Assembly: GCA_958295975.1 (NCBI GenBank)
Contig: OY282446.1
Location: 2,085,289-2,149,288 of the forward strand
Direction: 5' to 3'
Origin: Tepidiformaceae bacterium
GTDB lineage: Bacteria > Chloroflexota > Dehalococcoidia > Tepidiformales > Tepidiformaceae
DNA length: 64,000 nucleotides
Part shown: positions 1 through 64,000 of the stretch, piece after piece
Layout: every line of letters starts with the position of its first letter
How positions within the stretch are numbered: the stretch's first letter is position 1
Made by a program: the position numbers and the translations under genes
The notes under the pieces: model-generated
The model's database searches: none
Seen by the model: only the letters and a program-made list of their open reading frames with translations
What the model was told of the DNA's origin: nothing

Positions 1-324
1 GAGCGCCGCGAGGAGATGCTGAAGCCCCTCGGCGAGAACGCCGCCGCCATGCGCAACGTGTTCGAGAGCGAGCGCGGGGCGGCGGGCATCCGCCAGGACC
101 TGCTGACGAACAAGACGCTGGACCGGCTGCGCGCCATCGCCGCCGGAGAGGTCGCCGATGATGGCGAAGCCGCCGATGACGCCGAGGCCGCGTCCGAACC
201 CGTGGTGGCAGCCGACGCCGCCGATGACGCCGACGCTGGCGAGGCCGAACCCGCATCCGAACCCGCGGCAGACGCGGACGCCGCCCCCGAGCCCGAAGCA
301 TCGAACGAGGAGCACGCCGAGTGA
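1..324 (+). CDS. tig: trigger factor, C-terminal part (5' end outside window)
   Basis: This is the 3' end of an ORF that is open from base 1. The first residues ([20 protein letters not shown], then a [14 protein letters not shown] segment) resemble the end of the trigger factor C-terminal chaperone domain. Trigger factor is a ribosome-bound folding chaperone. The last ~55 residues are an unusual low-complexity tail of Ala, Asp, Glu and Pro, very acidic, beyond the normal end of the family. The TGA stop overlaps the GTG start of clpP (GTGA), and clpX follows, so this is the classical tig-clpP-clpX order. That context carries much of the identification because only about 100 residues are visible. 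Confidence 0.8.
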
Positions 325-947
325 GCCAGCCCAGCGCCATCGTCCCCATGGTGGTCGAGACGGGGCCGCGTTCGGAGCGCGCCCTCGACATCTTCTCGCT
401 GCTCCTGAAGGAGCGCATCATCTTCCTGGGCACGCCCATCGACGACCAGGTGGCGAACCTCATCGTGGCCCAGCTGCTCTTCCTGCAGCGCGAGGACCCG
501 GAGCGCGACATCAGCCTCTACATCCACTCCCCCGGCGGCGTCATCCCGGCGGGGCTGGCCATCTACGACACGATGCAGCTGATCGAGCCCGCCGTCTCCA
601 CCATCGCCGTGGGGCAGACGGCCTCCATGGCCTCGGTGCTGCTGGCGGCGGGCGCGAAGGGCAAGCGCTACGCCCTGCCCAACGCCACCGTGCACATGCA
701 CCAGGCGCTGGGCGGCGCGCGCGGGCAGGCGCGCGACATCGAGATCGCCGCCCGCGAAATCCTTCGCAACAACGAGATCATCCGCGACATCATCTCCGCC
801 CATACCGGCCAGGAAGTGGCCAGGGTGCAGGAGGACTTCGACCGCGACTTCTACCTCGACGCCGGGGGCGCACGCGACTACGGCTTCGTGGACGAGCTGC
901 TGGAGCAGCAGCAGGGCGCCACGCCGGGCGCCGGCGCGGACGCCTGA
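321..947 (+). CDS. clpP: ATP-dependent Clp protease proteolytic subunit ClpP
   Basis: Self-compartmentalised cytosolic serine protease that degrades substrates unfolded by ClpX or another Clp ATPase. The 208-aa length is normal. The catalytic triad can be placed as Ser102 (GQTASMAS), His127 (VHMHQALGG) and probably Asp176 (FDRDFYLD). The GTG start at 321 overlaps the tig stop, and clpX begins one base after the stop, so the three genes form one operon with coupled translation. The C-terminal ~15 residues are a Gln/Gly/Ala extension with no obvious role. The N-terminus keeps the VPMVVE-type axial-loop region. Confidence 0.97.
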
Positions 948-948
948 C

Positions 949-2289
<1,341 letters not shown>

Positions 2290-2353
2290 GCGCGCGTCCG
2301 CCGTTGACGGTGCGCGCGTCCGCCGGTACAACCCCATTGGCGCCACCGCGCCC

Positions 2354-2398
2354 GGAGCCTGTGTGAAGCTCACCCCCCCCCCCCCCCCCTTATGGTAA
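2354..2398 (+). promoter_or_regulatory. SD plus GTG start leading into the poly-C tract (candidate translational switch)
   Basis: GGAG at 2354-2357 lies 5 nt before a GTG at 2363. From that GTG the reading is V-K-L-T-P-P-P-P-P-L-W and then TAA at 2396. With 17 Cs this reading frame is out of phase with the secreted Ig-like protein that follows. With 18 or 15 Cs it would run straight into that protein's signal peptide. The annotated ATG at 2392 has only the C tract upstream and no ribosome-binding site. The arrangement is seen in the sequence; the switching role is inference. Confidence 0.5.
2373..2389. repeat. homopolymer run of 17 C
   Basis: Seventeen consecutive cytosines lie between a well-placed SD/GTG and the first ATG of a secreted protein gene. 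Long homopolymers are known hot spots for slipped-strand mispairing in phase-variable genes. They are also a common site of sequencing and assembly length errors, so the exact count should be treated with caution. Confidence 0.9.
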
Positions 2399-4923
2399 GT
2401 TATGCGCTGAGACTGGCCGCGCTCGCGCTGCTGGGAGGGGCGCTCATCGCGGGGAGCGGCGGCGCCGCCGCCCAGACGGCGACGCCCTGCACCCTCAGCG
2501 GCCCCGTCGTCAGCCTTCAGACGTACGTGGCCGGCACGGCCATCGCCGCCACCGGCGTCAACCCCGGGATCACCTTCCCCACGGCCACGGTCACCACGGG
2601 CTGCACGGCGCCCATCGTCTACACCCTCAGGCCCATCGCCACCGCGGGTTCCACCGGCATGAACGTGCCCGGCCTCACCTTCAACGGGAGCGCCACGCCG
2701 CGCCCCACGCTCACGGGCATGCCCACGGCCCCGACGGGCTTCTCCGATACGCACGCGGTCGCCTACACCGCTACGGGCGCGAACGGCTCGACCGCCACCG
2801 CCTACTGGTACATCACCATCGAGGCCGACAGCACGCCATCGTTCGCGGAAACCTCGTACGAGAAAACCTTCTACGTGGACCGCTACGAACTGTGGCGCAC
2901 GCCGCTGGTCACGGGCGGCAACCATCGCTCGAACCGCCGCCAGTACTCGATCCTGGACCCTGTCTCGGGAATGACAGCAACCCTGCCAACCGGCCTGAAG
3001 TTCTGGCCGAACGGCGAGCAACTGAGCGCCATGTCCCCCTCCGCGAACTCGGGCACGCCCCAGATGTCGACGTTCGCGGCGGTGGCGGAGGCGGACTACA
3101 CCCTCAAATTCACGGACGCCGACGGCGACTTCGACACCACGACGCTCAAGCTCACGGTGGCGGAACGCACCAGTCCGGACTTCTTCGAGGACTCCGTCAG
3201 GGTTCACTGGATACTCAACGGGAAGGCCCGGAACTCCATCGCCAGCCTCAATCAGGTTGTCCTGCAGGGCGCGGGCGGACCGGGCACGACCTACGCGCTC
3301 AGCGGCACGCTGCCGGCCGGGCTCTCCTGGACCGCGGCCACGCGCGTCATCGCCGGTCCCCCCACCGAGGCCGGAACCTTCCCGCTCACGCTCACGGCCA
3401 CGGACAGCAACGGCGTGACCGATACGCAGTCCGTCACCATCATCGTGTCGCCGACGACCGCCCCCTGGTTCAGGGGCCTCACGCGGCGCGCGACCGACTG
3501 CACGACGGTCAGGATCGGCTGGGCGGCCCCGCAGGGGGGCAACCCGGCGGAAACCGGCTGGATGAGCCCGACGATCACCGGCTACCGCATCGAGGGCAAA
3601 CAGCGCGGCGTCGACGGCGGCTGGGGTCTCGTCGCGGAGGTCTCGGGCTCCACGACCAGCTACACCCACTCCGGCCTGCCGCCCGGCTCGCAGTGGTCCT
3701 ACCGCATCCGGGCGCTCACGGCGGGCGGCGTGAACCCGTGGACCCTCGAGATCCTCGCGTCCACGAACTACAACGACAGCAGACCCTGGCGCGCGCTGGA
3801 GGTGGGCATGGTGCTCCCCCGCTACTTCCGGGGACCTAACGGAGGCCAGATCTCGCGCTACCAGTGGTACCGCTCGCCGGATCAGGCGACGCCGGACTGG
3901 ACGCCCATCGCGGGCGCCACCGAGGGGTTCTACGAGGTCACCGACGCCGACGTTGGGCAGCTCTTCGCGATCGAATATCCGACCGAAGAGTTCTACATCT
4001 CGTGGTCCTCGATACGCCTTCTGGTGGGGGCGCCAACTCCACTGACGGGCTCCTACGATCCGGTCATCCCGGACGACTCCCCGTCCTTCGCCGCGACCGG
4101 CGAGCGCATCGCGGAGCCGCCCGAAACCGTCAACATCCAGCTGCCCTCGGCCACGGGCGGCAGCGGAACCGTCGTCTACACGCTCAGCCCCGACCTGCCC
4201 GACGGCCTCGCCTTCGACGCGGACGACCTGACCATCACGGGCGCGCCCCCGGCGGACTGGACGGGCGACTACACCCTCACCGCCCGCGACGCCGACTGCG
4301 ACGTGGGCGCCTACGCGCTCGCCATCGGCCCCGAACCGGTCGTGGAGGATCCGGAACCGGAACCGAAGCGGTTCGTCCCGCTGGAGCCGTACGGCCTCGT
4401 CACCATCACCGTGGCCGAGGAGGGGGACGCGCCGGAGGACGCCGAGTACGGCATCCGCCTCGGCTGCGGCTTCTCCACGTTCACGCCCGCCTTGGCCGCT
4501 GGCGAGAGCTACGACGCCTGGGTGGTGGCGGGCAGCCTCTGCGCGCTGACGATGACCGACCGGCAGGGCGCGTGGGACGTGCGGGGCGAGTTCCGCGATC
4601 GCCTCATCCGGCAGGAGCGCAGCGCCGTCACCCTCACCGCCCGCTTCCCCACGGCCGGGCAGCCGGACGAACAGCTCGAGGGGCGGCTGGTGGCGGGCCT
4701 GACCGTCGTGCGCTGGCGGGGCGCGGCGCGGCCCATCGCGGACGCCGTGGCGGACCTCACGCTGCGCGTGACCGCCGTCTACCGGTGGGAGGCGGCCACG
4801 CAGACGTGGCTTTCCTGGTTCCCCGACGCGGAGGACCTCGGCGTGAACACGCTGGATACGTTCGAGCCGGGCGGCATCTACTTCATCTTCGCCGAAGAGC
4901 GGGAGGACGCCGCCGCGCCCTAG
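2392..4923 (+). CDS. secreted multidomain protein with putative Ig-like and fibronectin III domains
   Basis: The 843-aa product has a signal peptide (VSYALRLAALALLGGALIAG, cleavage near residue 28). A cadherin/Ig-like module with TYALSGTLPAGLSW and GPPTEAGTFPLTLTATDSNG signatures (putative Ig, He_PIG type) lies at about 283-353. An FN3-like domain (ITGYRIEGKQRG, YTHSGLPPGSQWSYRIRA) covers about 368-450. A second He_PIG-type module (LPDGLAFDADDLTITGAP) lies at about 577-647. The C-terminal region is unassigned and ends at GGIYFIFAEERED. No sorting signal or membrane anchor is visible. It is probably a cell-surface or extracellular adhesion-type protein, but function cannot be deduced. The ATG lacks an SD, and an upstream GTG with an SD is out of frame by one base in the C tract. 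Its TAG stop shares bases with the stop of the convergent gene. Confidence 0.8.
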   Translation: MVSYALRLAALALLGGALIAGSGGAAAQTATPCTLSGPVVSLQTYVAGTAIAATGVNPGITFPTATVTTGCTAPIVYTLRPIATAGSTGMNVPGLTFNGSATPRPTLTGMPTAPTGFSDTHAVAYTATGANGSTATAYWYITIEADSTPSFAETSYEKTFYVDRYELWRTPLVTGGNHRSNRRQYSILDPVSGMTATLPTGLKFWPNGEQLSAMSPSANSGTPQMSTFAAVAEADYTLKFTDADGDFDTTTLKLTVAERTSPDFFEDSVRVHWILNGKARNSIASLNQVVLQGAGGPGTTYALSGTLPAGLSWTAATRVIAGPPTEAGTFPLTLTATDSNGVTDTQSVTIIVSPTTAPWFRGLTRRATDCTTVRIGWAAPQGGNPAETGWMSPTITGYRIEGKQRGVDGGWGLVAEVSGSTTSYTHSGLPPGSQWSYRIRALTAGGVNPWTLEILASTNYNDSRPWRALEVGMVLPRYFRGPNGGQISRYQWYRSPDQATPDWTPIAGATEGFYEVTDADVGQLFAIEYPTEEFYISWSSIRLLVGAPTPLTGSYDPVIPDDSPSFAATGERIAEPPETVNIQLPSATGGSGTVVYTLSPDLPDGLAFDADDLTITGAPPADWTGDYTLTARDADCDVGAYALAIGPEPVVEDPEPEPKRFVPLEPYGLVTITVAEEGDAPEDAEYGIRLGCGFSTFTPALAAGESYDAWVVAGSLCALTMTDRQGAWDVRGEFRDRLIRQERSAVTLTARFPTAGQPDEQLEGRLVAGLTVVRWRGAARPIADAVADLTLRVTAVYRWEAATQTWLSWFPDAEDLGVNTLDTFEPGGIYFIFAEEREDAAAP

Positions 4924-6170
4924 GAGTGCGAGCGCGCGTCCGGCTCGTCGGCGGTCACGCCGTCGGCGTGGAGGCGGGCGATCTCGTCGTCGTCCAGCCC
5001 CAGCAGCTCGCGGAAGACGTAGCGGTTATGCTCGGCGAAGCCGGGCGCGGGCAGGCGCGCGTGGCCGGGCGTGCGGGGCAGGCGCCAGGGTGGCGTCTCC
5101 ACATCCCACGTGCCCGCGTCGGGATGCGTCTGCGGCGACCACGCCCCCCGCGCCCGCAGCTGGGGGTCGCTCATCACCTCGGGGATGGTGAGCACGGCCC
5201 CGGCGGGCACGCCCGCGCGCTGCAGCAGGTGCATGGCCTCGTAGTGGCCGATGCGCGTGGTCCAGCCCTCGACGACGGGGTCGAGTGCGCGTTCGTTCGC
5301 CTTGCGCGCCGCCATCGTGGCGAAACGCTCGTCATCGGCCAGTTCCGGCTGGCCGATGACGCCGCAGAGGGCGGCGAACTGGGCGTCGTCCTCGCAGGCG
5401 ATGGCGATCCAGCGGTCCTCGCCCGCGCTGCGGTAGACGCCGTGGGGGGCGAACCGCGGATGCGTGTTGCCCGCGGGCGGGCGCAGCTGGCCGTTCATGC
5501 CGTAGTCGACCACGAATTCGCCCACGAAGTTGGTCAGGTTCTCGCGCTGGGCGAGGTCGATGAAGACGGCCTCGCCGGTGCGCTCGCGCTGGCGCAGGCC
5601 CAGCGCCACGGCCCCGGGCACGGCCACGCCCGAGGCCGGATCGCCGTAGCTGAAGCCCGTCTTCAGCGGCTCCCCGCCCTCGTAGCCGGAGACGGAGACG
5701 AGCCCCGCCAGCTGCTCCACGTTCGTGCCGTAGGTGACGTAACCCGATTCGGGGCCGGTCTTGCCGTGGCCGGGCATGGAGAGGTAGACGATGCGCGGGC
5801 TGGCGGCGCGCACCGCCTCGAAGCCGAGCCCGAGGCCGTCCATCACGTTGGCGCGGTAGTTCTCCACGAGCACGTCGCTGCGGGCACAGAGGCGCAGGAG
5901 CAGGTCGCGGCCCTCCTCCCGGCGCAGGTCGAGGGCGGCGGCGTACTTGTTGCGGTTGTTGTGGTTGAAGTAGGCGGCGCGGTTGTACCAGCGCGGGGCC
6001 GTGCGCGGGATGCCGCCCAGCCCGCGCAGCAGGTCCCACTGGCGCGGCCCCTCGATCTTGATGACCTCGGCCCCGTAGTCCCCCAGCAGGCGCGTGCCCA
6101 GCGGCCCCGCCCACACCATCGTCAGGTCCACCACGCGAATGCCCGCGAGGGGCGCGGGCGCGACGCTCAC
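4920..6170 (-). CDS. CaiB/BaiF-type family III CoA-transferase
   Basis: Family III CoA-transferases move CoA between acyl groups through an aspartyl-CoA anhydride. Seen here are the N-terminal PLAGIRVVDLTMVWAGPLGTRL motif region, the conserved GAEVIKIE strand, the NRNK segment (NHNNRNKYAAALDL) and the probable catalytic Asp in SYGDPASGV. I chose the GTG at 6170 (416 aa), which overlaps the stop of the 155-aa gene upstream (GTGA), rather than an ATG 42 bases further upstream. It is the last gene of a coupled trio with 6167-6634 and 6631-7815. The substrate is unknown. The TAG stop is shared with the convergent Ig-like gene through a CTAG. Confidence 0.9.
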   Translation of the reverse strand: MSVAPAPLAGIRVVDLTMVWAGPLGTRLLGDYGAEVIKIEGPRQWDLLRGLGGIPRTAPRWYNRAAYFNHNNRNKYAAALDLRREEGRDLLLRLCARSDVLVENYRANVMDGLGLGFEAVRAASPRIVYLSMPGHGKTGPESGYVTYGTNVEQLAGLVSVSGYEGGEPLKTGFSYGDPASGVAVPGAVALGLRQRERTGEAVFIDLAQRENLTNFVGEFVVDYGMNGQLRPPAGNTHPRFAPHGVYRSAGEDRWIAIACEDDAQFAALCGVIGQPELADDERFATMAARKANERALDPVVEGWTTRIGHYEAMHLLQRAGVPAGAVLTIPEVMSDPQLRARGAWSPQTHPDAGTWDVETPPWRLPRTPGHARLPAPGFAEHNRYVFRELLGLDDDEIARLHADGVTADEPDARSHS

Positions 6171-6634
6171 GGCGGCCCCGCCAGCCGCGCGAGGCTGGGC
6201 GGCCCGCGCCATTCGCCGCCGTCGTCGAGCCGCACGCGCAGCGTCGCGCCCGTGGCCGTGACCGTTCCGCGCACGCGCGCCCCCCGCGGCGGGAAGGCCA
6301 CGCGCTCCGGAGCCTCGACGCGCGCGCCCGCGGGGAAGGCCGCGGCGGCGGTGCGCTCCAGCGCCTCCGTGCGCCTGCCGATGGCGCGCGCCAGCGCCTG
6401 CAGTTCGGCGAAATCGGGCGTGCGCTCCACCAGCCGCCGCGCCTCGCGCGCGCTCGCGGGGGCGGCGGCGGGGGCGACCGCGGCGGGCGCGGGGATGGCC
6501 TCCTCGCCGCCCGCCGTCATTGCCCGCGCCACGAAGCGCTTCGCGCGCCGCGCCACCACGGCGGAGAGCTCATGCAGCAGGACGGGGTCGTCGCAGCCCT
6601 CGAAGAAGGCCACGGCCCGCGCCAGCGCGCTCAC
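6167..6634 (-). CDS. hypothetical 155-aa protein coupled to two CoA-transferases
   Basis: A GTG start at 6634 overlaps the stop of the upstream CoA-transferase, and its own TGA overlaps the GTG of the next CoA-transferase. The N-terminus (ALARAVAFFEGCDDPVLLHE) is helical. An Ala/Pro linker (about 46-62) is followed by a second helical part with RTPDFAELQALARAIGRRTE. The C-terminus (about 110-150) is Gly/Arg-rich and looks like a small beta domain (VRGTVTATGATLRVRLDDGG). No known family is recognised. Double translational coupling suggests a partner or accessory to one of the CoA-transferases. The ORF is well supported by codon-3 GC bias and coupling. Confidence 0.65.
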   Translation of the reverse strand: MSALARAVAFFEGCDDPVLLHELSAVVARRAKRFVARAMTAGGEEAIPAPAAVAPAAAPASAREARRLVERTPDFAELQALARAIGRRTEALERTAAAAFPAGARVEAPERVAFPPRGARVRGTVTATGATLRVRLDDGGEWRGPPSLARLAGPP

Positions 6635-7815
6635 GCCGCCGTCCCCGAGGCGGCGGCGATGCGGGCCTCGTCCAGCCCCGCGCCGGCGAGCACGGCGTGC
6701 GTGTGTTCCCCCAGCAGCGGCGCGGGGCCGTCGCGCCAGGCGTCGGGGCCCATCCACCAGGGCGGCCCCGGATGGACGGCCTCGCCCGCGACGGGGTGCT
6801 CGATGCGGCGCAGGAAGCCGCGCGCCGCCAGCTGCGGGCTTTCCAGCAGGTCGGCCATGGTGTGGATGAAGGTGACGGGCGCGCGGTGCTCGCCGCCCGC
6901 CGCGTAGGCCTCCTTCCGGCGCACGCCCGCCGCCCAGCCGACCACCTCCGCCATCAGCTCGTCGTCGTGCTGGCGGCGCGCCTCCGCCGTGGCGAAGCGC
7001 TCGTCGTCGAGCCATTCGGGGTGCCCCGTCATGCGCGCGAAGTTGGGCCAGTTGCGCGCCATCACGTGCACGCCCACCTGCCCGTCGAGGCAGGGGTAGA
7101 CGGCCATGAAGCCCGACATCAGGTTGCCCCGGCGCGCCGCCCGCCAGACGCCGTTGTAGGAGTAGAAGGGCACGCCCGCCTCGAGGATGGGGGCCATGCA
7201 GTGCTGCACGCTCACGTCCACGTGCTGGCCCTCGCCGTCGCGTTCGGCGGCCAGCAGGGCGAGGTTCGCCGCGGAGAAGGCGTTGAGCCCGCCCTGGTAG
7301 TCGGCCTGGTAGCCGCCGTTCTTCACGGGCCCGCCCTCCTGCGTGCCCGTGAGGAACATCTGGCCGCCCATGGCGAAGGCGATGAGGTTGTTGGAGCGGT
7401 GGTCCGCGTAGGGGCCGTCCTGCCCGTAGGCGGTGATGGAGACGAGCACGAGCCGCGGATTCACGGCGCGCAGCCGCTCGTGGTCCAGGCCCAGCGCGCG
7501 GGCGTCGGCGGGCCGGTGGTTCTCGATGAGCACGTCCGCGTTCGCGGCCAGCCGCGCCAGCGCCTCCTGCCCCGCCGGAGTCGTGAGGTCGAGCGTGACC
7601 GAGCGCTTGCGCGTGTTCAGGTAGAGGAAGAGGGCGCTGGTTTCGGGGTGGGGCACGCCGTCGCGGAAGGGGCCGTGGGCGCGGGCGAGGTCGCCATCCG
7701 GCGGCTCGACCTTGATCACGTCCGCGCCGTAGCCCGCGAACAGCCGCCCGCAGTAGGGCGCGGAGACGAAGTTCCCCACCTCCAGCACGCGCACGCCGTC
7801 GAGGGGCGGGGGCAT
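6631..7815 (-). CDS. CaiB/BaiF-type family III CoA-transferase
   Basis: The 394-aa protein starts LDGVRVLEVGNFVSAPYCG and carries the family features GADVIKVEPPDGD, LNTRKRSVTLDL, DVLIENHRP and the candidate catalytic Asp in QADYQGGLN. It transfers CoA to an organic acid, with unknown substrate. The start is the ATG directly downstream of the MaoC-type hydratase gene (7823-8248, 7 bases apart). This places it in one transcript with the hydratase pair, which acts on acyl-CoA thioesters. It differs clearly from the paralogue at 4920-6170, so the two may form different enzymes or a hetero-oligomer. Confidence 0.9.
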   Translation of the reverse strand: MPPPLDGVRVLEVGNFVSAPYCGRLFAGYGADVIKVEPPDGDLARAHGPFRDGVPHPETSALFLYLNTRKRSVTLDLTTPAGQEALARLAANADVLIENHRPADARALGLDHERLRAVNPRLVLVSITAYGQDGPYADHRSNNLIAFAMGGQMFLTGTQEGGPVKNGGYQADYQGGLNAFSAANLALLAAERDGEGQHVDVSVQHCMAPILEAGVPFYSYNGVWRAARRGNLMSGFMAVYPCLDGQVGVHVMARNWPNFARMTGHPEWLDDERFATAEARRQHDDELMAEVVGWAAGVRRKEAYAAGGEHRAPVTFIHTMADLLESPQLAARGFLRRIEHPVAGEAVHPGPPWWMGPDAWRDGPAPLLGEHTHAVLAGAGLDEARIAAASGTAA

Positions 7816-7822
7816 GGCGCCG

Positions 7823-8248
7823 CTAGGGCCGCGAGGGGAGTTCGACCTGCACGTTCCCGCGCACGGAGGGCTGGCCGTCGGCCAGCGTCACCACCTCGAG
7901 CTCGACCACGTTGCGGCCGTCCTCGCGGCGCTTGTCGACGACGCGGCCCGCGAGCGTGAGGGGCTTGCCCGCGATGTCGGGCCGCCGGAAGGCGACGCGC
8001 ACGCTGCGCAGGTTGGCCCCGGGGCCCGCCCACGCGCCCACGTAGTTCGCGATCCAGGAGAGCTTGAGCAGGCCCGGCACGAGCGCGCCGCCGAAGCCCA
8101 TGCGCCGCCCGGCCTCGGCGTCCCCGAAGGCCGGATTGGTGGGGTTGTCGCGCCCGAAGAACTCGACCGCCTGGTCCTCCGTGGGGAGCCGCTCGAGCGG
8201 TTCCAGTTCCTCGTCGGGGGCGATGTCCTCGAAGTAGCGCTGGCTCAC
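7823..8248 (-). CDS. MaoC-like hotdog-fold dehydratase/hydratase
   Basis: 141-aa single hotdog domain. The GTG start at 8248 (VSQRYFEDIAPDEELEPLER) overlaps the stop of the gene upstream. It carries a MaoC-like FGRDNPTNPAFGD region (about 30-43, where R-hydratases have an Asp/His catalytic pair; here NP replaces the usual P/H arrangement, so activity is uncertain) and the GGALVPGLLKLSWIANYVG helix. It probably pairs with the N-terminal-type FAS1-like dehydratase encoded at 8245-8694, as in heteromeric 2-enoyl-CoA hydratases. It is followed by a CoA-transferase. Confidence 0.8.
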   Translation of the reverse strand: MSQRYFEDIAPDEELEPLERLPTEDQAVEFFGRDNPTNPAFGDAEAGRRMGFGGALVPGLLKLSWIANYVGAWAGPGANLRSVRVAFRRPDIAGKPLTLAGRVVDKRREDGRNVVELEVVTLADGQPSVRGNVQVELPSRP

Positions 8249-8694
8249 GACTGGGGCCGGTCGAACTGCGTGATCGTGCGCAGCGAGGCGGCCGCCTCCT
8301 CTCCCGCGGCGTTCAGATACGCGGTCTGGAACATGACGAGCACGCTGTAACCGTAGCGCCCCCCCAGCCGGTCGCGCACGTCGATCAGGCGCGTCACCGC
8401 CCGCAGCGGCTCCTCCAGCCGGATGGGGCGGCTGAACGTCCATTCCGTCTGCGTGAGGATGCCGCTGGAGAGCACGCGCGGCGAGAGGTCCTCCGGCAGG
8501 CGCGGCTCCAGCATGGCGAGGATGTAGGGCGGCGCGACGCCCGTGCCGTCCGCCCAGCGCGGATCGGCGTCGCCCAGCAGCTCGCGCATGCGGCGCGCGT
8601 CCGCCGTGCGCGGGACCACCTCGATGGGGTCGCTGGCGCGCCCGATCATGGCGCGGTGCTCGTCGGTAATGCGGCTTTCCTGGACGTCGCTCAC
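8245..8694 (-). CDS. FAS1-like dehydratase (MaoC N-terminal type) partner subunit
   Basis: 149-aa protein beginning with SDVQESRITDEHRAMIGRAS; the pattern MIGRASDPIEVVPRTADARR followed by APPYILAMLEPRLP fits the N-terminal half of heterodimeric hydratases (MaoC_dehydrat_N). The GTG at 8694 has GGAG in the leader. Such proteins lack the catalytic Asp/His and work as the substrate-tunnel subunit of an acyl-CoA hydratase with a MaoC partner, here the next gene overlapping by GTGA. The physiological substrate is unknown. Confidence 0.75.
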   Translation of the reverse strand: MSDVQESRITDEHRAMIGRASDPIEVVPRTADARRMRELLGDADPRWADGTGVAPPYILAMLEPRLPEDLSPRVLSSGILTQTEWTFSRPIRLEEPLRAVTRLIDVRDRLGGRYGYSVLVMFQTAYLNAAGEEAAASLRTITQFDRPQS

Positions 8695-8712
8695 GGTTGC
8701 TCCGGCGGCGGG

Positions 8713-9384
8713 CTAGCGGGGCAGCCCCACCATGATTTCGTCGTTCTCGATGCGCACGGGATAGGTCTGGATGTCCTCCGCCCCCATGTTCCAGAAGAAG
8801 AGCTTCGACTGCAGCCGCCCCAGCAGGGGGTGGGCCGCGTTGAACTCGCTGCTGAAGGGCTGGCGCACGGCCTTGCCCGTGGTCGTCTCGAAGCGCGCGC
8901 CGTGGAAGGGGCACATGACGCAGCCGTCGCGCACCGGCTCGGGCCGGATGGGCGCGCCGGGGAAGCTGGCCAGGGGCAGGCGCGCGTGGGGGCAGAGGGC
9001 GGTGAGCGCGCGCGCCTCCTCGCCCTCCCGCACGATGGCCACGCGCAGGCTGCGCAGGCGCACCTCCGTGGCCACGCCGTCGGGGAAGGCGCGCAGGGGC
9101 CCGGCGCTGGCCCACGCCGTCATGCGTTCGTGGGGGATGATGCTCTTCGCCTTCACCGGCAGGGGCGGGTCGATGCCGAGCAGCGGCGCGGCCACGATCT
9201 GCATGAGGCCGCCGGAGACGAGCCCCGCGATCAGCAGGAAGATGCCCGTGCCCAGCCCGCTGGACACGGTCTCCGCGTCGCCCGGCGCGACGATCAGGAT
9301 GATGCCGCCCACGATCAGGGCGATCGTGGCGATGCCCCACGTCCCCAGGATCGAAACGCCCACGAACGCCAGCGCGATGGACAC
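8713..9384 (-). CDS. membrane-anchored Rieske [2Fe-2S] protein
   Basis: 223 aa. Two hydrophobic segments at the N-terminus (about 3-33 and 45-70) are followed by a soluble Rieske domain. Cluster ligands are seen as Cys131-Pro-His133 and Cys158-Pro-Phe-His161. The spacing and a GARFETTTGK strand fit the ferredoxin-like Rieske family more than cytochrome b-f Rieske proteins. No oxygenase catalytic domain follows, so it should be an electron carrier or the regulator of a membrane redox step. It sits 18 bases upstream of the hydratase genes on the same strand, but a functional link is not established. Confidence 0.8.
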   Translation of the reverse strand: MSIALAFVGVSILGTWGIATIALIVGGIILIVAPGDAETVSSGLGTGIFLLIAGLVSGGLMQIVAAPLLGIDPPLPVKAKSIIPHERMTAWASAGPLRAFPDGVATEVRLRSLRVAIVREGEEARALTALCPHARLPLASFPGAPIRPEPVRDGCVMCPFHGARFETTTGKAVRQPFSSEFNAAHPLLGRLQSKLFFWNMGAEDIQTYPVRIENDEIMVGLPR

Positions 9385-9475
9385 GGCCTACCCTCCCGCG
9401 GGCGGATCGTACGCGCCCGCCCGCGCCCGCGCAAAGCGCCTCCCCCGCCGCCGCGCCCCGTGGCCGCGCACGCCC

Positions 9476-9970
9476 TCAGTCGAGCCCGTGGTAGCCGCGC
9501 CGGAAATAGAGCAGCGGCACCTTGCCCGCGTCTGACGCCGCGCCCACGACGCGGCCCACGGCGATCACGTGGTCGCCGCCGGGCAGCAGCGATTCGAGCT
9601 CGCAATCGAGGTGCGCGATGGCCCCCGAGAGGATGGGGCTGCCGGTGCGGTCCGTGAACGTCTCGAAGCCGTCCAGCTCCGTTGCGGGGTCGCGCCCGGA
9701 GACGGCGAAGTGGTTGGAGGCCGCCTCCTGGCCGTGCGCCAGCAGGCTCACGGCGAACGCGCCGGAGGCGGGCACCATGCGTTCCAGGTGGTTCCCCCGC
9801 TGGATGCACACGAGCACGAGCAGGGGGTCGATGGAAAGGGTGGAGAAGCTGGAGGCGGTGATGCCGTAGACCAGCCCCTCGTGCGCCGCCGTGAGCACCG
9901 TCACGCCCGTGGCCCAGGAGGCGAGCGCGTTCTTGAAGGCCTCCGCGTCGACCGCGGCCCCGGCGCTCAC
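9476..9970 (-). CDS. flavin reductase-like FMN-binding protein
   Basis: 164 aa. The core TGVTVLTAAHEGLVYGITASSF motif region and the DPLLVLVCIQRGN strand are typical of the flavin reductase (HpaC/FRP-like) split-barrel fold. These enzymes reduce FMN or FAD with NAD(P)H for two-component monooxygenases. The GTG at 9970 overlaps the stop of the muconolactone-isomerase-like gene (GTGA), so the two are co-translated. A partner monooxygenase is not adjacent; the luciferase-like protein at 46242 is a possible but distant user. Confidence 0.88.
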   Translation of the reverse strand: MSAGAAVDAEAFKNALASWATGVTVLTAAHEGLVYGITASSFSTLSIDPLLVLVCIQRGNHLERMVPASGAFAVSLLAHGQEAASNHFAVSGRDPATELDGFETFTDRTGSPILSGAIAHLDCELESLLPGGDHVIAVGRVVGAASDAGKVPLLYFRRGYHGLD

Positions 9971-10251
9971 GCGTTCTCCAGCGCCGGGCCCATGTCCCAC
10001 ACGGCGTGGGCCGAGACCTCGCTGAAGTAGCGGCCCATGGGCAGCCCCGCCAGGATCTGGTCCATCTCGGCGGGGTCGGCCACGTCGAAGATGGCCAGCA
10101 CGCCGCTGCCCGTCTCGCGGTAGATGGCCTTGATTTTGCCCTGGTCGCGGAGCGCCTTCGCCGCCTTCAGCTGTTCGGCGACGATCGTCTGCCAGGCGCT
10201 GGCGTCGAGGTCGGGGGGCTGCCTCGACACGAGCCGAACCGAAAACAGCAC
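9967..10251 (-). CDS. muconolactone delta-isomerase-like small protein
   Basis: 94 aa when started at the GTG at 10251 (LFSVRLVSRQPPDLDASAW), which matches the family N-terminus and has GAGG about 8 nt upstream. An ATG 18 bases earlier is possible but has no SD. The ferredoxin-like fold pattern with GVLAIFDVADPAEMDQILAG and the PMGRYFSEVSAHAVWDM end resembles MIase/YciI-type proteins. True muconolactone isomerase acts in catechol degradation; no other catechol gene is nearby, so the substrate is unassigned. It is coupled to the flavin reductase. Confidence 0.7.
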   Translation of the reverse strand: MLFSVRLVSRQPPDLDASAWQTIVAEQLKAAKALRDQGKIKAIYRETGSGVLAIFDVADPAEMDQILAGLPMGRYFSEVSAHAVWDMGPALENA

Positions 10252-10357
10252 TGGCTGCCACCTCTCCATCCGGGTCCGCCGCGCCCGGCGCCGCCCGGCG
10301 TGTTGCGCGCAGGCTACCGCACGGGCGGCGGGGAGCGCCAGCGGCTAGCATGGCCGC

Positions 10358-10900
10358 GTGCCCCCCGCACGCCCCCTCGTCACCTTCGACATCGACGGCG
10401 TGCTCTGCCGCCCGCCCTTCGGCATCAACCCGGGCGGGCCGAGCGCGCGGTCCCGCGAGCCGGTGCGCTTCCCCCGCCTCTCGTGGCCCGTGGAGCGCTG
10501 GTTCTACGGCTGGCGGCGGCCCATGCCGGGCGCGCCCGAGGGCTGCCGCGCCATCGCCGCGCGCTTCGCCATCGCCGCCGTCTCGGCCCGCGCCGAATCC
10601 ACCCGCGGCGTCACGGAGGCGTGGCTGGCGCGCGAGCTGGGGGCCTCGCCGCCGCTCCATCTGCGCCCCACCTGGCGCGAACGCTCCTCGGCCTTCAAGG
10701 CGCGCGTCATCCCCGCGCTGGAACCGCTGGCGCACTTCGAGGACGACCCCAACACGGCCCTCCTCCTGGCGGAGCGCATCCCCTGCGTCTTCCTCGTCGA
10801 CTGGCCCCGCAACCGCGGCGTCGAGCGCCCCAACGTGCACCGCATCGGGCGCATCGCCGAGGCGCTGCCCCTGCTGGAGGAGGCCGCCGCCCGCGGCTAG
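10358..10900 (+). CDS. HAD-like hydrolase (5'-nucleotidase-type)
   Basis: 180-aa protein starting with a GTG; TFDIDGVL gives the HAD motif I aspartates at about residues 11 and 13. The end of the domain has HFEDDPNTALLLAE, a motif IV-like Asp pair, and VFLVDWPRN. A long Trp/Arg/Pro-rich insertion lies at about 24-60 where a cap would be. Related proteins include 5'(3')-deoxyribonucleotidases and nucleotidase-like phosphatases. The substrate cannot be told. It is monocistronic and its TAG stop shares a CTAG with the convergent SnoaL-like gene. Confidence 0.7.
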   Translation: MPPARPLVTFDIDGVLCRPPFGINPGGPSARSREPVRFPRLSWPVERWFYGWRRPMPGAPEGCRAIAARFAIAAVSARAESTRGVTEAWLARELGASPPLHLRPTWRERSSAFKARVIPALEPLAHFEDDPNTALLLAERIPCVFLVDWPRNRGVERPNVHRIGRIAEALPLLEEAAARG

Positions 10901-11274
10901 CCGCCCGCCATCTGCGTCTGGAAGGTGGCGAGGTCGAAGTAGTCGCGCCAGGAGGCGATCCGGCCGTCGCGCAGCTCGAACACGCCCATCACGGGCAGGG
11001 CCACGGCGTTGCCCCCGGCGTCGAAGCGGTCGATGCGCTCCGTCATCACGGTGTCGCCCTCGGCCACGAGGTTGAGCACCTCCCAGCCCTTGCTGGTCAT
11101 CATGCCCGCCATGCCGGAGAGGGCGGCGGCGATGGCGTCGCGCCCCGTGATCGGCTCCATGGGGATGTTGTGGTAGAAGGCGTCCTCCGTGAAATAGGCG
11201 GCGATGCGCCCCCCGTCGAGCGCGGGCGCGTCCCATTCCGCGCAGAAGTTCCGCACGATTTCGGCGTTGTCCAT
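10897..11274 (-). CDS. SnoaL-like/limonene-epoxide-hydrolase-like protein
   Basis: 125 aa, an alpha+beta cone-fold protein judged from DAPALDGGRIAAYFTEDAFYHN, the PITGRDAIAAAL helix and the central WEVLNLVAEGDTVMTERIDR strands, ending GRIASWRDYFDL. This matches the limonene-1,2-epoxide hydrolase / SnoaL group with several Asp/Arg positions of the catalytic triad (ER.D..D). The ATG at 11274 follows cinA by five bases, so it is probably the second gene of a cinA transcript. The substrate is unknown. Confidence 0.72.
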   Translation of the reverse strand: MDNAEIVRNFCAEWDAPALDGGRIAAYFTEDAFYHNIPMEPITGRDAIAAALSGMAGMMTSKGWEVLNLVAEGDTVMTERIDRFDAGGNAVALPVMGVFELRDGRIASWRDYFDLATFQTQMAGG

Positions 11275-11279
11275 GTCCC

Positions 11280-12500
11280 TCACTCCTCTTCGCGGATGGC
11301 GCGATGCAGCAGCATCAGCGTGGTCGTGACGGCGCGGCGGCGGGTGGCGGCCCGCCCCTGGCTCATCTGCGTCCGGAGCGAGAGCGCGCCGCCGTCGGGG
11401 CGGGCGACGGCCCCGTACATCGTCCCCGGCGGCTCGTCCCCGCGCGGCTCGTCGTCGGGCGCGCCCGTGAGCGCGACGCCCCAGTCGGCGCCGAAGCGCG
11501 CCCGCGCGGCCCGCGCCATGGCCTCCGCCGCGGCGGCGGAGACGGCCCCGTGCGCGTCGATGGCGGCGGCCTCCGCGAGCTGCGCCGCCGTGGACGCCAG
11601 CAGCCCGCCCGCGAAGGCCTCGCCCGCGTCCGGCGCGTCCGCGAGCGTGCCCGCGAGCAGCCCGCCACTGGCCCATTCCAGCGCCGCCGCCGTCTGGCCG
11701 CGCGCGCGCAGGGCGGCGACGACGACGCCCTCCAGCGTGTCCCCGTCGCGCCCCCAGACGGCGTCCCCGAAGATGGCGTCGAGCTCGCGCTCCACGGGTT
11801 CGAGGCGTTGGCGCGCCTCCTCGCGCGTGGCCGCCTTCGCGCCCAGGCGCAGGTGCACGCCGTCGGCGCGGGCGTAGGTGCCGAAGCCCACGCCCGGCGT
11901 GGCGAAGAGCGGCTTCGCCAGCTCGTCCACCGTGCCCTCGCCCACGCCCGCCGTCTTGATCGTGCGCGTCACCAGCACCGCACCGGAGCGCCCCTCCAGC
12001 GCGGGCGCGACCTCGCGCCGCCACATGCGCTCCATCTCCGCGGGCACGCCCGGCATGGAGACGATGATGCGCCCGTCGCGCTCCGTCCACCAGCCCGGCG
12101 CGGTGCCGCGCGGATTGTCGAGCGCGCGCGCGGCGGGGATGAGCCACGCCTGCTTCACGTTCGCCTCGGGCATGGCGATGCCGCGCCGCGCGAAGAAGCC
12201 GCGCAGCAGCCGCTCCAGCTCCGCGTCCACATGCGGCGTCTCCCCCAGCAGGGCGCAGATGGCCTCGCGCGTGAGGTCGTCCTCGGTGGGCCCCAGCCCG
12301 CCAGTCGTGATCGTGAGGTCGGAGCGCTCCCGCGCGCGCGCCAGCGTCTCCGTGACGCGCCCCAGGTTGTCGCCCACCACGCTCGTGTGGTTCAGGTCGA
12401 TGCCCAGTTCGGGCAGCTGGCGCGCGATCCAGGCGCTGTTCGTATCGACGATCTCGCCGAGCAGGATCTCGGTGCCGATAGCGACGATCTCGGCCTTCAC
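11280..12500 (-). CDS. cinA: CinA-like protein with a degenerate C-terminal amidase motif
   Basis: 406 aa, the usual two-domain length. The N-terminal COG1058/MoCF domain starts AEIVAIGTEILLGEIVDTNS and has the TITTGGLGPTEDDLT signature, so this is certainly CinA-like (ADP-ribose pyrophosphatase domain). The C-terminal domain is homologous to nicotinamide-nucleotide amidase (PncC), but the expected ESCTGG is replaced by E275-W-A-S-G-G, and the later FVTYS-like segment reads GLLAST. The catalytic Ser and Tyr therefore seem lost. Amidase activity is doubtful, while the N-terminal activity may remain. Confidence 0.88.
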   Translation of the reverse strand: MKAEIVAIGTEILLGEIVDTNSAWIARQLPELGIDLNHTSVVGDNLGRVTETLARARERSDLTITTGGLGPTEDDLTREAICALLGETPHVDAELERLLRGFFARRGIAMPEANVKQAWLIPAARALDNPRGTAPGWWTERDGRIIVSMPGVPAEMERMWRREVAPALEGRSGAVLVTRTIKTAGVGEGTVDELAKPLFATPGVGFGTYARADGVHLRLGAKAATREEARQRLEPVERELDAIFGDAVWGRDGDTLEGVVVAALRARGQTAAALEWASGGLLAGTLADAPDAGEAFAGGLLASTAAQLAEAAAIDAHGAVSAAAAEAMARAARARFGADWGVALTGAPDDEPRGDEPPGTMYGAVARPDGGALSLRTQMSQGRAATRRRAVTTTLMLLHRAIREEE

Positions 12501-12547
12501 GCGCGGAGTCTACGCGAGAGCGCGGCGGGCGCGCCCGCGCGGTCAGC

Positions 12548-12790
12548 TCAGCCCCGGCTGCGATTCCACGCATGGGCAATCAACATCCACGCGAACCACC
12601 CCGCCATGAGCCCGCCCGAGACGGGAAGGATATATGCCCAGTCCAGCATGCCGACAATCAGCGAGGCCACAACCGCCGCCGTCAGCCCGCCCACGAACGG
12701 CGCGATGAACATCCAGCCCCGCCACTGCATCAACGGGCGCCCGTTGATCTCATCGATCCCGTCGATCACCCGGTCGAACCAGTCCCGCAT
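12548..12790 (-). CDS. small membrane protein, unknown function
   Basis: 80 aa. Two hydrophobic helices, about 27-47 (FIAPFVGGLTAAVVASLIVG) and 51-72, with a charged N-terminus (MRDWFDRVIDGIDE). The ATG at 12790 has GGAG at a normal distance. It is transcribed away from the CoA-transferase at 12900 with about 110 bases between the starts, and lies 47 bases upstream of cinA. No family is recognised. Confidence 0.6.
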   Translation of the reverse strand: MRDWFDRVIDGIDEINGRPLMQWRGWMFIAPFVGGLTAAVVASLIVGMLDWAYILPVSGGLMAGWFAWMLIAHAWNRSRG

Positions 12791-12899
12791 CCGGACTCCC
12801 GTCCGCTGGAGCATACCGCGCCACGTGACCCCTGCCGTGCGCGCTTCCCCGCCGCTCGGCGCGCGCCGTCCCGCCCCCGCCCCTGTAGAGTGCGCGGCC

Positions 12900-15266
12900 A
12901 TGAATGGCGAGGCGCCGCTGGAGGCGCGCGTGCTCAACCTCGCGCGCGGCATCGCGGGGGCGTACGCCGCGCGCCAGCTGGCCGACCTCGGCGCGCGCTG
13001 CTCGTGGTGGCGCTGGGACGAGCCGCGCGCGGGCGACTGGCCGCCCTCCGACCTGTTGCGCGCCCACTTCGAGGCGGGCGTGGAGCTGCGCGACGAGCGG
13101 CTCGACCGCGAGGCGCTGCTGGCCGCCCTGCCCCGTCTCGCGCCGCGCTTCGACCTCGTGATCGCGGATTTCGCCCTGCCCGAGCTCGAGCCGGGGGCGC
13201 TGTTCGCGCGCCTGCGCCCCACGAACCCTGCCATCGTGGCGGCGAACGCCGACCACTTCGGGCGCGAGGGTCCGTATGCGCGCTGGGCGGGCGACGAGCT
13301 GACGGATTACGCGCTGGGCGGCTACTGGGCCATCGCGGGCGATCCGGCGCGCGAGCCGCTGCGCGTGCCCGGCCATCAGGCGCAGTTCCACGCGGGCCTG
13401 CAGCTGGCCCTCGCGGCGCTGGCCGCCCTGCGCCACGCGCGCTGCACGGGCGAGGGGCAGGAGGTCGAGGTGAGCGCCGCCGAGGCCATGCTGGGCGCGC
13501 ACTGGAGCACGACCATCGCCTGGACGCACGAGGGGCGCGTCTTCCTGCGCGGCGGCTCCGACCTCGTGCGCGCGCAGGACGGCTGGGTGCACTTCTTCTC
13601 GCTGCTCATCCACCAGAACGTGCTGGTGCTGCTCGACCGCCCCGACCTGGCGGCGGACGAGCGCTACGCCACCATCCTCGGGCGGCGCGAGCGGCTGGGC
13701 GAAATCGAGGCCATCGCGCGCGAGTGGTGCGCCGCCCGCCCCATGGCCGACATCGTGGAGAAGGCGCAGGCGCTGCGTGTGCCCGTCGCCCCCGTGGCGG
13801 ACGCGGTGGGGCTGCTGGCCGATTCCCAGCTGGCCGAACGGGGCTACTTCCGCGAGGTCGGCGGCGGGGCCATGCCCGGCGCGCCCTTCCGCTGGAGCGA
13901 TCCCTGGCCGCAGGCGGACGCGCCCGACACGCTCGCGCGGGCGCGCGCCGCGCCGTCGCCGCCCGTGGTCGCGCCGCCGCCGCTGCTGGCGGTGGAGCGG
14001 CCCGCCGAGCCGTCGCCGCTCGCGGGGCTGCGCGTGATCGAGGTGACGAACAACTGGGCGGGGCCGCTCGCCTGCCGCCACCTCGCCGACCTGGGGGCGG
14101 AGGTGATCAAGATCGAGCTGGCCACGAGACCGGCCACGCGCGCCAGCCACTACCCGGGCCTCGACCCTGGCATGCGCCACTGGAACCGCTCCGGCTACTT
14201 CAACCAGATGAACCGCAACAAGCGTGACGCAGCCCTCAACCTGGCGACCGATCGCGGGCGCGCGCTCTTCCTCGAGCTGGCGGGGCGGGCGGACGTGGTC
14301 GTCGAGAACAACAGCGCGCGCGTCATGCCCAACCTCGGCCTCGGCTGGGAGCGGCTGCGGGAGGTCAACCCGCGGCTGGTGATGGTCTCCATCAGCGGCT
14401 TCGGGGCGACGGGCGCGCGGCGCGACTGGATCGCCTACGGCTCGAACATCGAGGCCGCCTGCGGGCTGGCCGCCGTCACCGGCTACGCGGACGACGAGCG
14501 CCCCTACCGCACGGGGTCGTTCGTGGCCGACCCCATCGCGGGCGGCCACGCCGCCATCGCCGCCCTCGCCGGGCTGGAGCGGCTGGCGCGCACGGGCCGC
14601 GGCTCGCACGTCGACATCGCCCTCACGGAGTCGGCCATGACGTTCATGGCAGCGGCGTTCGCGCACGTCCACGAACGCGGCGCGCCCATGCCCCGCCGCG
14701 GCAACGCCGAGCCCGACGCCGCCCCCGCGGGGGCCTTTCCGGTGGCGGGCCGCGACGACTGGATCGCCGTGGCCGTGCGCACGGAGGGGCAGTGGCGCGC
14801 CCTCTGCGCGCTGGCGGGCATGGAGGACCTGGCGCCGCTCGACGCCGCCGCGCGCGTGGCCCGCCGCCCCGAACTGGACGCGCGGCTGGCGGCGTGGACG
14901 GGGCCGCGCAGCCGCTTCGAGGCGGTGGAGGCGCTGCAGGGGGCGGGCGTGCCCGCCGCGCCCATCCTGCACAACTGGCAGCTGCACGCCGATCCCCACT
15001 TCCACGCGCGCGGCGCCTTCGTCCACATCGACCACCCCGACACGGGCGTCTATCCCTATCCGGGCTTCATGTGGCGCTTCTCGCTCACGCCGCCGTCGGT
15101 GCGGAGCGCGGCGCCGCGCTTCGCGGAGGGCAACGACTACGTCTTCGGGCGGCTGCTGGGGCTGGACGCGGCCGACATCGAGCGGCTGTACGCCGAAGGC
15201 GTGAGCGCGCGCGAGCCGGAGATGCCCGCGCCGCCCTTCGCCATCGCGCCCCTGACCACACCCTGA
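12900..15266 (+). CDS. double-length (fused) family III CoA-transferase
   Basis: 788 aa formed by two head-to-tail CaiB/BaiF domains (about 1-355 and 378-788) joined by a Pro/Ala linker. The C-terminal half has complete motifs: LAGLRVIEVTNNWAGPLACR, GAEVIKIE, MNRNKRDAALNL and the candidate catalytic Asp in VADPIAGG. The N-terminal half is diverged: the NRNK stretch is missing, and the catalytic-Asp region reads GHQAQFHAG, with Gln where the Asp is expected. Family III enzymes are intertwined dimers, so the fusion could give a built-in heterodimer with one active half. It is next to an enoyl-CoA hydratase. Confidence 0.87.
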   Translation: MNGEAPLEARVLNLARGIAGAYAARQLADLGARCSWWRWDEPRAGDWPPSDLLRAHFEAGVELRDERLDREALLAALPRLAPRFDLVIADFALPELEPGALFARLRPTNPAIVAANADHFGREGPYARWAGDELTDYALGGYWAIAGDPAREPLRVPGHQAQFHAGLQLALAALAALRHARCTGEGQEVEVSAAEAMLGAHWSTTIAWTHEGRVFLRGGSDLVRAQDGWVHFFSLLIHQNVLVLLDRPDLAADERYATILGRRERLGEIEAIAREWCAARPMADIVEKAQALRVPVAPVADAVGLLADSQLAERGYFREVGGGAMPGAPFRWSDPWPQADAPDTLARARAAPSPPVVAPPPLLAVERPAEPSPLAGLRVIEVTNNWAGPLACRHLADLGAEVIKIELATRPATRASHYPGLDPGMRHWNRSGYFNQMNRNKRDAALNLATDRGRALFLELAGRADVVVENNSARVMPNLGLGWERLREVNPRLVMVSISGFGATGARRDWIAYGSNIEAACGLAAVTGYADDERPYRTGSFVADPIAGGHAAIAALAGLERLARTGRGSHVDIALTESAMTFMAAAFAHVHERGAPMPRRGNAEPDAAPAGAFPVAGRDDWIAVAVRTEGQWRALCALAGMEDLAPLDAAARVARRPELDARLAAWTGPRSRFEAVEALQGAGVPAAPILHNWQLHADPHFHARGAFVHIDHPDTGVYPYPGFMWRFSLTPPSVRSAAPRFAEGNDYVFGRLLGLDAADIERLYAEGVSAREPEMPAPPFAIAPLTTP

Positions 15267-15309
15267 GGCGCGCGAGCCTGCTACCATCCGCCCCCGCAGG
15301 AGGTTCGCC

Positions 15310-16161
15310 ATGCCCGACTACGAGAACATTCGCTACTCCGTCAGCGACCGCATCGCGCGCATCACGCTCAACCGCCCGGAGAAGCTGAACGCGCTCAACC
15401 GCGACCTGCGCGGGGAGTTCACGGACGCCCTGCGCGTGGCCGAGCGCGACGACGACGTGACCGTCATCCTCGTGAACGGCGCGGGGCGCGCCTTCTGCGC
15501 GGGCTACGACATCACGCCCAACCAGCCCGCCGACGCGCGCGCCGGCATCCTCGTCTCGGAGAAGCACTTTGACGGCTGGACCGACCCCTTCGCCCGCAGC
15601 TGCGTGCGCGACTGGATGACCATCTGGGACCTGCTCAAGCCCGTGGTCGTCATGGTCCACGGCTACTGCCTGGCGGGCGGCTCCGAGCTCATGTCCATGT
15701 GCGACATCGCCTTCGCCTCCGACGACTGCAAGATCGGCTACCCGCCCATGCGCGGCATGACCACGCCGGACGTGATCTACTTCCCCTGGAAGCTGCAGAT
15801 GGGGCGCGCCAAGTACCTGCAGCTCAGCGGCAACAGCGTCACCGGCAAGCAGGCGGCGGAGTGGGGCTGGATCGCGAAGAGCTTCCCCGCGGAGTCGCTG
15901 GAGGAGGAGGTGATGCACGAGGTGCGCGCCCTCGCCAGCATCGCGCCCGACCTGCTGGCGGCGAACAAGCTCGCCATCAACCAGACCTACGAGATCATGG
16001 GCATCCGCACGGCCCTGAACACGGGGCCGCAGTGGCACGCCCTCAGCGGGCGCATGCGGCCGGGCGCGGGCGAGTTCGGGCGCATCTCCAACGAGCACGG
16101 GCTGAAGGCCGCCCTCTCCTGGCGCGACGCCCCCTTCAACCGCGAGGGCTTCAGCCCGTAG
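15310..16161 (+). CDS. enoyl-CoA hydratase/isomerase family protein
   Basis: 283 aa crotonase fold. Start is supported by AGGAGG 7 bases ahead. Features: ITLNRPEKLNALNRDLRGEF, an oxyanion-hole region GAGRAFCAGYD, and the VVMVHGYCLAGGSELMSMCD segment. One catalytic Glu seems to be replaced in this stretch (CLAGGSELMSMCDIAFAS), so hydratase chemistry is not certain; dehydratase, decarboxylase or isomerase roles are possible. It lies 43 bases after the fused CoA-transferase on the same strand. The heptamer array starts two bases after its TAG. Confidence 0.85.
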   Translation: MPDYENIRYSVSDRIARITLNRPEKLNALNRDLRGEFTDALRVAERDDDVTVILVNGAGRAFCAGYDITPNQPADARAGILVSEKHFDGWTDPFARSCVRDWMTIWDLLKPVVVMVHGYCLAGGSELMSMCDIAFASDDCKIGYPPMRGMTTPDVIYFPWKLQMGRAKYLQLSGNSVTGKQAAEWGWIAKSFPAESLEEEVMHEVRALASIAPDLLAANKLAINQTYEIMGIRTALNTGPQWHALSGRMRPGAGEFGRISNEHGLKAALSWRDAPFNREGFSP

Positions 16162-16163
16162 AC

Positions 16164-16604
16164 GGTGGCCGGTGGCCGGTGGTTGGTGGCCGGTGGTTGG
16201 TGGCCGGTGGTTGGTGGCCGGTGGTTGGTGGCCGGTGGTTGGTGGCCGGTGGTTGGTGGCCGGTGGTTGGTGGCCGGTGGTTGGTGGCCGGTGGTTGGTG
16301 GCCGGTGGTTGGTGGCCGGTGGTTGGTGGCCGGTGGTTGGTGGCCGGTGGTTGGTGGCCGGTGGTTGGTGGCCGGTGGTTGGTGGCCGGTGGTTGGTGGC
16401 CGGTGGTTGGTGGCCGGTGGTTGGTGGCCGGTGGTTGGTGGCCGGTGGTTGGTGGCCGGTGGTTGGTGGCCGGTGGTTGGTGGCCGGTGGTTGGTGGCCG
16501 GTGGTTGGTGGCCGGTGGTTGGTGGCCGGTGGTTGGTGGCCGGTGGTTGGTGGCCGGTGGTTGGTGGCCGGTGGTTGGTGGCCGGTGGTTGGTGGCCGGT
16601 GGCC
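16164..16604. repeat. heptamer tandem array, 63 units of GGTGGCC / GGTGGTT
   Basis: 441 bases of perfectly repeated 7-mers. Two kinds, A = GGTGGCC and B = GGTGGTT, alternate strictly (14-base period) from the third unit to the end. The array opens with A-A and closes with A-A, making 33 A and 30 B units with no other variant in the reading. It begins two bases after the hydratase stop and ends 20 bases before the ATG of the four-helix-bundle gene. Since 7 is not divisible by 3 the array is open in all six frames, so no protein is inferred from it. Perfect identity implies recent expansion or homogenisation. Confidence 0.95.
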
Positions 16605-16616
16605 GGATGGTATGCT
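16589..16616 (+). promoter_or_regulatory. candidate promoter for the four-helix-bundle gene
   Basis: TTGGTG at 16589-16594, formed by the last B-A junction of the array, is 16 bases before TATGCT at 16611-16616, preceded by TGG (extended -10 like). The ATG follows 8 bases after the -10, implying a leaderless mRNA. Only two of three key -35 bases fit, so this is a weak inference. Confidence 0.3.
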
Positions 16617-16624
16617 GGTGCTCC

Positions 16625-17026
16625 ATGAGCTCGCCACGCAGTTATCGGGATCTGGATGTCTGGCAACGGGCAATGGAGCTGGCTGAGGCAGTCTGGCGAA
16701 TCTCGGCGGGCTTTCCGGCGGGAGAGCAATTCGGGATGACGAGCCAGGTGCGGCGGGCGGCGACGTCGATACCCGCGAACATCGCGGAGGGGGCGGGGCG
16801 GAACGGGACGAGGGAGTTCCTGCAATTCGTCGGAATCGCGAGCGGCTCGCTGGCCGAGACGGAGACGTTTCTCTTGCTGGCGGAGCGGCTGGGACTGGCG
16901 CCCCGGGCGCAGGTGCGAGAGGCCCTTGAGCAGGCGGCTATTGTCGGGCGAATGCTCAACGGGTTGAAGCGCTCACTGGAGTCCAGGCTCCCGACGCCAA
17001 GGTCCGCTCCCCGCACCAACCACTGA
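16625..17026 (+). CDS. four-helix-bundle protein (23S rRNA IVS type)
   Basis: 133 aa beginning YRDLDVWQRAMELAEAVWRI, the signature of the TIGR02436 four-helix-bundle family, and containing SIPANIAEGAGRNGTREFLQ and GSLAETETFL. Members are known as intervening-sequence proteins of 23S rRNA or free-standing genes, and relatives (Avd) are accessory factors of diversity-generating retroelements. No reverse transcriptase or rRNA is near. I chose the ATG at 16625; an in-frame ATG is 18 bases upstream. The last codons and TGA stop lie within the inverted heptamer array at 17018-17086, so the gene is enclosed by the two arrays. Confidence 0.9.
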   Translation: MSSPRSYRDLDVWQRAMELAEAVWRISAGFPAGEQFGMTSQVRRAATSIPANIAEGAGRNGTREFLQFVGIASGSLAETETFLLLAERLGLAPRAQVREALEQAAIVGRMLNGLKRSLESRLPTPRSAPRTNH

Positions 17027-17086
17027 TCACCGGCCACTGGCCACCGACCACCGACCACCGACCACCGTCACCGATCACCGGCGACC
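17018..17086. repeat. degenerate inverted heptamer array
   Basis: On the plus strand: AACCACT, GATCACC, GGCCACT, GGCCACC, three GACCACC, GTCACC (six bases), GATCACC, GGCGACC. GGCCACC is the reverse complement of GGTGGCC, so this is the left array's unit in inverted orientation but diverged. The stop codon of the four-helix-bundle gene (17024-17026) and the stop of the convergent SnoaL-like gene (17068-17070) both fall inside it. Together with the left array it brackets a unit of about 0.9 kb. Confidence 0.8.
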
Positions 17087-17469
17087 GGCCCCGACTGATG
17101 GTGCGCGAGCCGCCATTCGCCATCCTCGCGCACGAACACGTTGGTGGCGTAGAGGGGCGCGCCGGAGACCACTTCGCGGCAGAGCACGAGGGCGGCGCCC
17201 TCGCCGAGCAGGGAGGCGCTGGCGCCGCCGCCCACGATGCGCGGCTGGTTCGGGTTGGCCAGGATCGCGGCCCAGCTTTCGAGCACGGCCTCGCGCCCGC
17301 TCAGCAGCGTCCAGCCGGGATGGAGGCAGGTGACGGGCGCGCGCCGCGCCCAGACGGCGTCCATCGCCTCCGCGTCGGCGTTGGCGAGGGCGCGGTAGAA
17401 CGCCTCGTTGGCGGCGAGCGCCGCGCCCTCCGCCCCGGCGTCGGTGACACTGGTTCTCTCGCTGGGCAT
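17068..17469 (-). CDS. SnoaL/ketosteroid-isomerase-like (NTF2 fold) protein
   Basis: 133 aa. The pattern ANEAFYRALANADAEAMDAVWA, VTCLHPGWTLLSGREAVLESW and the closing EDGEWRLAHHQSGP is typical of the SnoaL_3 type of NTF2-like proteins, of unknown substrate. The final residues PVAGDR and the stop are encoded by the inverted heptamer array, so the array either replaced or defines the gene's 3' end. The start is the ATG at 17469, only 4 bases after the lipoprotein gene's stop, so the two are probably one transcript. Confidence 0.75.
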   Translation of the reverse strand: MPSERTSVTDAGAEGAALAANEAFYRALANADAEAMDAVWARRAPVTCLHPGWTLLSGREAVLESWAAILANPNQPRIVGGGASASLLGEGAALVLCREVVSGAPLYATNVFVREDGEWRLAHHQSGPVAGDR

Positions 17470-17473
17470 GTGC

Positions 17474-17812
17474 TTACTTAATGGCAGCAAGGTCTTGTCT
17501 GAGGTCGGGCAGGTATTCAAGGATATCACCGAATGTTCCGTCAACGATGACTTCAAAACGGCGACAGATCGTAGCGAATTTATCTGAATCAGTGCAGGAA
17601 ATTCTTGCTTCTTCGACGCCCTCTCGGATGCATTCGAGAGCTGTACCCTCAATAGACTCATCATCTTCACGGATGTAATCTCGGGTACATTCGTGCACCT
17701 TCGAGAGTGCGCGATCAAGCTCTTGGCGATGCATCGCGGTATTGTCACCACTACAGGCGACGGTAAACAGCACCGTGAGAAGCATAACAGCTCCCCCTTG
17801 AGTCAGTTTCAT
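17474..17812 (-). CDS. putative lipoprotein, unknown function
   Basis: 112 aa. The signal sequence VMLLTVLFTVACSGD ends in a lipobox-like cysteine at about residue 20, suggesting a lipid-anchored exported protein. The mature part has five further Cys residues (HECTRDY, LECIREG, ISCTDSD, TICRRF among them), which may form disulfides. The DNA is visibly AT-richer than the genes on both sides, suggesting foreign origin. No family is recognised. A hairpin sits 20 bases upstream of its ATG. Confidence 0.65.
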   Translation of the reverse strand: MKLTQGGAVMLLTVLFTVACSGDNTAMHRQELDRALSKVHECTRDYIREDDESIEGTALECIREGVEEARISCTDSDKFATICRRFEVIVDGTFGDILEYLPDLRQDLAAIK

Positions 17813-17832
17813 GCCTCGTCCCTTCAGGTGAA

Positions 17833-17862
17833 GGGGGAACGGAGAGATTACTCTGTTCCCCC
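17833..17862 (-). terminator. hairpin, candidate terminator of kamA or attenuator of the lipoprotein gene
   Basis: A 12-bp stem (GGGGGAACAGAG with CTCCGTTCCCCC on the minus strand, one G-U pair) and a 6-base loop, followed by TT. It lies between the kamA stop and the lipoprotein ATG. Only 20 bases separate it from that ATG, leaving no room for a separate promoter downstream of it. Confidence 0.65.
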
Positions 17863-17875
17863 CTCTGGTCTCTGC

Positions 17876-19234
17876 CTAATGAGATCCCGCCGTGCCCGCG
17901 GCGATGCCCTCGCGGTAGCGGCGCTCGAGCTCGTCCTCGAAGAAGAACTTCTCCTCGCCGAAGGCGGGGCGCAGCTCGTTCAGCCAGGTCGCGCTCTCGT
18001 CGTACTGCGCGAAGAAGGGGCGCGCCACCCAGGCGGGGTCGCGGCCCTGCAGGAAGGTGAGCGTGAGCACCTTCTGGCCGGCCACCTCGGCGGGGCCGAG
18101 CACGCCCACCTTGCCGGGCTCGGCGGACATGCTGGGGCCGCGCACCGTGCGCGCCAGCCCGCTCACCTGGTCATAGGCGTCGCGGAAGATGCTCCAGGCG
18201 CGCACCAGCGGGATCTCGAAGAAGTGCTTCGCGCCCGTGTCGCGCGCCACGAACATGTAGTACGGGATCATGCCGATGCGGACCTGCTCGCGCCACATCG
18301 AGGCCCAGTCGTCGGCGTTGTCGTTGATGTTGCGCATGATCGGCGACTGCGTGCGGATCTGCGCGCCCGTCTCGCGGATGCGCTCCGTGGCCTCGCGCAC
18401 GGCGGGCGTTTCCAGCTCCCGCGGGTGGTTGAAGTGCGCCATGATGGAGAGGTGCCGCCCGCTGGCCGTCACCCTGCGGAACAGGTCCAGCATCTCCCCC
18501 GCGTCGCCGTCCGTGGTGAAGCGGTAGGGCCAGTAGCCGAGCGCCTTCGTGCCGATGCGGATGGTCTGCAGGTTCGGCAGGTCCGCCTCGAGGATGGGGT
18601 CGATGTACTGGCGGAAGCGCCGCGTCTTCATCACCATGGGGTCGCCGCCCGTGATGAGCACGTCGCTCACGCGCGGGCGCTCGCGCAGGTAGTCGATCAG
18701 CCCCTCCGCCTGTTTGGTGGCGAACTTGAGGTCGTCGATGCCCACGAACTGCGGCCAGCGGAAGCAGAAGGTGCAGTAGGCGTGGCAGGTCTGGCCGTTG
18801 CTGGGGAAGAGCAGCACCGTCTCCTCGTACTTGTGCTGCAGCCCCTCGACCTGCTCGTCGTAGAGCGTGGGCACGTTGTGCTCCAGCTGCCCGGCGGGGT
18901 GCGGGTTGAGCGTCAGGCGGATGCGGTTGGCGGCCTCCTCGATCTCCGCGCGCGGCGCTTCCCGCTTCACCAGCGACGCCATCTCCGAGAAATGCTCGGA
19001 GCGCAGCATGTCCGCCTGCGGGAAGGTGAGCGTGAAGATCGGATCGTTGGGCACGTCGTCCCAGTTGATCAGCTCGTTGACCACGTAGTTGTTCGTCTTG
19101 AAGGGCAGCACGCGCGACACCACGTCGATGGCGAAACGCTCGTCCTTCGCCAGCAGCTCCGCCTGCGGCAGCGCGTTGATGTTGTGCAGCGTCACCGCCT
19201 GGTACCTGGTCGGATCGGGAATGGCCGTCGTCAT
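17876..19234 (-). CDS. KamA-family radical SAM aminomutase (lysine 2,3-aminomutase-like)
   Basis: 452 aa starting at the ATG at 19234 with GGAG in the leader. The radical SAM cluster motif is Cys150-HAY-Cys154-TF-Cys157. SAM-binding GGDPM follows (ITGGDPMVMKTRRFRQYI). The PLP-lysine of the family may be in EPGKVGVLG near the end. Lysine 2,3-aminomutase makes beta-lysine (compatible solutes, lysine fermentation); EpmB-type relatives modify elongation factor P. No efp or lysine-fermentation gene is near. The length fits full-size KamA rather than shorter EpmB. Hydrophobic and aromatic residues in the central barrel are well kept, so it is likely active. Confidence 0.85.
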   Translation of the reverse strand: MTTAIPDPTRYQAVTLHNINALPQAELLAKDERFAIDVVSRVLPFKTNNYVVNELINWDDVPNDPIFTLTFPQADMLRSEHFSEMASLVKREAPRAEIEEAANRIRLTLNPHPAGQLEHNVPTLYDEQVEGLQHKYEETVLLFPSNGQTCHAYCTFCFRWPQFVGIDDLKFATKQAEGLIDYLRERPRVSDVLITGGDPMVMKTRRFRQYIDPILEADLPNLQTIRIGTKALGYWPYRFTTDGDAGEMLDLFRRVTASGRHLSIMAHFNHPRELETPAVREATERIRETGAQIRTQSPIMRNINDNADDWASMWREQVRIGMIPYYMFVARDTGAKHFFEIPLVRAWSIFRDAYDQVSGLARTVRGPSMSAEPGKVGVLGPAEVAGQKVLTLTFLQGRDPAWVARPFFAQYDESATWLNELRPAFGEEKFFFEDELERRYREGIAAGTAGSH

Positions 19235-19279
19235 GGCGTCTCCTCGCGCGGAACGGCCCCGCCGTGTTCCGCGTTTACC

Positions 19280-19285
19280 AGTATA
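19280..19285 (-). promoter_or_regulatory. candidate -10 element of kamA
   Basis: TATACT on the minus strand, 46 bases before the kamA ATG, near consensus. No clear -35 box is seen at the right distance. The 148 bases between kamA and ku must hold divergent promoters; nothing convincing is visible for ku. Confidence 0.35.
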
Positions 19286-19382
19286 GCGCATGACCAATAC
19301 GCGCGCATTCCCGAAACGTCTTCGCGGTCGTACACTTCAACGGAGCGCGGGTTCGGCACGAACCGGCGGGCGGAGGCGCGTC

Positions 19383-20216
19383 ATGCCCCCTCGGACCATC
19401 TGGAAGGGCGTCATCAGCTTCGGCATGGTGAGCATCCCCGTGCGCCTGCTGACGGCCACGGAGAGCCGGGACATCAGCTTCCGCCAGCTGCGGCGCGGCA
19501 CGCAGACGCGCGTGCGCACGATGCGCTGGGACCCGGTGGAGGAATGCGAGGTTCCCTGGGACGAGATCGTGAAGGGCTACGAGTACGCGAAGGACCGCTA
19601 CGTCGTGCTCGAGGACGAGGATTTCGAGAAGCTGCCGCTGCCCTCCCGCCACACCATCGAGCTCACCGCCTTCGTGAAGGAGGCCGAGATCGACCCCGTC
19701 CACTACGAGCGCTCCTACTACCTGGCCCCGGAGGAGGCGGGCGTGAAGCCCTGGTCCCTGCTCATCCGCGCCATGCGGGCGAAGGGCCTGATCGCCGTGG
19801 CCAAGGTCGCCATCCGCACGAAGGAGCGCCTCTGCGCCCTGCGCCCGCGCGGCGACCAGCTCATCCTGGAGACGCTCTACTACCCCGACGAAATCCGCGA
19901 TCCCGGCGAGCTCGCGCCCGTGCAGGAGGTCTCCGAGCAGGAGATGGAGATGGCGCGGGCGCTCATCGAGATGCTGGAGCGGCCCTTCGACCCGGCCAGC
20001 TACCGCGACGACTACCGCGAGGCGCTCATGGCCGTCATCACCGCCCGCCTGGAGGGGCAGGAGGTGGAAGCCCCGGACGAGGCCGCGCCGCGCCCCGCCG
20101 TCGACCTGATGGCCGCCCTGCGCGCCAGCGTGGAGGCCGCGAAGGCGCGGCGCGAGGGCGAGGCATCCGCGGACGCCGCCCCCGAAGAGGTTGGCGCGGC
20201 CGTTTCCGCCGGCTGA
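19383..20216 (+). CDS. ku: Ku homodimer protein of bacterial non-homologous end joining
   Basis: 277 aa. The N-terminus (RTIWKGVISFGMVSIPVRLL) and the core (YYLAPEEAGVKPWSLLIRAM and LRPRGDQLILETLYYPDEIR) are diagnostic of prokaryotic Ku. Ku binds DNA ends and recruits LigD. After the core the C-terminus is an Ala/Glu/Arg-rich extension of about 40 residues, as in many Ku proteins. The ligD ATG is 4 bases after the stop, so the two are an operon. Confidence 0.96.
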   Translation: MPPRTIWKGVISFGMVSIPVRLLTATESRDISFRQLRRGTQTRVRTMRWDPVEECEVPWDEIVKGYEYAKDRYVVLEDEDFEKLPLPSRHTIELTAFVKEAEIDPVHYERSYYLAPEEAGVKPWSLLIRAMRAKGLIAVAKVAIRTKERLCALRPRGDQLILETLYYPDEIRDPGELAPVQEVSEQEMEMARALIEMLERPFDPASYRDDYREALMAVITARLEGQEVEAPDEAAPRPAVDLMAALRASVEAAKARREGEASADAAPEEVGAAVSAG

Positions 20217-20220
20217 CGCC

Positions 20221-22932
20221 ATGCCGGACGCGCTCGCCCGCTACCGCGAGAAGCGCGACTTCACGGCCACGCCCGAGCCCGCGGGAGGCCCCGCCGGGGA
20301 GCGCGCCGGGCCGCTCACCTTCGTCGTCCAGCAGCACGCCGCCACGCGCCTCCACTACGACGTCCGCCTCGAGATGGGCGGTGCGCTCACGTCGTGGGCC
20401 GTGCCGCGCGGCCCCTCCTGCGACCCCGCCGTGCGCCGCCACGCCGCCATGACCGAGGACCACCCCCTCGCCTACGCCGCCTTCGAGGGCATCATCCCGA
20501 AGGGCCAGTACGGGGCCGGGCGGGTCATCGTCTGGGACGCGGGCACCTGCGCGCCGGAGATCGGAGACGCGCGCGTCGCCGAGTTCGCGTCGCGCGCGCG
20601 GGCCGAACGGGCCATGGCCGACGGCCTCGCCGCGGGCAAGCTCTCCGTGCAGCTGCGGGGCCGCAAGCTGAAGGGCTCCTGGGCGTTCGTGCGAACGTCC
20701 GACGGCTGGCTCCTGCTCAAGCATGTGGACGCGGCGGCGGACGCCGGGCGCGACCTGACCGCGGAGGACCGCTCGGTCGTCTCCGGCCTCACCCTCGCCG
20801 ACCTCGCGGAGGGCCGCCTGCCCCGTCCCCGGCGCGCGCCCTCCGACTACGCGCCCGCCGCCCTGCGGGGAGCGCGGGCCGCCCCCCCGCCCGCCGCGCT
20901 GGCCCCCATGACGGCCGTCGCGCGCGAGCCCTTCTCCCACCCCGACTGGCTCTTCGAGCCGAAGCTGGACGGCATCCGCGCCATCGCGCGCGTGGCGGGC
21001 GGCGAGGCCACGCTCCATTCCCGCCGCGGCGTCGATCTCACCGCGAACTACCCCGACCTGGCCGCCGCGCTCGCCGCCCAGCCCGTGGCGGAGGCGCTCT
21101 TCGACGGCGAGATCGTGGCCTTCGACGAGCGCGGCGTTCCCTCCTTCGAACTCCTTCAGCAGCGCATGAACCTGAGCGGCGCGGACGCCGTCGCCGCCGC
21201 CGCGCGCCTGCCCGTGACGTACATGGCCTTCGACCTGCCCCATCTCGACGGCCACGACCTCACGGGCGTGGCCATCGAGGAGCGCAAGGAGGCGCTGGCG
21301 CGGGCGCTGCTGCCCGCCGGGCCGGTGGCGCTGGTGGAGCACGTCGAGGCGGCGGGCGAGGACGCCTACGCGGGGGCCGTCGCGCTCGGCCTCGAGGGCG
21401 TCATGGCCAAGCGCCATGGCAGCCGCTACCTGCCCGGCGGGCGCTCCGACGGCTGGGCCAAGATCAAGGCGCGCCGCACCGCCGAGTTCGCGGTGGCGGG
21501 CTTCACGCCGGGCGAGGGCGCGCGCGCCGCCACCTTCGGCGCGCTGCTCCTCGCCTCGCGCGAGGGGGACGGAGCGCTCGTCTGCCGCGGGCGCGTGGGC
21601 GGCGGCTTCCGCGAGGCGGCGCTGTCCGAGCTGCGCGCGCGCCTCGACGCGCTGCCCGTGACCGCCTCGCCCTTCGCGCCGCCGCACCCCGAGGCGCCGA
21701 AGGCGACCTTCGTGCGCCCCGAGCTGGTGGTCGAGGTCGAATACAGCGAAACCTCCTCGTCCGGGCACCTGCGCGCGCCCGTCTTCCGCCGCCTGCGCCC
21801 CGACAAGACGTCGCTGGAGACGGCCTTCCCGGCGTCGCCCGCGCCGCCGCCCGCCCCCGGCCCCGCGGCGGCGGGCGAGGCCGCGTCCGTGCTGCGCCAG
21901 CTGGAGGAGCCGGGCGAGGAGCTGCGGCTGGCGGTCGGGCCCCACGAGGTCGCCGTGGGCAACCTGGGCAAGGCGCTCTGGCCCGCGGCGGAGGGCCAGC
22001 GGGCGGTGACCAAGCGCGACCTGCTGCGCTACCTGGCGCGCGTCGCGCCGCTCATGCTCCCCCACCTGCGCGACCGCCTGATCACGCTCACGCGCTATCC
22101 GAACGGCGCGGGCGCGCCGCACTTCTACCAGAAGCACGCCGAGCCGCCCTTGCCCCCGTTCGTGGAGACGGCGCTGGTCCATACCGAACACGGCGGCGGC
22201 GACCGCGAGTTCCTGCTCTGCAACAACCTCGCCACGCTGCTGTGGCTGGGACAGCTGGCCAACCTCGAGTTCCACGCCACGCTGGCGCGCGTGGCGACGG
22301 GGCCCGACGCGCGCGCGTCCGCCGCCTTCACGGGCTCGAAGGCGAACGTCGAGGCCTCCGTCCTCAACTATCCCGATTTCCTGCTCTTCGACCTCGACCC
22401 CTACATCTACGCGGGCACGGAGGCGGAGGGCGAGGAGCCGCGGCTCAACCGCGCCGCCTTCGCACGCACGGTCGAGGCGGCGCGCGCGCTCAAGGAGATT
22501 CTGGACGCCGCCGCGCTGCCCTCCTGGGTGAAGACCTCGGGCGCCACGGGGCTGCACGTGCACGTGCCCGTCCTGCGGCAGTTCCCCTATCCCGCCGTGC
22601 GCTCGCTCTGCGAAACCATCTGCGGAGAGCTGCTGGCGCGCTGCCCGCGCGAGGTGACGCTCGAATGGGCCTCGCACAAGCGCACGGGCAGGATTTTCCT
22701 CGACGTCAACCAGAACTCCCGCTCCAAGAACGTGGCCGCCGCCTTTTCGCCGCGCGCGAAGCCGGGCGCGCCCGTCTCCACGCCCCTGCGCTGGGACGAG
22801 CTCGACGGCTTCTATCCGACCGACGCGACCGTGCTCAACGCGCCCGCGCGCTTCGCCGACACGGGCGACCGCTGGGCCGGCATCCTCGACGCCAGGCAGG
22901 ACCTCGGCGCGCTCCTCGGGGTGGAGGCGTGA
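20221..22932 (+). CDS. ligD: multifunctional DNA ligase LigD (phosphoesterase-ligase-polymerase)
   Basis: 903 aa carrying all three NHEJ activities. Order: 3'-phosphoesterase domain at about 1-180 (HYDVRLEMGG, GIIPKGQYGAG); ATP-dependent ligase at about 225-530 with the nucleotidyl-lysine Lys248 in KLDGIRAI; and polymerase/primase domain at about 575-890 with FDLDPY and an LHVHVPV strand. The PE-Lig-Pol order is that of Pseudomonas-type enzymes rather than mycobacterial Pol-PE-Lig. The GTGA overlap at the 3' end couples it to the following 128-aa gene. Together with ku it is a complete two-component end-joining system. Confidence 0.96.
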   Translation: MPDALARYREKRDFTATPEPAGGPAGERAGPLTFVVQQHAATRLHYDVRLEMGGALTSWAVPRGPSCDPAVRRHAAMTEDHPLAYAAFEGIIPKGQYGAGRVIVWDAGTCAPEIGDARVAEFASRARAERAMADGLAAGKLSVQLRGRKLKGSWAFVRTSDGWLLLKHVDAAADAGRDLTAEDRSVVSGLTLADLAEGRLPRPRRAPSDYAPAALRGARAAPPPAALAPMTAVAREPFSHPDWLFEPKLDGIRAIARVAGGEATLHSRRGVDLTANYPDLAAALAAQPVAEALFDGEIVAFDERGVPSFELLQQRMNLSGADAVAAAARLPVTYMAFDLPHLDGHDLTGVAIEERKEALARALLPAGPVALVEHVEAAGEDAYAGAVALGLEGVMAKRHGSRYLPGGRSDGWAKIKARRTAEFAVAGFTPGEGARAATFGALLLASREGDGALVCRGRVGGGFREAALSELRARLDALPVTASPFAPPHPEAPKATFVRPELVVEVEYSETSSSGHLRAPVFRRLRPDKTSLETAFPASPAPPPAPGPAAAGEAASVLRQLEEPGEELRLAVGPHEVAVGNLGKALWPAAEGQRAVTKRDLLRYLARVAPLMLPHLRDRLITLTRYPNGAGAPHFYQKHAEPPLPPFVETALVHTEHGGGDREFLLCNNLATLLWLGQLANLEFHATLARVATGPDARASAAFTGSKANVEASVLNYPDFLLFDLDPYIYAGTEAEGEEPRLNRAAFARTVEAARALKEILDAAALPSWVKTSGATGLHVHVPVLRQFPYPAVRSLCETICGELLARCPREVTLEWASHKRTGRIFLDVNQNSRSKNVAAAFSPRAKPGAPVSTPLRWDELDGFYPTDATVLNAPARFADTGDRWAGILDARQDLGALLGVEA

Positions 22933-23315
22933 GCGCGGAGCGGAGCGCCCGCCAGCGCCCGCTCGACCTGCACGGGCGCGACCGCTTCGAGGCGGTCGAG
23001 ATCGTGCAGCGCGCGCTCGCGGAGGCGGGCTACGAGACGGGCGACTGCGTCGACGTGCTGGGCGGCGCCTTCGTGAGCGCGGCGGTGCGCCGCTACTGGA
23101 TGGCGGGGCTCGACGCCGCCGCGGCGCACGAACGCCTCTGCGCCGACGACCCCGAGCTGGCGCGCGCCATCGAGGCCATCGCGCCCATCCTGCTCGACCG
23201 CGTGGAGGCGAGCGACCAGCGCACGGCGGCGGTGCGGGCCGTCGAGCTGCTGCTGGCCGCCGCCCGCCCGCGGCGCGACCAGCTGCGCCTGCCCCTCGAC
23301 CGCGAGGCCCGCTAG
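22929..23315 (+). CDS. hypothetical protein coupled to ligD
   Basis: 128 aa from a GTG that overlaps the ligD stop. The sequence ([60 protein letters not shown]) is predicted to be mainly helical and has no transmembrane segment. The C-terminus ends in [14 protein letters not shown], an Arg/Leu pattern that might be an interaction tail. No family is recognised. Coupling with ligD suggests a third component in the repair operon, but nothing shows its role. The TAG stop overlaps the stop of convergent acs (CTAG). Confidence 0.65.
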
Positions 23316-25288
23316 CCCCGCGGCGCCCCGGCGATGATGCGCTCGACCACGGCGGGGTCGGCGAGGGTGGTCACGTCGCCCACGTTCTCGGGTTCGCCCT
23401 CGGCGATCTTGCGCAGGATGCGGCGCATGATCTTGCCGGAGCGCGTCTTGGGCAGGCCGGGCACGAACTGGATGCGGTCGGGCGTGGCGATGGGGCTGAT
23501 CTCGGTTCGCACGGCCTGGCGCAGCTCGCGCTCGATGGCCTCGGAGCCATCCACGCCCTGGTTGAGCATGACGTAGGCGTGGATGCCGGTGCCCTTCACG
23601 TCGTGGGGGTAGCCGACCACGGCGGCCTCGGCGCAGGCCTCGTGGCCCACGAGCGCGCCCTCGATCTCGGCGCTGCCGAGGCGGTGCCCGGCCACGTTCA
23701 GCACGTCGTCCACGCGCCCCGTGATCCAGTAGTAGCCGTCCCCGTCGCGGTGGCAGCCGTCCCCCGTGAAGTAGCGGCCGGGGTAGGCGGCGAAGTAGGT
23801 GTCGAGGAAGCGCTGGTGGTCGCCGTAGACGGTGCGCATCATGCCCGGCCAGGAGGCGGCCATGCAGAGGCGACCGGTGACGCCGTTCCCCTCGAGCTCG
23901 TTCCCCTGTTCGTCCACCACCACGGGCTGCACGCCGAGGAAGGGCAGGGAGGCCGAGCCCGGCTTCATGGCGTTGGCCCCGGGCAGCCCCGTGATCAGGT
24001 GGCCGCCCGTCTCCGTCTGCCAGTAGGTATCCACGATCGAGCAGCGCCCGCCGCCGACCACATGGTAGTACCAGCGCCAGGCCTCGGGGTTGATGGGCTC
24101 GCCCACCGTGCCCAGCACGCGCAGGCTCTCGCGGCTGTGGCGCGTGACGGGCCCGTCGCCAGCGGCGGCGATGGCGCGGATGGCCGTGGGCGCCGTGTAG
24201 AAGATGGTGATGCCGAGGCGGTCCACCATGTCCCAGTAGCGCCCCGCGTCGGGATAGGTGGGCACGGACTCGAACAGCACCGTGACGGCGCCGTTGGCCA
24301 GCGGCCCGTAGACGATGTAGCTGTGTCCCGTGATCCAGCCGATGTCGGCGGCGCAGCAGTAGACGTCGCCCTCGCGCCAGTCGAAGGCGTAGCGGTGCGA
24401 GAGCATGGTGTGGAGCAGGTAGCCCGCCTGCGTGTGCAGCACGCCCTTCGGCTTCCCCGTGGAGCCGGAGGTGTAGAGGATGAAGAGCGGGTCCTCGGAT
24501 TCCATCTCCTCCGGCTCGCAGTCGGCGGGCTGCCCCGCGAGCGCGTCCTCCCACCACACGTCGCGCCCCTCCGTCATGGGCAGGTCCGCGCCCGTGCGGC
24601 GGTAGACGACGACGAAGCGCACGCTCGCGCCGCCCATGCGCAGGGCCTCGTCCACGTTGGCCTTGAGGGCCACGGGGCGTCCGCCGCGGCGGCCCTCGTC
24701 CTGCGTGATGATGGCCGAGCAGGTCGAATCCTCGACGCGGTCGACGATGGAGCGCGGGCTGAAGCCGCCGAAGATGACGGAGTGCACGGCCCCGATGCGG
24801 GCGCAGGCGAGCATGGCGATGGCCAGTTCGGGGGCCATGCCCATGTAGATGGCGACGCGGTCGCCCTTCTTCACGCCGCGCGCGCGCAGGGCGTTGCCGA
24901 GGCGCCCCACCTCGGCGGCCACCTCGCGGTAGGTCAGGCGGCGGTTCTCGCCGGGCTCGTCGCCTTCCCAGAGGAGGGCCGTCTGGTCGCCGCGTTCGGC
25001 GAGGTGGCGGTCGAGGCAGTTCACGCTCACGTTCAGCGTTCCGCCCCGGAACCAGGCGATGCGGCCGGTGGCGAAGTCGTCCTCCACCACCGTCTCGAAG
25101 GGGCGCATCCAGTCGAGGTGGGCGTTCGCCTGTTCGGCCCAGAAGGCCTCGCGGTCCTCGATGGAGCGCCGCCGCAGCTCCTCGTACTCCTCGCGGGAGC
25201 GCACGTGCGCGCCCTCGCGCACGCGCGCGGGCGGCTCGTAGGTCTCGTCCACCGGCAGTCCGATCTCGCTGCTCGCGCCGTCGCTCAC
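23312..25288 (-). CDS. acs: acetyl-CoA synthetase
   Basis: 658 aa; acetate + ATP + CoA to acetyl-CoA. The GTG at 25288 has AGGAGG six bases ahead, so it is preferred to the many upstream codons of the open frame. Features: the P-loop [44 protein letters not shown], and the conserved C-terminal acylation lysine in [15 protein letters not shown] (Lys619). Length and motifs fit Acs proper (about 650 aa) rather than longer propionyl or shorter acyl ligases. It probably forms a single transcription unit. Confidence 0.95.
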
Positions 25289-25385
25289 GTGTGGCCTCCT
25301 GACGCCCTCGGTCTCGCGCGCGATTCTACCCGTCGCGGGCGCGCGGGTTCGCGCCGCCGCCGCGCGCGCGGTACGATGGGCGGCG

Positions 25386-25646
25386 ATGAGCACCCGACGC
25401 CCCCGACGGCAGCGCCGCCGTCCCCGCGAGCGCGCCTCCACCCTGCCCCGCCCCGTGGCGGATGCGTCCGCGCGGTCCCCGTCCGCGCCCGCCGTCGCCG
25501 CGGGCCCGCCACGCCCCGCCGCGCGGGAGCGCATCGAGCACCACGTGGCCGCCGACTACCGCTACGTGCGCCGCGATCTGGCGGTTGTGGGCGTGGTGAG
25601 CGCGATCACGCTCGCCTTCGTGCTGATCGCGGCGCTCATCGCCTGA
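25386..25646 (+). CDS. small single-pass membrane protein, unknown
   Basis: 86 aa. A basic, Arg/Pro-rich N-terminal half and one C-terminal transmembrane helix ([20 protein letters not shown], about 65-85). [11 protein letters not shown] precedes the helix. Probably a small anchored protein; no family is known to me. Its TGA is part of the palindrome GCCTGA-ACG-TCAGGC shared with the stop of the convergent gene. Confidence 0.5.
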
Positions 25647-25649
25647 ACG

Positions 25650-26135
25650 TCAGGCGGCGAGGTTGCGCCAGGCGAACCACACGCCCACGCCGGCGGCCAC
25701 CAGCCCCCACAGGGCGAAGCGCGTGTCGGTGAGGACCAGCATCAGAATCCAGGCGATGACGATGCCGACGATGGCGAAGATGGCCATGAGCGGGCCGCGC
25801 TTGCCGCCGGTGGCCAGCTCCACCAGCCTCGTGAAGACGTAGCCCAGCCCCACGCCCACGATCAGAGAGAAGAACCCGGCGGTGAAGGGCAGCAGGATGA
25901 CGGCCCAGAGGATGCCCATGCCCACGCCGCCGAAGAGGGCCGCGCCCATGGCCCGCAGGTAGTGGGTGCCGGTGTGCGTGTAGACGGGCGCGCGCATGAC
26001 GCGGGCGCAGTCGCGGCAGCGCGCCCCCACCGGCGTATGCGTCAGGCAGGCGGGGCAGATGGGCGTCTCGCAGCGGCTGCAGCGCAGGGCCGTTTCGACG
26101 CCCGCGTGGCGGGGGCACTCCACCGGCGGGGGCAT
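25650..26135 (-). CDS. B-box-like zinc-binding membrane protein
   Basis: 161 aa. The N-terminal ~45 residues have a Cys/His cluster (CPRHAGVETALRCSRCETPI, CPACLTHTPVGARC, CRDC), a B-box/RING-like double zinc site. Then come about four hydrophobic segments (58-78, 85-105, 118-135, 140-157). Similar proteins ('rhomboid family protein' or 'zinc-ribbon membrane protein' in databases) have no known role. No protease residues are seen. Confidence 0.65.
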   Translation of the reverse strand: MPPPVECPRHAGVETALRCSRCETPICPACLTHTPVGARCRDCARVMRAPVYTHTGTHYLRAMGAALFGGVGMGILWAVILLPFTAGFFSLIVGVGLGYVFTRLVELATGGKRGPLMAIFAIVGIVIAWILMLVLTDTRFALWGLVAAGVGVWFAWRNLAA

Positions 26136-26178
26136 CTCCCCGCCATGCTAGCAGACGGCCCGCCGGGATCCCGCCCGA

Positions 26179-26628
26179 TCAGGCGTCGTCGGGGGCGTCG
26201 ACGAGGGCGAAGGAGATGATGCCCGCGGCCACGAGGGCGCCGTCCACGCGCGCCTCGACGGCGCCCCTGCCCAGCGGCCCGCGCATGCGCTCGAGCGTGA
26301 ACGAGAGGCGCAGCTGGTCGCCGGGCGTGACCGGCCGCCGGAAGCGCATCTTCTCGATGCCGCCGAACATGGGCGTCTTGCCCGCGTGGTCCGCGCCGTG
26401 CAGCAGCGTGACCGCCGCCACCTGCGCGAGCGCCTCCACGATGAGCACGCCGGGCATGACGCGTCGTCCGGGGAAATGGCCCTCGAAGAACCACTCGTTG
26501 GCGGTCACGTTCTTGAGGCCGGTCCCGCGCGCGCCGGGCTCCAGCTCGACCATGCGGTCCACCAGCAGGAAGGGGTAGCGGTGGGGGATGATTCGCTCGA
26601 TGGCGTCGGCGCTGAGGTCCACTTCCAT
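26179..26628 (-). CDS. fabZ: (3R)-hydroxyacyl-ACP dehydratase FabZ
   Basis: 149 aa. Fatty-acid-synthesis dehydratase. ERIIPHRYPFLLVDRM and NEWFFEGHFPGRRVMPGVLI are diagnostic. Catalytic His51 and Glu65 are present. It overlaps the upstream PHP gene by one base (TGATG) and would be co-translated with it. No other fab genes are near. Confidence 0.95.
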   Translation of the reverse strand: MEVDLSADAIERIIPHRYPFLLVDRMVELEPGARGTGLKNVTANEWFFEGHFPGRRVMPGVLIVEALAQVAAVTLLHGADHAGKTPMFGGIEKMRFRRPVTPGDQLRLSFTLERMRGPLGRGAVEARVDGALVAAGIISFALVDAPDDA

Positions 26629-27491
26629 CAGCCCGCTCCGGCGAGGGCGAGGCCGGGGAGCGCGCGCCCGTCGAGGAAGGACAGGAAGGCCGCCACGGCC
26701 TCGTCCGCGAAGGGGATGTCGCCGATCTCGCGGTCGTTGGGGTTGCCGAGACCGTGGTAGTCGCTGCCGCCCGATTCCGCCAGCCCCAGCTCCAGCGCGA
26801 GGGCGTGGTGGGCGGCCACGGTTTCGGCGTCGTAGTGCTTGTAGTAGGTCTCGATGCCGTCGAGGCCCGCGCCCGCGAGCGTCCGCACGATGTCGTCGGA
26901 CGCCTCGCCGAGGTAGATGGGGTGGGCCGCGAAGACGGCGCCGCCCGCCTCGTGGAGCAGGGCGATGGCCTCCGCCGGGGACAGCCGCTCGCGCGTGACG
27001 TGGGCGGGCCGCCCGTTGCCGAGCCAGACGTCGAACGCCTCCGCCACGCTCGCCGCGTGGCCCGCCTCCACGAGGGCGCGGGCCACGTGGGGGCGGCCCA
27101 CGCTGGCCTCCCCGGCGATGGCGAGCACGCGCTCCGCGTCCAGCGGCAGGCCGTGGTCGGCGAGGACGCGCACGATGCGCCGCATGCGCCCCACGCGGCC
27201 CTCGCGCTGCCCGGCCAGGTACTCCCGCAGGGGCGCGTGCGCGGCGTCGAAGCCGTAGCCGAGCAGGTGCACGTCCACGCCCTCCAGGTCGGCGCTCAGC
27301 TCGACGCCGGAGAGGAGCCGCAGCCCGGCGGCTTCGGCGGCGGCGGCGGCCTCCGCCAGCCCCGCGGTGGTGTCGTGGTCGGTGAGCGCGAGCGCGCGCA
27401 CGCCATTGGCGGCGGCGGTCCCGACCACCCAGGCGGGGTCGCGCACGCCGTCGGAGGCGGTGCTGTGGAGGTGGAAATCGCCGCGCGCCAT
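26628..27491 (-). CDS. PHP-domain phosphoesterase
   Basis: 287 aa. The four PHP motifs can be seen: HLHSTASDG, LTDHDTTAG, GVELSAD, AAHPIYLGE, and a final SDYHG. The family includes 3',5'-nucleoside bisphosphate phosphatase (RNase AM, YciV), the most similar in length and order. It needs a tri-metal cluster. Downstream fabZ overlaps it, while rny ends 10 bases upstream. It acts in the cytosol; the substrate is an inference. Confidence 0.88.
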   Translation of the reverse strand: MARGDFHLHSTASDGVRDPAWVVGTAAANGVRALALTDHDTTAGLAEAAAAAEAAGLRLLSGVELSADLEGVDVHLLGYGFDAAHAPLREYLAGQREGRVGRMRRIVRVLADHGLPLDAERVLAIAGEASVGRPHVARALVEAGHAASVAEAFDVWLGNGRPAHVTRERLSPAEAIALLHEAGGAVFAAHPIYLGEASDDIVRTLAGAGLDGIETYYKHYDAETVAAHHALALELGLAESGGSDYHGLGNPNDREIGDIPFADEAVAAFLSFLDGRALPGLALAGAG

Positions 27492-27501
27492 GCCGCCGCC
27501 C

Positions 27502-29031
27502 CTAGCGCGCGTACTCGGTGGCGCGCGTCTCGCGCACGACGGTGACCTTGATCTGGCCGGGATAATCGACGCTCTCCTCGATCGTGCGGCTCACGTCGCG
27601 GGCGATGCGCATCGATTCGAGGTCGTCGATGCGTTCGGGGCTGACCACGATGCGCAGCTCGCGCCCGGCCTGGATGGCGAAGGCCTGCTCGACGCCCGCG
27701 AAGGATTTGGCGATCTCCTCGAGCGTCTCCAGCCGCTTGACGTAACTGTCGAGCGATTCGCGGCGCGCCCCCGGACGCCCGCCGCTGATGGCGTCGGCCA
27801 TCTGCACGATGACGGCCTCGACGGTGGCCGGTTCGACCTCCTCGTGGTGGGCCTCGATGCAGTGCGCCACCTCGTCGCGCACGCGGTAGCGGCGGGCGAT
27901 GCCGGCCCCGATGAGGGCGTGCGTGCCCTCCACCTCGTGGTCCACCGCCTTGCCGAGGTCGTGCAGGAAGCCACCCGCGCGGGCCACGTCCGCGTCGGCC
28001 CCCAGCTCGCGCGCGATCATGGCGGCGATGTGCGCCGTCTCCACGGAGTGGCGCATCACGTTCTGCCCGTAGCTCGTGCGGTAGCGCAGCCTGCCGAAGA
28101 CCTTCATCACCTCCGGATGGAGGTTGAGCACGTCCGCCTCGGCGGCGGCGGCCTCGGCGGATTCGGCCATGGTCGTCTCCACGTTGCGCCGCGCCTTGTC
28201 CACCGCTTCCTCGATGCGCGTGGGGTGGATGCGCCCGTCCCGCACCAGCCCCGACAGGGCCACGCGCGCCACCTCGCGGCGCACCGGATCGAAGGAGCTG
28301 ACGGTCACGGCGTCGGGCGTGTCGTCGATGATGAGGTCGACGCCCGTGGCGGCCTCGATGGCGCGGATGTTGCGGCCCTCGCGTCCGATGATGCGGCCCT
28401 TCATGTCGTCGCTGCCGATGGGCACCACGGAGACGGTCGTCTCCGCCGTCACCTCGCCGGCGAAGCGCTGGATGGCGGTGGCCACGATCTTGCGGGCGCG
28501 CACGGCGGCGGTGGCCTCCGCCTCGCGCTCCATCTCGCGCACGCGGCGGCTGGCCTCCTCGCGGATCTCGCCGTCCGCGGCGGCGAGCAGCTGCGCGCGC
28601 GCCTCCTCGCGGCTGAGCCCGCCCGCGCGCTCGACGGCGCGGCGCTCCTCCTCGCGCAGCTCCTCCAGCTCGTCCCGGGCGGCGTCCAGCTCGGCGGCGC
28701 GCCCGCGCAGGGCGTCCTCGCGCTCGTCCACGCCCCCGGCCTTGCGGTCGAGGTTCTCCTCGCGCTGGGCGAGGCGGCGCTCCTGCCGGGACAGTTCGGC
28801 GCGGCCTTCGCGGATGTCGGCTTCCGCGGCGTTGCGGAGTTTGAGCGTCTCCTCCCTGGTTTCGAGGTCAAGCGTGTGGCTCCGGGTCTCGGCCTCAGCG
28901 AGAATCCGGCGGGCGTCCTCCTCGGCCTGCAGCACCGAAGTGCGCAGCGCGCGGCGGCGCAGGGCATAGCCCACGCCGATCCCGATCAGAATCCCCGCGA
29001 GGCCGGCGATAACGGCAAGAATCGCCGGCAT
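27502..29031 (-). CDS. rny: ribonuclease Y
   Basis: 509 aa membrane-anchored endoribonuclease that begins mRNA decay. A single N-terminal helix (LAVIAGLAGILIGIGVGYAL, about 4-24) is followed by a long coiled coil (about 35-190), a KH domain with GREGRNIRAIEAATGVDLII, and an HD domain with His357-Asp358 (FLHDLGKAVDHEVEGTHALI). Length and order are normal. GGAG lies 7 bases ahead of the ATG. The 100 bases up to recX hold a small GCGGC/GCCGC hairpin at 29081-29094 but no clear promoter. Confidence 0.95.
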   Translation of the reverse strand: MPAILAVIAGLAGILIGIGVGYALRRRALRTSVLQAEEDARRILAEAETRSHTLDLETREETLKLRNAAEADIREGRAELSRQERRLAQREENLDRKAGGVDEREDALRGRAAELDAARDELEELREEERRAVERAGGLSREEARAQLLAAADGEIREEASRRVREMEREAEATAAVRARKIVATAIQRFAGEVTAETTVSVVPIGSDDMKGRIIGREGRNIRAIEAATGVDLIIDDTPDAVTVSSFDPVRREVARVALSGLVRDGRIHPTRIEEAVDKARRNVETTMAESAEAAAAEADVLNLHPEVMKVFGRLRYRTSYGQNVMRHSVETAHIAAMIARELGADADVARAGGFLHDLGKAVDHEVEGTHALIGAGIARRYRVRDEVAHCIEAHHEEVEPATVEAVIVQMADAISGGRPGARRESLDSYVKRLETLEEIAKSFAGVEQAFAIQAGRELRIVVSPERIDDLESMRIARDVSRTIEESVDYPGQIKVTVVRETRATEYAR

Positions 29032-29130
29032 GGTGGCGCTCCAGATGATGAATCGCGGTGTGCGACATTGAATTCCCGAAGCGGCGTTTGCCGCCTGTGC
29101 GCCGATGCTACGCCGCGGCGGGGCGGGCCG

Positions 29131-29772
29131 TCAAAGGCCCCCGGGCGCCGCCGTCTCCTCCCACGCCGCGCGCACGGCCTCGTCGATCTCCTCGCGGCCG
29201 ATGCCGCGCCGCTGCAGGAAGCGCCCCAGGCGGGCGCGGAACTGCCCGAACTCGAGGCCCGCGAGGCGCGGGGCGCGGCGGCGCGCGAGGGCCAGCGCCG
29301 TCTCGCGGTCGTCCACGGCGGCGGTGGCCGCGTCGGCCAGCTCGACGGCCATGCCGCGCGCCAGCAGCTCATGGCGCAGCAGCCGCCGTCCGCGCGGCGC
29401 GCGCGATTCCACCCACGCGCGCGCGAAACGCTCGTCGTCGAGCAGGCCCGCCCGCCGCAGGCGCGCGATCTCCGCCTCCGCGATCTCCGCCGCGAAGCCC
29501 CGCTGGCGCAGGCGCAGGGCCAGCTCGCGTTCGCCGCGGGGCCGGTGCGCGAGCAGGCGCAGGGCCGCCTCGTGCGCCGCCTGCCGCCCCTCCTCCGCCT
29601 CGATGCGGGCGCGCGCGTCGTCGTCGAGGGGCGCGCCCACGCGCAGCCCCGTCAGCTCGACCGTCTCCGCGCGCAGGATCAGCCGCTCGCCGTCGCTGGC
29701 GTCGATGGCGATGCGCCCGCGCGCCTGGCGGCGGATGGCGGCGACGCGGGGCGGCGCGTCCGCGGCGGCCAC
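29131..29772 (-). CDS. recX: regulatory protein RecX
   Basis: 213 aa. RecX inhibits RecA filaments. The three-helix repeats typical of the family are visible: ALRLLAHRPRGERELALRLR, RLRRAGLLDDERFARAWVES and ARRRAPRLAGLEFGQFRARL. The GTG start is 7 bases downstream of recA, so the pair is an operon. The N-terminal ~70 residues are a poorly conserved extension. Confidence 0.9.
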   Translation of the reverse strand: MAAADAPPRVAAIRRQARGRIAIDASDGERLILRAETVELTGLRVGAPLDDDARARIEAEEGRQAAHEAALRLLAHRPRGERELALRLRQRGFAAEIAEAEIARLRRAGLLDDERFARAWVESRAPRGRRLLRHELLARGMAVELADAATAAVDDRETALALARRRAPRLAGLEFGQFRARLGRFLQRRGIGREEIDEAVRAAWEETAAPGGL

Positions 29773-29779
29773 GGGCGGC

Positions 29780-30859
29780 TCAGCCTCCCCCGGCGGCGGC
29801 CGCGGCGGCGGGGGCCTCCTTCGCGGGGGCGGCGGCCTTCGCGCGCGCGGGCACGGGCAGCCCCGCCCCCGCGCGCAGGTCGCGCTCGATCGCCTCGAGG
29901 ATGTCCGTGTTCTCGTGGAGGAAGGACTTGGCCGCCTCGCGCCCCTGGCCGATGCGCAGGTCGCCGTAGCTGTAGAACGCGCCCGACTTGGTGAGGATGC
30001 CCGCCTCCGCGCCGAGGTCGACCACGTCGGCGGTGCGGCTGATGCCGCGGGGCGGCGAGAACATGATGTCGAACTCGGCCGTGCGGAAGGGCGGCGCCAC
30101 CTTGTTCTTCACGATCTTGGCGCGCACGCGCCGCCCCGTCACGAGCGTGCCCTTCTTGATGCTCTCGATGCCGCGCAGCTCCATGCGCACGGAGGAGTAG
30201 AACTTGAGCGCGCGCCCGCCGGGCGTGACCTCGGGGTTGCCGAAGACCACGCCCACCTTCTCGCGCAGCTGGTTGATGAAGACGACGGCGGTGCTCGTGC
30301 GCGCGATGGTGGCCGTGAGCTTGCGCAGCGCCTGCGACATGAGCCGCGCCTGCAGGCCCACGTGCGAATCGCCCATCTCGCCCTCGATCTCGGCGCGCGG
30401 CACGAGCGCGGCCACGGAATCGATGACGATGCAGTCGATCGCGTTCGAGCGCACCAGCGCCTCGCAGATCTCCAGCGCCTGCTCGCCCGTGTCCGGCTGG
30501 CTGATGAGCAGCTCCTCCGTGTCGATGCCGAGGTCGCGCGCGTAGGAGGGATCGAGCGCGTGCTCCACGTCGATGTAGGCCACGGCCCCGCCCCCGGCCT
30601 GCGCCTGCGCGATGACGTGCTGCGCGAGCGTGCTCTTGCCCGCCGATTCGGGGCCGTAGATCTCGGTCACGCGCCCGCGCGGAATGCCCCCGATGCCGAG
30701 GGCGATGTCGAGCGACAGCGAGCCCGTGGAGATGGCCTCCACCGTGAGGTTGGCGCTGACCTCCCCCATCTTCATGATCGCCCCCTGTCCGTACTGCTTC
30801 TCGATCTGGCTCAGGGCCAGGTCGAGGGCGCGCTTGCGGTCGGCTTCCTTCCGGGTCAT
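29780..30859 (-). CDS. recA: recombinase RecA
   Basis: 359 aa. Homologous recombination and SOS co-protease. The ATG at 30859 gives [20 protein letters not shown]. Walker A GPESAGKS at 69-76, Walker [15 protein letters not shown], and the L2/linker [20 protein letters not shown] are all intact. The C-terminus ends in an Ala/Pro/Lys-rich tail instead of the usual acidic tail. A promoter with an SOS-like box precedes it (30913-30940). Confidence 0.97.
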
Positions 30860-30912
30860 GTCCTGCTCCGTCGCGGACGCCAGATTCCGCCGGGTCGCGT
30901 CCGTCCCCGCGC

Positions 30913-30940
30913 ATCCTACAGGAGAAACGCATGTTCGCAA
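30913..30940 (-). promoter_or_regulatory. recA promoter
   Basis: On the minus strand TTGCGA (30935-30940) and TAGGAT (30913-30918) are separated by 16 bases, with TG one base ahead of the -10. The start of transcription would be about 45 bases before the recA ATG. This is the best sigma-70-like promoter seen in this part of the window. Confidence 0.55.
30924..30937. promoter_or_regulatory. candidate LexA (SOS) box of recA
   Basis: CGAAC-ATGC-GTTTC on the minus strand matches the Gram-positive/actinobacterial type SOS consensus CGAAC-N4-GTTCG at 8 of 10 positions. It overlaps the -35 box and spacer of the recA promoter, where a repressor would block RNA polymerase. No lexA gene is in the window. 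Confidence 0.45.
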
Positions 30941-30997
30941 GCCCCCCGCGCGCTGTAATTCCCCGAACGGGGGCGCATACTGCCCGCAGGAGGCCGC

Positions 30998-31903
30998 ATG
31001 GTCGCACCGATGCGGGGGAAGCGCGCGGGCCTGCTGGCGCTGGCGGCGGCGCTCGCCACGATGCTGGGGCTGGGCGTCACGCTCGGCGTGACGCAGCGCG
31101 GGGACGCGACGGGCTGCGCGGAGGCCGCGCTCGGCGGTTCGCGCGCGGAACACGCGGAACTGGCGGCGGACTGCGACGCGCTGCTGGCCTCGCGCGCGGC
31201 GCTGGCGGGCGGCCGGGCGCTGAACTGGAGCGCTGGCGCGGCGCTCGCGGAGTGGGACGGCGTGACCGTCTCCGGCGAGCCGCCGCGCGTGGTCGGGCTG
31301 GACCTGCGCGCCGGCGGCCTGAGGGGCGTGCTCCCGACGCAGCTGGGCAGCCTGACGGCGCTCACCGACCTCGCCCTGTCTGGCGGCAACGCGTTCGCGG
31401 GCTGCATCCCCGGCCCGTTGTGGGCGGCGGAAACGCACGATCTCGCTGCTCTGGGGCTGACGACGTGTACGGACGGCACGATTGGGGACGAGGAAACGAT
31501 CAAATTTGGCACAGCTATTGGGCCGGGCACCTACAAGGTTTCCCTGGATGCCTGGAAACTTGAGGTTGGCGAAGGCAAGAACTTTATCTTCAGCGTGCCA
31601 GAAGGGCTGCGAATTGAATTGAGGTATGTGGGTCACAGTTCAAGTTCATGCTGGGGGGAGTGCCCTCCTGTTCATGCAATGATCCATGGTGAAAATGGCG
31701 AATTCGTCGTTTGCGTGGAGGTGGAAACGGCTGAGGAATGCGGGCGTGGACACAAAAGCAGGGCAGCGGAACTTGGAGAGCCTACTGATGAATATGGACG
31801 CCCTCTACGCACTACCACTGCTGATGAGGAAGTTCGCATCGAAATGCTGGAACCGATGATTGACCAGATGGTAGCATCCGCGCACATCGAGGATGCGCGA
31901 TGA
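30998..31903 (+). CDS. secreted LRR-type protein, short paralogue
   Basis: 301 aa; AGGAGG lies 4 bases ahead of the ATG. Signal peptide ([20 protein letters not shown]). The cap region [20 protein letters not shown], the LNWS...W.GV segment and two plant-type leucine-rich repeats ([20 protein letters not shown]) match the large LRR protein at 47215. The C-terminal half, from about residue 160, is different, AT-rich at the DNA level, and has Cys pairs ([21 protein letters not shown]). It ends [13 protein letters not shown]; the DQMVAS is shared with the 47215 protein. Secreted, function unknown. Confidence 0.75.
31860..31879 (+). repeat. 20-base element shared with 49181-49200 (copy 1)
   Basis: TTGACCAGATGGTAGCATCC here and the same with one change (T for C) at 49181-49200. 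Both are near the 3' end of an LRR gene, encode DQMVAS and lie in AT-rich context whose neighbouring bases do not align. It may be a conserved C-terminal peptide motif or a recombination site. Confidence 0.5.
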
Positions 31904-32061
31904 TGGGGATGGGGCACGGCCACACCTTTCCCCCACCCCACCTCGACAGGCGCGCCCGAGCCGTAGCCGCCCGTGTGCGCGGAGCGGGACCGCGCGTTGC
32001 AAGCCCCGCGACTTGCTGCTAATCTTCTGCTAACCAAAACAGAATTAGCAGGAGATTGGCC
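31904..32061. other. intergenic region holding the fic promoter/operator; 5' half empty
   Basis: Between the LRR stop and the fic ATG. The first ~90 bases are GC-rich with a C/A-rich tract and show nothing recognisable. The last ~65 bases carry the promoter and TGCTAA repeats described separately. Confidence 0.6.
31997..32051 (+). promoter_or_regulatory. fic promoter with TGCTAA operator-like triad
   Basis: TTGCAA (31997-32002), 17 bases, then TAATCT (32020-32025): a good sigma-70-like promoter. Overlaid are CTGCTAA at 32016-32022 and 32027-32033 and the inverted TTAGCAG at 32045-32051. The first copy covers the -10, and the third runs into the AGGAG ribosome-binding site. Copy 2 and copy 3 can form a 7-bp hairpin. 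Binding of a protein would block both transcription and translation. An exact mirror image lies after the gene. Confidence 0.6.
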
Positions 32062-33429
32062 ATGCGGATGCCCGTCCCCCCGCCTCCCCTGGATGAGCTG
32101 ATGCAACAGGCCATGTCCGGTGCGGGGGGCCTCCGCTCCATCGTTGGCGCCATGCGGCCGGTGGATGCGAGGGGCCGGTACCTGCACTGGGACGAGGTGC
32201 GCCACCGGACGCCGCCCGACGGGCTGACGCACGGGCAGTGGTGGCTGGGCATGGCGCTCAGCCGGATGGCCGCCGCGCGGCCCCTGCCGCTGACCAGCGT
32301 TGACGGCGCGCCCTTTCGCTTCTCCAACGTCGACCGGATTCAGGAGGTGGTGCACCGGATCGACCAGCAGGCGAGCGGCCAGATCCTGTCCGCCGCGCAG
32401 GTGATGAATCCGCGCTCGAGCGATCGCTACCTCGTCTCCTCGCTGGAGGAGGAGGCCATCACCTCGAGCCTGCTGGAGGGGGCGACGACCACGAGGCGCA
32501 TCGGCAAGGAGCTCCTGCGGAGCGGGCGCCGCCCCCTGGACCGGAGCGAGCGCATGATCCTCAACAACTTCACCGCCATGCGGGCGGCGCGGGAACTGGC
32601 CGGGAACGGCGGGCCGCTGACGCCCGACGCGGTGCTGGAGCTGCATCGCATCGTGACCGCCGACACGCTCGACGACGAGGCGGACGCCGGTCGCCTGCAG
32701 GAGCGCGACGACCTGCGCGTGTCCGTCACCTGGGAGCCGGCATGGGAGGGCGAGCTGGTCCTGCATGAGCCGCCGCCCGTCGCGGAACTGCCGGGGCGGC
32801 TGGCGAACCTCTGCCGCTTCGCCAACGAAGAGAACGGCAGGGGCTTCATCCATCCCGTGGTGCGCGCCATCGTGCTCCACTTCTGGATCGCCTACGACCA
32901 TCCCTTCGCGGACGGCAACGGTCGCGTGGCGCGGGCGCTGTTCTACTGGTCGATGCTGAGGGACGGATACTGGCTGGCCCAGTACCTCTCCATTTCCAGC
33001 ATCCTGCGGAAGGCGCCGGCGCGGTACGCGCGCTCCTACCTGCATGTGGAGACCGACAACAACGACATGACCTACTTCGTCATCCACCAGCTGCACGTGA
33101 TCGAGCGGGCCATCGAGGACCTGCGGGAGTACCTGGCCCGCAAGGTGAGCGAGATGCGGGAGGTCGAGTCGCTGCTCCACGGCAGCGCCCTGCTCAACCA
33201 CCGCCAGATCGTGGCCGTCAGCGACGCGCTGCGGGGCGCACGGCAGGAGCTCACCATCCGGGAGCACGCGCAGCGCCACCGGGTGGTCACCCAGTCGGCC
33301 CGCACGGACCTGATGGGGCTGGAGGCGCTGGGCCTGTTCAGCAAGCAGCGCGCGGGCAAGCCGTTCGTGTTCACGGCCCGGCGCGACCTCGCCGAACGGC
33401 TGCGAACGGTGGCCGCCCCCCGCGGCTGA
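32062..33429 (+). CDS. Fic-family AMP-transferase with winged-helix C-terminus
   Basis: 455 aa, ATG with AGGAG 7 bases ahead (the frame is open from a TTG six bases upstream). The Fic active-site motif H280-PFADGNGR-288 is complete. An inhibitory-helix motif S135-SLL-E139-G140 fits (S/T)xxxE(G/N), so this is a class II Fic protein that keeps itself inactive. The C-terminus (about 365-450, RQIVAVSDALRGARQELTIR, ALGLFSKQRAGKPFVFTARR) looks like a winged helix. Fic enzymes usually transfer AMP to target proteins. No separate antitoxin is seen. The gene lies between mirror-image TGCTAA triads, suggesting autoregulation or a mobile cassette. Confidence 0.9.
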   Translation: MRMPVPPPPLDELMQQAMSGAGGLRSIVGAMRPVDARGRYLHWDEVRHRTPPDGLTHGQWWLGMALSRMAAARPLPLTSVDGAPFRFSNVDRIQEVVHRIDQQASGQILSAAQVMNPRSSDRYLVSSLEEEAITSSLLEGATTTRRIGKELLRSGRRPLDRSERMILNNFTAMRAARELAGNGGPLTPDAVLELHRIVTADTLDDEADAGRLQERDDLRVSVTWEPAWEGELVLHEPPPVAELPGRLANLCRFANEENGRGFIHPVVRAIVLHFWIAYDHPFADGNGRVARALFYWSMLRDGYWLAQYLSISSILRKAPARYARSYLHVETDNNDMTYFVIHQLHVIERAIEDLREYLARKVSEMREVESLLHGSALLNHRQIVAVSDALRGARQELTIREHAQRHRVVTQSARTDLMGLEALGLFSKQRAGKPFVFTARRDLAERLRTVAAPRG

Positions 33430-33443
33430 CCCGCCGCATCTTT

Positions 33444-33479
33444 CTGCTAAATTGGCTTTGGTTAGCAGGAAGTTAGCAG
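33444..33479. repeat. mirror copy of the fic upstream TGCTAA triad
   Basis: CTGCTAA at 33444-33450, TTAGCAG at 33462-33468 and TTAGCAG at 33473-33479. Spacings of 18 and 11 bases reverse those of the upstream site (11 and 18), and the bases between also resemble the reverse complement (TAACCAAA). It lies 14 bases after the fic stop. It can fold as a 7-bp hairpin and might act as a terminator, a second operator or the other end of an inserted cassette. Confidence 0.7.
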
Positions 33480-33585
33480 AACCACGCCCGCGCCGTGGCC
33501 GTCCGCGCGCCGGAGCGGCGGGTTGGGTACGATGCGCGCACGGCTTCGCGCCCGCGCTCCCCGCGCGGCGCGGAAGGAGGGCCAG

Positions 33586-34767
33586 GTGCCAGGCGCGCTC
33601 GACGGAATCCGCATCCTCGATTTCACCCGCTACCAGCAGGGCCCCTTCGCCACGCTGCTGCTCTCCGACCTCGGCGCGGAGGTGATCAAGGTGGAGGAGC
33701 CGGGCCACGGCGACCTCGGCCGCAGCCTCGGCCTCCAGCCCGACGGCTTCTGCGCCTACTTCCAGTCGCTCAACCGCAACAAGCGCTCCCTCACGGTCGA
33801 CACGCGCACGCCCGAGGGCCGCGAGATCATCCTCCGGATGATCCCCGAGACGGACGTGGTGACGGACAACTTCCGCCCGGGCACGATGACGCGCTTCGGG
33901 CTGGACCACGAGGCGCTGAGCGCGGTCAACCCGCGCATCATCACCGCCAGCGCCACCGGCTTCGGGCCCAAAGGCCCGCAGGCGCGCGAGCCCTCGTTCG
34001 ACTCCATCGGCCAGGCCATGGGCGGCGTCATGGTGGCCCAGGGCGGCGGCCCCGGCGCCGTGCCCGTGCACGTCATCGGGGGCATGGCCGACCAGGTGGG
34101 GGCCATGATCTTCGCGCTCGGCGTCTGCGCCGCCATCGCCGCGCGCGAGCTGCACGGCGTGGGCCAGCACGTGGACACCTCCCTGCTCGGCTCCCAGCTG
34201 GCGCTGCAGGGGCTCGGCCTCACCGCCTTCCTGCGGCAGGGCGCGCAGCGCCCCACCGTGCCGCGCTGGAACGCGCTCTTCACCCACTACCGCTGCGGCG
34301 ACGGGCGCTACATCAGCCTCGGCCTGCTCGACCCCAAGTGGTGGCCCGCCTTCTGCGAGGCGCTGGGGCGCGCGGACCTGCCCGCCGACGAGCGCTTCGC
34401 CGAGCCCGCGGGCCGCGCCGCCAACCGCGACGCCCTCATCGCCGAGCTGGAGGCCGCCTTCGGCGAGAAGCCGTGCGACGAATGGATCGCCCTGCTCAAG
34501 GCCGCCAACCTGCCCTGCGGCCCCGTCAACGACTACGCGGGCGTGGCGCAAGAGCCGCAGGTCATCGCCAACGAGTACCTGACCACGCTGGATGACCCGG
34601 CGCTGGGCGAGATCGGCATCGTGGGCTCGCCCATCCACATGAGCGGAACGCCCTCCGGCCCGCGTTCGACGGCCCCGGACCTGGGCCAGCACACGGAGGA
34701 GATCCTGCTGGAGCTGGGCTACGGCTGGGACGACATCGAGCGGCTGAAGGACGCGAAGGTCGTCTGA
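33586..34767 (+). CDS. CaiB/BaiF-type family III CoA-transferase
   Basis: 393 aa from the GTG at 33586, which has GGAGG 5 bases upstream; an earlier in-frame start at 33523 lacks an SD. Motifs: LDGIRILDFTRYQQGPFAT, GAEVIKVEEPGHGD, LNRNKRSLTVDTRTPEG and the probable catalytic Asp in GGMADQVGA. It is isolated on the plus strand between fic and a convergent regulator gene. Substrate unknown. The TGA stop is half of the palindrome at 34765-34780. Confidence 0.92.
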   Translation: MPGALDGIRILDFTRYQQGPFATLLLSDLGAEVIKVEEPGHGDLGRSLGLQPDGFCAYFQSLNRNKRSLTVDTRTPEGREIILRMIPETDVVTDNFRPGTMTRFGLDHEALSAVNPRIITASATGFGPKGPQAREPSFDSIGQAMGGVMVAQGGGPGAVPVHVIGGMADQVGAMIFALGVCAAIAARELHGVGQHVDTSLLGSQLALQGLGLTAFLRQGAQRPTVPRWNALFTHYRCGDGRYISLGLLDPKWWPAFCEALGRADLPADERFAEPAGRAANRDALIAELEAAFGEKPCDEWIALLKAANLPCGPVNDYAGVAQEPQVIANEYLTTLDDPALGEIGIVGSPIHMSGTPSGPRSTAPDLGQHTEEILLELGYGWDDIERLKDAKVV

Positions 34768-34780
34768 GCGGCGGCGCTCA
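34765..34780. terminator. palindrome holding both convergent stop codons
   Basis: TGAGCG-GCGG-CGCTCA; the outer C and G also pair. Plus-strand TGA and minus-strand TGA are at the two ends. It could serve as a very short bidirectional terminator hairpin, but has no T-run. Confidence 0.4.
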
Positions 34781-35635
34781 GCCCTCGATCTCCTCGAACC
34801 CCTCCTCCGTCAGGCGGATGGCCGCCGTGGGGAATTCGGGGTTGCGCGGATTCTCCGTGTGGTACACCTCGACCAGCTCGCGCGCGAGGATGTCCTTCAT
34901 GATCGCGTGCGTGAGCCGGTCGTTGGCCCACTCGCGCACGCCCGCCACCGTGGGCAGGCGGTTGCGGCGGAAATGCTCGAAGCCCACGAACGGCAGCCGC
35001 TTGTCCATCTCGTAGACGGCGTCGAGCACGTCCCAGCGCTGCTCGTCCACGATGGCCGCGGCCACCGCGCGCAGGGCCTCGTTGGCCTCGTGCTCGCCCG
35101 TCAGCGAAAGCCGCGGCGCCAGCTCGTAGACCCCGGGCTCGCGCGTCTCCACCAGCTCGCGCGCCTTCAGCTGCGAGAGGTTGGACGTGACGCTGCCCGG
35201 CGGCGCGCCCACGATGTCCGCGATCTCCTTGTAGTGCAGCGGCTCCAGCGCGCCCGTGATGATGCCCAGCACGGCCACCTGGCGCGAAAGCCCGGAGAAA
35301 TCGGGCGCGTCCGGCGACGGGGGCGTGGACGCGGGCGTGATGGCGGAGACGGCGGGCGGCGCGCCCGCCCCCCCGTCCACGTCCCCGCTGGCGTCCTCGT
35401 CGTCCTCGTCCTCGCCGTCGTACGGCGGCTCCGCGTCGCGCCCGCCGTCCGGCGCGCGCCCCAGCAGGGCGAGCGTCTTCTCCATGGCCTCGATGTTGCC
35501 GTCGATGCGCCTGAGCGCCTTGCGGCGGTCGGCGAGGTCGCGTTCGAGGTCGGCGATTTCGCGGAGCGCGTCCTCGCGCTCGTCGTGGAGGCGGTCGAAC
35601 GCCTGGCCCAGTTCATCGGACGTCGGAGACGTCAT
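34778..35635 (-). CDS. coiled-coil/winged-helix protein, probable DNA-binding regulator
   Basis: 285 aa. N-terminal coiled coil at about 8-60 (REDALREIADLERDLADRRK). An acidic Gly/Asp/Pro-rich linker (62-112). A winged helix-turn-helix at about 115-175 (QVAVLGIITGALEPLHYKEI, GAPPGSVTSNLSQLKARELV, VYELAPRLSLT). A C-terminal domain with FRRNRLPTVAGVREWANDRL and a final TAAIRLTEEGFEEIEG. The HTH shows similarity to MarR/HxlR-like winged helices. The target is unknown. ORF and domains are clear; the regulator role is an inference. Confidence 0.7.
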   Translation of the reverse strand: MTSPTSDELGQAFDRLHDEREDALREIADLERDLADRRKALRRIDGNIEAMEKTLALLGRAPDGGRDAEPPYDGEDEDDEDASGDVDGGAGAPPAVSAITPASTPPSPDAPDFSGLSRQVAVLGIITGALEPLHYKEIADIVGAPPGSVTSNLSQLKARELVETREPGVYELAPRLSLTGEHEANEALRAVAAAIVDEQRWDVLDAVYEMDKRLPFVGFEHFRRNRLPTVAGVREWANDRLTHAIMKDILARELVEVYHTENPRNPEFPTAAIRLTEEGFEEIEG

Positions 35636-35770
35636 AGCGATAACCCTCTAGTGGTACTTGATGGGGAGAATGTAGCGCGGATCCGCCCGCCGGACAAGCG
35701 ATGCCCGGCAGGCGGGACCGCGTACGGGGGCCCGCCGCTCCAGTGCCTCGGCGACCGCTGCGGCCGTCTC

Positions 35771-36952
<1,182 letters not shown>

Positions 36953-37021
36953 CGCGCCGCTCCGCGCCCGCCGTGGGGCGCTGGCCATGATACAGCGCGC
37001 GGGCGGCGCGGTGGGGCGCGC

Positions 37022-38299
37022 TCAGGACATCTTTCGCAAGGCGGGCTGCGTGACGAGCGCGAAGGTGGTGAAGCTGAAGAGGATGGCGCCGCAGATCGCC
37101 ATCCACAGGGGCGCGCCGAGCCATGCCGCCATGTAGCCCGCCAGCAGGCCGCCCATCGGCCCCAGCCCCTGGAACGCGAGCGTGTGGATGCTGACCACGC
37201 GCCCCATCATCTCCGGCGCGGTGTTGGCCTGCACCAGCGTCTGGTTCAGGTTCATGAAGATGCCGCCGCCCATGCCGCCGACGAACATCACCGAGGCCGT
37301 GAGCGGGTACCAGGGGGAGAACCCGAGGACCGGCAGGATCATTCCCGCCATCATGAGCGAGCCGATGAACCAGCCGCCCTTGTTCTTCAGGTCGGGGAAG
37401 GAAGCGAGGGTGAGCGAGCTGATCATCATGCCCGCGCCCATGAAGGCGAAGAGCAGGCCCGCCTCGAAGGCCCCACGCCCCAGCTGCTCCTTGGCGATCT
37501 GCGGGAGGAGCGTGCCGAAGGGGCCGATCATGAAGACGCCCGTGCCCGTGAGCAGCAGGATGAGGGTGCGGATGCCGCGATGGCCCCAGACGAAGCGCAG
37601 CCCCTCCGCCAGCTCCAGCCGCGGGTTCCGGTGCTGCGCCGCCGTGCGCGCCATCGGCACGCGCAGGGGGACGAGCGCCAGCGTGCCGATGAGCAGCACG
37701 ATCCCCTGCGCGAAGAAGGCCCCGCCGATCCCCCACAGCTGGATGATGAGGCCGCCGAGCGCGGGCCCGAGGATCTGCGAGATGTTCATCGCCATGCTCA
37801 TCATCACCACCGCGTTCAGCAGCCGCCCGCCCTCCAGCACGCTGGGCACGATGGCGTTGCGCACGGGCAGGCCCACGGCGATGGTCGCGCCCACGCCCAC
37901 GGCGAGGCCCATCGCGATCACCGTCGTCATCGCGCCCGCGATGATGATGACGCCCGCCGCCAGCGTCACCGCCACGGCCGTCACCTGGCTGACGAGCACG
38001 AGCATGCGCCGGTTGACGCGATCCGCCAGCACGCCCGCGGGGATGGTGATGAAGAGCACGGGAATGCCGAGCGCGAAGAAAACGTTCCCCGACCAGGCCG
38101 ATCCCCTGCCCAGCCCGCCGATCTCCACCGCCTCGATCACCAGCCACACGAACGTGAAGCGCTGCGTCGCCTGCACGAGCGCGAAGCTCATGGTGTTGAT
38201 CCACAGGTAGGCGAAGGGGCGCGAGCGGAAGGCCGAGAAGGTCTCCAGCGTGGGCAGGCCGGGGCGCGCGGCGGGGGCGCTCCGCGCCTGCTCGCTCAT
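37022..38299 (-). CDS. MFS transporter (MFS_3/EntS-like)
   Basis: 425 aa with about 12 hydrophobic segments and the loop motif GVLADRVNRRMLV after TM2. Similar to the MFS_3 group, which includes enterobactin and macrolide exporters. The start has no strong SD, but the ATG-MSEQ is the first after the upstream gap. It is transcribed divergently from the SDR gene at 38389, with 89 bases between them. Confidence 0.87.
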   Translation of the reverse strand: MSEQARSAPAARPGLPTLETFSAFRSRPFAYLWINTMSFALVQATQRFTFVWLVIEAVEIGGLGRGSAWSGNVFFALGIPVLFITIPAGVLADRVNRRMLVLVSQVTAVAVTLAAGVIIIAGAMTTVIAMGLAVGVGATIAVGLPVRNAIVPSVLEGGRLLNAVVMMSMAMNISQILGPALGGLIIQLWGIGGAFFAQGIVLLIGTLALVPLRVPMARTAAQHRNPRLELAEGLRFVWGHRGIRTLILLLTGTGVFMIGPFGTLLPQIAKEQLGRGAFEAGLLFAFMGAGMMISSLTLASFPDLKNKGGWFIGSLMMAGMILPVLGFSPWYPLTASVMFVGGMGGGIFMNLNQTLVQANTAPEMMGRVVSIHTLAFQGLGPMGGLLAGYMAAWLGAPLWMAICGAILFSFTTFALVTQPALRKMS

Positions 38300-38388
38300 G
38301 CGCGCAGCCTACCCGTTCACGCGGCGGCGCGCGCGCCCCGTCCCCGCCGTCGCGTAGAATCGCGCCATCCGCGCGAGGAGGTTCCGGC

Positions 38389-39192
38389 ATGGCGGGCAGG
38401 CTCGAAGGCAAGGTCGCGATCGTCACCGGCGGGGCGAGCGGCATCGGACGCGCCAGCGCCGAGCTCTTCGCCGAGGAGGGCGCGAACGTCGTCGTCGCCG
38501 ACCTGCGGGACGGCACGGAGACCGTCGCCGCCGTGCGCGGGCGCGGGCGCGAGGCCGTCTTCATCGAGACCGACACGAGCGACGAGGCCGCCTGCGAGAC
38601 GCTGGCGAAGGACGCCGAGGCGGCCTTCGGCGGCATCGACGTGCTGGTGGCGGCGGCGGGCATCAGCAACTGGCGCTACCTCGACCCCGAGGGCCTCGCG
38701 CCCCACGAGGAGCCCGATCCCACCGCCACCTACCTCCTGAACGCGCCCGTCGAGGCCTGGCAGAAGGTGCTCGACGTGAACCTCACGGGCGTCATGCTCT
38801 CCGCCCGCGCCGTGGCGCGCCGCATGGTCGCGGCGGGGAACGGCGGCGCCATCGTCAACCTCGCCTCCATCATGGCGAAGGTGCCGCTGCAGGGCGTGGG
38901 CCCCTACTGCGTCTCCAAGGCGGGCGTGTGGATGCTGACGAAGGTGCTGGCGCTGGAGCTGGCTCCGCACGGCATCCGCGTGAACGCCATCGGCCCGGGC
39001 TTCATCGAGACGCCCATGACGGCGGGCATCGACGAGGCCGACACGGGTGCCTGGGCCATGCGCCTCACGCCCATGCACCGCATGGGCCGCCCCGACGAGG
39101 TGGCCCGGACGGTCCTCTTCCTCGCCTGCGGGGACTCCAGCTTCTACACGGGCGCGATGCTGCATCCGCATGGCGGCGTCTTCACCGACTGA
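38389..39192 (+). CDS. SDR-family oxidoreductase
   Basis: 267 aa with GAGGAGG about 8 bases ahead. The Rossmann motif TGGASGIG is at 13-20, NLASIMAK contains the catalytic Ser, and Tyr173-CVS-Lys177 is the active-site pair. The end (LACGDSSFYTGAMLHPHGGV) is typical. It probably reduces or oxidises a hydroxyl/keto group with NAD(P). An insertion at about 96-118 (DPEGLAPHEEPDPTATYLLN) is unusual for the family. It has a convergent transporter gene ten bases after its stop. Confidence 0.92.
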   Translation: MAGRLEGKVAIVTGGASGIGRASAELFAEEGANVVVADLRDGTETVAAVRGRGREAVFIETDTSDEAACETLAKDAEAAFGGIDVLVAAAGISNWRYLDPEGLAPHEEPDPTATYLLNAPVEAWQKVLDVNLTGVMLSARAVARRMVAAGNGGAIVNLASIMAKVPLQGVGPYCVSKAGVWMLTKVLALELAPHGIRVNAIGPGFIETPMTAGIDEADTGAWAMRLTPMHRMGRPDEVARTVLFLACGDSSFYTGAMLHPHGGVFTD

Positions 39193-39202
39193 GCGGCCCG
39201 CG

Positions 39203-40654
39203 TCAGCGCCCACCGCCGCGCGATCGCCCGCGGAGGCCGAGCGCGAGCACGGCGGCGATCGCCATGAGCGCGCCCGCCACGATGAACGTCTCGTCCATCG
39301 TCTGGCGTACGACCGTGAGCAGCTGCTCCTCGGTGATGTCGAAGAGGTCGGCGGCGAAGAGGCTCGCGGCGCGCTCGTCGAAGCGCCCCAGCCCGCGCGA
39401 GCCGAGGATGGCCACGCCCACGATCATGCCGAGCGTCTGCCAGAGCTGGAGCACGGCCACGGCGGACGCGCGGCGGGCCTCCTCCACGCCCTCGATGACG
39501 GTGGCGTAGAGGGAGGCGTCGGCGAGCGTGAAGCCGATCCCCGCCAGCCCCAGCGCGATCCAGAGCGCGGCGGGCCCGGGCTGGTCCGCCCAGGCGGCCA
39601 TGGCGAAGAGCCCGGCGGCGGCGAGGGCGAAGCCCGGCGCGGACGCGAGGCGGTGGCCCGCGAGTGTGGCGAGGGCCCCGCCCGCCAGCCCGCCCACGGC
39701 CATGAACAGCACCATCCGCCCCAGCATCAGCCCCGGCCCCGCGCCCTCCAGCCCCCACACCAGGTCGGCCATGAGGGGCACGTTTACGAAGGCCGTGACC
39801 AGCGCCATCCCCTCCAGCAGGAAGACGGCGTTGGCGATGGCCACGCGCGGGCGGCGGAACATGCGCACGTCGACGAGCGGCGCCGCCACGCGCAGCTGGC
39901 GCGCGACGAAGGCCGCCAGCAGCGCCGCCGCGCCCGCGAACAGCGCCGCCGCCGCCCAGGGTTCGCGCAGCCGTTCGCCCGCGCCCGCCAGCGCGAACGT
40001 GAGCGCCGTCAGCGCGCCCGCCAGCAGCAGCGCGCCAAGCCAGTCCACGCGCGCGCTGCGGTCGCGCGGGGGGGCGTCCGCGCCCGCGCCGCGCAGCAGG
40101 ATGAGCACGAGCGCCAGCACGGGCAGGGCGAGGGCGATGTTCATCCAGAAGAGGCCGCGCCAGCCGATCCAGACGCCGATGAGCGTGCCCCAGAGCGGCC
40201 CCGCCAGGCTGGAGGCGTCGTCGAGCGTCGAGATCGCGCCCAGCCCCAGCGCGCGGCGGTCGCGCGGCAGCCGTTGCGCGGCCACGGCCAGCGCCACGGG
40301 CACGAGCGCGCCCCCGCCCATGGCCGTCACCGCGCGCGCCCCCGCCAGCAGCGGCAGGGTGGGCGCGAGCGCGACCAGCACGGAGCCGCCCATGAAGATG
40401 AGCATCCCCGCCGTGAAGACGCGCCGCGGGCCGTACACGTCGGTCAGGCGGCCCATGAGCGGCAGCGCCACCGTGTAGCCGAGCAGGTAGCCGTTCAGGA
40501 TCCAGGAGCTCCGCTCGAGCTCGTCCACGGCCACGCCCAGGTCGCCGAGGATGGCGGCCAGCACGGGCGTCACGAAGGTCTGGTCGAAGCCCCCGACGAA
40601 GACGCCGAGGCCGAGCGCGATCACCAGCGGCCACGCCCGCCGCGCGCCCGCCAC
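39203..40654 (-). CDS. DHA2-family MFS drug-efflux transporter (14 TM)
   Basis: 483 aa. About 14 hydrophobic segments. N-terminal VGGFDQTFVTPVLAAILGDL and the loop GRLTDVYGPRRVFTAGMLIF are signatures of the EmrB/QacA group. The GTG start at 40654 is 2 bases after the lipoprotein gene's stop. The pair suggests a transporter plus LppX/LprG-like lipoprotein, an arrangement known from mycobacterial lprG-Rv1410c, where they export lipids. Confidence 0.9.
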   Translation of the reverse strand: MAGARRAWPLVIALGLGVFVGGFDQTFVTPVLAAILGDLGVAVDELERSSWILNGYLLGYTVALPLMGRLTDVYGPRRVFTAGMLIFMGGSVLVALAPTLPLLAGARAVTAMGGGALVPVALAVAAQRLPRDRRALGLGAISTLDDASSLAGPLWGTLIGVWIGWRGLFWMNIALALPVLALVLILLRGAGADAPPRDRSARVDWLGALLLAGALTALTFALAGAGERLREPWAAAALFAGAAALLAAFVARQLRVAAPLVDVRMFRRPRVAIANAVFLLEGMALVTAFVNVPLMADLVWGLEGAGPGLMLGRMVLFMAVGGLAGGALATLAGHRLASAPGFALAAAGLFAMAAWADQPGPAALWIALGLAGIGFTLADASLYATVIEGVEEARRASAVAVLQLWQTLGMIVGVAILGSRGLGRFDERAASLFAADLFDITEEQLLTVVRQTMDETFIVAGALMAIAAVLALGLRGRSRGGGR

Positions 40655-40656
40655 CG

Positions 40657-41379
40657 TCAGGAGGGCGGCTCGATGGCGACGGGCTGGTCGAAGCCGCTCA
40701 GCTCGATGCGCCGCACGAGGTCCGCGCGCTCGTCCGCGGCCAGCCGCCCCACGAGGCGCACGCGCCGCACGAGGAAGCGCTCGCGGTCGATCCAGACCGT
40801 GGCGCGCACCTCATGGCCGGGCTCGCCGTCGCTCACGAAGGCGTCGAGCGCGCCCGAATCGAGCGTCCCCTCGACGCGCCAGACGTCGGCCTCCCCGACC
40901 CGCTCCGCGCCCGTCACCACGGGGTCGGCGACCGCGCGCACGGCGGCCTCGATGCCGGCGGCGGGGTCGAAGGCGCTGGCCACGGGGTTGCCGTCGAGCG
41001 CGCGCCACTCCTCGCGGTTGAAGGGGTTGGTGATCCAGGAGGAATCGCCCACGCCCACGAAATCGACCTCGACGCGGATGCGGCCCAGCTGCGGCGCGAT
41101 GGCGCGCACGGCGGCGCGCATGCGGTCGGGCCGCGCCACGTCGCCCTCGGCGCGCTCCATCTCCAGATTGAGCACGATGGGCGCGCTGTCGCCGTCGAAG
41201 TCGTAGACGAAGTGGAAGCTCTCGACGGCGCGGAAGCGCTCCGCCGCGCGTTCGAGCAGGGCGCGCGCGTCCGGCGCATCGTCCGCCGCGCCGCCGTCCC
41301 CCCCGCCCGCGCAGGCGGCCAGCAGCAGGCAGGCGAGCGCCGCCGCCCATGCTCCCGCCCGCGTCCGCGCGCCCGCCAT
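40657..41379 (-). CDS. LppX/LprG-like lipoprotein
   Basis: 240 aa. Signal with lipobox LLAACAGG (Cys at about 23), then a LppX_LprAFG-type pattern: ALLERAAERFRAVESFHFVY, VEVDFVGVGDSSWITNPFNR and VWIDRERFLVRRVRLVG. Such proteins carry lipids or glycolipids across the cell envelope. It is translationally near-coupled to the DHA2 transporter (2 bases). Family assignment is based on fold pattern. Confidence 0.82.
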   Translation of the reverse strand: MAGARTRAGAWAAALACLLLAACAGGGDGGAADDAPDARALLERAAERFRAVESFHFVYDFDGDSAPIVLNLEMERAEGDVARPDRMRAAVRAIAPQLGRIRVEVDFVGVGDSSWITNPFNREEWRALDGNPVASAFDPAAGIEAAVRAVADPVVTGAERVGEADVWRVEGTLDSGALDAFVSDGEPGHEVRATVWIDRERFLVRRVRLVGRLAADERADLVRRIELSGFDQPVAIEPPS

Positions 41380-41472
41380 GGCGCGATTGTGCCGCCTGCG
41401 GGCGCGCTTCGCATCTTCGCGTTCGCGGCGATGGCGTAGGATGGGGCGCAACCCGGCAGGAGGCCAGCACGC

Positions 41473-43773
41473 ATGACCAGCATCGCGGATCGCAGCACGC
41501 CCAAGAGCGGCTACCAGGTCGTCGGGAGCCGCCCCATCCGCCACGACGGCGTGGACAAGGTGACCGGACGCGCGCGCTACGGGGCCGACGTGCGGCTGCC
41601 GGGCGTGCTCCACGGCAAGATTCTGCGCAGCCCCCACGGCCACGCGCGCATCGTCTCCATCGACGTGAGCAAGGCGCTCGCCCTGCCCGAGGTGAAGGCC
41701 GTGGTCACGAGCGCGGACGTGCCCATCGTGAAGGACACGCTCATCGACTTCGGCGAGACCATGGGCAACGCGCGGCTGCTGGCGGAGAACTGCCTGGCGC
41801 GCGACAAGGCGCTCTACCGGGGGCACGCCGTGGCCGCCGTGGCCGCCGCCAACCCGCACGTGGCGGAGGAGGCGCTCGCCCTGATCGAGGTCGAGTACGA
41901 GCCCCTGCCGGTCGTCCTCAACGCGCTCGACGCCATGCGCGAGGACGCGCCCCTGCTGCACGAGGCCATGACCACGCGCTCCATCGCCGAGCGCTGGACG
42001 CGCGGCGACGACACGGGCGTGCACAGCAACGTGGCCAGCCGCCTGCGCTTCAGCCGCGGCGACCTGGATGAGGGTTTCGCGGCGGCGGACGTGGTGGTCG
42101 AGCGCGAATTCACCACCAGCACCGTGCACCAGGGCTACATCGAGCCCCACACCTCGACGGCCAGCTGGGCCCCCGACGGGCACGTGACCATCTGGACGAG
42201 CACGCAGGGGGCCTTCGGCATCCGCGGGCAGGCGGCGGCCATCCTCGGCGTGCCCGAGGGCCGCGTCACCGTCATCCCCATGGAGATCGGCGGCGGCTTC
42301 GGCGCGAAGACCTACGTGCACGTCGATCCGGTGGCGGCCCTGCTCTCGCGCGCGAGCGGCCAGCCCGTGCAGGTGACGATGAGCCGCACGGAGGTGTTCG
42401 AGGCCTCGGGGCCCACCTCCGCCACCACCATCCGCGCCAGGATCGGGGCCACGAACGAGGGCGTCATCACCGCCGCGCAGCTGTGGATGGCCTACGAGGC
42501 GGGGGCCTTCCCGGGCTCGCCCGTGGGCGCCGGGGCCATGACCGCCCTCGCCCCCTACGACATCGAGCACCTGCTCGTGGACGGCTACGACGTGGTGGTG
42601 AACAAGCCCAAGGTGGGCGCCTACCGCGCGCCGGGCTCGCCCCAGGCGGCCTTCGCCGTGGAGAGCGTGATCGACGAGATCGCGGAGGCCATCGGCATGG
42701 AGCGCATGGAGTTCCGCCTGCGCAACGCCACGCGCGAGGGCGACCGCATGCCCAGCGGCATGGCCTTCCCCTCCATCGGCTGCGTGGAGGTGGAGGAGGC
42801 CATCGTCAACCATCCCCACTACTCCGCCCCCATCGAGGGGCCCAACCGCGGGCGCGGCGTGGCCATGGGCTTCTGGTTCAACGGCGGCAACCAGTCCTCC
42901 GCCACCGTGGCCGTGAACGCCGACGGCACCATCGCGCTCGTCACCGGCTCGGTGGACATCGGCGGCATGCGCGCCGCCCTCGCCATGCAGGCGGCGGAGA
43001 CGCTGGGCCTGCGCGCCGAAGACGTGCAGCCCTCCGTGGGCGATACCGACTCCGTGGGCTGGACGGGCGTGACCGGCGGCAGCCGCACCGCCTTCTCCAC
43101 CGGCATCGCCGTCATCACCGCCGCCGAGGACGTGAAGCTGCAGATGACGCAGCGCGCCGCCATCCTGCTGGAGGCGGAGCCCGACGACGTGACCTTCGCC
43201 GACGGCGCCTTCTCCGCCGGCGGCGGCAAGTCCATCTCCTGGAAGGAGGTGGCGGGCCAGCAGCTGCGCACGGGCGGCCCCATCAGCGCCTCCGCCAGCT
43301 CCAACCCCACGCGCGTGGGCCCCGCCTTCGCCGGCAACATCGTCGACGTCGAGGTCGACCCGGAGACGGGCAAGGTCGACATCCTGCGCTTCACCGTCAT
43401 CCAGGACGCGGGCACGGCCATCCACCCCTCCTACGTGGAGGGGCAGATGCAGGGCGGCGCCGTGCAGGGCATCGGCTGGGCGCTGAACGAGGAGTACGTC
43501 TGGCGGGAGGACGGGAGCATGGCCAACGCCAGCTTCCTCGACTACCGCATGCCCACCAGCCTCGACCTGCCCATGATCGACACGCAGATCGTGGAGGTGC
43601 CCAATCCGGGGCATCCCTACGGCATCCGCGGCGTGGGCGAGGTGCCCATCGTGCCCCCCATGGCCGCCATCGCCAACGCCGTCCACGACGCCACCGGCGT
43701 GCGCATGACGCACCTGCCGATGTCGCCCGCGAACGTGCTCGAGGCGCTGGGGGCGGTGCCGCCCGAGGGCTAG
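41473..43773 (+). CDS. xanthine dehydrogenase-family molybdopterin-binding large subunit
   Basis: 766 aa. Mo-hydroxylase large subunit; AGGAGG is in the leader. GGGFGAKT (273-280), AYRAPG (383-388) and the catalytic Glu723 in RGVGEVPIVPP are as in the XDH/CoxL superfamily. The AYRAPG loop differs from the AYxCSFR of true CO dehydrogenase. The FeS (small) and FAD (medium) subunits normally encoded next to it are missing in this window, so either partners are elsewhere or the enzyme works with another electron path. A MoaD-like gene follows 13 bases later. Confidence 0.92.
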   Translation: MTSIADRSTPKSGYQVVGSRPIRHDGVDKVTGRARYGADVRLPGVLHGKILRSPHGHARIVSIDVSKALALPEVKAVVTSADVPIVKDTLIDFGETMGNARLLAENCLARDKALYRGHAVAAVAAANPHVAEEALALIEVEYEPLPVVLNALDAMREDAPLLHEAMTTRSIAERWTRGDDTGVHSNVASRLRFSRGDLDEGFAAADVVVEREFTTSTVHQGYIEPHTSTASWAPDGHVTIWTSTQGAFGIRGQAAAILGVPEGRVTVIPMEIGGGFGAKTYVHVDPVAALLSRASGQPVQVTMSRTEVFEASGPTSATTIRARIGATNEGVITAAQLWMAYEAGAFPGSPVGAGAMTALAPYDIEHLLVDGYDVVVNKPKVGAYRAPGSPQAAFAVESVIDEIAEAIGMERMEFRLRNATREGDRMPSGMAFPSIGCVEVEEAIVNHPHYSAPIEGPNRGRGVAMGFWFNGGNQSSATVAVNADGTIALVTGSVDIGGMRAALAMQAAETLGLRAEDVQPSVGDTDSVGWTGVTGGSRTAFSTGIAVITAAEDVKLQMTQRAAILLEAEPDDVTFADGAFSAGGGKSISWKEVAGQQLRTGGPISASASSNPTRVGPAFAGNIVDVEVDPETGKVDILRFTVIQDAGTAIHPSYVEGQMQGGAVQGIGWALNEEYVWREDGSMANASFLDYRMPTSLDLPMIDTQIVEVPNPGHPYGIRGVGEVPIVPPMAAIANAVHDATGVRMTHLPMSPANVLEALGAVPPEG

Positions 43774-43786
43774 CGGGGGAGGTCCC

Positions 43787-44053
43787 GTGGCCACCGTCTT
43801 CATCCCCTCGCTCCTCGAGGGCCTCACCGGGGGCGCGCGCACGGTCGCCGTCCCCGGCCGCAACCTGCGCCAGGTCATCGACGCCCTTGATGCGCGCTTC
43901 CCCGGCATGAAGGAGCGCCTGCTGGACGAGGAGGGGCGGCTCATCCCCGAGATCATGGCCGCCATCGACGGCGAGACGAACCATCTCGGCCTGCTCCAGC
44001 CCGTGGGCGAAACCAGCGAAATCCAGTTCGTGCCCGCCATCGGAGGCGGCTGA
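43787..44053 (+). CDS. MoaD/ThiS-like sulfur-carrier protein
   Basis: 88 aa, GTG start with GGGGGAGG ahead. Ubiquitin-fold pattern with C-terminal Gly-Gly (PAIGGG), which would be thiocarboxylated by an E1-like enzyme. Strand and helix pattern: TVFIPSLLEGLTGG, NLRQVIDALDARFPGMKERL, EIQFVPAIGGG. It follows the molybdenum enzyme, so may deliver sulfur for that enzyme's cofactor or for another reaction. The C-terminus carries three Gly rather than two. Confidence 0.85.
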   Translation: MATVFIPSLLEGLTGGARTVAVPGRNLRQVIDALDARFPGMKERLLDEEGRLIPEIMAAIDGETNHLGLLQPVGETSEIQFVPAIGGG

Positions 44054-44115
44054 GCGCGCACCCCCACACGGCGCCGCGCGGCCCGTAGAATGCGCGTCGC
44101 AGAGGAGGAGACGCC

Positions 44116-44595
44116 ATGCCCGTGGGACCGAACGACATCGAGACCGGACGCAAGCTCTTCGAGGAGGGCGGCTGGAGCAGCGGCGACCCCTACGGCCCCG
44201 ACCAGTGGTTCGCCGACGATGCCGTCATGCGCGACATCGTCAACCACGACGGCGCGATGCGCGGCAAGGAGGAGATCCGCCACTTCTGGGCCAGGCGCAA
44301 GGTCGGCATCACCCTGCGCGTGCCCGTCGAGGAGGTCTACGTCGCCGAGGGCCACCGCGGCATCGCTATCCTGTGGATGGCCTACAGCCAGATCATGGAC
44401 GAGAGCAGCGAGGACTACGGCCGCTGGGGCACCTTCGAGGGCATGTCCCGCCTCGAGTTCGACGACGAGGGCAAGGTCACGCTGGAGGTGGACTACCACC
44501 ACGGCTTCCAGGGCGTGACCGACAGCTGGGTGGCCCACTGGAACGCGCGCCGCGCCATGTCGTGGAAGGAGCTGGGCGCCATCACCGGCGCCTGA
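44116..44595 (+). CDS. SnoaL-like/nuclear-transport-factor-2-like protein
   Basis: 159 aa. The pattern DPYGPDQWFADDAVMRDIVN, MRGKEEIRHFWARRKVGITL and GRWGTFEGMSRLEFDDEGKV fits the SnoaL/NTF2 cone fold. AGGAGG lies upstream of its ATG. Its stop is three bases before the next SDR gene. The substrate is unknown but it belongs to the putative catabolic run starting at 41473. Confidence 0.72.
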   Translation: MPVGPNDIETGRKLFEEGGWSSGDPYGPDQWFADDAVMRDIVNHDGAMRGKEEIRHFWARRKVGITLRVPVEEVYVAEGHRGIAILWMAYSQIMDESSEDYGRWGTFEGMSRLEFDDEGKVTLEVDYHHGFQGVTDSWVAHWNARRAMSWKELGAITGA

Positions 44596-44598
44596 GCG

Positions 44599-45435
44599 AT
44601 GGGCAGGCTGGACGGACGGGTCGCCTTCGTCACGGGCGCGGCGCGCTATCGCGGCATCGGGCGCGCCATCGCCCTGCGGCTCGCGCGCGAAGGCGCCGCC
44701 GTGGCCGTCACCGGGCGTCCGCGCGACCCCGCCTCCCTCCCCGCGCACGAGCGCGAGCGCGGCTGGAAGGGCGTCGAGGGCGTGGCTGACGAGGTGCGTG
44801 AACTGGGCGGACGCGCCCTCGCCGTCGAATGCGACGTGACCGACGCGGCCTCCATCGCGCGCGCCGTGGATGCGACCGTGACCGAATTCGGCAAAATCGA
44901 CGTCCTCGTCAACAACGCCGCCCTGCCCAGCGAGGCCGGGGCCGCGCCCATCCTCGAAATGACCGACGGGAACTGGTACGAAACGGTGGACGTGAACCTG
45001 CACGGCCTCTACCGCGTCATCCGCGCGGTGGGCCCCGAGATGGTGAAGGCGGGCGGCGGCGCCATCGTCAACATCTCCTCCACGGCGGGACGCATCGGCA
45101 TCCCCGACTACGGCGCCTACTGCGCCACCAAGTGGGCCATGCACGGCCTCACGCAGCAGCTCGCGCTCGAACTGGCGAAGCACGGCATCCGCGTGAACAT
45201 CGTCTGCCCCGGCTCCACCGACACGGACATGATGGACGGCACCTTCGGGCGCTACGACGAGGTGGCGGGGCGCGAGCCGGGCTCCTCCAAGGCCGCCATC
45301 CGCCGCGCCCTGCTCATGGGCCGCCAGGCCACGGTCGAGGAGCAGGCCGCCGTCGTCGCCTTCCTCGCCTCCGACGACGCCTCCTACATGACCGGGCAGG
45401 CGCTCAACGTCGACGGCGGCAGCCGCATGGACTGA
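44599..45435 (+). CDS. SDR-family oxidoreductase
   Basis: 278 aa. Rossmann motif TGAARYRGIG at 12-21, a few residues longer than classical TGxxxGxG. NNAA, NISSTAGR and Tyr174-CAT-Lys178 mark the active site. End: GQALNVDGGSRMD. Typical classical SDR with NAD(P) as cofactor. Translation is close-coupled to the SnoaL-like gene (3 bases). Confidence 0.92.
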   Translation: MGRLDGRVAFVTGAARYRGIGRAIALRLAREGAAVAVTGRPRDPASLPAHERERGWKGVEGVADEVRELGGRALAVECDVTDAASIARAVDATVTEFGKIDVLVNNAALPSEAGAAPILEMTDGNWYETVDVNLHGLYRVIRAVGPEMVKAGGGAIVNISSTAGRIGIPDYGAYCATKWAMHGLTQQLALELAKHGIRVNIVCPGSTDTDMMDGTFGRYDEVAGREPGSSKAAIRRALLMGRQATVEEQAAVVAFLASDDASYMTGQALNVDGGSRMD

Positions 45436-45453
45436 CGCCACGGGAGGCCCCGC

Positions 45454-46242
45454 ATGAAGCTCCGCTACGTGAAAACCCTCCGGGAGGTTCGCCGCCTCCA
45501 GCAGCTCTACGCCGCGCCCGCCTTCGAGCAGTTCCGCGGCCTCTCCGCCACCTTCCGCACGGACCCGGAGGTGATCGCGGCCATCCTGCCGCCGCCGCTC
45601 GAACCGGCGGACGAGCCCATCGCCTCCGCCGGCGTCTCTTGGATCGGGCGCAGCAACACGCTCCAGCCCTTCGGCGCGGGCGGCCTCAACGTGCGCTGCC
45701 GCTACGAAGGCATCGTGGGCGATTACCCCGTGACCATGCCCATGTCCACGGACAGCGCCGTCGTCTTCGGGCGCGAGCTCTACGGCGAGCCGAAGAAGGT
45801 GGCGGACATCCGCGTGCGCCGCGACGGCGACGAGATCACGGGCACCATCGAGCGCTACGGCGTCGCCTACATCGAGATTCGCGGGCGCGTCGCGGGGCGG
45901 CTGCGGGCGGGCGAATCGCGCGAGACCTCGCGCTTCTACTTCAAGTTCATGCCCGCGCCCGACGGACGCGGCTTCGACAACGACCCCGTGCTCGTGCGCG
46001 TGCGGCACACGGGGCGCACGCGCCTCGTCGAGCGTCTCGAGGGTGAGCTGCTGCTGCGCGAATCGCCCCACGACCCCGTCGCCGACATCCCCGTGCGCGA
46101 GCTGCTCGGCCTCACCTACAGCGAGGGCGACACCTACACCCACGGCGAAATCCTCACGCGCGTGCCCGGCGAATCGTTCCTGCCCTACATGTTCGGCAAG
46201 ATCGACGACCTCGAGCTGCTGGCGGAGGAGACGGCGGGCTGA
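45454..46242 (+). CDS. acetoacetate decarboxylase-family protein
   Basis: 262 aa. Central GRELYGEPKKVADIRVRRDG matches the Schiff-base lysine pair of acetoacetate decarboxylase (Lys114 and Lys115 here; 'GEPKK' is the family signature). N-terminal ~45 residues are an extension before the ADC domain. Known relatives act as decarboxylases or as aldolase-dehydratases. It is in the run with SDR and monooxygenase genes; the substrate is not acetoacetate by necessity. Last base overlaps the next gene (TGATG). Confidence 0.85.
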   Translation: MKLRYVKTLREVRRLQQLYAAPAFEQFRGLSATFRTDPEVIAAILPPPLEPADEPIASAGVSWIGRSNTLQPFGAGGLNVRCRYEGIVGDYPVTMPMSTDSAVVFGRELYGEPKKVADIRVRRDGDEITGTIERYGVAYIEIRGRVAGRLRAGESRETSRFYFKFMPAPDGRGFDNDPVLVRVRHTGRTRLVERLEGELLLRESPHDPVADIPVRELLGLTYSEGDTYTHGEILTRVPGESFLPYMFGKIDDLELLAEETAG

Positions 46243-47150
46243 TGCGCTTCGGCATCGTCGCCACCTCCAGCGGCGCCATCGACGACCGCCTGGCGGAGCT
46301 GGACGCGCTCCGCTTCGACGCCCTCTACGTCGTCGATCACCCCTCCTTCGACCAGCCCGACGCCTGGAGCTGGCTCGCCTGGGCGGCGGGGCGCACGGAG
46401 CGCCTGCGGCTGGGCACGCACGTCACGGGCATGCCCTTCCACCACCCCTTCCGCCTTGCCAAACAGGTGGCCACCGTGGACCGCCTCTCCGGCGGGCGCG
46501 CCGTGCTCGGCATCGGCACGGGCTACGAACACGCCGACTTCGCCCCCTACGGCTTCGAGATGCTCGACTTCCGCGGGCGCGTGCGCCAGCTCGACGAGGG
46601 CGTCCGCGTGATCAAGGCGCTCTGGACGGAAGAGGCGGCGGAGTTCGCGGGCGAACGCTACCGGCTTGAGGGGGGCGCGGCCTTCGCGCCCAAGCCCGTG
46701 CAGCGGCCCCACCCGCCCGTCATCGTGGGGCTGAACCGCGACGGCATCCTGCTGCGGCTGGCGGCGCGCGAGGCGGACGGCCTCAACGCCTGGCAGCTCG
46801 GCCCCGCGCAGGTGGCCGCGCTGGCCGAACGGGCGCGCGAGGCGTGCGCCGCGGCGGGTCGCGATCCCGACGCCTTCGCCATCACCGCCGACGTCATCCT
46901 CGCGCGCGGCCAGACGCGCGCCGCGGCGGACGAGATCGCGGGCGGCATCGCCCGCATGGCGCGCGGCTGGGGACGCGCGGAGACGGTCACGCAGTGGGAC
47001 CACGGCGGCATCCTCCACGGCGACGCCGCCCACATGCGCGAACAGGTCGCCGCCTTCGCCGCCGCGGGCGTCTCCGAGCTCGCCGTCTCCTCCTCCGATT
47101 TCGACGACCTCGCCTGGTTCAGCGAGGAGGTCGCCGCGCCCGCCCCCTGA
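46242..47150 (+). CDS. LLM-class (luciferase-like, F420/FMN) oxidoreductase
   Basis: 302 aa TIM-barrel. LRLGTHVTGMPFHHPFRLAK, VDRLSGGRAVLGIGTGYEHA and the end SELAVSSSDFDDLAWFSEEV are typical of the LLM family. With F420 it would be a hydride-transfer enzyme, with FMN a monooxygenase. No F420 gene is in the window. It is the last gene of the plus-strand run 41473-47150. Confidence 0.9.
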   Translation: MRFGIVATSSGAIDDRLAELDALRFDALYVVDHPSFDQPDAWSWLAWAAGRTERLRLGTHVTGMPFHHPFRLAKQVATVDRLSGGRAVLGIGTGYEHADFAPYGFEMLDFRGRVRQLDEGVRVIKALWTEEAAEFAGERYRLEGGAAFAPKPVQRPHPPVIVGLNRDGILLRLAAREADGLNAWQLGPAQVAALAERAREACAAAGRDPDAFAITADVILARGQTRAAADEIAGGIARMARGWGRAETVTQWDHGGILHGDAAHMREQVAAFAAAGVSELAVSSSDFDDLAWFSEEVAAPAP

Positions 47151-47214
47151 CCCTCGCCCGCCCCGTTGACGGGCGCGATACGGCGCGCCTAGCATTGCGG
47201 GAGAGGTGCGGCAC

Positions 47215-49230
47215 ATGCGCGCACGCTGGCTGCGGTTCGGGCTGATGCTGGGCTTGGCGCTGGGCGTGGTGGCGCTGGCGCTGGCCGCGGGCATGTCGCG
47301 GGGCGGGGAATCGGTGGGGGCGCAAGGCGCGACGCTGTCGCCCGTGGCCACGCCCGCCGCCACGGCCACGCCCGCCGCCACGGCCACGCCCGCCGCCACG
47401 GCCACGCCCGCCGCCACGGCCACGCCCGCCGCCACGGCCACGCCCGCCGCCACGGCCACGGCCGCCACCACCGCCACGACGGAGACGCCCGCGACGGCCC
47501 TCCCCGCGAATCCGCCGACCTGCACGGCCACGACGCTGGGGGGCACGCGGGCGGCGAACGCGGCGCTGGCGGCGGACTGCGACACGCTGCTGGCAATCGA
47601 GAGCACGCTGGCGGGCACGGCCACGCTGAACTGGGCCCCCACGCTGGCGCTCACCTCGTGGGAGGGGATCACGGTCGGGGGGACGCCGAAGCGGGTGACG
47701 CGGCTGACCTTGATCGACAAGGGGCTGACGGGGAGCCTCCCCACGCAACTGGCGAATCTGACGGCGCTGACGGGGGTGTACCTCTACGACAACCGGCTGA
47801 CGGGGAGCATCCCCACGCAGCTGGGGAACCTGACGGCGCTGACGGGGCTGTGCCTGGACCGAAACGCGCTGAGCGGGGCGATTCCGACGCAGCTGGGGAG
47901 CCTGACGGGGCTGACGTCGCTGTGCGTGGGGGCGAACGGGCTGACGGGCGGCATCCCCACGCAGCTGGGGAACCTGACCGCGCTGCGGACGCTGCGGTTG
48001 GCGGCGAACAAGCTGACAGGCGGCATCCCGACGCAACTGGGGAACCTGACGGAGCTGCGGACGCTGAGCCTGTGGGGGAACAAGCTGTCCGGGGCGATTC
48101 CGACGCAACTCGGGGGATTGACGAAGCTGACGGCGTTCTACCTGGGGCAGAACGGGTTGACGGGGAGCATCCCCACGCAGTTGGGCGGGCTAACGGAGGT
48201 GAAGGGGCTGGAGCTGCACTCGAACGCCCTGACGGGGGCGATTCCGTCGGAGCTGGGGAGCCTGACGAAGCTGACACGGCTACGGCTGGAGAACAACCGG
48301 CTGAGCGGGAGCATCCCGGTGCAGCTGGGGAGCCTGACGGCGCTGACGCAACTGCTGCTGTGGGGCAACCAGCTGACGGGGAGCATCCCGACGGGCTTGG
48401 GGAGTCTGACGAAGCTGACGCAGCTGGAGTTGGAGAACAACCGGCTGACGGGGGCGATCCCGGCGGAGCTGGGGAGCCTGACCGCGCTCGTGACGCTGAA
48501 GCTGGCGGGCAACTCCCTCACGGGCTGCGTGCCGAACGCGCTGGCGGGGGTCACGACGCATGACCTTACGCGCGCCAGCGTGGCCTTCTGTCCCGCGCCC
48601 GCGCCGGTGCTGACGGTGCTCGCCGACGGCGTGGCGGGCGTGCTCATTCTGGAGTGGACGAGCACCGCGGCAGGAGTCACACGCTGGCAGTACCGCACTC
48701 GGGGACCGATTTGGGAGAGCGTTACCTCTCCAGCATGGGGAGCATGGACGAACATCCCCGGCAGTAATGCGGGCACGCGGAACTATCGACTCACGGGGTT
48801 GAGTAGCTACAGAGGTTACGACATAGAGGTCCGTGCTTGGGCAGCAGCTAGGGCGGGTAGAGCCTCTATCACATTTGAGGCTACCACGCTCCACATTGGC
48901 TCCGATAGCATCCCTGAGATGTATCCGAGACAGACTGTTGTTGGCGGGAAATCGTACCGTATCGGTGGCTTGGCCTATGTTATTGACGTTCCGGCGAGTA
49001 TTCGTGTTGTCGCAGGAAGTGGAGGGTACGGTTGGAATACCGGACTCACAGTGCAAGTGACTGACATAGGCAGTGGGAATTACTTCGTGATAGATGGGGA
49101 CACGGGAGAGATTTTGGAGAACAGCAGAGGCATTGCATCGGGAGCCATTGGATCTTCGGAGAGTTCGGCTACCGCACCGTTTGATCAGATGGTAGCATCC
49201 TTGCGATGGGTTGCGGTACCAACGCCATGA
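47215..49230 (+). CDS. secreted plant-type leucine-rich-repeat protein
   Basis: 671 aa from the ATG at 47215 (GGGAGAGG 8 bases ahead; the GTG at 47206 lies in the SD). Signal peptide at about 8-30; a Thr/Ala/Pro stalk of six TPAATA repeats at about 45-80; an N-cap (TTLGGTRAANAALAADCDTL); then 12 LRRs of 24 residues with consensus LTGSIPTQLGNLTALT. The closing cap is GCVPNALAG. After it comes an FN3-like segment (LEWTSTAAGVTRWQYRTRGP) and an unassigned AT-rich-coded region that ends FDQMVAS plus ten residues. Probably a surface or secreted binding protein. The stop overlaps the metzincin gene's ATG (ATGA). Confidence 0.88.
   Translation: MRARWLRFGLMLGLALGVVALALAAGMSRGGESVGAQGATLSPVATPAATATPAATATPAATATPAATATPAATATPAATATAATTATTETPATALPANPPTCTATTLGGTRAANAALAADCDTLLAIESTLAGTATLNWAPTLALTSWEGITVGGTPKRVTRLTLIDKGLTGSLPTQLANLTALTGVYLYDNRLTGSIPTQLGNLTALTGLCLDRNALSGAIPTQLGSLTGLTSLCVGANGLTGGIPTQLGNLTALRTLRLAANKLTGGIPTQLGNLTELRTLSLWGNKLSGAIPTQLGGLTKLTAFYLGQNGLTGSIPTQLGGLTEVKGLELHSNALTGAIPSELGSLTKLTRLRLENNRLSGSIPVQLGSLTALTQLLLWGNQLTGSIPTGLGSLTKLTQLELENNRLTGAIPAELGSLTALVTLKLAGNSLTGCVPNALAGVTTHDLTRASVAFCPAPAPVLTVLADGVAGVLILEWTSTAAGVTRWQYRTRGPIWESVTSPAWGAWTNIPGSNAGTRNYRLTGLSSYRGYDIEVRAWAAARAGRASITFEATTLHIGSDSIPEMYPRQTVVGGKSYRIGGLAYVIDVPASIRVVAGSGGYGWNTGLTVQVTDIGSGNYFVIDGDTGEILENSRGIASGAIGSSESSATAPFDQMVASLRWVAVPTP
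47347..47454. repeat. six 18-base tandem repeats coding a TPAATA stalk
   Basis: Six perfect copies of an 18-base unit (GCCACGCCCGCCGCCACG) followed by a partial one. It encodes a Thr/Ala/Pro spacer behind the signal peptide. Copy number probably varies between strains without frameshifts, since 18 is a multiple of 3. Confidence 0.9.
49181..49200 (+). repeat. 20-base element shared with 31860-31879 (copy 2)
   Basis: TTGATCAGATGGTAGCATCC at the 3' end of the LRR gene, one base different from the copy at 31860. It codes DQMVAS in the same position relative to the end of an LRR protein. Confidence 0.5.
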
Positions 49231-50762
49231 AGGCAGTGCTGGCTCTCCTTTTTGTGGTGTTGTATGCCATTTGTTCCGCTGCGCTTCCTGCTGGCGATAG
49301 GAAACCCAGCGTGCATGCCGACACTAATCACTCTGCGAAAGAATGTCTGTGGAAACCTGGACCGCGCGGGGCTGTGTATATTGGTGAGATCACTGGCGTG
49401 TGTGTTCCCGCAGTGGCAAGAAACCTCATCATCGGCAAAACGATCAAGGTCTGCAGCAGCGTCGCATCGTACGATGCTGCCACACAGGCAGCGATCACGA
49501 AGTGGAATACAGTGCTAAATCCGACCAATGGCAGCAAGATAGTCAACAGGAATATTCTCGAATGGAGCATGGATCGAAATTGTATGGCAGATGATACTCG
49601 AAATGAAATCAGCATAATTGTCGTGATCGATGCGACGTTCCCGGCGACCGCACGCTCAGTTCCACAGAACATCAAGGTTCTTGATACGGGGGAAGTCCAT
49701 CCTAACTATGCGTATATTGGGCAGTCGAGGATTGAAATTAATGAAATGCGATTGACCAGATCTATAAATTCAGAGTCGAGAACAAGGACAATAGAATCCG
49801 CTGACATGGAAAATTTTGAGGCAAATTTTAAAGCTGCCACTATTGCTCACGAAATTGGACATCTCATTGGTATTGCACATCCTCAAGAATTTGATTCGTA
49901 TGCAATATCTGCATGTAGTGAAGGAAACCCTCCGAAAATACCGCTGATGAAGCAGGCGGGAATGGAGGGGAATTGTGGAGATGGAAACTTGACGTCGTTG
50001 GACACTGGTTACTATAAGGGGATATATCAGCCAAATATGGTGTCAGGTTTGTCCGCCAGTTCGCCGCGCGCTGGGCAAGTCGAACTGACGTGGACCGCGA
50101 CGCACGTTCATGTCGAGAAGGACTTCGAGATACGGCGCTGCACGGGCAGAAAGACTGCCTGTAGCGCCACGAGTGCCAGCTGGACGAGCGCGAGAACAGT
50201 CACCGCGAACACCCGGTCGGTCACACTGACCGGACAAGGCTCCGGCTGGAAGAGCTATCGGGTGGTTTCGCGGACCAGCGCGCTCACGGGCGACGGGGCC
50301 GAGGCCGCATCCACGATCGTGGAAGTCAGGGTCGCGGCGGCGCCGGCGCCACCTCCAGTGATCCCGACCCCGGTCTATTGCACGGTAACGGTGGTGGCTG
50401 CCGAGGGCGGAACCGCCAGCGGCGGAGGCACGGTGCAATGTGACGTGGGGCGCGCCTCCTACTCTTCGCGGGCCAACCCGGGCTGGTGCGTCAACGGTTT
50501 CATGCCGCCGCCAGGCGCGACGGGCCAGGCAATCTACTTCACCACCTGTCCGCAGACGGGCGCGGGATACATCGTGCCGACGGAGGATGTGACCGTCACG
50601 GCTACCTTCATCCGGCGCTCGTCGCTCCCCCGGGGGCTGGACGAGACAGATGGGAGCACGCCTACGCCCACCGCGACCCCCACGCCTACCGCAACGGCCA
50701 CGCCGACCGCGACAGCCACGCCCACCGCCACGGCCACCCCGTCCGGCCCCTCGGGGCAGTAG
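49227..50762 (+). CDS. secreted metzincin (matrixin-like) metalloprotease
   Basis: 511 aa; I take the ATG at 49227 that overlaps the LRR stop (ATGA) over one 21 bases earlier because it gives a better signal peptide (KAVLALLFVVLYAICSAALP). The zinc motif H208-EIGHLIGIA-H218 is complete (HExxHxxGxxH), and a Met-turn may be at PLMKQAGM. After the protease domain (to about 270) come an FN3-like domain (GLSASSPRAGQVELTWTATH), an InlB-B-repeat-like domain (VVAAEGGTASGGGTV) and a TPTPTA tail. The DNA for the protease domain is AT-rich, the tail GC-rich. Probably released outside the cell; coupled to the LRR protein. Confidence 0.85.
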   Translation: MKAVLALLFVVLYAICSAALPAGDRKPSVHADTNHSAKECLWKPGPRGAVYIGEITGVCVPAVARNLIIGKTIKVCSSVASYDAATQAAITKWNTVLNPTNGSKIVNRNILEWSMDRNCMADDTRNEISIIVVIDATFPATARSVPQNIKVLDTGEVHPNYAYIGQSRIEINEMRLTRSINSESRTRTIESADMENFEANFKAATIAHEIGHLIGIAHPQEFDSYAISACSEGNPPKIPLMKQAGMEGNCGDGNLTSLDTGYYKGIYQPNMVSGLSASSPRAGQVELTWTATHVHVEKDFEIRRCTGRKTACSATSASWTSARTVTANTRSVTLTGQGSGWKSYRVVSRTSALTGDGAEAASTIVEVRVAAAPAPPPVIPTPVYCTVTVVAAEGGTASGGGTVQCDVGRASYSSRANPGWCVNGFMPPPGATGQAIYFTTCPQTGAGYIVPTEDVTVTATFIRRSSLPRGLDETDGSTPTPTATPTPTATATPTATATPTATATPSGPSGQ

Positions 50763-50796
50763 CGGGGGGCGCGGGCGGGGGCGTAGGCTGCGGGGC

Positions 50797-52128
50797 GTGA
50801 GCCTTCCCCTGCCCCTCGACGGCGTGCGCGTGATCGACCTCACGGGCGTGTGGGCGGGTTCCTTCTCGACGGTGCTGCTGGCCGACCTCGGCGCGGAGGT
50901 GCTGAAGGCCGAGAACCAGTACGTCTGGCAGCCGCTCACGCGCGGCTCGCGGGCGCACCCCACGGTGGAGGAGGTGCGCTCCTACCCCACGTCCATGACC
51001 TTCCCCAACGGCGAGCCCGGCCCGCGCCCGTGGAACTACTGCTCGCTGTTCGTGGGCATGTACCGCAACAAGCGCAGCTTCACGGTCGACCTGCGCCGCC
51101 CGGAGGGGCTGGCCATCCTCGGGCGCGTGGTCGCGCGCTCGGACGTGGTGCTGGAGAACAGCGCCGTGGGGGCCATGGAGAAGCTGGGCGTCACGTGGGA
51201 GTGGCTGCGCGAGCAGCGCGAGGACGTCATCTTCGTGCGCGCCTCGGGCTACGGGCTGACGGGCGACTACGCGGACGCGCGCACGCTGGGGACGCACCTG
51301 GAGGGGGTGATGGGGCACCAGCTGCTGCGCGGCTACGAGGGCGCGGGCCCCACCGTGCCCATCTTCGCCGCGGACTACGTGAGCGGCACGCAGATCGCGC
51401 TGGCCGTGCTCATGGCGCTCTGGCACCGGAACAACACGGGCACGGGGCAGTTCATCGAGCTGGCGCAGGCGGAGAACGCCGCCGCCATGTTCTCGCAGGC
51501 CTACCTGAACTACAGCCTCAACGGCGAGGTCGAGCAGACCATCGGCAACCGCTCCGTCTACGCCGCCGACGGGGAGGCGCCCTGCGGCGTCTACCCCTGC
51601 CGCGCGGAGGGCGAGGCGGAGGCGGGCGGCGACCGCTGGATCGCCATCACCGTGACCGGCGAGGCCGAATGGCTGGCGCTGCGCTCGGCCATGGGCGATC
51701 CCGCCTGGGCCGCCGCGCCCGAGCTGGCCAGCGCCGCGGGCCGCGCCGCCCGCCAGGACGCCATCGACGCGCGCATCGGGGAATGGACGCGGCAGTTCGA
51801 CGACGAGGCGCTGTTCCACCGCCTGCAGGAGGCGGGCGTGGCCGCCGCCCCCGTGCTCCCGTCCTGGCGCGTGCTCGCCGACGCGCACGTGCGCGCCCGC
51901 GGCCTCTACCGCGAGTGCGACCTGCCCGACGGCGTGGGGCGCTACGCCTGCCCCACGCCGCTCTACGCCCTGCCCGACAGCGAGGGGGGCATCCGCCGCG
52001 CGCCCGTGGCCATGGGGCAGGACAACGACTACGTCTACCGCGAGCTGCTGGGCGTCTCCGACGGGGAGTACGCGCGGCTCGTGGCGGAGGGGCACATCGC
52101 CGACGGGTTCCACGAATCCGTGCGCTGA
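50797..52128 (+). CDS. CaiB/BaiF-type family III CoA-transferase
   Basis: 443 aa from the GTG at 50797. LDGVRVIDLTGVWAGSFSTV, GAEVLKAEN, MYRNKRSFTVDLRRPEG, DVVLENSAVGAMEKLG and the probable catalytic Asp in FAADYVSGTQIAL. A somewhat long form, with an insertion at about 38-72 rich in Pro/Arg/Tyr. It begins about 35 bases after the metzincin gene and the next gene, a methyltransferase, is on the same strand 29 bases on. Confidence 0.92.
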   Translation: MSLPLPLDGVRVIDLTGVWAGSFSTVLLADLGAEVLKAENQYVWQPLTRGSRAHPTVEEVRSYPTSMTFPNGEPGPRPWNYCSLFVGMYRNKRSFTVDLRRPEGLAILGRVVARSDVVLENSAVGAMEKLGVTWEWLREQREDVIFVRASGYGLTGDYADARTLGTHLEGVMGHQLLRGYEGAGPTVPIFAADYVSGTQIALAVLMALWHRNNTGTGQFIELAQAENAAAMFSQAYLNYSLNGEVEQTIGNRSVYAADGEAPCGVYPCRAEGEAEAGGDRWIAITVTGEAEWLALRSAMGDPAWAAAPELASAAGRAARQDAIDARIGEWTRQFDDEALFHRLQEAGVAAAPVLPSWRVLADAHVRARGLYRECDLPDGVGRYACPTPLYALPDSEGGIRRAPVAMGQDNDYVYRELLGVSDGEYARLVAEGHIADGFHESVR

Positions 52129-52157
52129 GCCGCGCGCGCCGGGCTATCCTGTGCGCC

Positions 52158-52991
52158 ATGACGGCGGCCGAACGCTACCGCGAGATGGTCGAGGCGGTCG
52201 ACGCGCAGCGGCGCGAGCTGGGGCTGGACGTCTACGACGCCGCGCGCTGGAGCCGCAACGCGCCCTCCTACCGCTTCGACCCGCGCCGCCCGCTCGACCC
52301 GAACCTCGCGCTGCTGGCCGGATACGTGCGCGCGGACGACCGCGTGATCGACGTGGGCGGCGGCGCGGGACGCATCGGCCTGCCGCTGGCGCTGCGCTGC
52401 CGCGCGCTCACCAACGTCGAGCCCGCGCCCGGCATGGGCGAGGTCTTTCTGGAACTGGCCGCGGAGGCCGGCATCGGCAACGCCGCGCTCGCGCCCCACG
52501 CCTGGCTCGACGCGGAGGCCGAGGGCGACGTGGCGGTCAGCGTCGACGTCGTCTACTTCGTGCGCGAGATCGCGGAATTCCTGCGGAAGCTCGACCGCGC
52601 CGCCGCGCGCCGCGCCGCCATCTGGATCTGGAGTCCCACGCCGCCCGCCATGAACGCCCGCCTCTTCGCCATCGCGCACGGCGTGGAGCAGGCTCCCGCG
52701 CCCGGCCACCGCGAGCTGCTGCCCGTGCTCTGGGAGCTGGGGCTGCTGCCGGAGGTGCGCCTGCTGCCCGAACCGTTCGCCTGGCCCGAGGCCGCGCCGC
52801 TGCCCGCGAACGAGGATGAGGCCGTCGCCTTCGCCCTGAACGCGGTGGATGCGGCGCAGACGCCGGGCGCGGCGGAGCGGGTGGCCGCGCGGCTCGACGA
52901 GCTGTTCGCGCGCGACGCCGGGGGGCCGTGGCGTCCTGTGTGGCGTCCGCCCATGCGGGGCCTGCTGATCACGTGGGAGACGGCGCGCTGA
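52158..52991 (+). CDS. class I SAM-dependent methyltransferase-like protein
   Basis: 277 aa. DDRVIDVGGGAGRIGLPLAL is the SAM-binding motif I. The post-I strand (LTNVEPAPGM) has Glu, and VSVDVVYFVREIAEFLRKLD is motif IV-like. The remainder (WIWSPTPPAMNARLFAIAHG) looks like a cap. The substrate is unknown. The next gene overlaps its end. Confidence 0.75.
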   Translation: MTAAERYREMVEAVDAQRRELGLDVYDAARWSRNAPSYRFDPRRPLDPNLALLAGYVRADDRVIDVGGGAGRIGLPLALRCRALTNVEPAPGMGEVFLELAAEAGIGNAALAPHAWLDAEAEGDVAVSVDVVYFVREIAEFLRKLDRAAARRAAIWIWSPTPPAMNARLFAIAHGVEQAPAPGHRELLPVLWELGLLPEVRLLPEPFAWPEAAPLPANEDEAVAFALNAVDAAQTPGAAERVAARLDELFARDAGGPWRPVWRPPMRGLLITWETAR

Positions 52992-54544
52992 CCAGCGCCC
53001 GGACGTTTCTCAGCCGCGTCCGCGCGACGCCACCGCGGCCCGAGCGCTTCACCCTGCTCCTGTGCGGCATCGCCCTGCTGGGCGTGGCGCTCGTCCTGCT
53101 GCGCGAGGCCGCCCACGGCGGGGTGCTCCACGGCGACTCCGTCAACTACATCGGCGTCGCCCGGCGGCTGCAGGACGGGGACGGATTCGCGGGCTTCCTC
53201 GGCCAGCACTACACGTCCTTCCCGCCGCTCTACCCGATGCTGCTGGCGGCGGCGGGGTTTTTCGTCCTCGACCCCCACGCGGTGGCGGGCCCCTTCAACG
53301 CGGCCTGCTTCGGGTTGACCGTGCTCGCGCTCGGCTGGTGGCTGCGCTGGTGCGGCGTCGCCCGCCCGTTCGCGGCGCTGGGCTGCCTCGCCGCGGCCCT
53401 CGCCATCCCGCTGGCCAACATCGCCTCGCTCGCCATGGCCGAAGCGCCCTTCATCCTGCTCACGCTGCTCGCGCTCATGGGGACGGCGGCGCACCTGAAC
53501 GGCGGCGGACGGCCGGCGCTGCTGTGGGCGGCGCTGCTCGCGGCGCTCGCCTGCCTCGCGCGCTACATCGGCGTCGCCCTGGCGCTCGCCGTGGCGCCGC
53601 TGCTGCTGTTCCGGCGCGGCGTCCCGCCATCGGAGCGCGCGCGGCGTCTGGCCGTCTGGGCGACGCTGACGGCGCTCCCCCTCGCGCTCTGGCCGCTGCG
53701 CAACCTCGCGCTCACCGGAAAGCCCGCGGGCATCCGCTCGACCCTGGACCTTTCGCCACGCCAGCTGCTGGACGCCACGGTCGACGTCGCGGCGGACTGG
53801 ACGTTCCTCGTCCCGCCGTCGGGGGGAGCGATCGGGACCGTGACGGAGGCGGCGACCCTCGCGCTGCTGGCCGCGGGGGCGCTGGCGGTCGCGGCCACGG
53901 GCTGGCGCGTGGCGAACGACGCGCGCGCGCGTGCGAGCTGGCTGACGGCCAGCTGCTTCGTGGCCGCGTTCACCGCCCTCTACCTCTTCATCCACGCGGA
54001 GCTCTCCACGACGGCGAGCCTCTCGCGGCCGCTGCTCCCCCTCATCGTCCCCGCCATCTTCCTGCTGACGCTGGCGGCGGACCGGCTCTGGCGCCGCGGG
54101 ACGCGCGCGACGCTCCCGCGCATCGCCGCCGCCGCCCTCGCGGGCGCGCTCGCCCTCTGGACGCTGGGGAACGCGGCGCTCACCGCGCACGCCATCGCGC
54201 GGGACGACCTGGTCTCGCTGCTGCCCGCCTGGACCGTGCACTGGCAGGGGGAGTACGCGACGGTGGAATGGTTCGGCGAAGCGGAAGGCGCGGAGTTCCT
54301 CTCGAACCGGCGCGACCTGCTGTACATCGCCCTCGGCCCCGCCAACCGCTACCGCTACCTGCCGGAGTCGCGGGACCGCATGGCGCGGCTGATCGACGGC
54401 GCGGAGGCGGGAACCTGGGTCGTCTGGTTCCACGACTGGCCCGCGAGCCGCGGCTACGGCCTCGCCGAGTTGCGGGCGTCGCCCGCGCTGGAGGAAGCGG
54501 CGGCGTTTCCCGACGGCGTCATCCTGCGCGTGCGCGAGCGCTGA
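52973..54544 (+). CDS. GT-C-type membrane glycosyltransferase
   Basis: About 523 aa; the start is uncertain (GTG at 52973, or CTG at 52988 overlapping the methyltransferase stop). About 11 hydrophobic segments. The first extracellular loop has HGDSVNYIGVARRLQDGDGF and SFPPLYPMLLAAAG, like polyprenyl-phosphate-sugar-dependent PMT/ArnT-like enzymes, with Asp-Ser in place of the usual Asp-Glu. A C-terminal soluble part of about 100 residues follows. It would add sugars to lipids or proteins on the outer side of the membrane. Confidence 0.75.
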   Translation: MGDGALTSARTFLSRVRATPPRPERFTLLLCGIALLGVALVLLREAAHGGVLHGDSVNYIGVARRLQDGDGFAGFLGQHYTSFPPLYPMLLAAAGFFVLDPHAVAGPFNAACFGLTVLALGWWLRWCGVARPFAALGCLAAALAIPLANIASLAMAEAPFILLTLLALMGTAAHLNGGGRPALLWAALLAALACLARYIGVALALAVAPLLLFRRGVPPSERARRLAVWATLTALPLALWPLRNLALTGKPAGIRSTLDLSPRQLLDATVDVAADWTFLVPPSGGAIGTVTEAATLALLAAGALAVAATGWRVANDARARASWLTASCFVAAFTALYLFIHAELSTTASLSRPLLPLIVPAIFLLTLAADRLWRRGTRATLPRIAAAALAGALALWTLGNAALTAHAIARDDLVSLLPAWTVHWQGEYATVEWFGEAEGAEFLSNRRDLLYIALGPANRYRYLPESRDRMARLIDGAEAGTWVVWFHDWPASRGYGLAELRASPALEEAAAFPDGVILRVRER

Positions 54545-54586
54545 CGCTTGCGCCACGGGGAGCGCCCCTGTAGCCTTCACGCCGTC

Positions 54587-56953
54587 ATGTGGAAAGCACT
54601 CAGCTGGCCCGGGGAATCGCGGCTGTATTACGCGGCATGCGTGATTCTGATCATTGCCGCCGCGGGACTGCGTTTCTATAACCTGCCATCCAGATCGCTC
54701 ACGCACGACGAGACTACGGCCGCGAACAACGCGAATGGCACGCTCAGCCAGGTTGTCGAGAATACTCGCGAATATAATTCATCACCTATACTCTGGCCCC
54801 TCGGCCTCTGGGCAATCCAGAAAATCGAGAGTTCCCCTCTCAGCGTCCGTATCGTGCCAGCAATTGCAAGCACACTCGCGGTCGCCGCCCTGGTATTTCT
54901 GCTCCCACGAGCCGGAGTCGAGCGCTCGACCGCATTGCTCGCCGGGGTTCTGCTGGCAGTATCCACTACGGCGATCCATGCAGCCCAACATGTGCGAGAG
55001 TACTCACTTGATGCCCTGCTGGTCGTAGTGATGCTGACAGGCGCATTATGGTATTTGAAGGAAGAGAAAAAATGGATACTGCTGATATCCCTGTTCGTCG
55101 CCCCGCTGCTCCAGTACGGCCTTGCACTCTTCGGTGCGGCCCTGATTCTGATGATCGTGATTAAAAGATGGACGGATTCGAGGAACAACGGGACGGGAAG
55201 AATCTTTCCATACTCTCTTCGAAACTTCAGCTTTTTCATCGCGCCGCCAATGCTTTCCCTAGCTCTCGGAAGCATCATCACATGGTTCATTACTCTTCGT
55301 TACCACGGTACTGGTCATGGGAGGGATAGTTATCTTGAGAATTACTATTACCGGGGAGAGCTAACAGATATACCAGCAGTCTTGAGGTTTGTCCTGCAAG
55401 GCTGGGAAAACATACTGGAATTCCACTTCGAAACCATTCCGGTTATCATGGTAATATCCGTCATATTTACGGCATTTATTTTGCGTAATTCATTCCGCAC
55501 CAATGGAATGATGATTCTGTTTCTGGCCGTGATAGCAGTAGCATCAATTTCCGTCATCCTCGGACTTTACCCATTGATCCAGCAGAGGACTGGAACTGGG
55601 CATGAGCGGCATATTCTGCTCTGGGGACCGGTTGTCGTGTTGACATTCACGCAATCCATCATGGTCATTGCAAATATAGTCATCGAGAAGATGTCGAAAA
55701 TTCGGAAAATTAATCTACGTCATCCCGTTGCATACCGTTCTGCTTTTCTCGCTATATTCATCGCTACAGTCACCGTTGGAGGAATATGGAACATCTCAAA
55801 ATATCAGACACTGTATCGTGATCCCGATGGAACCAGATCCATCCTTGAGTTCCTCGAACAAAATATGGAAGACGACGATATTATCATATGGGTGCCCTTC
55901 CCTCGAAGTATAATCACGTTCTATCGAGGAGATATGTATCGGAAAAATATGAAAGAGAGCATTGCGATGGTTGAAAATGGTAATCCGGAATATGATTCAT
56001 GGGACAAAGAGCGATACCTGGAGGTTCTGAAAAATTTGCCAGACACCACCAAGAGGATCTGGATTGTCCACCAAGATGACCTGCATGGATATGAGATTCT
56101 TGCGCATCTCTACGATCCAGATATGGTTACGATCGAATGGACTGCACCATCTATCGAATTGCTATCGCTCTCTCTGGTCGCGGATGCCAGGCAAGCAGTC
56201 CGGTATTTCCGGGATTTTGAGGAAAACAGACAGGAAATCCTGGAGGATCCCGGTGATATCGTCTTGCGAACCGATCAGTATGAGGTGTATCTTGGCAAAC
56301 GCACAATCTTGTACGCTGCCTCGGAGAATTGCGAAACTATACCGCATACCTCCCATATCGTCTTGCAAATTTTCCCCATGGATCAAAACGATCTTCCGCT
56401 TTCCTTCCGGAAAATTGGCTACGAGAATCTCGACTTCACATTTTCGAATATCTATGTTGCTTTCGGAGAAAAATGTTTTGCCGTGCGATTTTTGCCAGAC
56501 TATCCCATTGATCGTATTTGGACGGGAGCCGCCGGAGGGGAACTGCGTTTTATCTATCCGGGAGCATCGTTGAGGCCGGTGGACATCGATGAGGAATTCA
56601 TTGAGAATCTCCCTGCCCCTGTTCTGAAACATGATCCTTGGAGCATCTACTCCGTGGGACGCCATTTGGTGTATGTCGGAGACTGCGATTCCGGCCAGAC
56701 CATTCCTCCCTTTTTCGTCCATCTTTATCCCGTCGAAGTGGCGGACCTTCCGGTCGAGCGGCAAGAGCACGGATTCGCGAACCGCGATTTTTACTTTTCG
56801 CACGATGGCGGTGTTGTTGGGGATGCATGTGTTGCGGTGCGGGAACTCGCGGACTACCCGATCGATTACATCCATGTGGGGCAGTACGACGAAACGGGGC
56901 AGATTTGGGAGGCGACGATCGAGTGGGAAGCGGGAGGACCGCCGCCGGAATAG
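54587..56953 (+). CDS. GT-C-type membrane protein with duplicated C-terminal domain (AT-rich gene)
   Basis: 788 aa. N-terminal part (about 1-410) has 9-11 hydrophobic segments and the loop SLTHDETTAANNANGTLSQV, with the Asp-Glu characteristic of GT-C enzymes; HVREYSLDALLVVVMLTGAL follows. The C-terminal ~220 residues contain two copies of a beta-rich domain (about 575-670 and 680-780) sharing IP-hydrophobic..V.L..FP/YPMD..DLP and ...ADYPID(R/Y)I.(T/V)G patterns. The DNA is much AT-richer than the neighbours, pointing to horizontal acquisition. Function as glycosyltransferase is inferred; the repeats are unassigned. Confidence 0.72.
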   Translation: MWKALSWPGESRLYYAACVILIIAAAGLRFYNLPSRSLTHDETTAANNANGTLSQVVENTREYNSSPILWPLGLWAIQKIESSPLSVRIVPAIASTLAVAALVFLLPRAGVERSTALLAGVLLAVSTTAIHAAQHVREYSLDALLVVVMLTGALWYLKEEKKWILLISLFVAPLLQYGLALFGAALILMIVIKRWTDSRNNGTGRIFPYSLRNFSFFIAPPMLSLALGSIITWFITLRYHGTGHGRDSYLENYYYRGELTDIPAVLRFVLQGWENILEFHFETIPVIMVISVIFTAFILRNSFRTNGMMILFLAVIAVASISVILGLYPLIQQRTGTGHERHILLWGPVVVLTFTQSIMVIANIVIEKMSKIRKINLRHPVAYRSAFLAIFIATVTVGGIWNISKYQTLYRDPDGTRSILEFLEQNMEDDDIIIWVPFPRSIITFYRGDMYRKNMKESIAMVENGNPEYDSWDKERYLEVLKNLPDTTKRIWIVHQDDLHGYEILAHLYDPDMVTIEWTAPSIELLSLSLVADARQAVRYFRDFEENRQEILEDPGDIVLRTDQYEVYLGKRTILYAASENCETIPHTSHIVLQIFPMDQNDLPLSFRKIGYENLDFTFSNIYVAFGEKCFAVRFLPDYPIDRIWTGAAGGELRFIYPGASLRPVDIDEEFIENLPAPVLKHDPWSIYSVGRHLVYVGDCDSGQTIPPFFVHLYPVEVADLPVERQEHGFANRDFYFSHDGGVVGDACVAVRELADYPIDYIHVGQYDETGQIWEATIEWEAGGPPPE

Positions 56954-57306
56954 CCGGACGACGGTCCGCGCGGAGCCGCCGGCAGGGGCCGCGTTTGCCC
57001 GTTAACGGGGCGGGTGGCACGGTGGACGGGCAGCGCCTGCTGCCGCCGAATCCCCTTCGCGGGGAGCGGGGGAACCGCCACATCGGGGCGAACCGCATCC
57101 GCGGGCGACACCTCCAGTCGCAGCCCGTCAGCTAACCCCGCAGGCGTAGGAGGGACCTCACGTGGGGGTCTCTCGACCGCTCGTTCCGGTTCGCGCGCGA
57201 CGCCCGGACCCGAACCGCCCGGGACGGCCATGCGGCCCCGACGACGAAGCCTGGCGCCGTTCCCGTGGCGGGGACGCCGCCGCCGATGCTCGCCGGAGGT
57301 GAACCC
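56954..57306 (+). other. 353-base leader region with the c-di-AMP riboswitch
   Basis: No gene is seen. The first ~70 bases are featureless and GC-rich. Then comes the riboswitch (57026-57155), followed by about 150 bases that can form CGGTTCG/CGAACCG (57187-57193 with 57211-57217), a possible expression-platform hairpin. GGAGGTG near 57296 is the ribosome-binding site of the next ORF. Confidence 0.6.
57026..57155 (+). promoter_or_regulatory. ydaO/yuaA-type cyclic di-AMP riboswitch
   Basis: Family landmarks in order: CGCCTGC (5' P1 side, 57034-57040), GCCGAATCC, GGGGAGCGGGGGAACCGCCA, CATCGGGGCGAACCGC, then CCGTCAGCTAACCCCGCAGGC, whose GCAGGCGT (57140-57147) closes P1. These conserved blocks are those of RF00379, which normally turns genes off at high c-di-AMP, often cell-wall hydrolases or potassium transporters. 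Here the next ORF is only 60 aa and begins about 150 bases on. Confidence 0.85.
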
Positions 57307-57489
57307 GTGATCGAGCACGAACTGGCCCGGTCGGTCCTTCTGGAGCGCTCCCAGCTGCTGAACTCGCCGGAATGGCGGTTCCGCAAGGAGTGGGACGCCC
57401 TGCGCGCCGAAGAGGCGCTCGCCCGCGATCTCGCGGACGAGGAACTGCGGATCGACCGTCTTCGCGACAGGCTCGCGCGCGCGGCCTAG
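57307..57489 (+). CDS. 60-aa coiled-coil protein downstream of the riboswitch
   Basis: The GTG at 57307 follows GGAGGTG at a good distance. The product (EHELARSVLLERSQLLNSPE, WRFRKEWDALRAEEALARDL, ADEELRIDRLRDRLARAA) is one long charged helix with heptad-like Leu/Ala pattern. No family is recognised. Riboswitch, small ORF and a strong terminator 56 bases after its stop form a self-contained unit. A regulatory or envelope role is only guessed from the riboswitch. Confidence 0.6.
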   Translation: MIEHELARSVLLERSQLLNSPEWRFRKEWDALRAEEALARDLADEELRIDRLRDRLARAA

Positions 57490-57545
57490 CGCCGCTGAAC
57501 GCGAGGGCCGCGCCCGCGGGCGGGGTCCGGTTTCGGGCACATCAG

Positions 57546-57573
57546 GGGCGGGGGTCCGCACGGACCCCCGCCC
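57546..57573 (+). terminator. strong hairpin terminator
   Basis: Perfect 13-bp stem GGGCGGGGGTCCG with CGGACCCCCGCCC around a CA loop, followed by TTGCGT. It closes the riboswitch unit. A -10-like TATGCT follows at 57579-57584 and may be part of the dnaX promoter. Confidence 0.75.
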
Positions 57574-57673
57574 TTGCGTATGCTGGGGGGAGCGGGCGGG
57601 CGCGAAGGCCGCGCCGGTTCGCGGACGCGACGCGCGCGGAACGTCCGGCGCGTTCGCGTGATCGGGAGGAACG

Positions 57674-59173
57674 GTGCTCTACGGCAAATGGCGCCCGCGC
57701 GGCTTCGACGAGGTGGTCGGCCAGGACCACGTGGTGGCCACGCTGCGGAACGCGCTGATCACGGACCAGGTGGCGCACGCCTACCTGTTCTCGGGGCCGC
57801 GCGGCACGGGCAAGACCACCACCGCCCGCATCCTCGCGAAGGCGGTGAACTGCCGGGAGCGCCGCGAGGGCGACCCCTGCAACGCCTGCCGCGCCTGCGA
57901 GGCGATCAACCGCGGGAACGCGCTCGACCTGATCGAGATGGACGCGGCCAGCAACCGCGGCATCGACGACGTGCGCGAGCTGCGCGACAAGATCGCGTTC
58001 GCGCCCAGCGACCTCGACCGCAAGGTGTACCTGCTCGACGAGGTGCACATGCTCACCACGGGCGCCTTCAACGCCCTCCTCAAGACGCTGGAGGAGCCGC
58101 CGCCGCACGCCATCTTCATCCTCGCCACGACCGAGCTGCACGAGCTGCCGCCGACCATCGTCTCCCGCTGCCAGCGCTTCGATTTCCGGCGCGTGTCCGT
58201 GGAGGCGATGGTCGAGCGCCTCGGCTACATCGCCGGGCGGGAGGGCTACGCCGTGCCCGAGGAGGGGCTGCTGGCCATCGCGCGGGAGGCGCGCGGGGCG
58301 CTGCGGGACGCCATCACCCTGCTCGAACAGATCGCCGCCACCTACGGCCCCGCGCCGGGCACCGACGACGTGCTCGAGGGGCTGGGGCTGGTGCGCGACG
58401 AGCGCACGGAGCGGCTGGCCGGGGCGCTCGCCGCGCGGGACCTGGGCGCGGCCCTCGCCCTCGCCCGCGAGGTGGCCGCCGACGGCCTCGACATCGCGCG
58501 CTTCACGCGGGAGACGATCGACACCCTGCGCGAGCGCCTGCTCGCCGCCGCCCGCGAGCGCGCCCCCGAGGTGGAGACGCTGACGGCGGCGGTGGCGGAG
58601 CTGGCGGGGGCCGACTTCCGCCGCGATCCGGGCAACCCCGTGCCCCTGGAGGTGGCCTGCGCCGCCGCCGTGCTCGGCCCCGCCCGCGCCGTCGCGCCCG
58701 CCGCGCCCGCCCCCGCCGGGGAGCGCGCGCAGAGCGGGGGCGAGGGCCGTCCGCGCCGTCCCGCGCGCCCGCGGCGGCCCGCGGGCGGGGCCTCCGGCGA
58801 GGACGCGCGCAGCCGCGAGCAGCGCTTCCTCGACGAGCTCTACGCGCGCTGCAAGATGGCCCAGCCCACGCTCGCCGCCTGGCTGAACGGCTCCTGCGAG
58901 GTGCTGGCCATGGACGGCGACGAGCTCAGGCTCGGCTTCTACCATCCCATCCACATGCAGAAGATCGACAACGACGGGCGCACGCTCGTGGAGCAGAAGG
59001 CGGGGGAGATGCTGGAGCGTCCGGTGACGCTGTCGGTGGAGCGCATCGAGAAGGCCGCGCCCGCGCGCGCGCCCGTGAGGGGCGGGCACCTGGCGAAGGC
59101 GGCGCGGGCCATGGGGGCCAAACCCGTCGAGTCCGGCGACGGCCCGCCGCCGCCCCCGCCGGAGCGCTCCTGA
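57674..59173 (+). CDS. dnaX: DNA polymerase III subunits gamma/tau
   Basis: 499 aa clamp-loader ATPase. GTG start; LYGKWRPRGFDEVVGQDHVV is diagnostic. Walker A GPRGTGKT at 41-48, zinc cysteines 60, 69, 72 and 75, DEVHML (Walker B) and SRC sensor motif. The C-terminal ~130 residues are a Pro/Arg-rich linker and a tau-like end. The length is short for tau, so a separate gamma form by frameshifting is not evident. It shares one base with the start of ebfC (TGATG). Confidence 0.95.
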   Translation: MLYGKWRPRGFDEVVGQDHVVATLRNALITDQVAHAYLFSGPRGTGKTTTARILAKAVNCRERREGDPCNACRACEAINRGNALDLIEMDAASNRGIDDVRELRDKIAFAPSDLDRKVYLLDEVHMLTTGAFNALLKTLEEPPPHAIFILATTELHELPPTIVSRCQRFDFRRVSVEAMVERLGYIAGREGYAVPEEGLLAIAREARGALRDAITLLEQIAATYGPAPGTDDVLEGLGLVRDERTERLAGALAARDLGAALALAREVAADGLDIARFTRETIDTLRERLLAAARERAPEVETLTAAVAELAGADFRRDPGNPVPLEVACAAAVLGPARAVAPAAPAPAGERAQSGGEGRPRRPARPRRPAGGASGEDARSREQRFLDELYARCKMAQPTLAAWLNGSCEVLAMDGDELRLGFYHPIHMQKIDNDGRTLVEQKAGEMLERPVTLSVERIEKAAPARAPVRGGHLAKAARAMGAKPVESGDGPPPPPPERS

Positions 59174-59538
59174 TGGCGAAGGGATCGGGACGCAACCGCT
59201 ACCTGCGCCGCGGCGGCGGCGGCGGGGGTGGGCAGCGCCCGCGCGGGGACCAGATGGCCGAGGCCCAGGCCATGCTCCAGCGCGCGCAGGAACAGCTCGC
59301 CGCGCAGACGGTCGAGGGCAGCGCCGGGGGCGGGGCCGTGCGCGTCACCATGAACGGCGAGCAGAAGGTGCAGGCCATCAAGATCGAGCCCGACGTGGTC
59401 GATCCGGACGACGTGGAGCTGCTGGAGGACCTGATCCTGGCCGCCATCCACGACGCCGCCGAACGCGCCAGCGCGCTGCAGGCGGATTCGCTCGGCATGT
59501 TGACGGGCGGGCTCGCCCCGCCCGGCGCCGGCGGCTGA
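59173..59538 (+). CDS. YbaB/EbfC-family nucleoid-associated protein
   Basis: 121 aa, overlapping dnaX by one base. The core RAQEQLAAQTVEGSAGGGAV, VRVTMNGEQKVQAIKIEPDV and LLEDLILAAIHDA is the YbaB fold, a dimeric DNA-binding protein. The N-terminal ~30 residues are an Arg/Gly-rich extension (RYLRRGGGGGGGQRPRGDQ) not usual in the family, possibly adding nonspecific DNA contact. dnaX-ybaB-recR is a conserved order. Confidence 0.9.
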   Translation: MAKGSGRNRYLRRGGGGGGGQRPRGDQMAEAQAMLQRAQEQLAAQTVEGSAGGGAVRVTMNGEQKVQAIKIEPDVVDPDDVELLEDLILAAIHDAAERASALQADSLGMLTGGLAPPGAGG

Positions 59539-59545
59539 GGCGGGC

Positions 59546-60151
59546 GTGTCCGCCGCCGGAGCGCCGGAGCCCATCGCGCGCCTGATCCAGGAGTTCGCCA
59601 GGCTGCCGGGCATCGGCCCCCGGTCCGCCCAGCGCCTCGCCTACCACGTGCTGCGCGCGCCCGAGGACGAGGCCCTCGCCCTGGCGCGCGCCCTCGGCGA
59701 CGTGAAGCGGCGCATCGTGTTCTGCGGCGCCTGCTTCAACATCACCGAGGACGACCCCTGCGCGCTGTGCGCGGACGAGCAGCGCGACCGCGCGCTCATC
59801 TGCGTGGTGGAGGAGCCGCTGGACGTGCTGGTGATGGAGCGCACGGGCGGCTACCGCGGCCTCTACCACGTGCTCCACGGCGCGCTCAGTCCGATCGAGG
59901 GCGTCGGCCCCGACCAGCTGCGCGTGCGCGAACTCGCGGGGCGCGTGGAGGGGGGCGGCGTGACGGAGGTGATCATGGCCACCAACCCCAGCCTCGAGGG
60001 CGAGGCCACCTCCATGTACCTGCAGCGCCTGCTGCAGCCGCTGGGCGTGCGCGTCACGCGGCTGGCGCGCGGGCTGCCCAGCGGGGCGGACATCGAATAC
60101 ATGGACGACCTCACGCTCGCGCGCGCGCTCGAGGGGCGGCAGGAGCTGTAG
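59546..60151 (+). CDS. recR: recombination protein RecR
   Basis: 201 aa, GTG start. HhH region (ARLPGIGPRSAQRLAYHVL), zinc finger Cys60-Cys63-Cys72-Cys75, Toprim domain starting ALICVVEEPLDVLVMERTG, and the Walker-B-like end VTRLARGLPSGADIEYMDDL. With RecO it loads RecA onto SSB-coated ssDNA. recO begins one base after its stop. Confidence 0.97.
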   Translation: MSAAGAPEPIARLIQEFARLPGIGPRSAQRLAYHVLRAPEDEALALARALGDVKRRIVFCGACFNITEDDPCALCADEQRDRALICVVEEPLDVLVMERTGGYRGLYHVLHGALSPIEGVGPDQLRVRELAGRVEGGGVTEVIMATNPSLEGEATSMYLQRLLQPLGVRVTRLARGLPSGADIEYMDDLTLARALEGRQEL

Positions 60152-60152
60152 C

Positions 60153-60938
60153 GTGCCGAGGCCGCGCGTCTACCGCGCCGAGGGCGTCGTGCTGCGCCGC
60201 CGCAACCTCGGCGAGGCGGACAGCATCCTCACCGTGTTCAGCCTCGGGGAGGGCAAGTTCGACGCCATCGCGCGCGGCGTGCGCAAGGCCCGCAGCCGCA
60301 TGCGCGGCCACCTCGAACCGCTCACGCGCAGCCGCCTGCTGCTTGCGCGCGGGCGCACGCTCGACGTCTTCACGCAGGCCGAGACGATCTCCGCCCACCG
60401 CCGCCTGCGCGAGGATCTGGCCGCCAGCGCGGAGGCCCTCTGCTGCCTCGAGCTGGTTGACCGCTTCACGGGCGAGCGCGAACCCCTGCCGGAGCTCTAC
60501 GCGCTGCTGGTGGCGGCGCTGGAGGCGCTCGACGCTGGCGGCGGGCCGCTGGCGGCGCGCCACTTCGAGCAGGGCCTGCTCTCGCTCCTCGGCTACGAGC
60601 CGCGCATCGACGCCTGCGCCCTCTGCGAGGGGCGGCTGCCGGAGGAGGAGACGCTGCTCTCCCCGACGGCGGGCGGGCTCGTCTGCCGCCCCTGCCGTCC
60701 CCGCGCGGGCGGCGGACGCGCCGTCTCCGTGACCGTGGTCAAGCTGCTGCGCTTCGCGCGGCGCGTCGATGCGGAGACCTTCGCGGCGCTGCGGGCGGGG
60801 CCCGCCGAGGCCGAGGAGCTGCGCGCGGCCATCGCCGAGCTCGTGCGGTATCATCTCGACCGCGAGCCCAACGCGCGCCGCTTCGCGGAAGGCGTGGGCG
60901 CGCTCGACCGCCTCGCCGCGCGGGGGCGTTTCCCCTGA
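60153..60938 (+). CDS. recO: DNA repair protein RecO
   Basis: 261 aa, GTG start. The N-terminal OB fold begins YRAEGVVLRRRNLGEADSIL; the middle has EPLTRSRLLLARGRTLDVFT; a Cys pair at CALCEGRLPE and CRPC forms the zinc site. Length and order are normal. It is the last gene of the dnaX-recO run. Confidence 0.94.
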   Translation: MPRPRVYRAEGVVLRRRNLGEADSILTVFSLGEGKFDAIARGVRKARSRMRGHLEPLTRSRLLLARGRTLDVFTQAETISAHRRLREDLAASAEALCCLELVDRFTGEREPLPELYALLVAALEALDAGGGPLAARHFEQGLLSLLGYEPRIDACALCEGRLPEEETLLSPTAGGLVCRPCRPRAGGGRAVSVTVVKLLRFARRVDAETFAALRAGPAEAEELRAAIAELVRYHLDREPNARRFAEGVGALDRLAARGRFP

Positions 60939-60991
60939 CGGCGGACGCGGTAGACTAACGGGCGCGAGGTCGCTCGCCGCGGGAGGTTCCC

Positions 60992-61459
60992 ATGCCCCTC
61001 TACGAGTACTACTGCCAGCCCTGTCACGGGGTGTTCGAGGAATTGCGCCCCATGCGCGAGGCCTCCGAGCCCGTGCCCTGTCCGGACTGCTACGAGGAGG
61101 CGGGGCGCATCATGCCCACGTCCTTCTCGGCCTTCACCTTCCGCGACGGCTATCCGCGCAAGATTCCCGACGACGGCACCTACTGGCACCTGGGCAAGAA
61201 GGTGAGCAAGCGGCTCACCGGCGGGCGCCCGAACGAGCATCCCGAGATCAACAAGCCGAAGCCGAAGCCGGGTCTCACGCGGGGCGAGCGCTCCGCCCTG
61301 ACCGACATGCGCGAGACGGCCGCGAAGGGCGATCTCGTGGACATGTTCAACAACCCCATCGGCCCCGGCGAGGTGCGCGCCGCCTACGAACGGCGCGACG
61401 TGATCAAGAAGGGCGTGCCCAGCCGCCTCACCCCGGAGATGAAGCGCAAGTTCCGCTAG
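60992..61459 (+). CDS. FmdB-like zinc-ribbon protein with extension
   Basis: 155 aa; GGGAGG before the ATG. The first ~45 residues (PLYEYYCQPCHGVFEELRPM, PCPDCYEEAGRIMP) are a FmdB/CxxC regulatory zinc ribbon, usually about 70-110 aa. The C-terminal ~100 residues are charged and not assigned (KVSKRLTGGRPNEHPEINKP, ENMFNNP-like VDMFNNPIGPGEV). Small cytosolic, possibly a nucleic-acid-binding regulator. The TAG stop shares a CTAG with the convergent gene. Confidence 0.85.
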   Translation: MPLYEYYCQPCHGVFEELRPMREASEPVPCPDCYEEAGRIMPTSFSAFTFRDGYPRKIPDDGTYWHLGKKVSKRLTGGRPNEHPEINKPKPKPGLTRGERSALTDMRETAAKGDLVDMFNNPIGPGEVRAAYERRDVIKKGVPSRLTPEMKRKFR

Positions 61460-61926
61460 AGCGAGGCGAGGACGCCGGTGGCCGCGCCGATGGCCGCCAG
61501 GATCAACGCCGTGGCGCCGGTGAACGCCAGCGCGAGGCGCAGCTTCAGATCCTGCCGGAGGAGCGTCTGCTCGTTGGCGAAGTCCTTGCGGAGGGCCGCC
61601 GTCTCGTTGGCGGAGTCCTTGCGGAGGGCCGCCATCTCGTTGGTGAAATCCTCCCGCAGCGCCGCGTTCCCCCGCGCCATGTCGTCCCTGAGGGTCTCGA
61701 TATCGCCCCTGAGGGCTCCGATGTCGTTGGCAACGTCGTTGCGGAGGATGTCGAAGTCCTTGCGAAGAAAATCGAGATCCTTGCGGAGGAAGGCGATGTC
61801 GTCCTTCGTGGCGAGGTTCGCGCCGATGTCCTCGGCGAAGGCGGAGACAAGGGCGTTCGCCTGAGCTTCGGCGAAGCCCGCCTGCCGCAGCCGCTGGGAC
61901 GCCTTGAGCGTGTCGAACGCCACCAT
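61456..61926 (-). CDS. DUF1640-like coiled-coil protein with C-terminal membrane anchor
   Basis: 156 aa. N-terminal FDTLKASQRLRQAGFAEAQA, NALVSAFAEDIGANLATKDD resembles the DUF1640/CCDC90 family. A coiled-coil part with about nine imperfect repeats of an LRKD(F/L) heptad-like unit (LRKDLDFLRKDFDILRNDVA) runs from about 47 to 128. One membrane helix at about 133-153 (LALAFTGATALILAAIGAAT) ends it. Similar proteins are abundant in Chloroflexota and other bacteria; function unknown (mitochondrial relatives regulate the calcium uniporter). Confidence 0.7.
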   Translation of the reverse strand: MVAFDTLKASQRLRQAGFAEAQANALVSAFAEDIGANLATKDDIAFLRKDLDFLRKDFDILRNDVANDIGALRGDIETLRDDMARGNAALREDFTNEMAALRKDSANETAALRKDFANEQTLLRQDLKLRLALAFTGATALILAAIGAATGVLASL

Positions 61927-61977
61927 GGCGGGATCGTACGCGCCCGCTGGCGGCCCCGCAACGGGCGGGACGCGGCG

Positions 61978-62964
61978 TCAGGCGCGGCGCGTGAGCACGT
62001 AGCCGCCCAGCTCGTCGAGCGTGCGGCGCGCGTCGCCCGCGGGCAGCGCGGCGAGCCCCTCCGCGGCGCGCTCCGCGAATTCGCGCGCCAGCGACCGCGC
62101 CGCCTCGATGGCGTCCGATTCGACGACGGCGGCGATGGCCTCCGGCAGGCGCGCCTCGCGTTCGTCCCCGGCGGCGAGGAAGCGGCGCACGGGGTTCCGC
62201 CGCGGGGCCGCCTCAAGGTAGAAGAGCGCGGGCAGCGTGATCGTGCCCTCCAGCAGGTCGCCGCCCGCGGGCTTGCCCATCTCCGCCTCGTCTCCCACGA
62301 AATCGAGGATGTCGTCGATGATCTGGAAGGCCATGCCGAGGTTGTAGCCGTAGCCGCGCAGGGCCTCGACGCCCTCCTCGTCGCATCCGGCCAGCATGGC
62401 CCCGCCCTGCGTCGAGGTGGCGAAGAGCGCCGCCGTCTTGCCCCCGATGCGCCAGAGGTAGTGCTGCACGTCACGCCCCACGTCGAAGGCGGCGGCGTCC
62501 TGGTCCAGCTCCCCGCTCGTCATCTTCATGAGCGTGAGGGCGAAGAGGCGGGTGACGGGGAGGCTGCCCGTGCGCGTCACCATCTCCGCCGCGTTGGCGA
62601 ACATGAAGTCGCCGAGCAGCACCGTCAGGGCGTTGTCGAACACGGCGTTGGCGGTGGGCCGCCCGCGGCGGCTGCCCGCCCCGTCCACCACGTCGTCGTG
62701 CACGAGGCTGGCCGTGTGCAGCAGCTCGATGGCCGCGCCGAGGGGAGTCAGGCGGTTGAGGTTGTAGTCGCCGAAGGCCCCGGCCAGCAGCACGAGCGCG
62801 GGCCGCAGCCGCTTGCCGCGCGGCGCGAGGGCGTGGTCGAGCATCCGCCGCAGGGGGGCCAGCTCCACGCGCTTCACCGACTCCAGCAGGTCGTCCACGA
62901 GGATCATGTCCTCGGCCACGGGCCCGTAGAGCGCGGCCATCTGCGCCATCTGCGCCTGCGTCAC
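61978..62964 (-). CDS. polyprenyl (isoprenyl) diphosphate synthase
   Basis: 328 aa. Both Asp-rich motifs are seen, DDVVD at 90-94 and DDILD at 217-221, with a GKRLRPALVLL region before. The residues ahead of the first motif (AAIELLHTASLVH) lack the bulky aromatic pair that limits chain length, so a long-chain product (for quinones, such as octaprenyl) is likely. The GTG start overlaps the tatD stop. It would supply the quinone tail or the bactoprenol precursor. Confidence 0.92.
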   Translation of the reverse strand: MTQAQMAQMAALYGPVAEDMILVDDLLESVKRVELAPLRRMLDHALAPRGKRLRPALVLLAGAFGDYNLNRLTPLGAAIELLHTASLVHDDVVDGAGSRRGRPTANAVFDNALTVLLGDFMFANAAEMVTRTGSLPVTRLFALTLMKMTSGELDQDAAAFDVGRDVQHYLWRIGGKTAALFATSTQGGAMLAGCDEEGVEALRGYGYNLGMAFQIIDDILDFVGDEAEMGKPAGGDLLEGTITLPALFYLEAAPRRNPVRRFLAAGDEREARLPEAIAAVVESDAIEAARSLAREFAERAAEGLAALPAGDARRTLDELGGYVLTRRA

Positions 62965-63773
62965 GCGGGAGCCTCCACGGCGGCGCCGAACAGCCGCAGG
63001 GCGTTGGCGGCGGTGGCATGGGCGACCGTTTCCGCGCATTCGCCGCGCGCCTCCGCCACGACCGCGACGGCGTCGCGCACGTGCGCCGGTTCGTTGCGCT
63101 CGCCCCGGCGGTCGCGCGGCGGCAGCGCGGGGCTGTCGGTTTCCACGAGCAGGGCGTCGAGCGGCAGGCCCGCGGCCACGCGGCGCGCTTCGTCGTTGGC
63201 GCGATAGCCCGCCGAGCAGGCGAGCGAGACGAGGAATCCCAGCCCGACGTAGCGGAGGGCCTGCTCCAGCGTGCCCCCGAAGGCGTGCAGCACGCCGTGG
63301 GGGCGGCCCCGCGAGGCCAGCGGCGAGCGCGTGGCGAAGCGGGCCAGATGCGGCTCCAGCTCGGCCTCGGCGTCGCGCGAATGGACGCTCACGGGCAGCC
63401 CCAGCCGCGCGGCCAGCTCCAGCTGCGCGTCGAGGGCGCGGCGCTGGGCCGCGCGCGGAGCGCGTTCGCGGTGGAAGTCGAGGCCGATCTCGCCGATGGC
63501 GGCCACGTTCCCCGCACGGGCCAGCACGCCGATGGCGGCCAGCGCCCCGTCCGTGGCGCGCGCCGCCTCGTGCGGGTGGAAGCCCGCCGTGGCGAACAGG
63601 CGCGGGCGGTCCGTGCGCGCGGCGAGCGCGACCGCGGCCTCGCTGGAGGCGAGGTCCTCGCCGCAGACGGCGATGGCCTCCACGCCCGCCGCCGCGGCGC
63701 GCGCGAGCACGGCCCCGCGGTCGCCGTCGAAGCGCGCGTCCTGCAGGTGGCTGTGGGAATCGACGAGGAGCAT
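62961..63773 (-). CDS. tatD: TatD-family metal-dependent deoxyribonuclease
   Basis: 270 aa. Starts LLVDSHSHLQDARFDGDRGA with the HxH metal motif. GEIGLDFHRERAPRAAQRRA, LPVSVHSRDAEAEL, and LLVETDSPALPPRDRRGERN contain the other conserved metal and active-site residues. TGATG overlap with metG, and the next gene overlaps at its end, so metG-tatD-synthase form one coupled operon. Members are 3'-5' exonucleases and quality-control hydrolases. Confidence 0.93.
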   Translation of the reverse strand: MLLVDSHSHLQDARFDGDRGAVLARAAAAGVEAIAVCGEDLASSEAAVALAARTDRPRLFATAGFHPHEAARATDGALAAIGVLARAGNVAAIGEIGLDFHRERAPRAAQRRALDAQLELAARLGLPVSVHSRDAEAELEPHLARFATRSPLASRGRPHGVLHAFGGTLEQALRYVGLGFLVSLACSAGYRANDEARRVAAGLPLDALLVETDSPALPPRDRRGERNEPAHVRDAVAVVAEARGECAETVAHATAANALRLFGAAVEAPA

Positions 63774-64000
63774 CAGGCGCTGGCCGCTTCGGGAAGGTCG
63801 ATCTTGCGGTAGAGGGCGCCGCCCTCGCCGAGGGCGCGTCCGGCGGGCGCCTCGAGCGGCCGCCAGCCCGCCGACTCGGGGTCGCCCGCGTGGCCGAGGG
63901 TGGCGTGCAGCCGCGCGGTGGAGAAGGGCAGCACGGGATGGAGCAGGGCGCACAGGCCGGAGATGGCCTGCAGGGCCGTGTGGAGCGTCTCGGCGGCGTG
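63773..64000 (-). CDS. metG: methionyl-tRNA synthetase, C-terminal part (5' end outside window)
   Basis: The 75 visible codons (LHTALQAISGLCALLHPVLP, FSTARLHATLG, GEGGALYRKIDLPEAASA) are the end of the anticodon-binding domain of MetRS; the final PLF.(K)ID-like LYRKID is characteristic. The metG-tatD order is common in bacteria and supports the call. Only the end is inside the window. Confidence 0.85.
   Translation of the reverse strand, partial: HAAETLHTALQAISGLCALLHPVLPFSTARLHATLGHAGDPESAGWRPLEAPAGRALGEGGALYRKIDLPEAASA

Follow-up and report, generated by a model that had tools for sequence, protein, structure and literature searches.

The window (the whole 64,000-nt stretch of DNA analysed here) contains a gene for a four-helix-bundle (4HB) protein enclosed by inverted arrays of heptamers, and comparison with other members of the family suggests that this locus is probably one copy of a pan-bacterial group of minimal mobile elements in which a 4HB gene lies between heptamer-array ends. 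Each element would span approximately 0.45-1 kb and comprise a single 4HB gene and two inverted arrays of about five heptamers. Both the enclosure by inverted arrays and the comparative loci favour a mobile cassette, so that the guess at one in the original prediction was right in outline.

The cassette in the window and its protein

The cassette lies between two protein-coding genes and has the following parts:

15310..16161, plus strand: enoyl-CoA hydratase gene, the left neighbour (PF00378, 1e-36; orthologous junctions in sister genomes)
16164..16604, plus strand: left arm, 63 exact heptamers with a GGTGG core and a CC or TT spacer (TRF score 866)
16625..17026, plus strand: 4HB gene (IVP/S23/TIGR02436), 133 aa (PF05635, E = 1e-36; TIGR02436, 1e-35)
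17014..17095, minus strand: right arm, degenerate inverted heptamers of CCACCGA type (TRF period 7, 76% match)
17068..17469, minus strand: SnoaL-like gene, the right neighbour, convergent (PF13474, 5e-20; start chosen as the ATG at 17467-17469)

The hydratase gene ends in a TAG stop codon at 16159-16161 and the left array begins two bases later, with two copies of GGTGGCC followed by a strict alternation of GGTGGTT and GGTGGCC and by two copies of GGTGGCC as its end. The sequence and TRF together bear out the predicted 63 exact units, their alternation, the doubled ends and the two-base offset from the stop. The CC/TT alternation implies that a 14-bp dimer was amplified, and active expansion of the array is plausible. 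The right arm includes the stop codons of the 4HB gene (17024-17026) and the SnoaL-like gene (17068-17070, minus strand), as had been described for a diverged, inverted array holding both stops. The proposal that the last array units provide a promoter -35 is unsupported, because a consensus scan found no sigma-70-like promoter.

The 4HB gene stands alone between the arms, and the element contains no transposase gene of the kind that marks an insertion sequence. Its terminal inverted repeats around an S23p ORF are those of a 23S rRNA IVS, but the cassette sits between the hydratase and SnoaL genes, outside 23S rRNA, and an Rfam search of the cassette returned zero matches. Elsewhere in the window, tandem 72-bp repeats at 47696-48524 apparently code for plant-like leucine-rich repeats (GxIPxQLGNLTxL type).

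Membership of the IVS/Avd-like four-helix-bundle family, as first assigned, was confirmed by PF05635 (125.8 bits against a curated cut-off of 33.8), by TIGR02436 (122 against 24) and by an AF2 model with a pLDDT of 95, for which Foldseek found 2gsc (TM 0.83), 2rld, the DGR ribonucleoproteins 8ube/8ub7 and, more weakly, Avd (4dwl, TM 0.71). The model has the four-helix fold of the solved members, and on this weaker match the Avd of the Bordetella phage retroelement is predicted to have a fold in common with it. The 2gsc entry contains five chains, and we take the five chains per crystal entry of the solved 4HB relatives to be a pentamer.

Heptamer arrays across the four-helix-bundle family

The generality of the association was measured across 227 distinct PF05635 loci from approximately 18 phyla, a non-random sample in which members near the search motif are over-represented, drawn from relatives, 80 named loci from many phyla, 31 from IMG/VR contigs and additional copies in 30 genomes. 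Only periods 7 and 14 exceeded background in the 200-nt flanks. A period-7 array (score >=9 in 250 nt) was present on at least one side of 200 loci (88%), compared with 6.7% of background windows, and on both sides of 143, while approximately 12% of the 4HB copies had no array by this measure. Offsets other than 7 gave 2-16% of loci overall (for example, 5, 24, 6, 8 and 9 of the 227 at control offsets 5, 8, 10, 11 and 13, respectively). Concordant inverted arrays, with the same unit on both sides, were found at 107 of the 227 loci (47%) versus 0 of 820 ordinary genes, which were taken from random 20-kb stretches of other genomes, the host genome and one sister genome and measured identically. 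At the stricter score of >=14, arrays on either side occurred at 65% of 4HB loci versus 2-6% of ordinary genes, and a further sample of 60 loci contained arrays in 48 and concordant arrays in 22. The predicted link between the protein family and arrays is thus real and extends far beyond the Chloroflexota; the unit, however, need not be GGTGGYC and is element-specific.

Solo arrays were also common, often with units unlike those of nearby 4HB arms. 4HB copies were found on plasmids too, a search for phage carriage gave zero matches in 50,697 phage records, and a 23S rRNA motif search over the 227 loci gave no match. On the Pseudanabaena galeata plasmid pPg_01 (L518; NZ_CP112875.1 44768-48118), cas6 and cas4 are separated by a 4HB gene that has long heptamer arrays, and insertions of this cas6/cas4 type may be the reason why '23S rRNA IVP' appears among new CRISPR associations (PMC10910872).

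The arms share a common anatomy. They are 4-5 units long (median 4.9), start at the upstream stop codon (median -2 nt) and finish at the next start codon (median 3.5 nt); by the same approximate, ORF-based gene calls, 128 of 208 cassettes lie between a same-direction gene pair, with 32 antisense to such a pair, and convergent and divergent placements also occur. Each heptamer consists of a conserved 5-nt core and a free 2-nt spacer (entropy of 0.35-0.40 versus 1.16 and 1.31 bits, with positions rotated so that the variable columns come last), and the two most variable columns were adjacent in 66 of 117 cases versus 39 expected, a result that is independent of rotation. The cores are polarised relative to the gene, with RGY in phase in 211 of 333 arrays versus 63 for its reverse complement RCY, and TNRGY cores numbering 119 versus 9 for the reverse complement. 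The window array, with its GGTGG core and CC/TT spacers, fits this pattern. G-rich arrays as the common factor were rejected, as the cores vary widely. Upstream of the 4HB gene at L490, TCAGC cores recur at a period of approximately 9 rather than 7, apparently a longer-spacer variant.

Spacers matched between the two arms at chance (43 versus 39.4 expected) and arm mismatches included 364 G-U versus 399 A-C, with no G-U excess; the arm duplex energy was -95 kcal/mol for own arms versus -74 kcal/mol for arms of different loci. Because spacers do not match and G-U is not in excess, a pair of inverted arrays built from a directional motif describes the arms better than a single perfect hairpin does.

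Protein and unit also vary together. The median cosine between arms of one locus was 0.70 in inverted orientation, 0.06 in direct orientation and 0.06 against other loci, and different 4HB copies within one genome carry different units. Proteins >60% identical across phyla tend to have common units, and protein identity correlated with unit similarity over 5,198 cross-phylum pairs (rho 0.50, versus a maximum of 0.27 when permuted within phyla). The 4HB tree required 69 phylum changes, versus a minimum of 17 and 108 when shuffled, and misbinned metagenome contigs may account for part of these. By this comparison, protein and arms are shown to be co-inherited across phyla.

Among 76 loci with a TNRGY-like core, a few residues (numbered as in L041) covaried with core bases. 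At residue 103, E accompanies A as base 3, and R or S accompanies G. Base 5 covaried with residues 2 and 59: where it is C these are K/R and D/E, and where it is T they are Q/H and small residues. In phylogenetically independent pairs, residue 59 had changed in 9 of 11 pairs contrasting at base 5 versus 6 of 30 with the same core (p = 5e-4), residue 109 in 10 of 15 contrasting at base 2 versus 3 of 26 (p = 5e-4) and residue 103 in 5 of 7 contrasting at base 3 versus 5 of 29 (p = 0.01). These p-values fail correction for 118 columns x three bases, so the residue-base code is no more than suggestive. Another four loci, all of one distant subfamily and with a usable core, fit at residue 103 and not at 2 or 59, and for the few later loci the code was judged by eye only. 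This covariation is the basis on which the 4HB protein may be suggested to recognise the heptamer arrays.

Gain and loss of cassettes in the host and its relatives

The host genome (2.4 Mb, single contig) encodes two PF05635 genes, the second of which lies between pheS and pheT within inverted heptamer arms of unit TTGGCTG. Arrays of the GGTGNYC family occur at several other intergenic sites of the host, most of them inverted pairs that enclose no 4HB gene. The outcome named beforehand as telling against the prediction, arrays lying mostly away from such genes, was thus found literally for GGTGNYC in the host genome, but not for the general pattern. Together with the different unit of the second cassette, these arrays imply that the gene is linked to the architecture and not to one exact heptamer. 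Neither RVT_1 (PF00078 reverse transcriptase), expected of a DGR, nor Y1_Tnp (PF01797 transposase), expected of a REP/RAYT system, was found in the single-contig host genome, so that neither a PF00078 reverse transcriptase nor a RAYT-like transposase is needed for the presence of the cassette there. Either enzyme as a required helper was rejected on these grounds and because 4HB presence did not track with them across 40 relatives.

PF05635 genes are patchily distributed, being present in 21 of 40 relatives and, across the phylum, in 92 of 301 genomes, with up to 15 copies. In G004, a solo GGCTGTT array (L270; G004:C2:238402-238425) occurs in a genome with no PF05635 gene detected. At L037 (2470-2905; G000:C1:2190979-2191399), a short gene, HigA-like helix-turn-helix by eye, lies alone within inverted GGTGNYC arms from which 4HB is absent; this may be a cargo cassette, with another gene between inverted arms. 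A similar cargo reading of L035 was dropped, as a complete inverted pair already makes up its left side.

Orthologous junctions differ in what they carry. Between pheS and pheT, some genomes of one genus have a bare junction (TAGCGCCATGAAA is one example), others have a full cassette, and one has a single arm without the gene. The comparison of empty sites that had been proposed for the window's own site revealed an empty inverted pair in sister genomes; in one other (L211, in G002), the gap between the hydratase gene and its right neighbour is filled by other DNA, with neither 4HB nor an empty pair. The fad operon was compared in four Pedobacter genomes and one Mucilaginibacter, in which both junctions are bare. 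Among the Pedobacter operons there are cassettes with three types of unit, an inverted pair that is empty, a site with a single arm and a decayed copy (pseudogene) beside an intact one, with cassette copies at adjacent junctions, and homology between two cassettes that are 84% alike at different fad junctions stops at the arms. In the fad operon of Pedobacter sp. Leaf170 (L413), arms are filled inside by another repeat, of CGTCATTGCGAGGCACGAAGCAATCTT type. No target-site duplication was readable at the pheS-pheT or fad empty sites, which are too short and diverged.

Cassettes are, on these comparisons, gained and lost as a discrete unit, with a direction that is not polarised at every site, and they are shown by comparison to come and go at stop/start junctions, apparently leaving solo arrays behind. 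Many orthologous cassettes remain at fixed sites, which indicates that movement is not frequent everywhere.

Mechanism, alternatives and relation to known systems

In the mechanism that we propose, the 4HB protein, which to judge from its relatives may be a pentamer, would read the directional 5-nt core with roughly one subunit per heptamer. With approximately five heptamers per arm and five chains per entry, two rings could bridge the two arms, and host enzymes would transfer the bridged element to another intercistronic gap by copying or cutting. In the window copy, a 14-bp dimer with CC/TT spacers may have grown to 63 units by slippage or unequal recombination, an expansion that would have arisen in the inverted pair that sister species carry empty. 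That these cassettes are a categorically new kind of mobile element, with a non-enzymatic, ring-forming 4HB protein, a residue-to-base code, bridged inverted arrays and movement by host enzymes, and with 23S rRNA IVSs as a special case and many intergenic heptamer arrays as its footprints, is put forward tentatively, as a possibility somewhat short of even.

The main rival is an RNA-level mechanism as in rRNA IVSs, which we consider unlikely. Here the transcribed arms would fold into a hairpin that RNase III removes or that draws the adjacent stop and start codons close, with 4HB binding RNA as Avd does. Such a mechanism would suit arms that abut stop and start codons, the 128:32 ratio of sense to antisense placement in flanking operons and the lower duplex energy of own arms, and the 23S IVS, whose protein belongs to the 4HB family, has terminal inverted repeats, is excised by RNase III and in Coxiella carries heptamers before the ORF (PMC4990558). 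However, G-U pairs do not exceed A-C among the mismatches, spacers are non-complementary between arms, convergent, divergent and antisense placements occur and the window cassette has no Rfam match; on the first two of these grounds, a purely RNA hairpin was rejected. In a second, improbable alternative, 4HB acts as a regulator whose operators are its own arms, with the solo arrays elsewhere as its regulon. The core and spacer grammar and the residue-base covariation are as expected of such a regulator, and tandem heptamer pairs in Geobacter metallireducens have been proposed as sites of a global regulator (PMC2700814), but 4HB copies of one genome differ in unit, arrays run from stop codon to next start rather than marking promoters, and solo arrays persist in G004, where PF05635 was undetected. 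A third alternative, likewise improbable, is that the arrays arise by ordinary slippage at intergenic hot spots where a 4HB gene settles, its protein being unrelated to them. In its favour are the 14-bp alternation, which resembles slippage, the general abundance of intergenic heptamer arrays (PMC6344855) and the 16% of control gaps near 4HB loci that contain an array, which is above random gaps. Against it, concordant inverted arrays are absent from all 820 control genes, the unit tracks the protein across phyla, and slippage would not be expected to yield a conserved core, a free spacer and a fixed polarity.

A mobile cassette, the preferred reading, has its closest relative in the 23S rRNA IVS with an S23p ORF (Leptospira, Coxiella), a suspected selfish element with a common protein family, a single ORF and terminal inverted repeats; unlike these, the cassettes examined sit between protein genes and have polarised 5+2 arrays as arms, with unpaired spacers. 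Avd, a DGR accessory protein, has a fold in common with 4HB, but the host genome differs in being without RVT_1. REP/REPIN sequences with RAYT (Y1) similarly have inverted short repeats flanking a gene, and dispersed gene-less copies, but the host lacks Y1_Tnp and the cassette repeats differ from REP palindromes in being tandem heptamers.

Solo arrays resembling those described here, tandem and mostly intergenic heptamers with some inverted pairs, have been reported before. The scattered distribution of TAACTGA arrays in the Beggiatoaceae was taken as a sign of horizontal transmission, 'but no mechanism is evident' (PMC4679880). TCAGT+TA, a core and spacer present in 4HB arms (L162), reads TAACTGA on the opposite strand. 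Inverted GGGAATC pairs are described in Xanthomonas (PMC4692102) and tandem heptanucleotide sites in Geobacter (PMC2700814), and the available parts of these three reports do not tie a gene family to the arrays. A repeat survey found heptamers to be the most abundant intergenic tandem repeat, with no hint, according to its authors, of what they do (PMC6344855). Within the accessible open-access literature, heptamer arrays are not linked to the 4HB family in general; heptamers beside an ORF of this family were noted there once before, in Coxiella, whose 23S IVS has GACAGAT heptamers, three to four of them depending on the strain, just before the S23p ORF (PMC4990558).

The association provides a candidate agent for unexplained heptamer arrays, in the form of an element that has a single gene and encloses neither a transposase nor a reverse transcriptase, with a unit that is readable from sequence and a protein structurally related to Avd. 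Its general interest lies in the connection that it makes between a large protein family with no assigned function and a large class of unexplained repeats. 4HB cassettes would account for part of the abundance of intergenic 7-letter repeats in bacteria, and the S23/IVP family would gain a role and a reason for its presence inside unrelated operons, such as cas6-cas4.

What the first reader, a model, noticed from the sequence alone, without database searches (positions are those of the whole stretch)
31997..33479. Fic gene between two TGCTAA triads in exact mirror arrangement
Upstream: CTGCTAA, 11 bases later CTGCTAA, 18 bases later TTAGCAG. Downstream: CTGCTAA, 18 later TTAGCAG, 11 later TTAGCAG, i.e. 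the reverse complement with identical spacing, and similar bases between. The upstream copy overlaps a good -10 box and the SD. The 11-base step is one helical turn, which suits a DNA-binding dimer; the Fic protein has a winged-helix-like C-terminus. Two readings are possible: autorepression with a DNA loop between the ends, or terminal inverted repeats of a movable fic unit.
Basis: partly seen in the sequence, partly recalled or inferred. Interest (0 to 1): 0.72.

Follow-up and report, generated by a model that had tools for sequence, protein, structure and literature searches.

The report
Self-repressing Fic enzyme's paired operators
A bacterial AMP-transferring (Fic) enzyme most likely binds, through its own DNA-binding tail, a three-part DNA site in front of its gene and a second copy behind it; two amino acids of that tail predict the bases of the site across several bacterial phyla, so the function of this tail can now be tested directly.

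Summary
CTGCTAA occurs six times in the window, all in the two triads, and the triad occurs nowhere else in the 2.4 Mb genome.

The triads are the operator of the Fic protein itself. Across more than 130 homologs from several phyla, the same geometry (7-11-7-4-7) is the best of 416 spacings tested upstream of fic and is not enriched downstream as a rule, while the half-site sequence varies. That variation follows residues 410 and 411, the first two of the recognition helix of the C-terminal winged helix. Y410 goes with A at base 3; T, V, P, R, H or Q mostly with G. Q411 goes with C at base 4; A or G with T. The rule held in two held-out sets, and 16 of 17 residue changes on the tree fall on the same branch as the matching base change. 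The window's T410-Q411 predicts its TGCTAA, and two gammaproteobacterial T-Q proteins have the same site.

Autorepression is therefore strongly supported; CccR of Yersinia is a proven precedent. The downstream copy is real and recurs in the closest clade. Its role (loop, roadblock or neighbour control) is unproven. The reading as terminal repeats of a movable unit is not supported.

The parts
32016..32051 (.). upstream operator triad: CTGCTAA-4-CTGCTAA-11-TTAGCAG; a degenerate fourth half-site TTGGCCA may follow at 32056-32062
   Evidence: geometry conserved upstream of homologs
32016..32022 (+). half-site 1
32027..32033 (+). half-site 2
32045..32051 (-). half-site 3, abutting the Shine-Dalgarno
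31997..32025 (+). weak promoter candidate TTGCAA-17-TAATCT with extended TGC; its -10 overlaps half-site 1
   Evidence: not found by the strict scan
32062..33429 (+). fic gene, 455 aa: Fic domain plus C-terminal winged helix
   Evidence: PF02661 64.7 bits; AlphaFold2 pLDDT 89.7
32464..32481 (+). inhibitory motif SSLLEG (residues 135-140), N-terminal to the Fic motif (class II)
   Evidence: translation; S135, E139 and G140 invariant in A3
32899..32934 (+). Fic motif HPFADGNGRVAR (residues 280-291)
   Evidence: translation; conserved
33199..33378 (+). C-terminal winged helix (residues 380-439)
   Evidence: secondary structure of the model
33289..33294 (+). residues T410 and Q411, the first two of the recognition helix (410-422), which covary with operator bases 3 and 4
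33444..33479 (.). downstream operator triad, mirror image: CTGCTAA-11-TTAGCAG-4-TTAGCAG
   Evidence: same arrangement in close homologs
33586..34767 (+). neighbouring CoA-transferase family III gene (GTG start), conserved in all 8 genus relatives, which lack this fic; synteny breaks just left of its promoter

Best explanation
The gene encodes a class II Fic AMP-transferase with a C-terminal winged helix. Through that winged helix the protein binds the triad over its own promoter and ribosome-binding site and represses itself. The half-site TGCTAA is read by the first residues of the recognition helix (T410 for base 3, Q411 for bases 4-5). The triad downstream is a second binding site for the same protein. 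In about half of the relatives with a clear operator the second site instead lies upstream, mostly 40-90 bp from the first. Shown by comparison: geometry, promoter overlap, covariation, identity of the two sites. Inferred: binding, repression, stoichiometry. The downstream site is most likely an auxiliary operator that strengthens repression by cooperativity or looping, or blocks transcription at the end of the gene; which of these is open.
For: Geometry: spacing 11/4 (the same geometry in shifted registers 7-15) ranks first of 416 spacings upstream of 89 homologs (15.7-15.9 against 13.33, sd 0.44) and is not enriched downstream. Triads of 15/18 or better: 87 of 142 upstream, 12 of 141 downstream. 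Covariation: all data, helix position 2 A/G versus Q/E/D by base 4 T or not = [[16,0],[3,66]], p=1e-14; position 1 Y or not by base 3 A or not = [[67,3],[3,13]], p=3e-10. Held-out sets alone give p=5e-5 and 1e-4. On a tree built without the winged helix, 6 of 6 and 10 of 11 residue changes fall on the same branch as the base change (shuffled maximum 3 and 6). T-Q proteins L186 and L187 carry GCT as the window does. Operators overlap the best promoter candidate in 52 of 59 loci against 29.8 expected. Residues 410-411 start the recognition helix in the model. Precedent: CccR, a class II Fic with a C-terminal HTH, represses its own promoter through inverted repeats (PMC9755527). Both-sided operators occur in L055, L056, L057, L059, L060 and L062, among the 10 nearest homologs.
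Against: No binding or expression data exist for this protein. The window's own promoter match is weak. About 39% of homologs show no strong triad, and distant plasmid homologs (about 35% identity) show none. A few exceptions break the code: L094 has N410 with A, L190 has Q410 with A, L234 and L200 have T at base 4. The p-values on pooled sequences ignore relatedness; the tree count addresses that.
Confidence: 0.86

Rival explanations
1. The downstream triad is the operator of the next gene (CoA-transferase), so Fic controls itself and a neighbour.
For: The triad lies between fic and a codirectional gene, with a weak promoter candidate CTGACC-16-TAAATT overlapping it; TerC in L059/L062 and peptidase-like genes in L099/L118 are also codirectional.
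Against: In L055 and L056 (and by ORF reading L057 and L060) the neighbour is convergent, so the downstream operator cannot sit at its promoter. The caiB promoter region shared with genus relatives (GTTGGGTACGATG) lies about 45 bp further on.
Confidence: 0.15
2. The two triads are anchors of a DNA loop of about 1.4 kb that tightens repression, as with auxiliary operators of lac or gal.
For: Same half-site on both sides. 43 of 87 loci have two separate operators upstream, so two sites per gene are usual.
Against: Spacing of paired operators shows only weak helical phasing (R 0.35 at period 10.0, 0.23 at 10.5), and related loci share spacings. Nothing tests a loop over the gene body.
Confidence: 0.3
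3. The triads are terminal inverted repeats of a movable fic unit.
For: The fic is absent from genus relatives and sits at a synteny break. Homologs are often flanked by duplicated host sequence.
Against: Single copy in the genome; no transposase inside; no target duplication outside the triads. Most homologs have only the upstream operator. In loci with host duplications the operator is internal.
Confidence: 0.04
4. Another regulator, not Fic, binds the triads.
For: No binding assay has been done.
Against: Half-site bases track residues of the Fic protein's own recognition helix across phyla and genomic neighbourhoods.
Confidence: 0.04

Closest known systems
CccR (YPK_0951) of Yersinia pseudotuberculosis, PDB 7xux, PMC9755527
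   Same: Class II Fic domain with C-terminal HTH; represses its own promoter through inverted repeats near -35/-10.
   Different: Operator is AGATAATCAT-N26-ATGATAATCT, not a triad; lies by a type VI secretion locus; distant in sequence (phmmer E 0.002 to the structure).
CbFic2 (CBU_0822) of Coxiella burnetii, PDB 8cil, PMC10628234
   Same: Class II Fic with C-terminal winged helix; DNA binding stimulates the enzyme and dimerisation.
   Different: Only random DNA was tested, no operator known; 19% identity in the fold match.
SoFic, Fic anti-phage family (PDB 3eqx, 3zcn; PADLOC PDLC03963; PMC12249575)
   Same: Best defence-family match, 119 bits over residues 117-437; same domain order.
   Different: Far below the NCBIfam SoFic cut-off (31.5 against 550 bits). 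No report of a triad operator in the papers read here.
Recognition codes of locally autoregulated repressors such as the LacI family (PMC2978694, abstract only)
   Same: The idea of reading residue-base pairs from genes next to their own operators.
   Different: Different protein family and fold; operator here is a triad of half-sites.

Membership tests
[quoted passage not shown]
   HPFADGNGRVAR at residues 280-291; 64.7 bits against a cut-off of 24
Fic/DOC AMP-transferases (PF02661) | AMP transfer activity | not testable with these tools
   needs an enzyme assay
Class II Fic proteins | inhibitory motif [S/T]xxxE[G/N] N-terminal to the Fic motif in the same chain | tested here: met
   SSLLEG, residues 135-140; S135, E139, G140 invariant in 42 homologs
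Autorepressing Fic-HTH proteins (CccR type) | C-terminal helix-turn-helix domain | tested here: met
   winged helix at residues 380-439 in the model
Autorepressing Fic-HTH proteins (CccR type) | inverted repeats over the own promoter | tested here: met
   triad at 32016-32051; promoter overlap across homologs
Autorepressing Fic-HTH proteins (CccR type) | CccR's box AGATAATCAT with 26-bp spacer | tested here: not met
   half-site CTGCTAA with gaps 4 and 11
Autorepressing Fic-HTH proteins (CccR type) | direct binding and repression | not testable with these tools
   only comparative evidence here
SoFic anti-phage defence | NCBIfam equivalog NF046030 cut-off | tested here: not met
   31.5 bits against 550, although PADLOC SoFic matches at 5e-35
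Transposable element with terminal inverted repeats | repeats at the ends of the moved unit, target duplication, transposase, more than one copy | tested here: not met
   single copy; no flanking duplication; operators internal in duplicated-flank loci; no transposase between the triads

The most novel reading that the evidence does not exclude
The operator-fic module belongs to a class of one-gene inserts that enter the ends of host genes by an undescribed route, duplicating 30-220 bp of target so that the host gene stays whole, and carry their own matched repressor-operator pair so that they are silent on arrival in any genome; the second operator behind the gene insulates the insert from its new neighbours.
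Probability: 0.15. Interest if true: 0.85.

Novelty: new variant of a known kind. Interest (0 to 1): 0.6.

Why it matters
Most bacterial Fic enzymes of this build carry a winged helix whose role is unknown. Here its DNA target is predicted from sequence, with a two-residue code tested on held-out genomes. That makes the function of the tail directly testable, gives a predictable orthogonal repressor-operator family, and suggests how a potentially toxic enzyme can be kept silent when it moves between very different bacteria.

Tried and rejected
A first genome pattern with a gap of 8-14 was wrong (the gap is 4) and found nothing. The viral scan with the single protein found no relative. Plasmid and phage-like homologs at about 35% identity show no triad, and serve as an outgroup. 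The simple empty-site test fails: genus relatives share caiB and everything to its right, but the left side is rearranged, so no clean insertion boundary exists. Helical phasing of paired operators as proof of looping was weak. Control of the downstream gene as a general role was set aside because some neighbours are convergent. Reading triads as transposon ends was rejected.

Full report
OBSERVATION. The start-to-start steps are 11 and 18 upstream, 18 and 11 downstream, so one triad is the reverse complement of the other in spacing. Shuffles give 1.28 copies per window and never six. In the whole 2.4 Mb genome the double heptamer occurs only at these two sites with up to two mismatches, so this is a local system and not a regulon. 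The fic start is ATG 32062, with GCAGGAG as SD abutting the third half-site. The promoter candidate is weak in the window.

THE PROTEIN. It is a 455-residue Fic protein (PF02661, 64.7 bits) with an intact Fic motif HPFADGNGRVAR and an N-terminal inhibitory motif SSLLEG, which makes it class II. AlphaFold2 gives a confident model (mean pLDDT 89.7, pTM 0.86) with a C-terminal winged helix at residues 380-439, whose recognition helix is 410-422. Nearest solved folds are Fic proteins of the same build, among them SoFic, CbFic2 and CccR. PADLOC places it near SoFic (119 bits), but it is far below the NCBIfam SoFic cut-off. No genome of its own genus carries it: the best match in genus or family is about 30% identical. 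The nearest homologs are 60-64% identical and lie in other Chloroflexota families and in Acidimicrobiia, so horizontal gain is likely (inference).

CONSERVED GEOMETRY. I scored every spacing of half-site, inverted half-site, half-site (416 combinations) upstream and downstream of 89 homologs, using only internal symmetry and no sequence. The window's spacing, with its register-shifted equivalents, comes first upstream by more than five standard deviations, and no spacing stands out downstream. Typical half-sites are xTACTAA; others are TATCAA, TACCAA, TGCTAA, TGTCAA, CTATCGG. About half of the loci with a clear operator (43 of 87) have two separate operators upstream, most 40-90 bp apart. Where a promoter-like sequence is present, the operator overlaps it in 52 of 59 loci against 29.8 expected by shifting; often the -10 TATACT is itself part of the half-site. 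This is the layout of an autorepressor.

RECOGNITION CODE. Half-site sequence follows the first two residues of the recognition helix. Residue 410 Y goes with A at base 3; T, V, P, R, H or Q mostly with G; N with C in one case; D with T in one. Residue 411 Q goes with CT at bases 4-5; A or G with TC; D or E with CC or CT. I then took two new sets, Gammaproteobacteria and the class of a Phycisphaerae genome, chose the best half-site model without reference to the protein, and compared. Held-out sets: position 2, [[6,0],[3,26]], p=5e-5; position 1, [[28,1],[1,5]], p=1e-4. All data: p=1e-14 and 3e-10. Among the held-out proteins the two with T-Q, as in the window, both carry TGCTAA (L186, L187). 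On a FastTree tree of the Fic part alone, all 6 changes at residue 411 and 10 of 11 at residue 410 coincide with the matching base change; shuffled labels reach at most 3 and 6. Repeated independent co-change is hard to explain unless this helix binds these bases.

THE DOWNSTREAM COPY. It carries the same half-site as the upstream one. A matching downstream triad is rare in the family (6 of 86 loci tested with own half-site, against 0.9 with permuted half-sites), but common in the nearest clade: L055, L056, L057, L059, L060 and L062 all have operator-like sequence on both sides (L055-L057 and L060 judged partly by eye). Some pairs are near-identical 37-55 bp copies. Next genes differ and some are convergent, so a general role at the neighbour's promoter is unlikely. 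An auxiliary operator (cooperativity, loop, or a block to transcription at the gene end) fits best; none is shown.

MOBILITY. The triads are not transposon ends. Yet the family does move: 20 of 133 fic loci have direct repeats of 30 bp or more across the gene against 1 of 130 control positions; about six of the 20 are the operators themselves, the rest are host sequence. Examples are 219 bp of the glmS 3' end at 97% identity (L208), the class I aldolase 3' end (L235, L241), the terminase 3' end (L236), and the hsdR 5' end in L065, L071, L077, L085 and L119 (host genes named by reading the translations, not by a family search). Operators lie within the inserted stretch. Single-crossover integration or homology-facilitated joining would explain this without a new mechanism. 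In the window itself no such repeat is left; the right flank is conserved in the genus and the left is rearranged.

KNOWN OR NEW. Autorepression by a class II Fic with a C-terminal HTH is proven for CccR (PMC9755527). DNA-stimulated activity is known for CbFic2 (PMC10628234). In the paper searches made here I found no report of the triad operator, the residue-base code, or the two-sided arrangement; the library holds only open-licence papers. I therefore file this as a new variant of a known kind.

LIMITS. All evidence is comparative. About 39% of homologs lack a strong triad in the 250 bp searched, the code has exceptions (L094, L190, L200, L234), and the number of subunits per triad is unknown.

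Noticed in passing
L208, L235, L241, L236, L065, L071, L077, L085, L119, L125, L133, L206, L212, L053, L057: Long direct repeats, mostly of host gene ends, flank the fic homolog (up to 219 bp at 97% identity in L208): 20 of 133 fic loci against 1 of 130 control positions, about six of the 20 being operator copies. Looks like insertion of a one-gene unit with target duplication.
   Followed up: partly
L065 positions 1-4542: Three copies of the hsdR 5' end in a row, separated by fic and by another solitary gene (AlbA-like by eye): successive single-gene inserts in front of hsdR.
   Followed up: no
L071, L077, L085, L119: The fic stop codon overlaps the hsdR start codon (ATGA), so fic and a type I restriction gene appear translationally coupled.
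   Followed up: no
L035, L036, L040, L041, L044: Downstream of fic in one Chloroflexota family lies a gene whose N-terminus resembles an Mrr-type restriction protein (by eye only).
   Followed up: no
window 30998-31903: Unknown protein with no Pfam match belongs to a family with 36 matches in this genome, far more than in genus relatives.
   Followed up: no
window 33480-33586: Synteny break: caiB and genes to its right are conserved in the genus, while the divergent gene left of caiB in relatives is absent here.
   Followed up: partly
L066 positions 5032-6297: A HipA-like toxin gene (by eye) follows fic and is enclosed with it by a 200-bp direct repeat.
   Followed up: no
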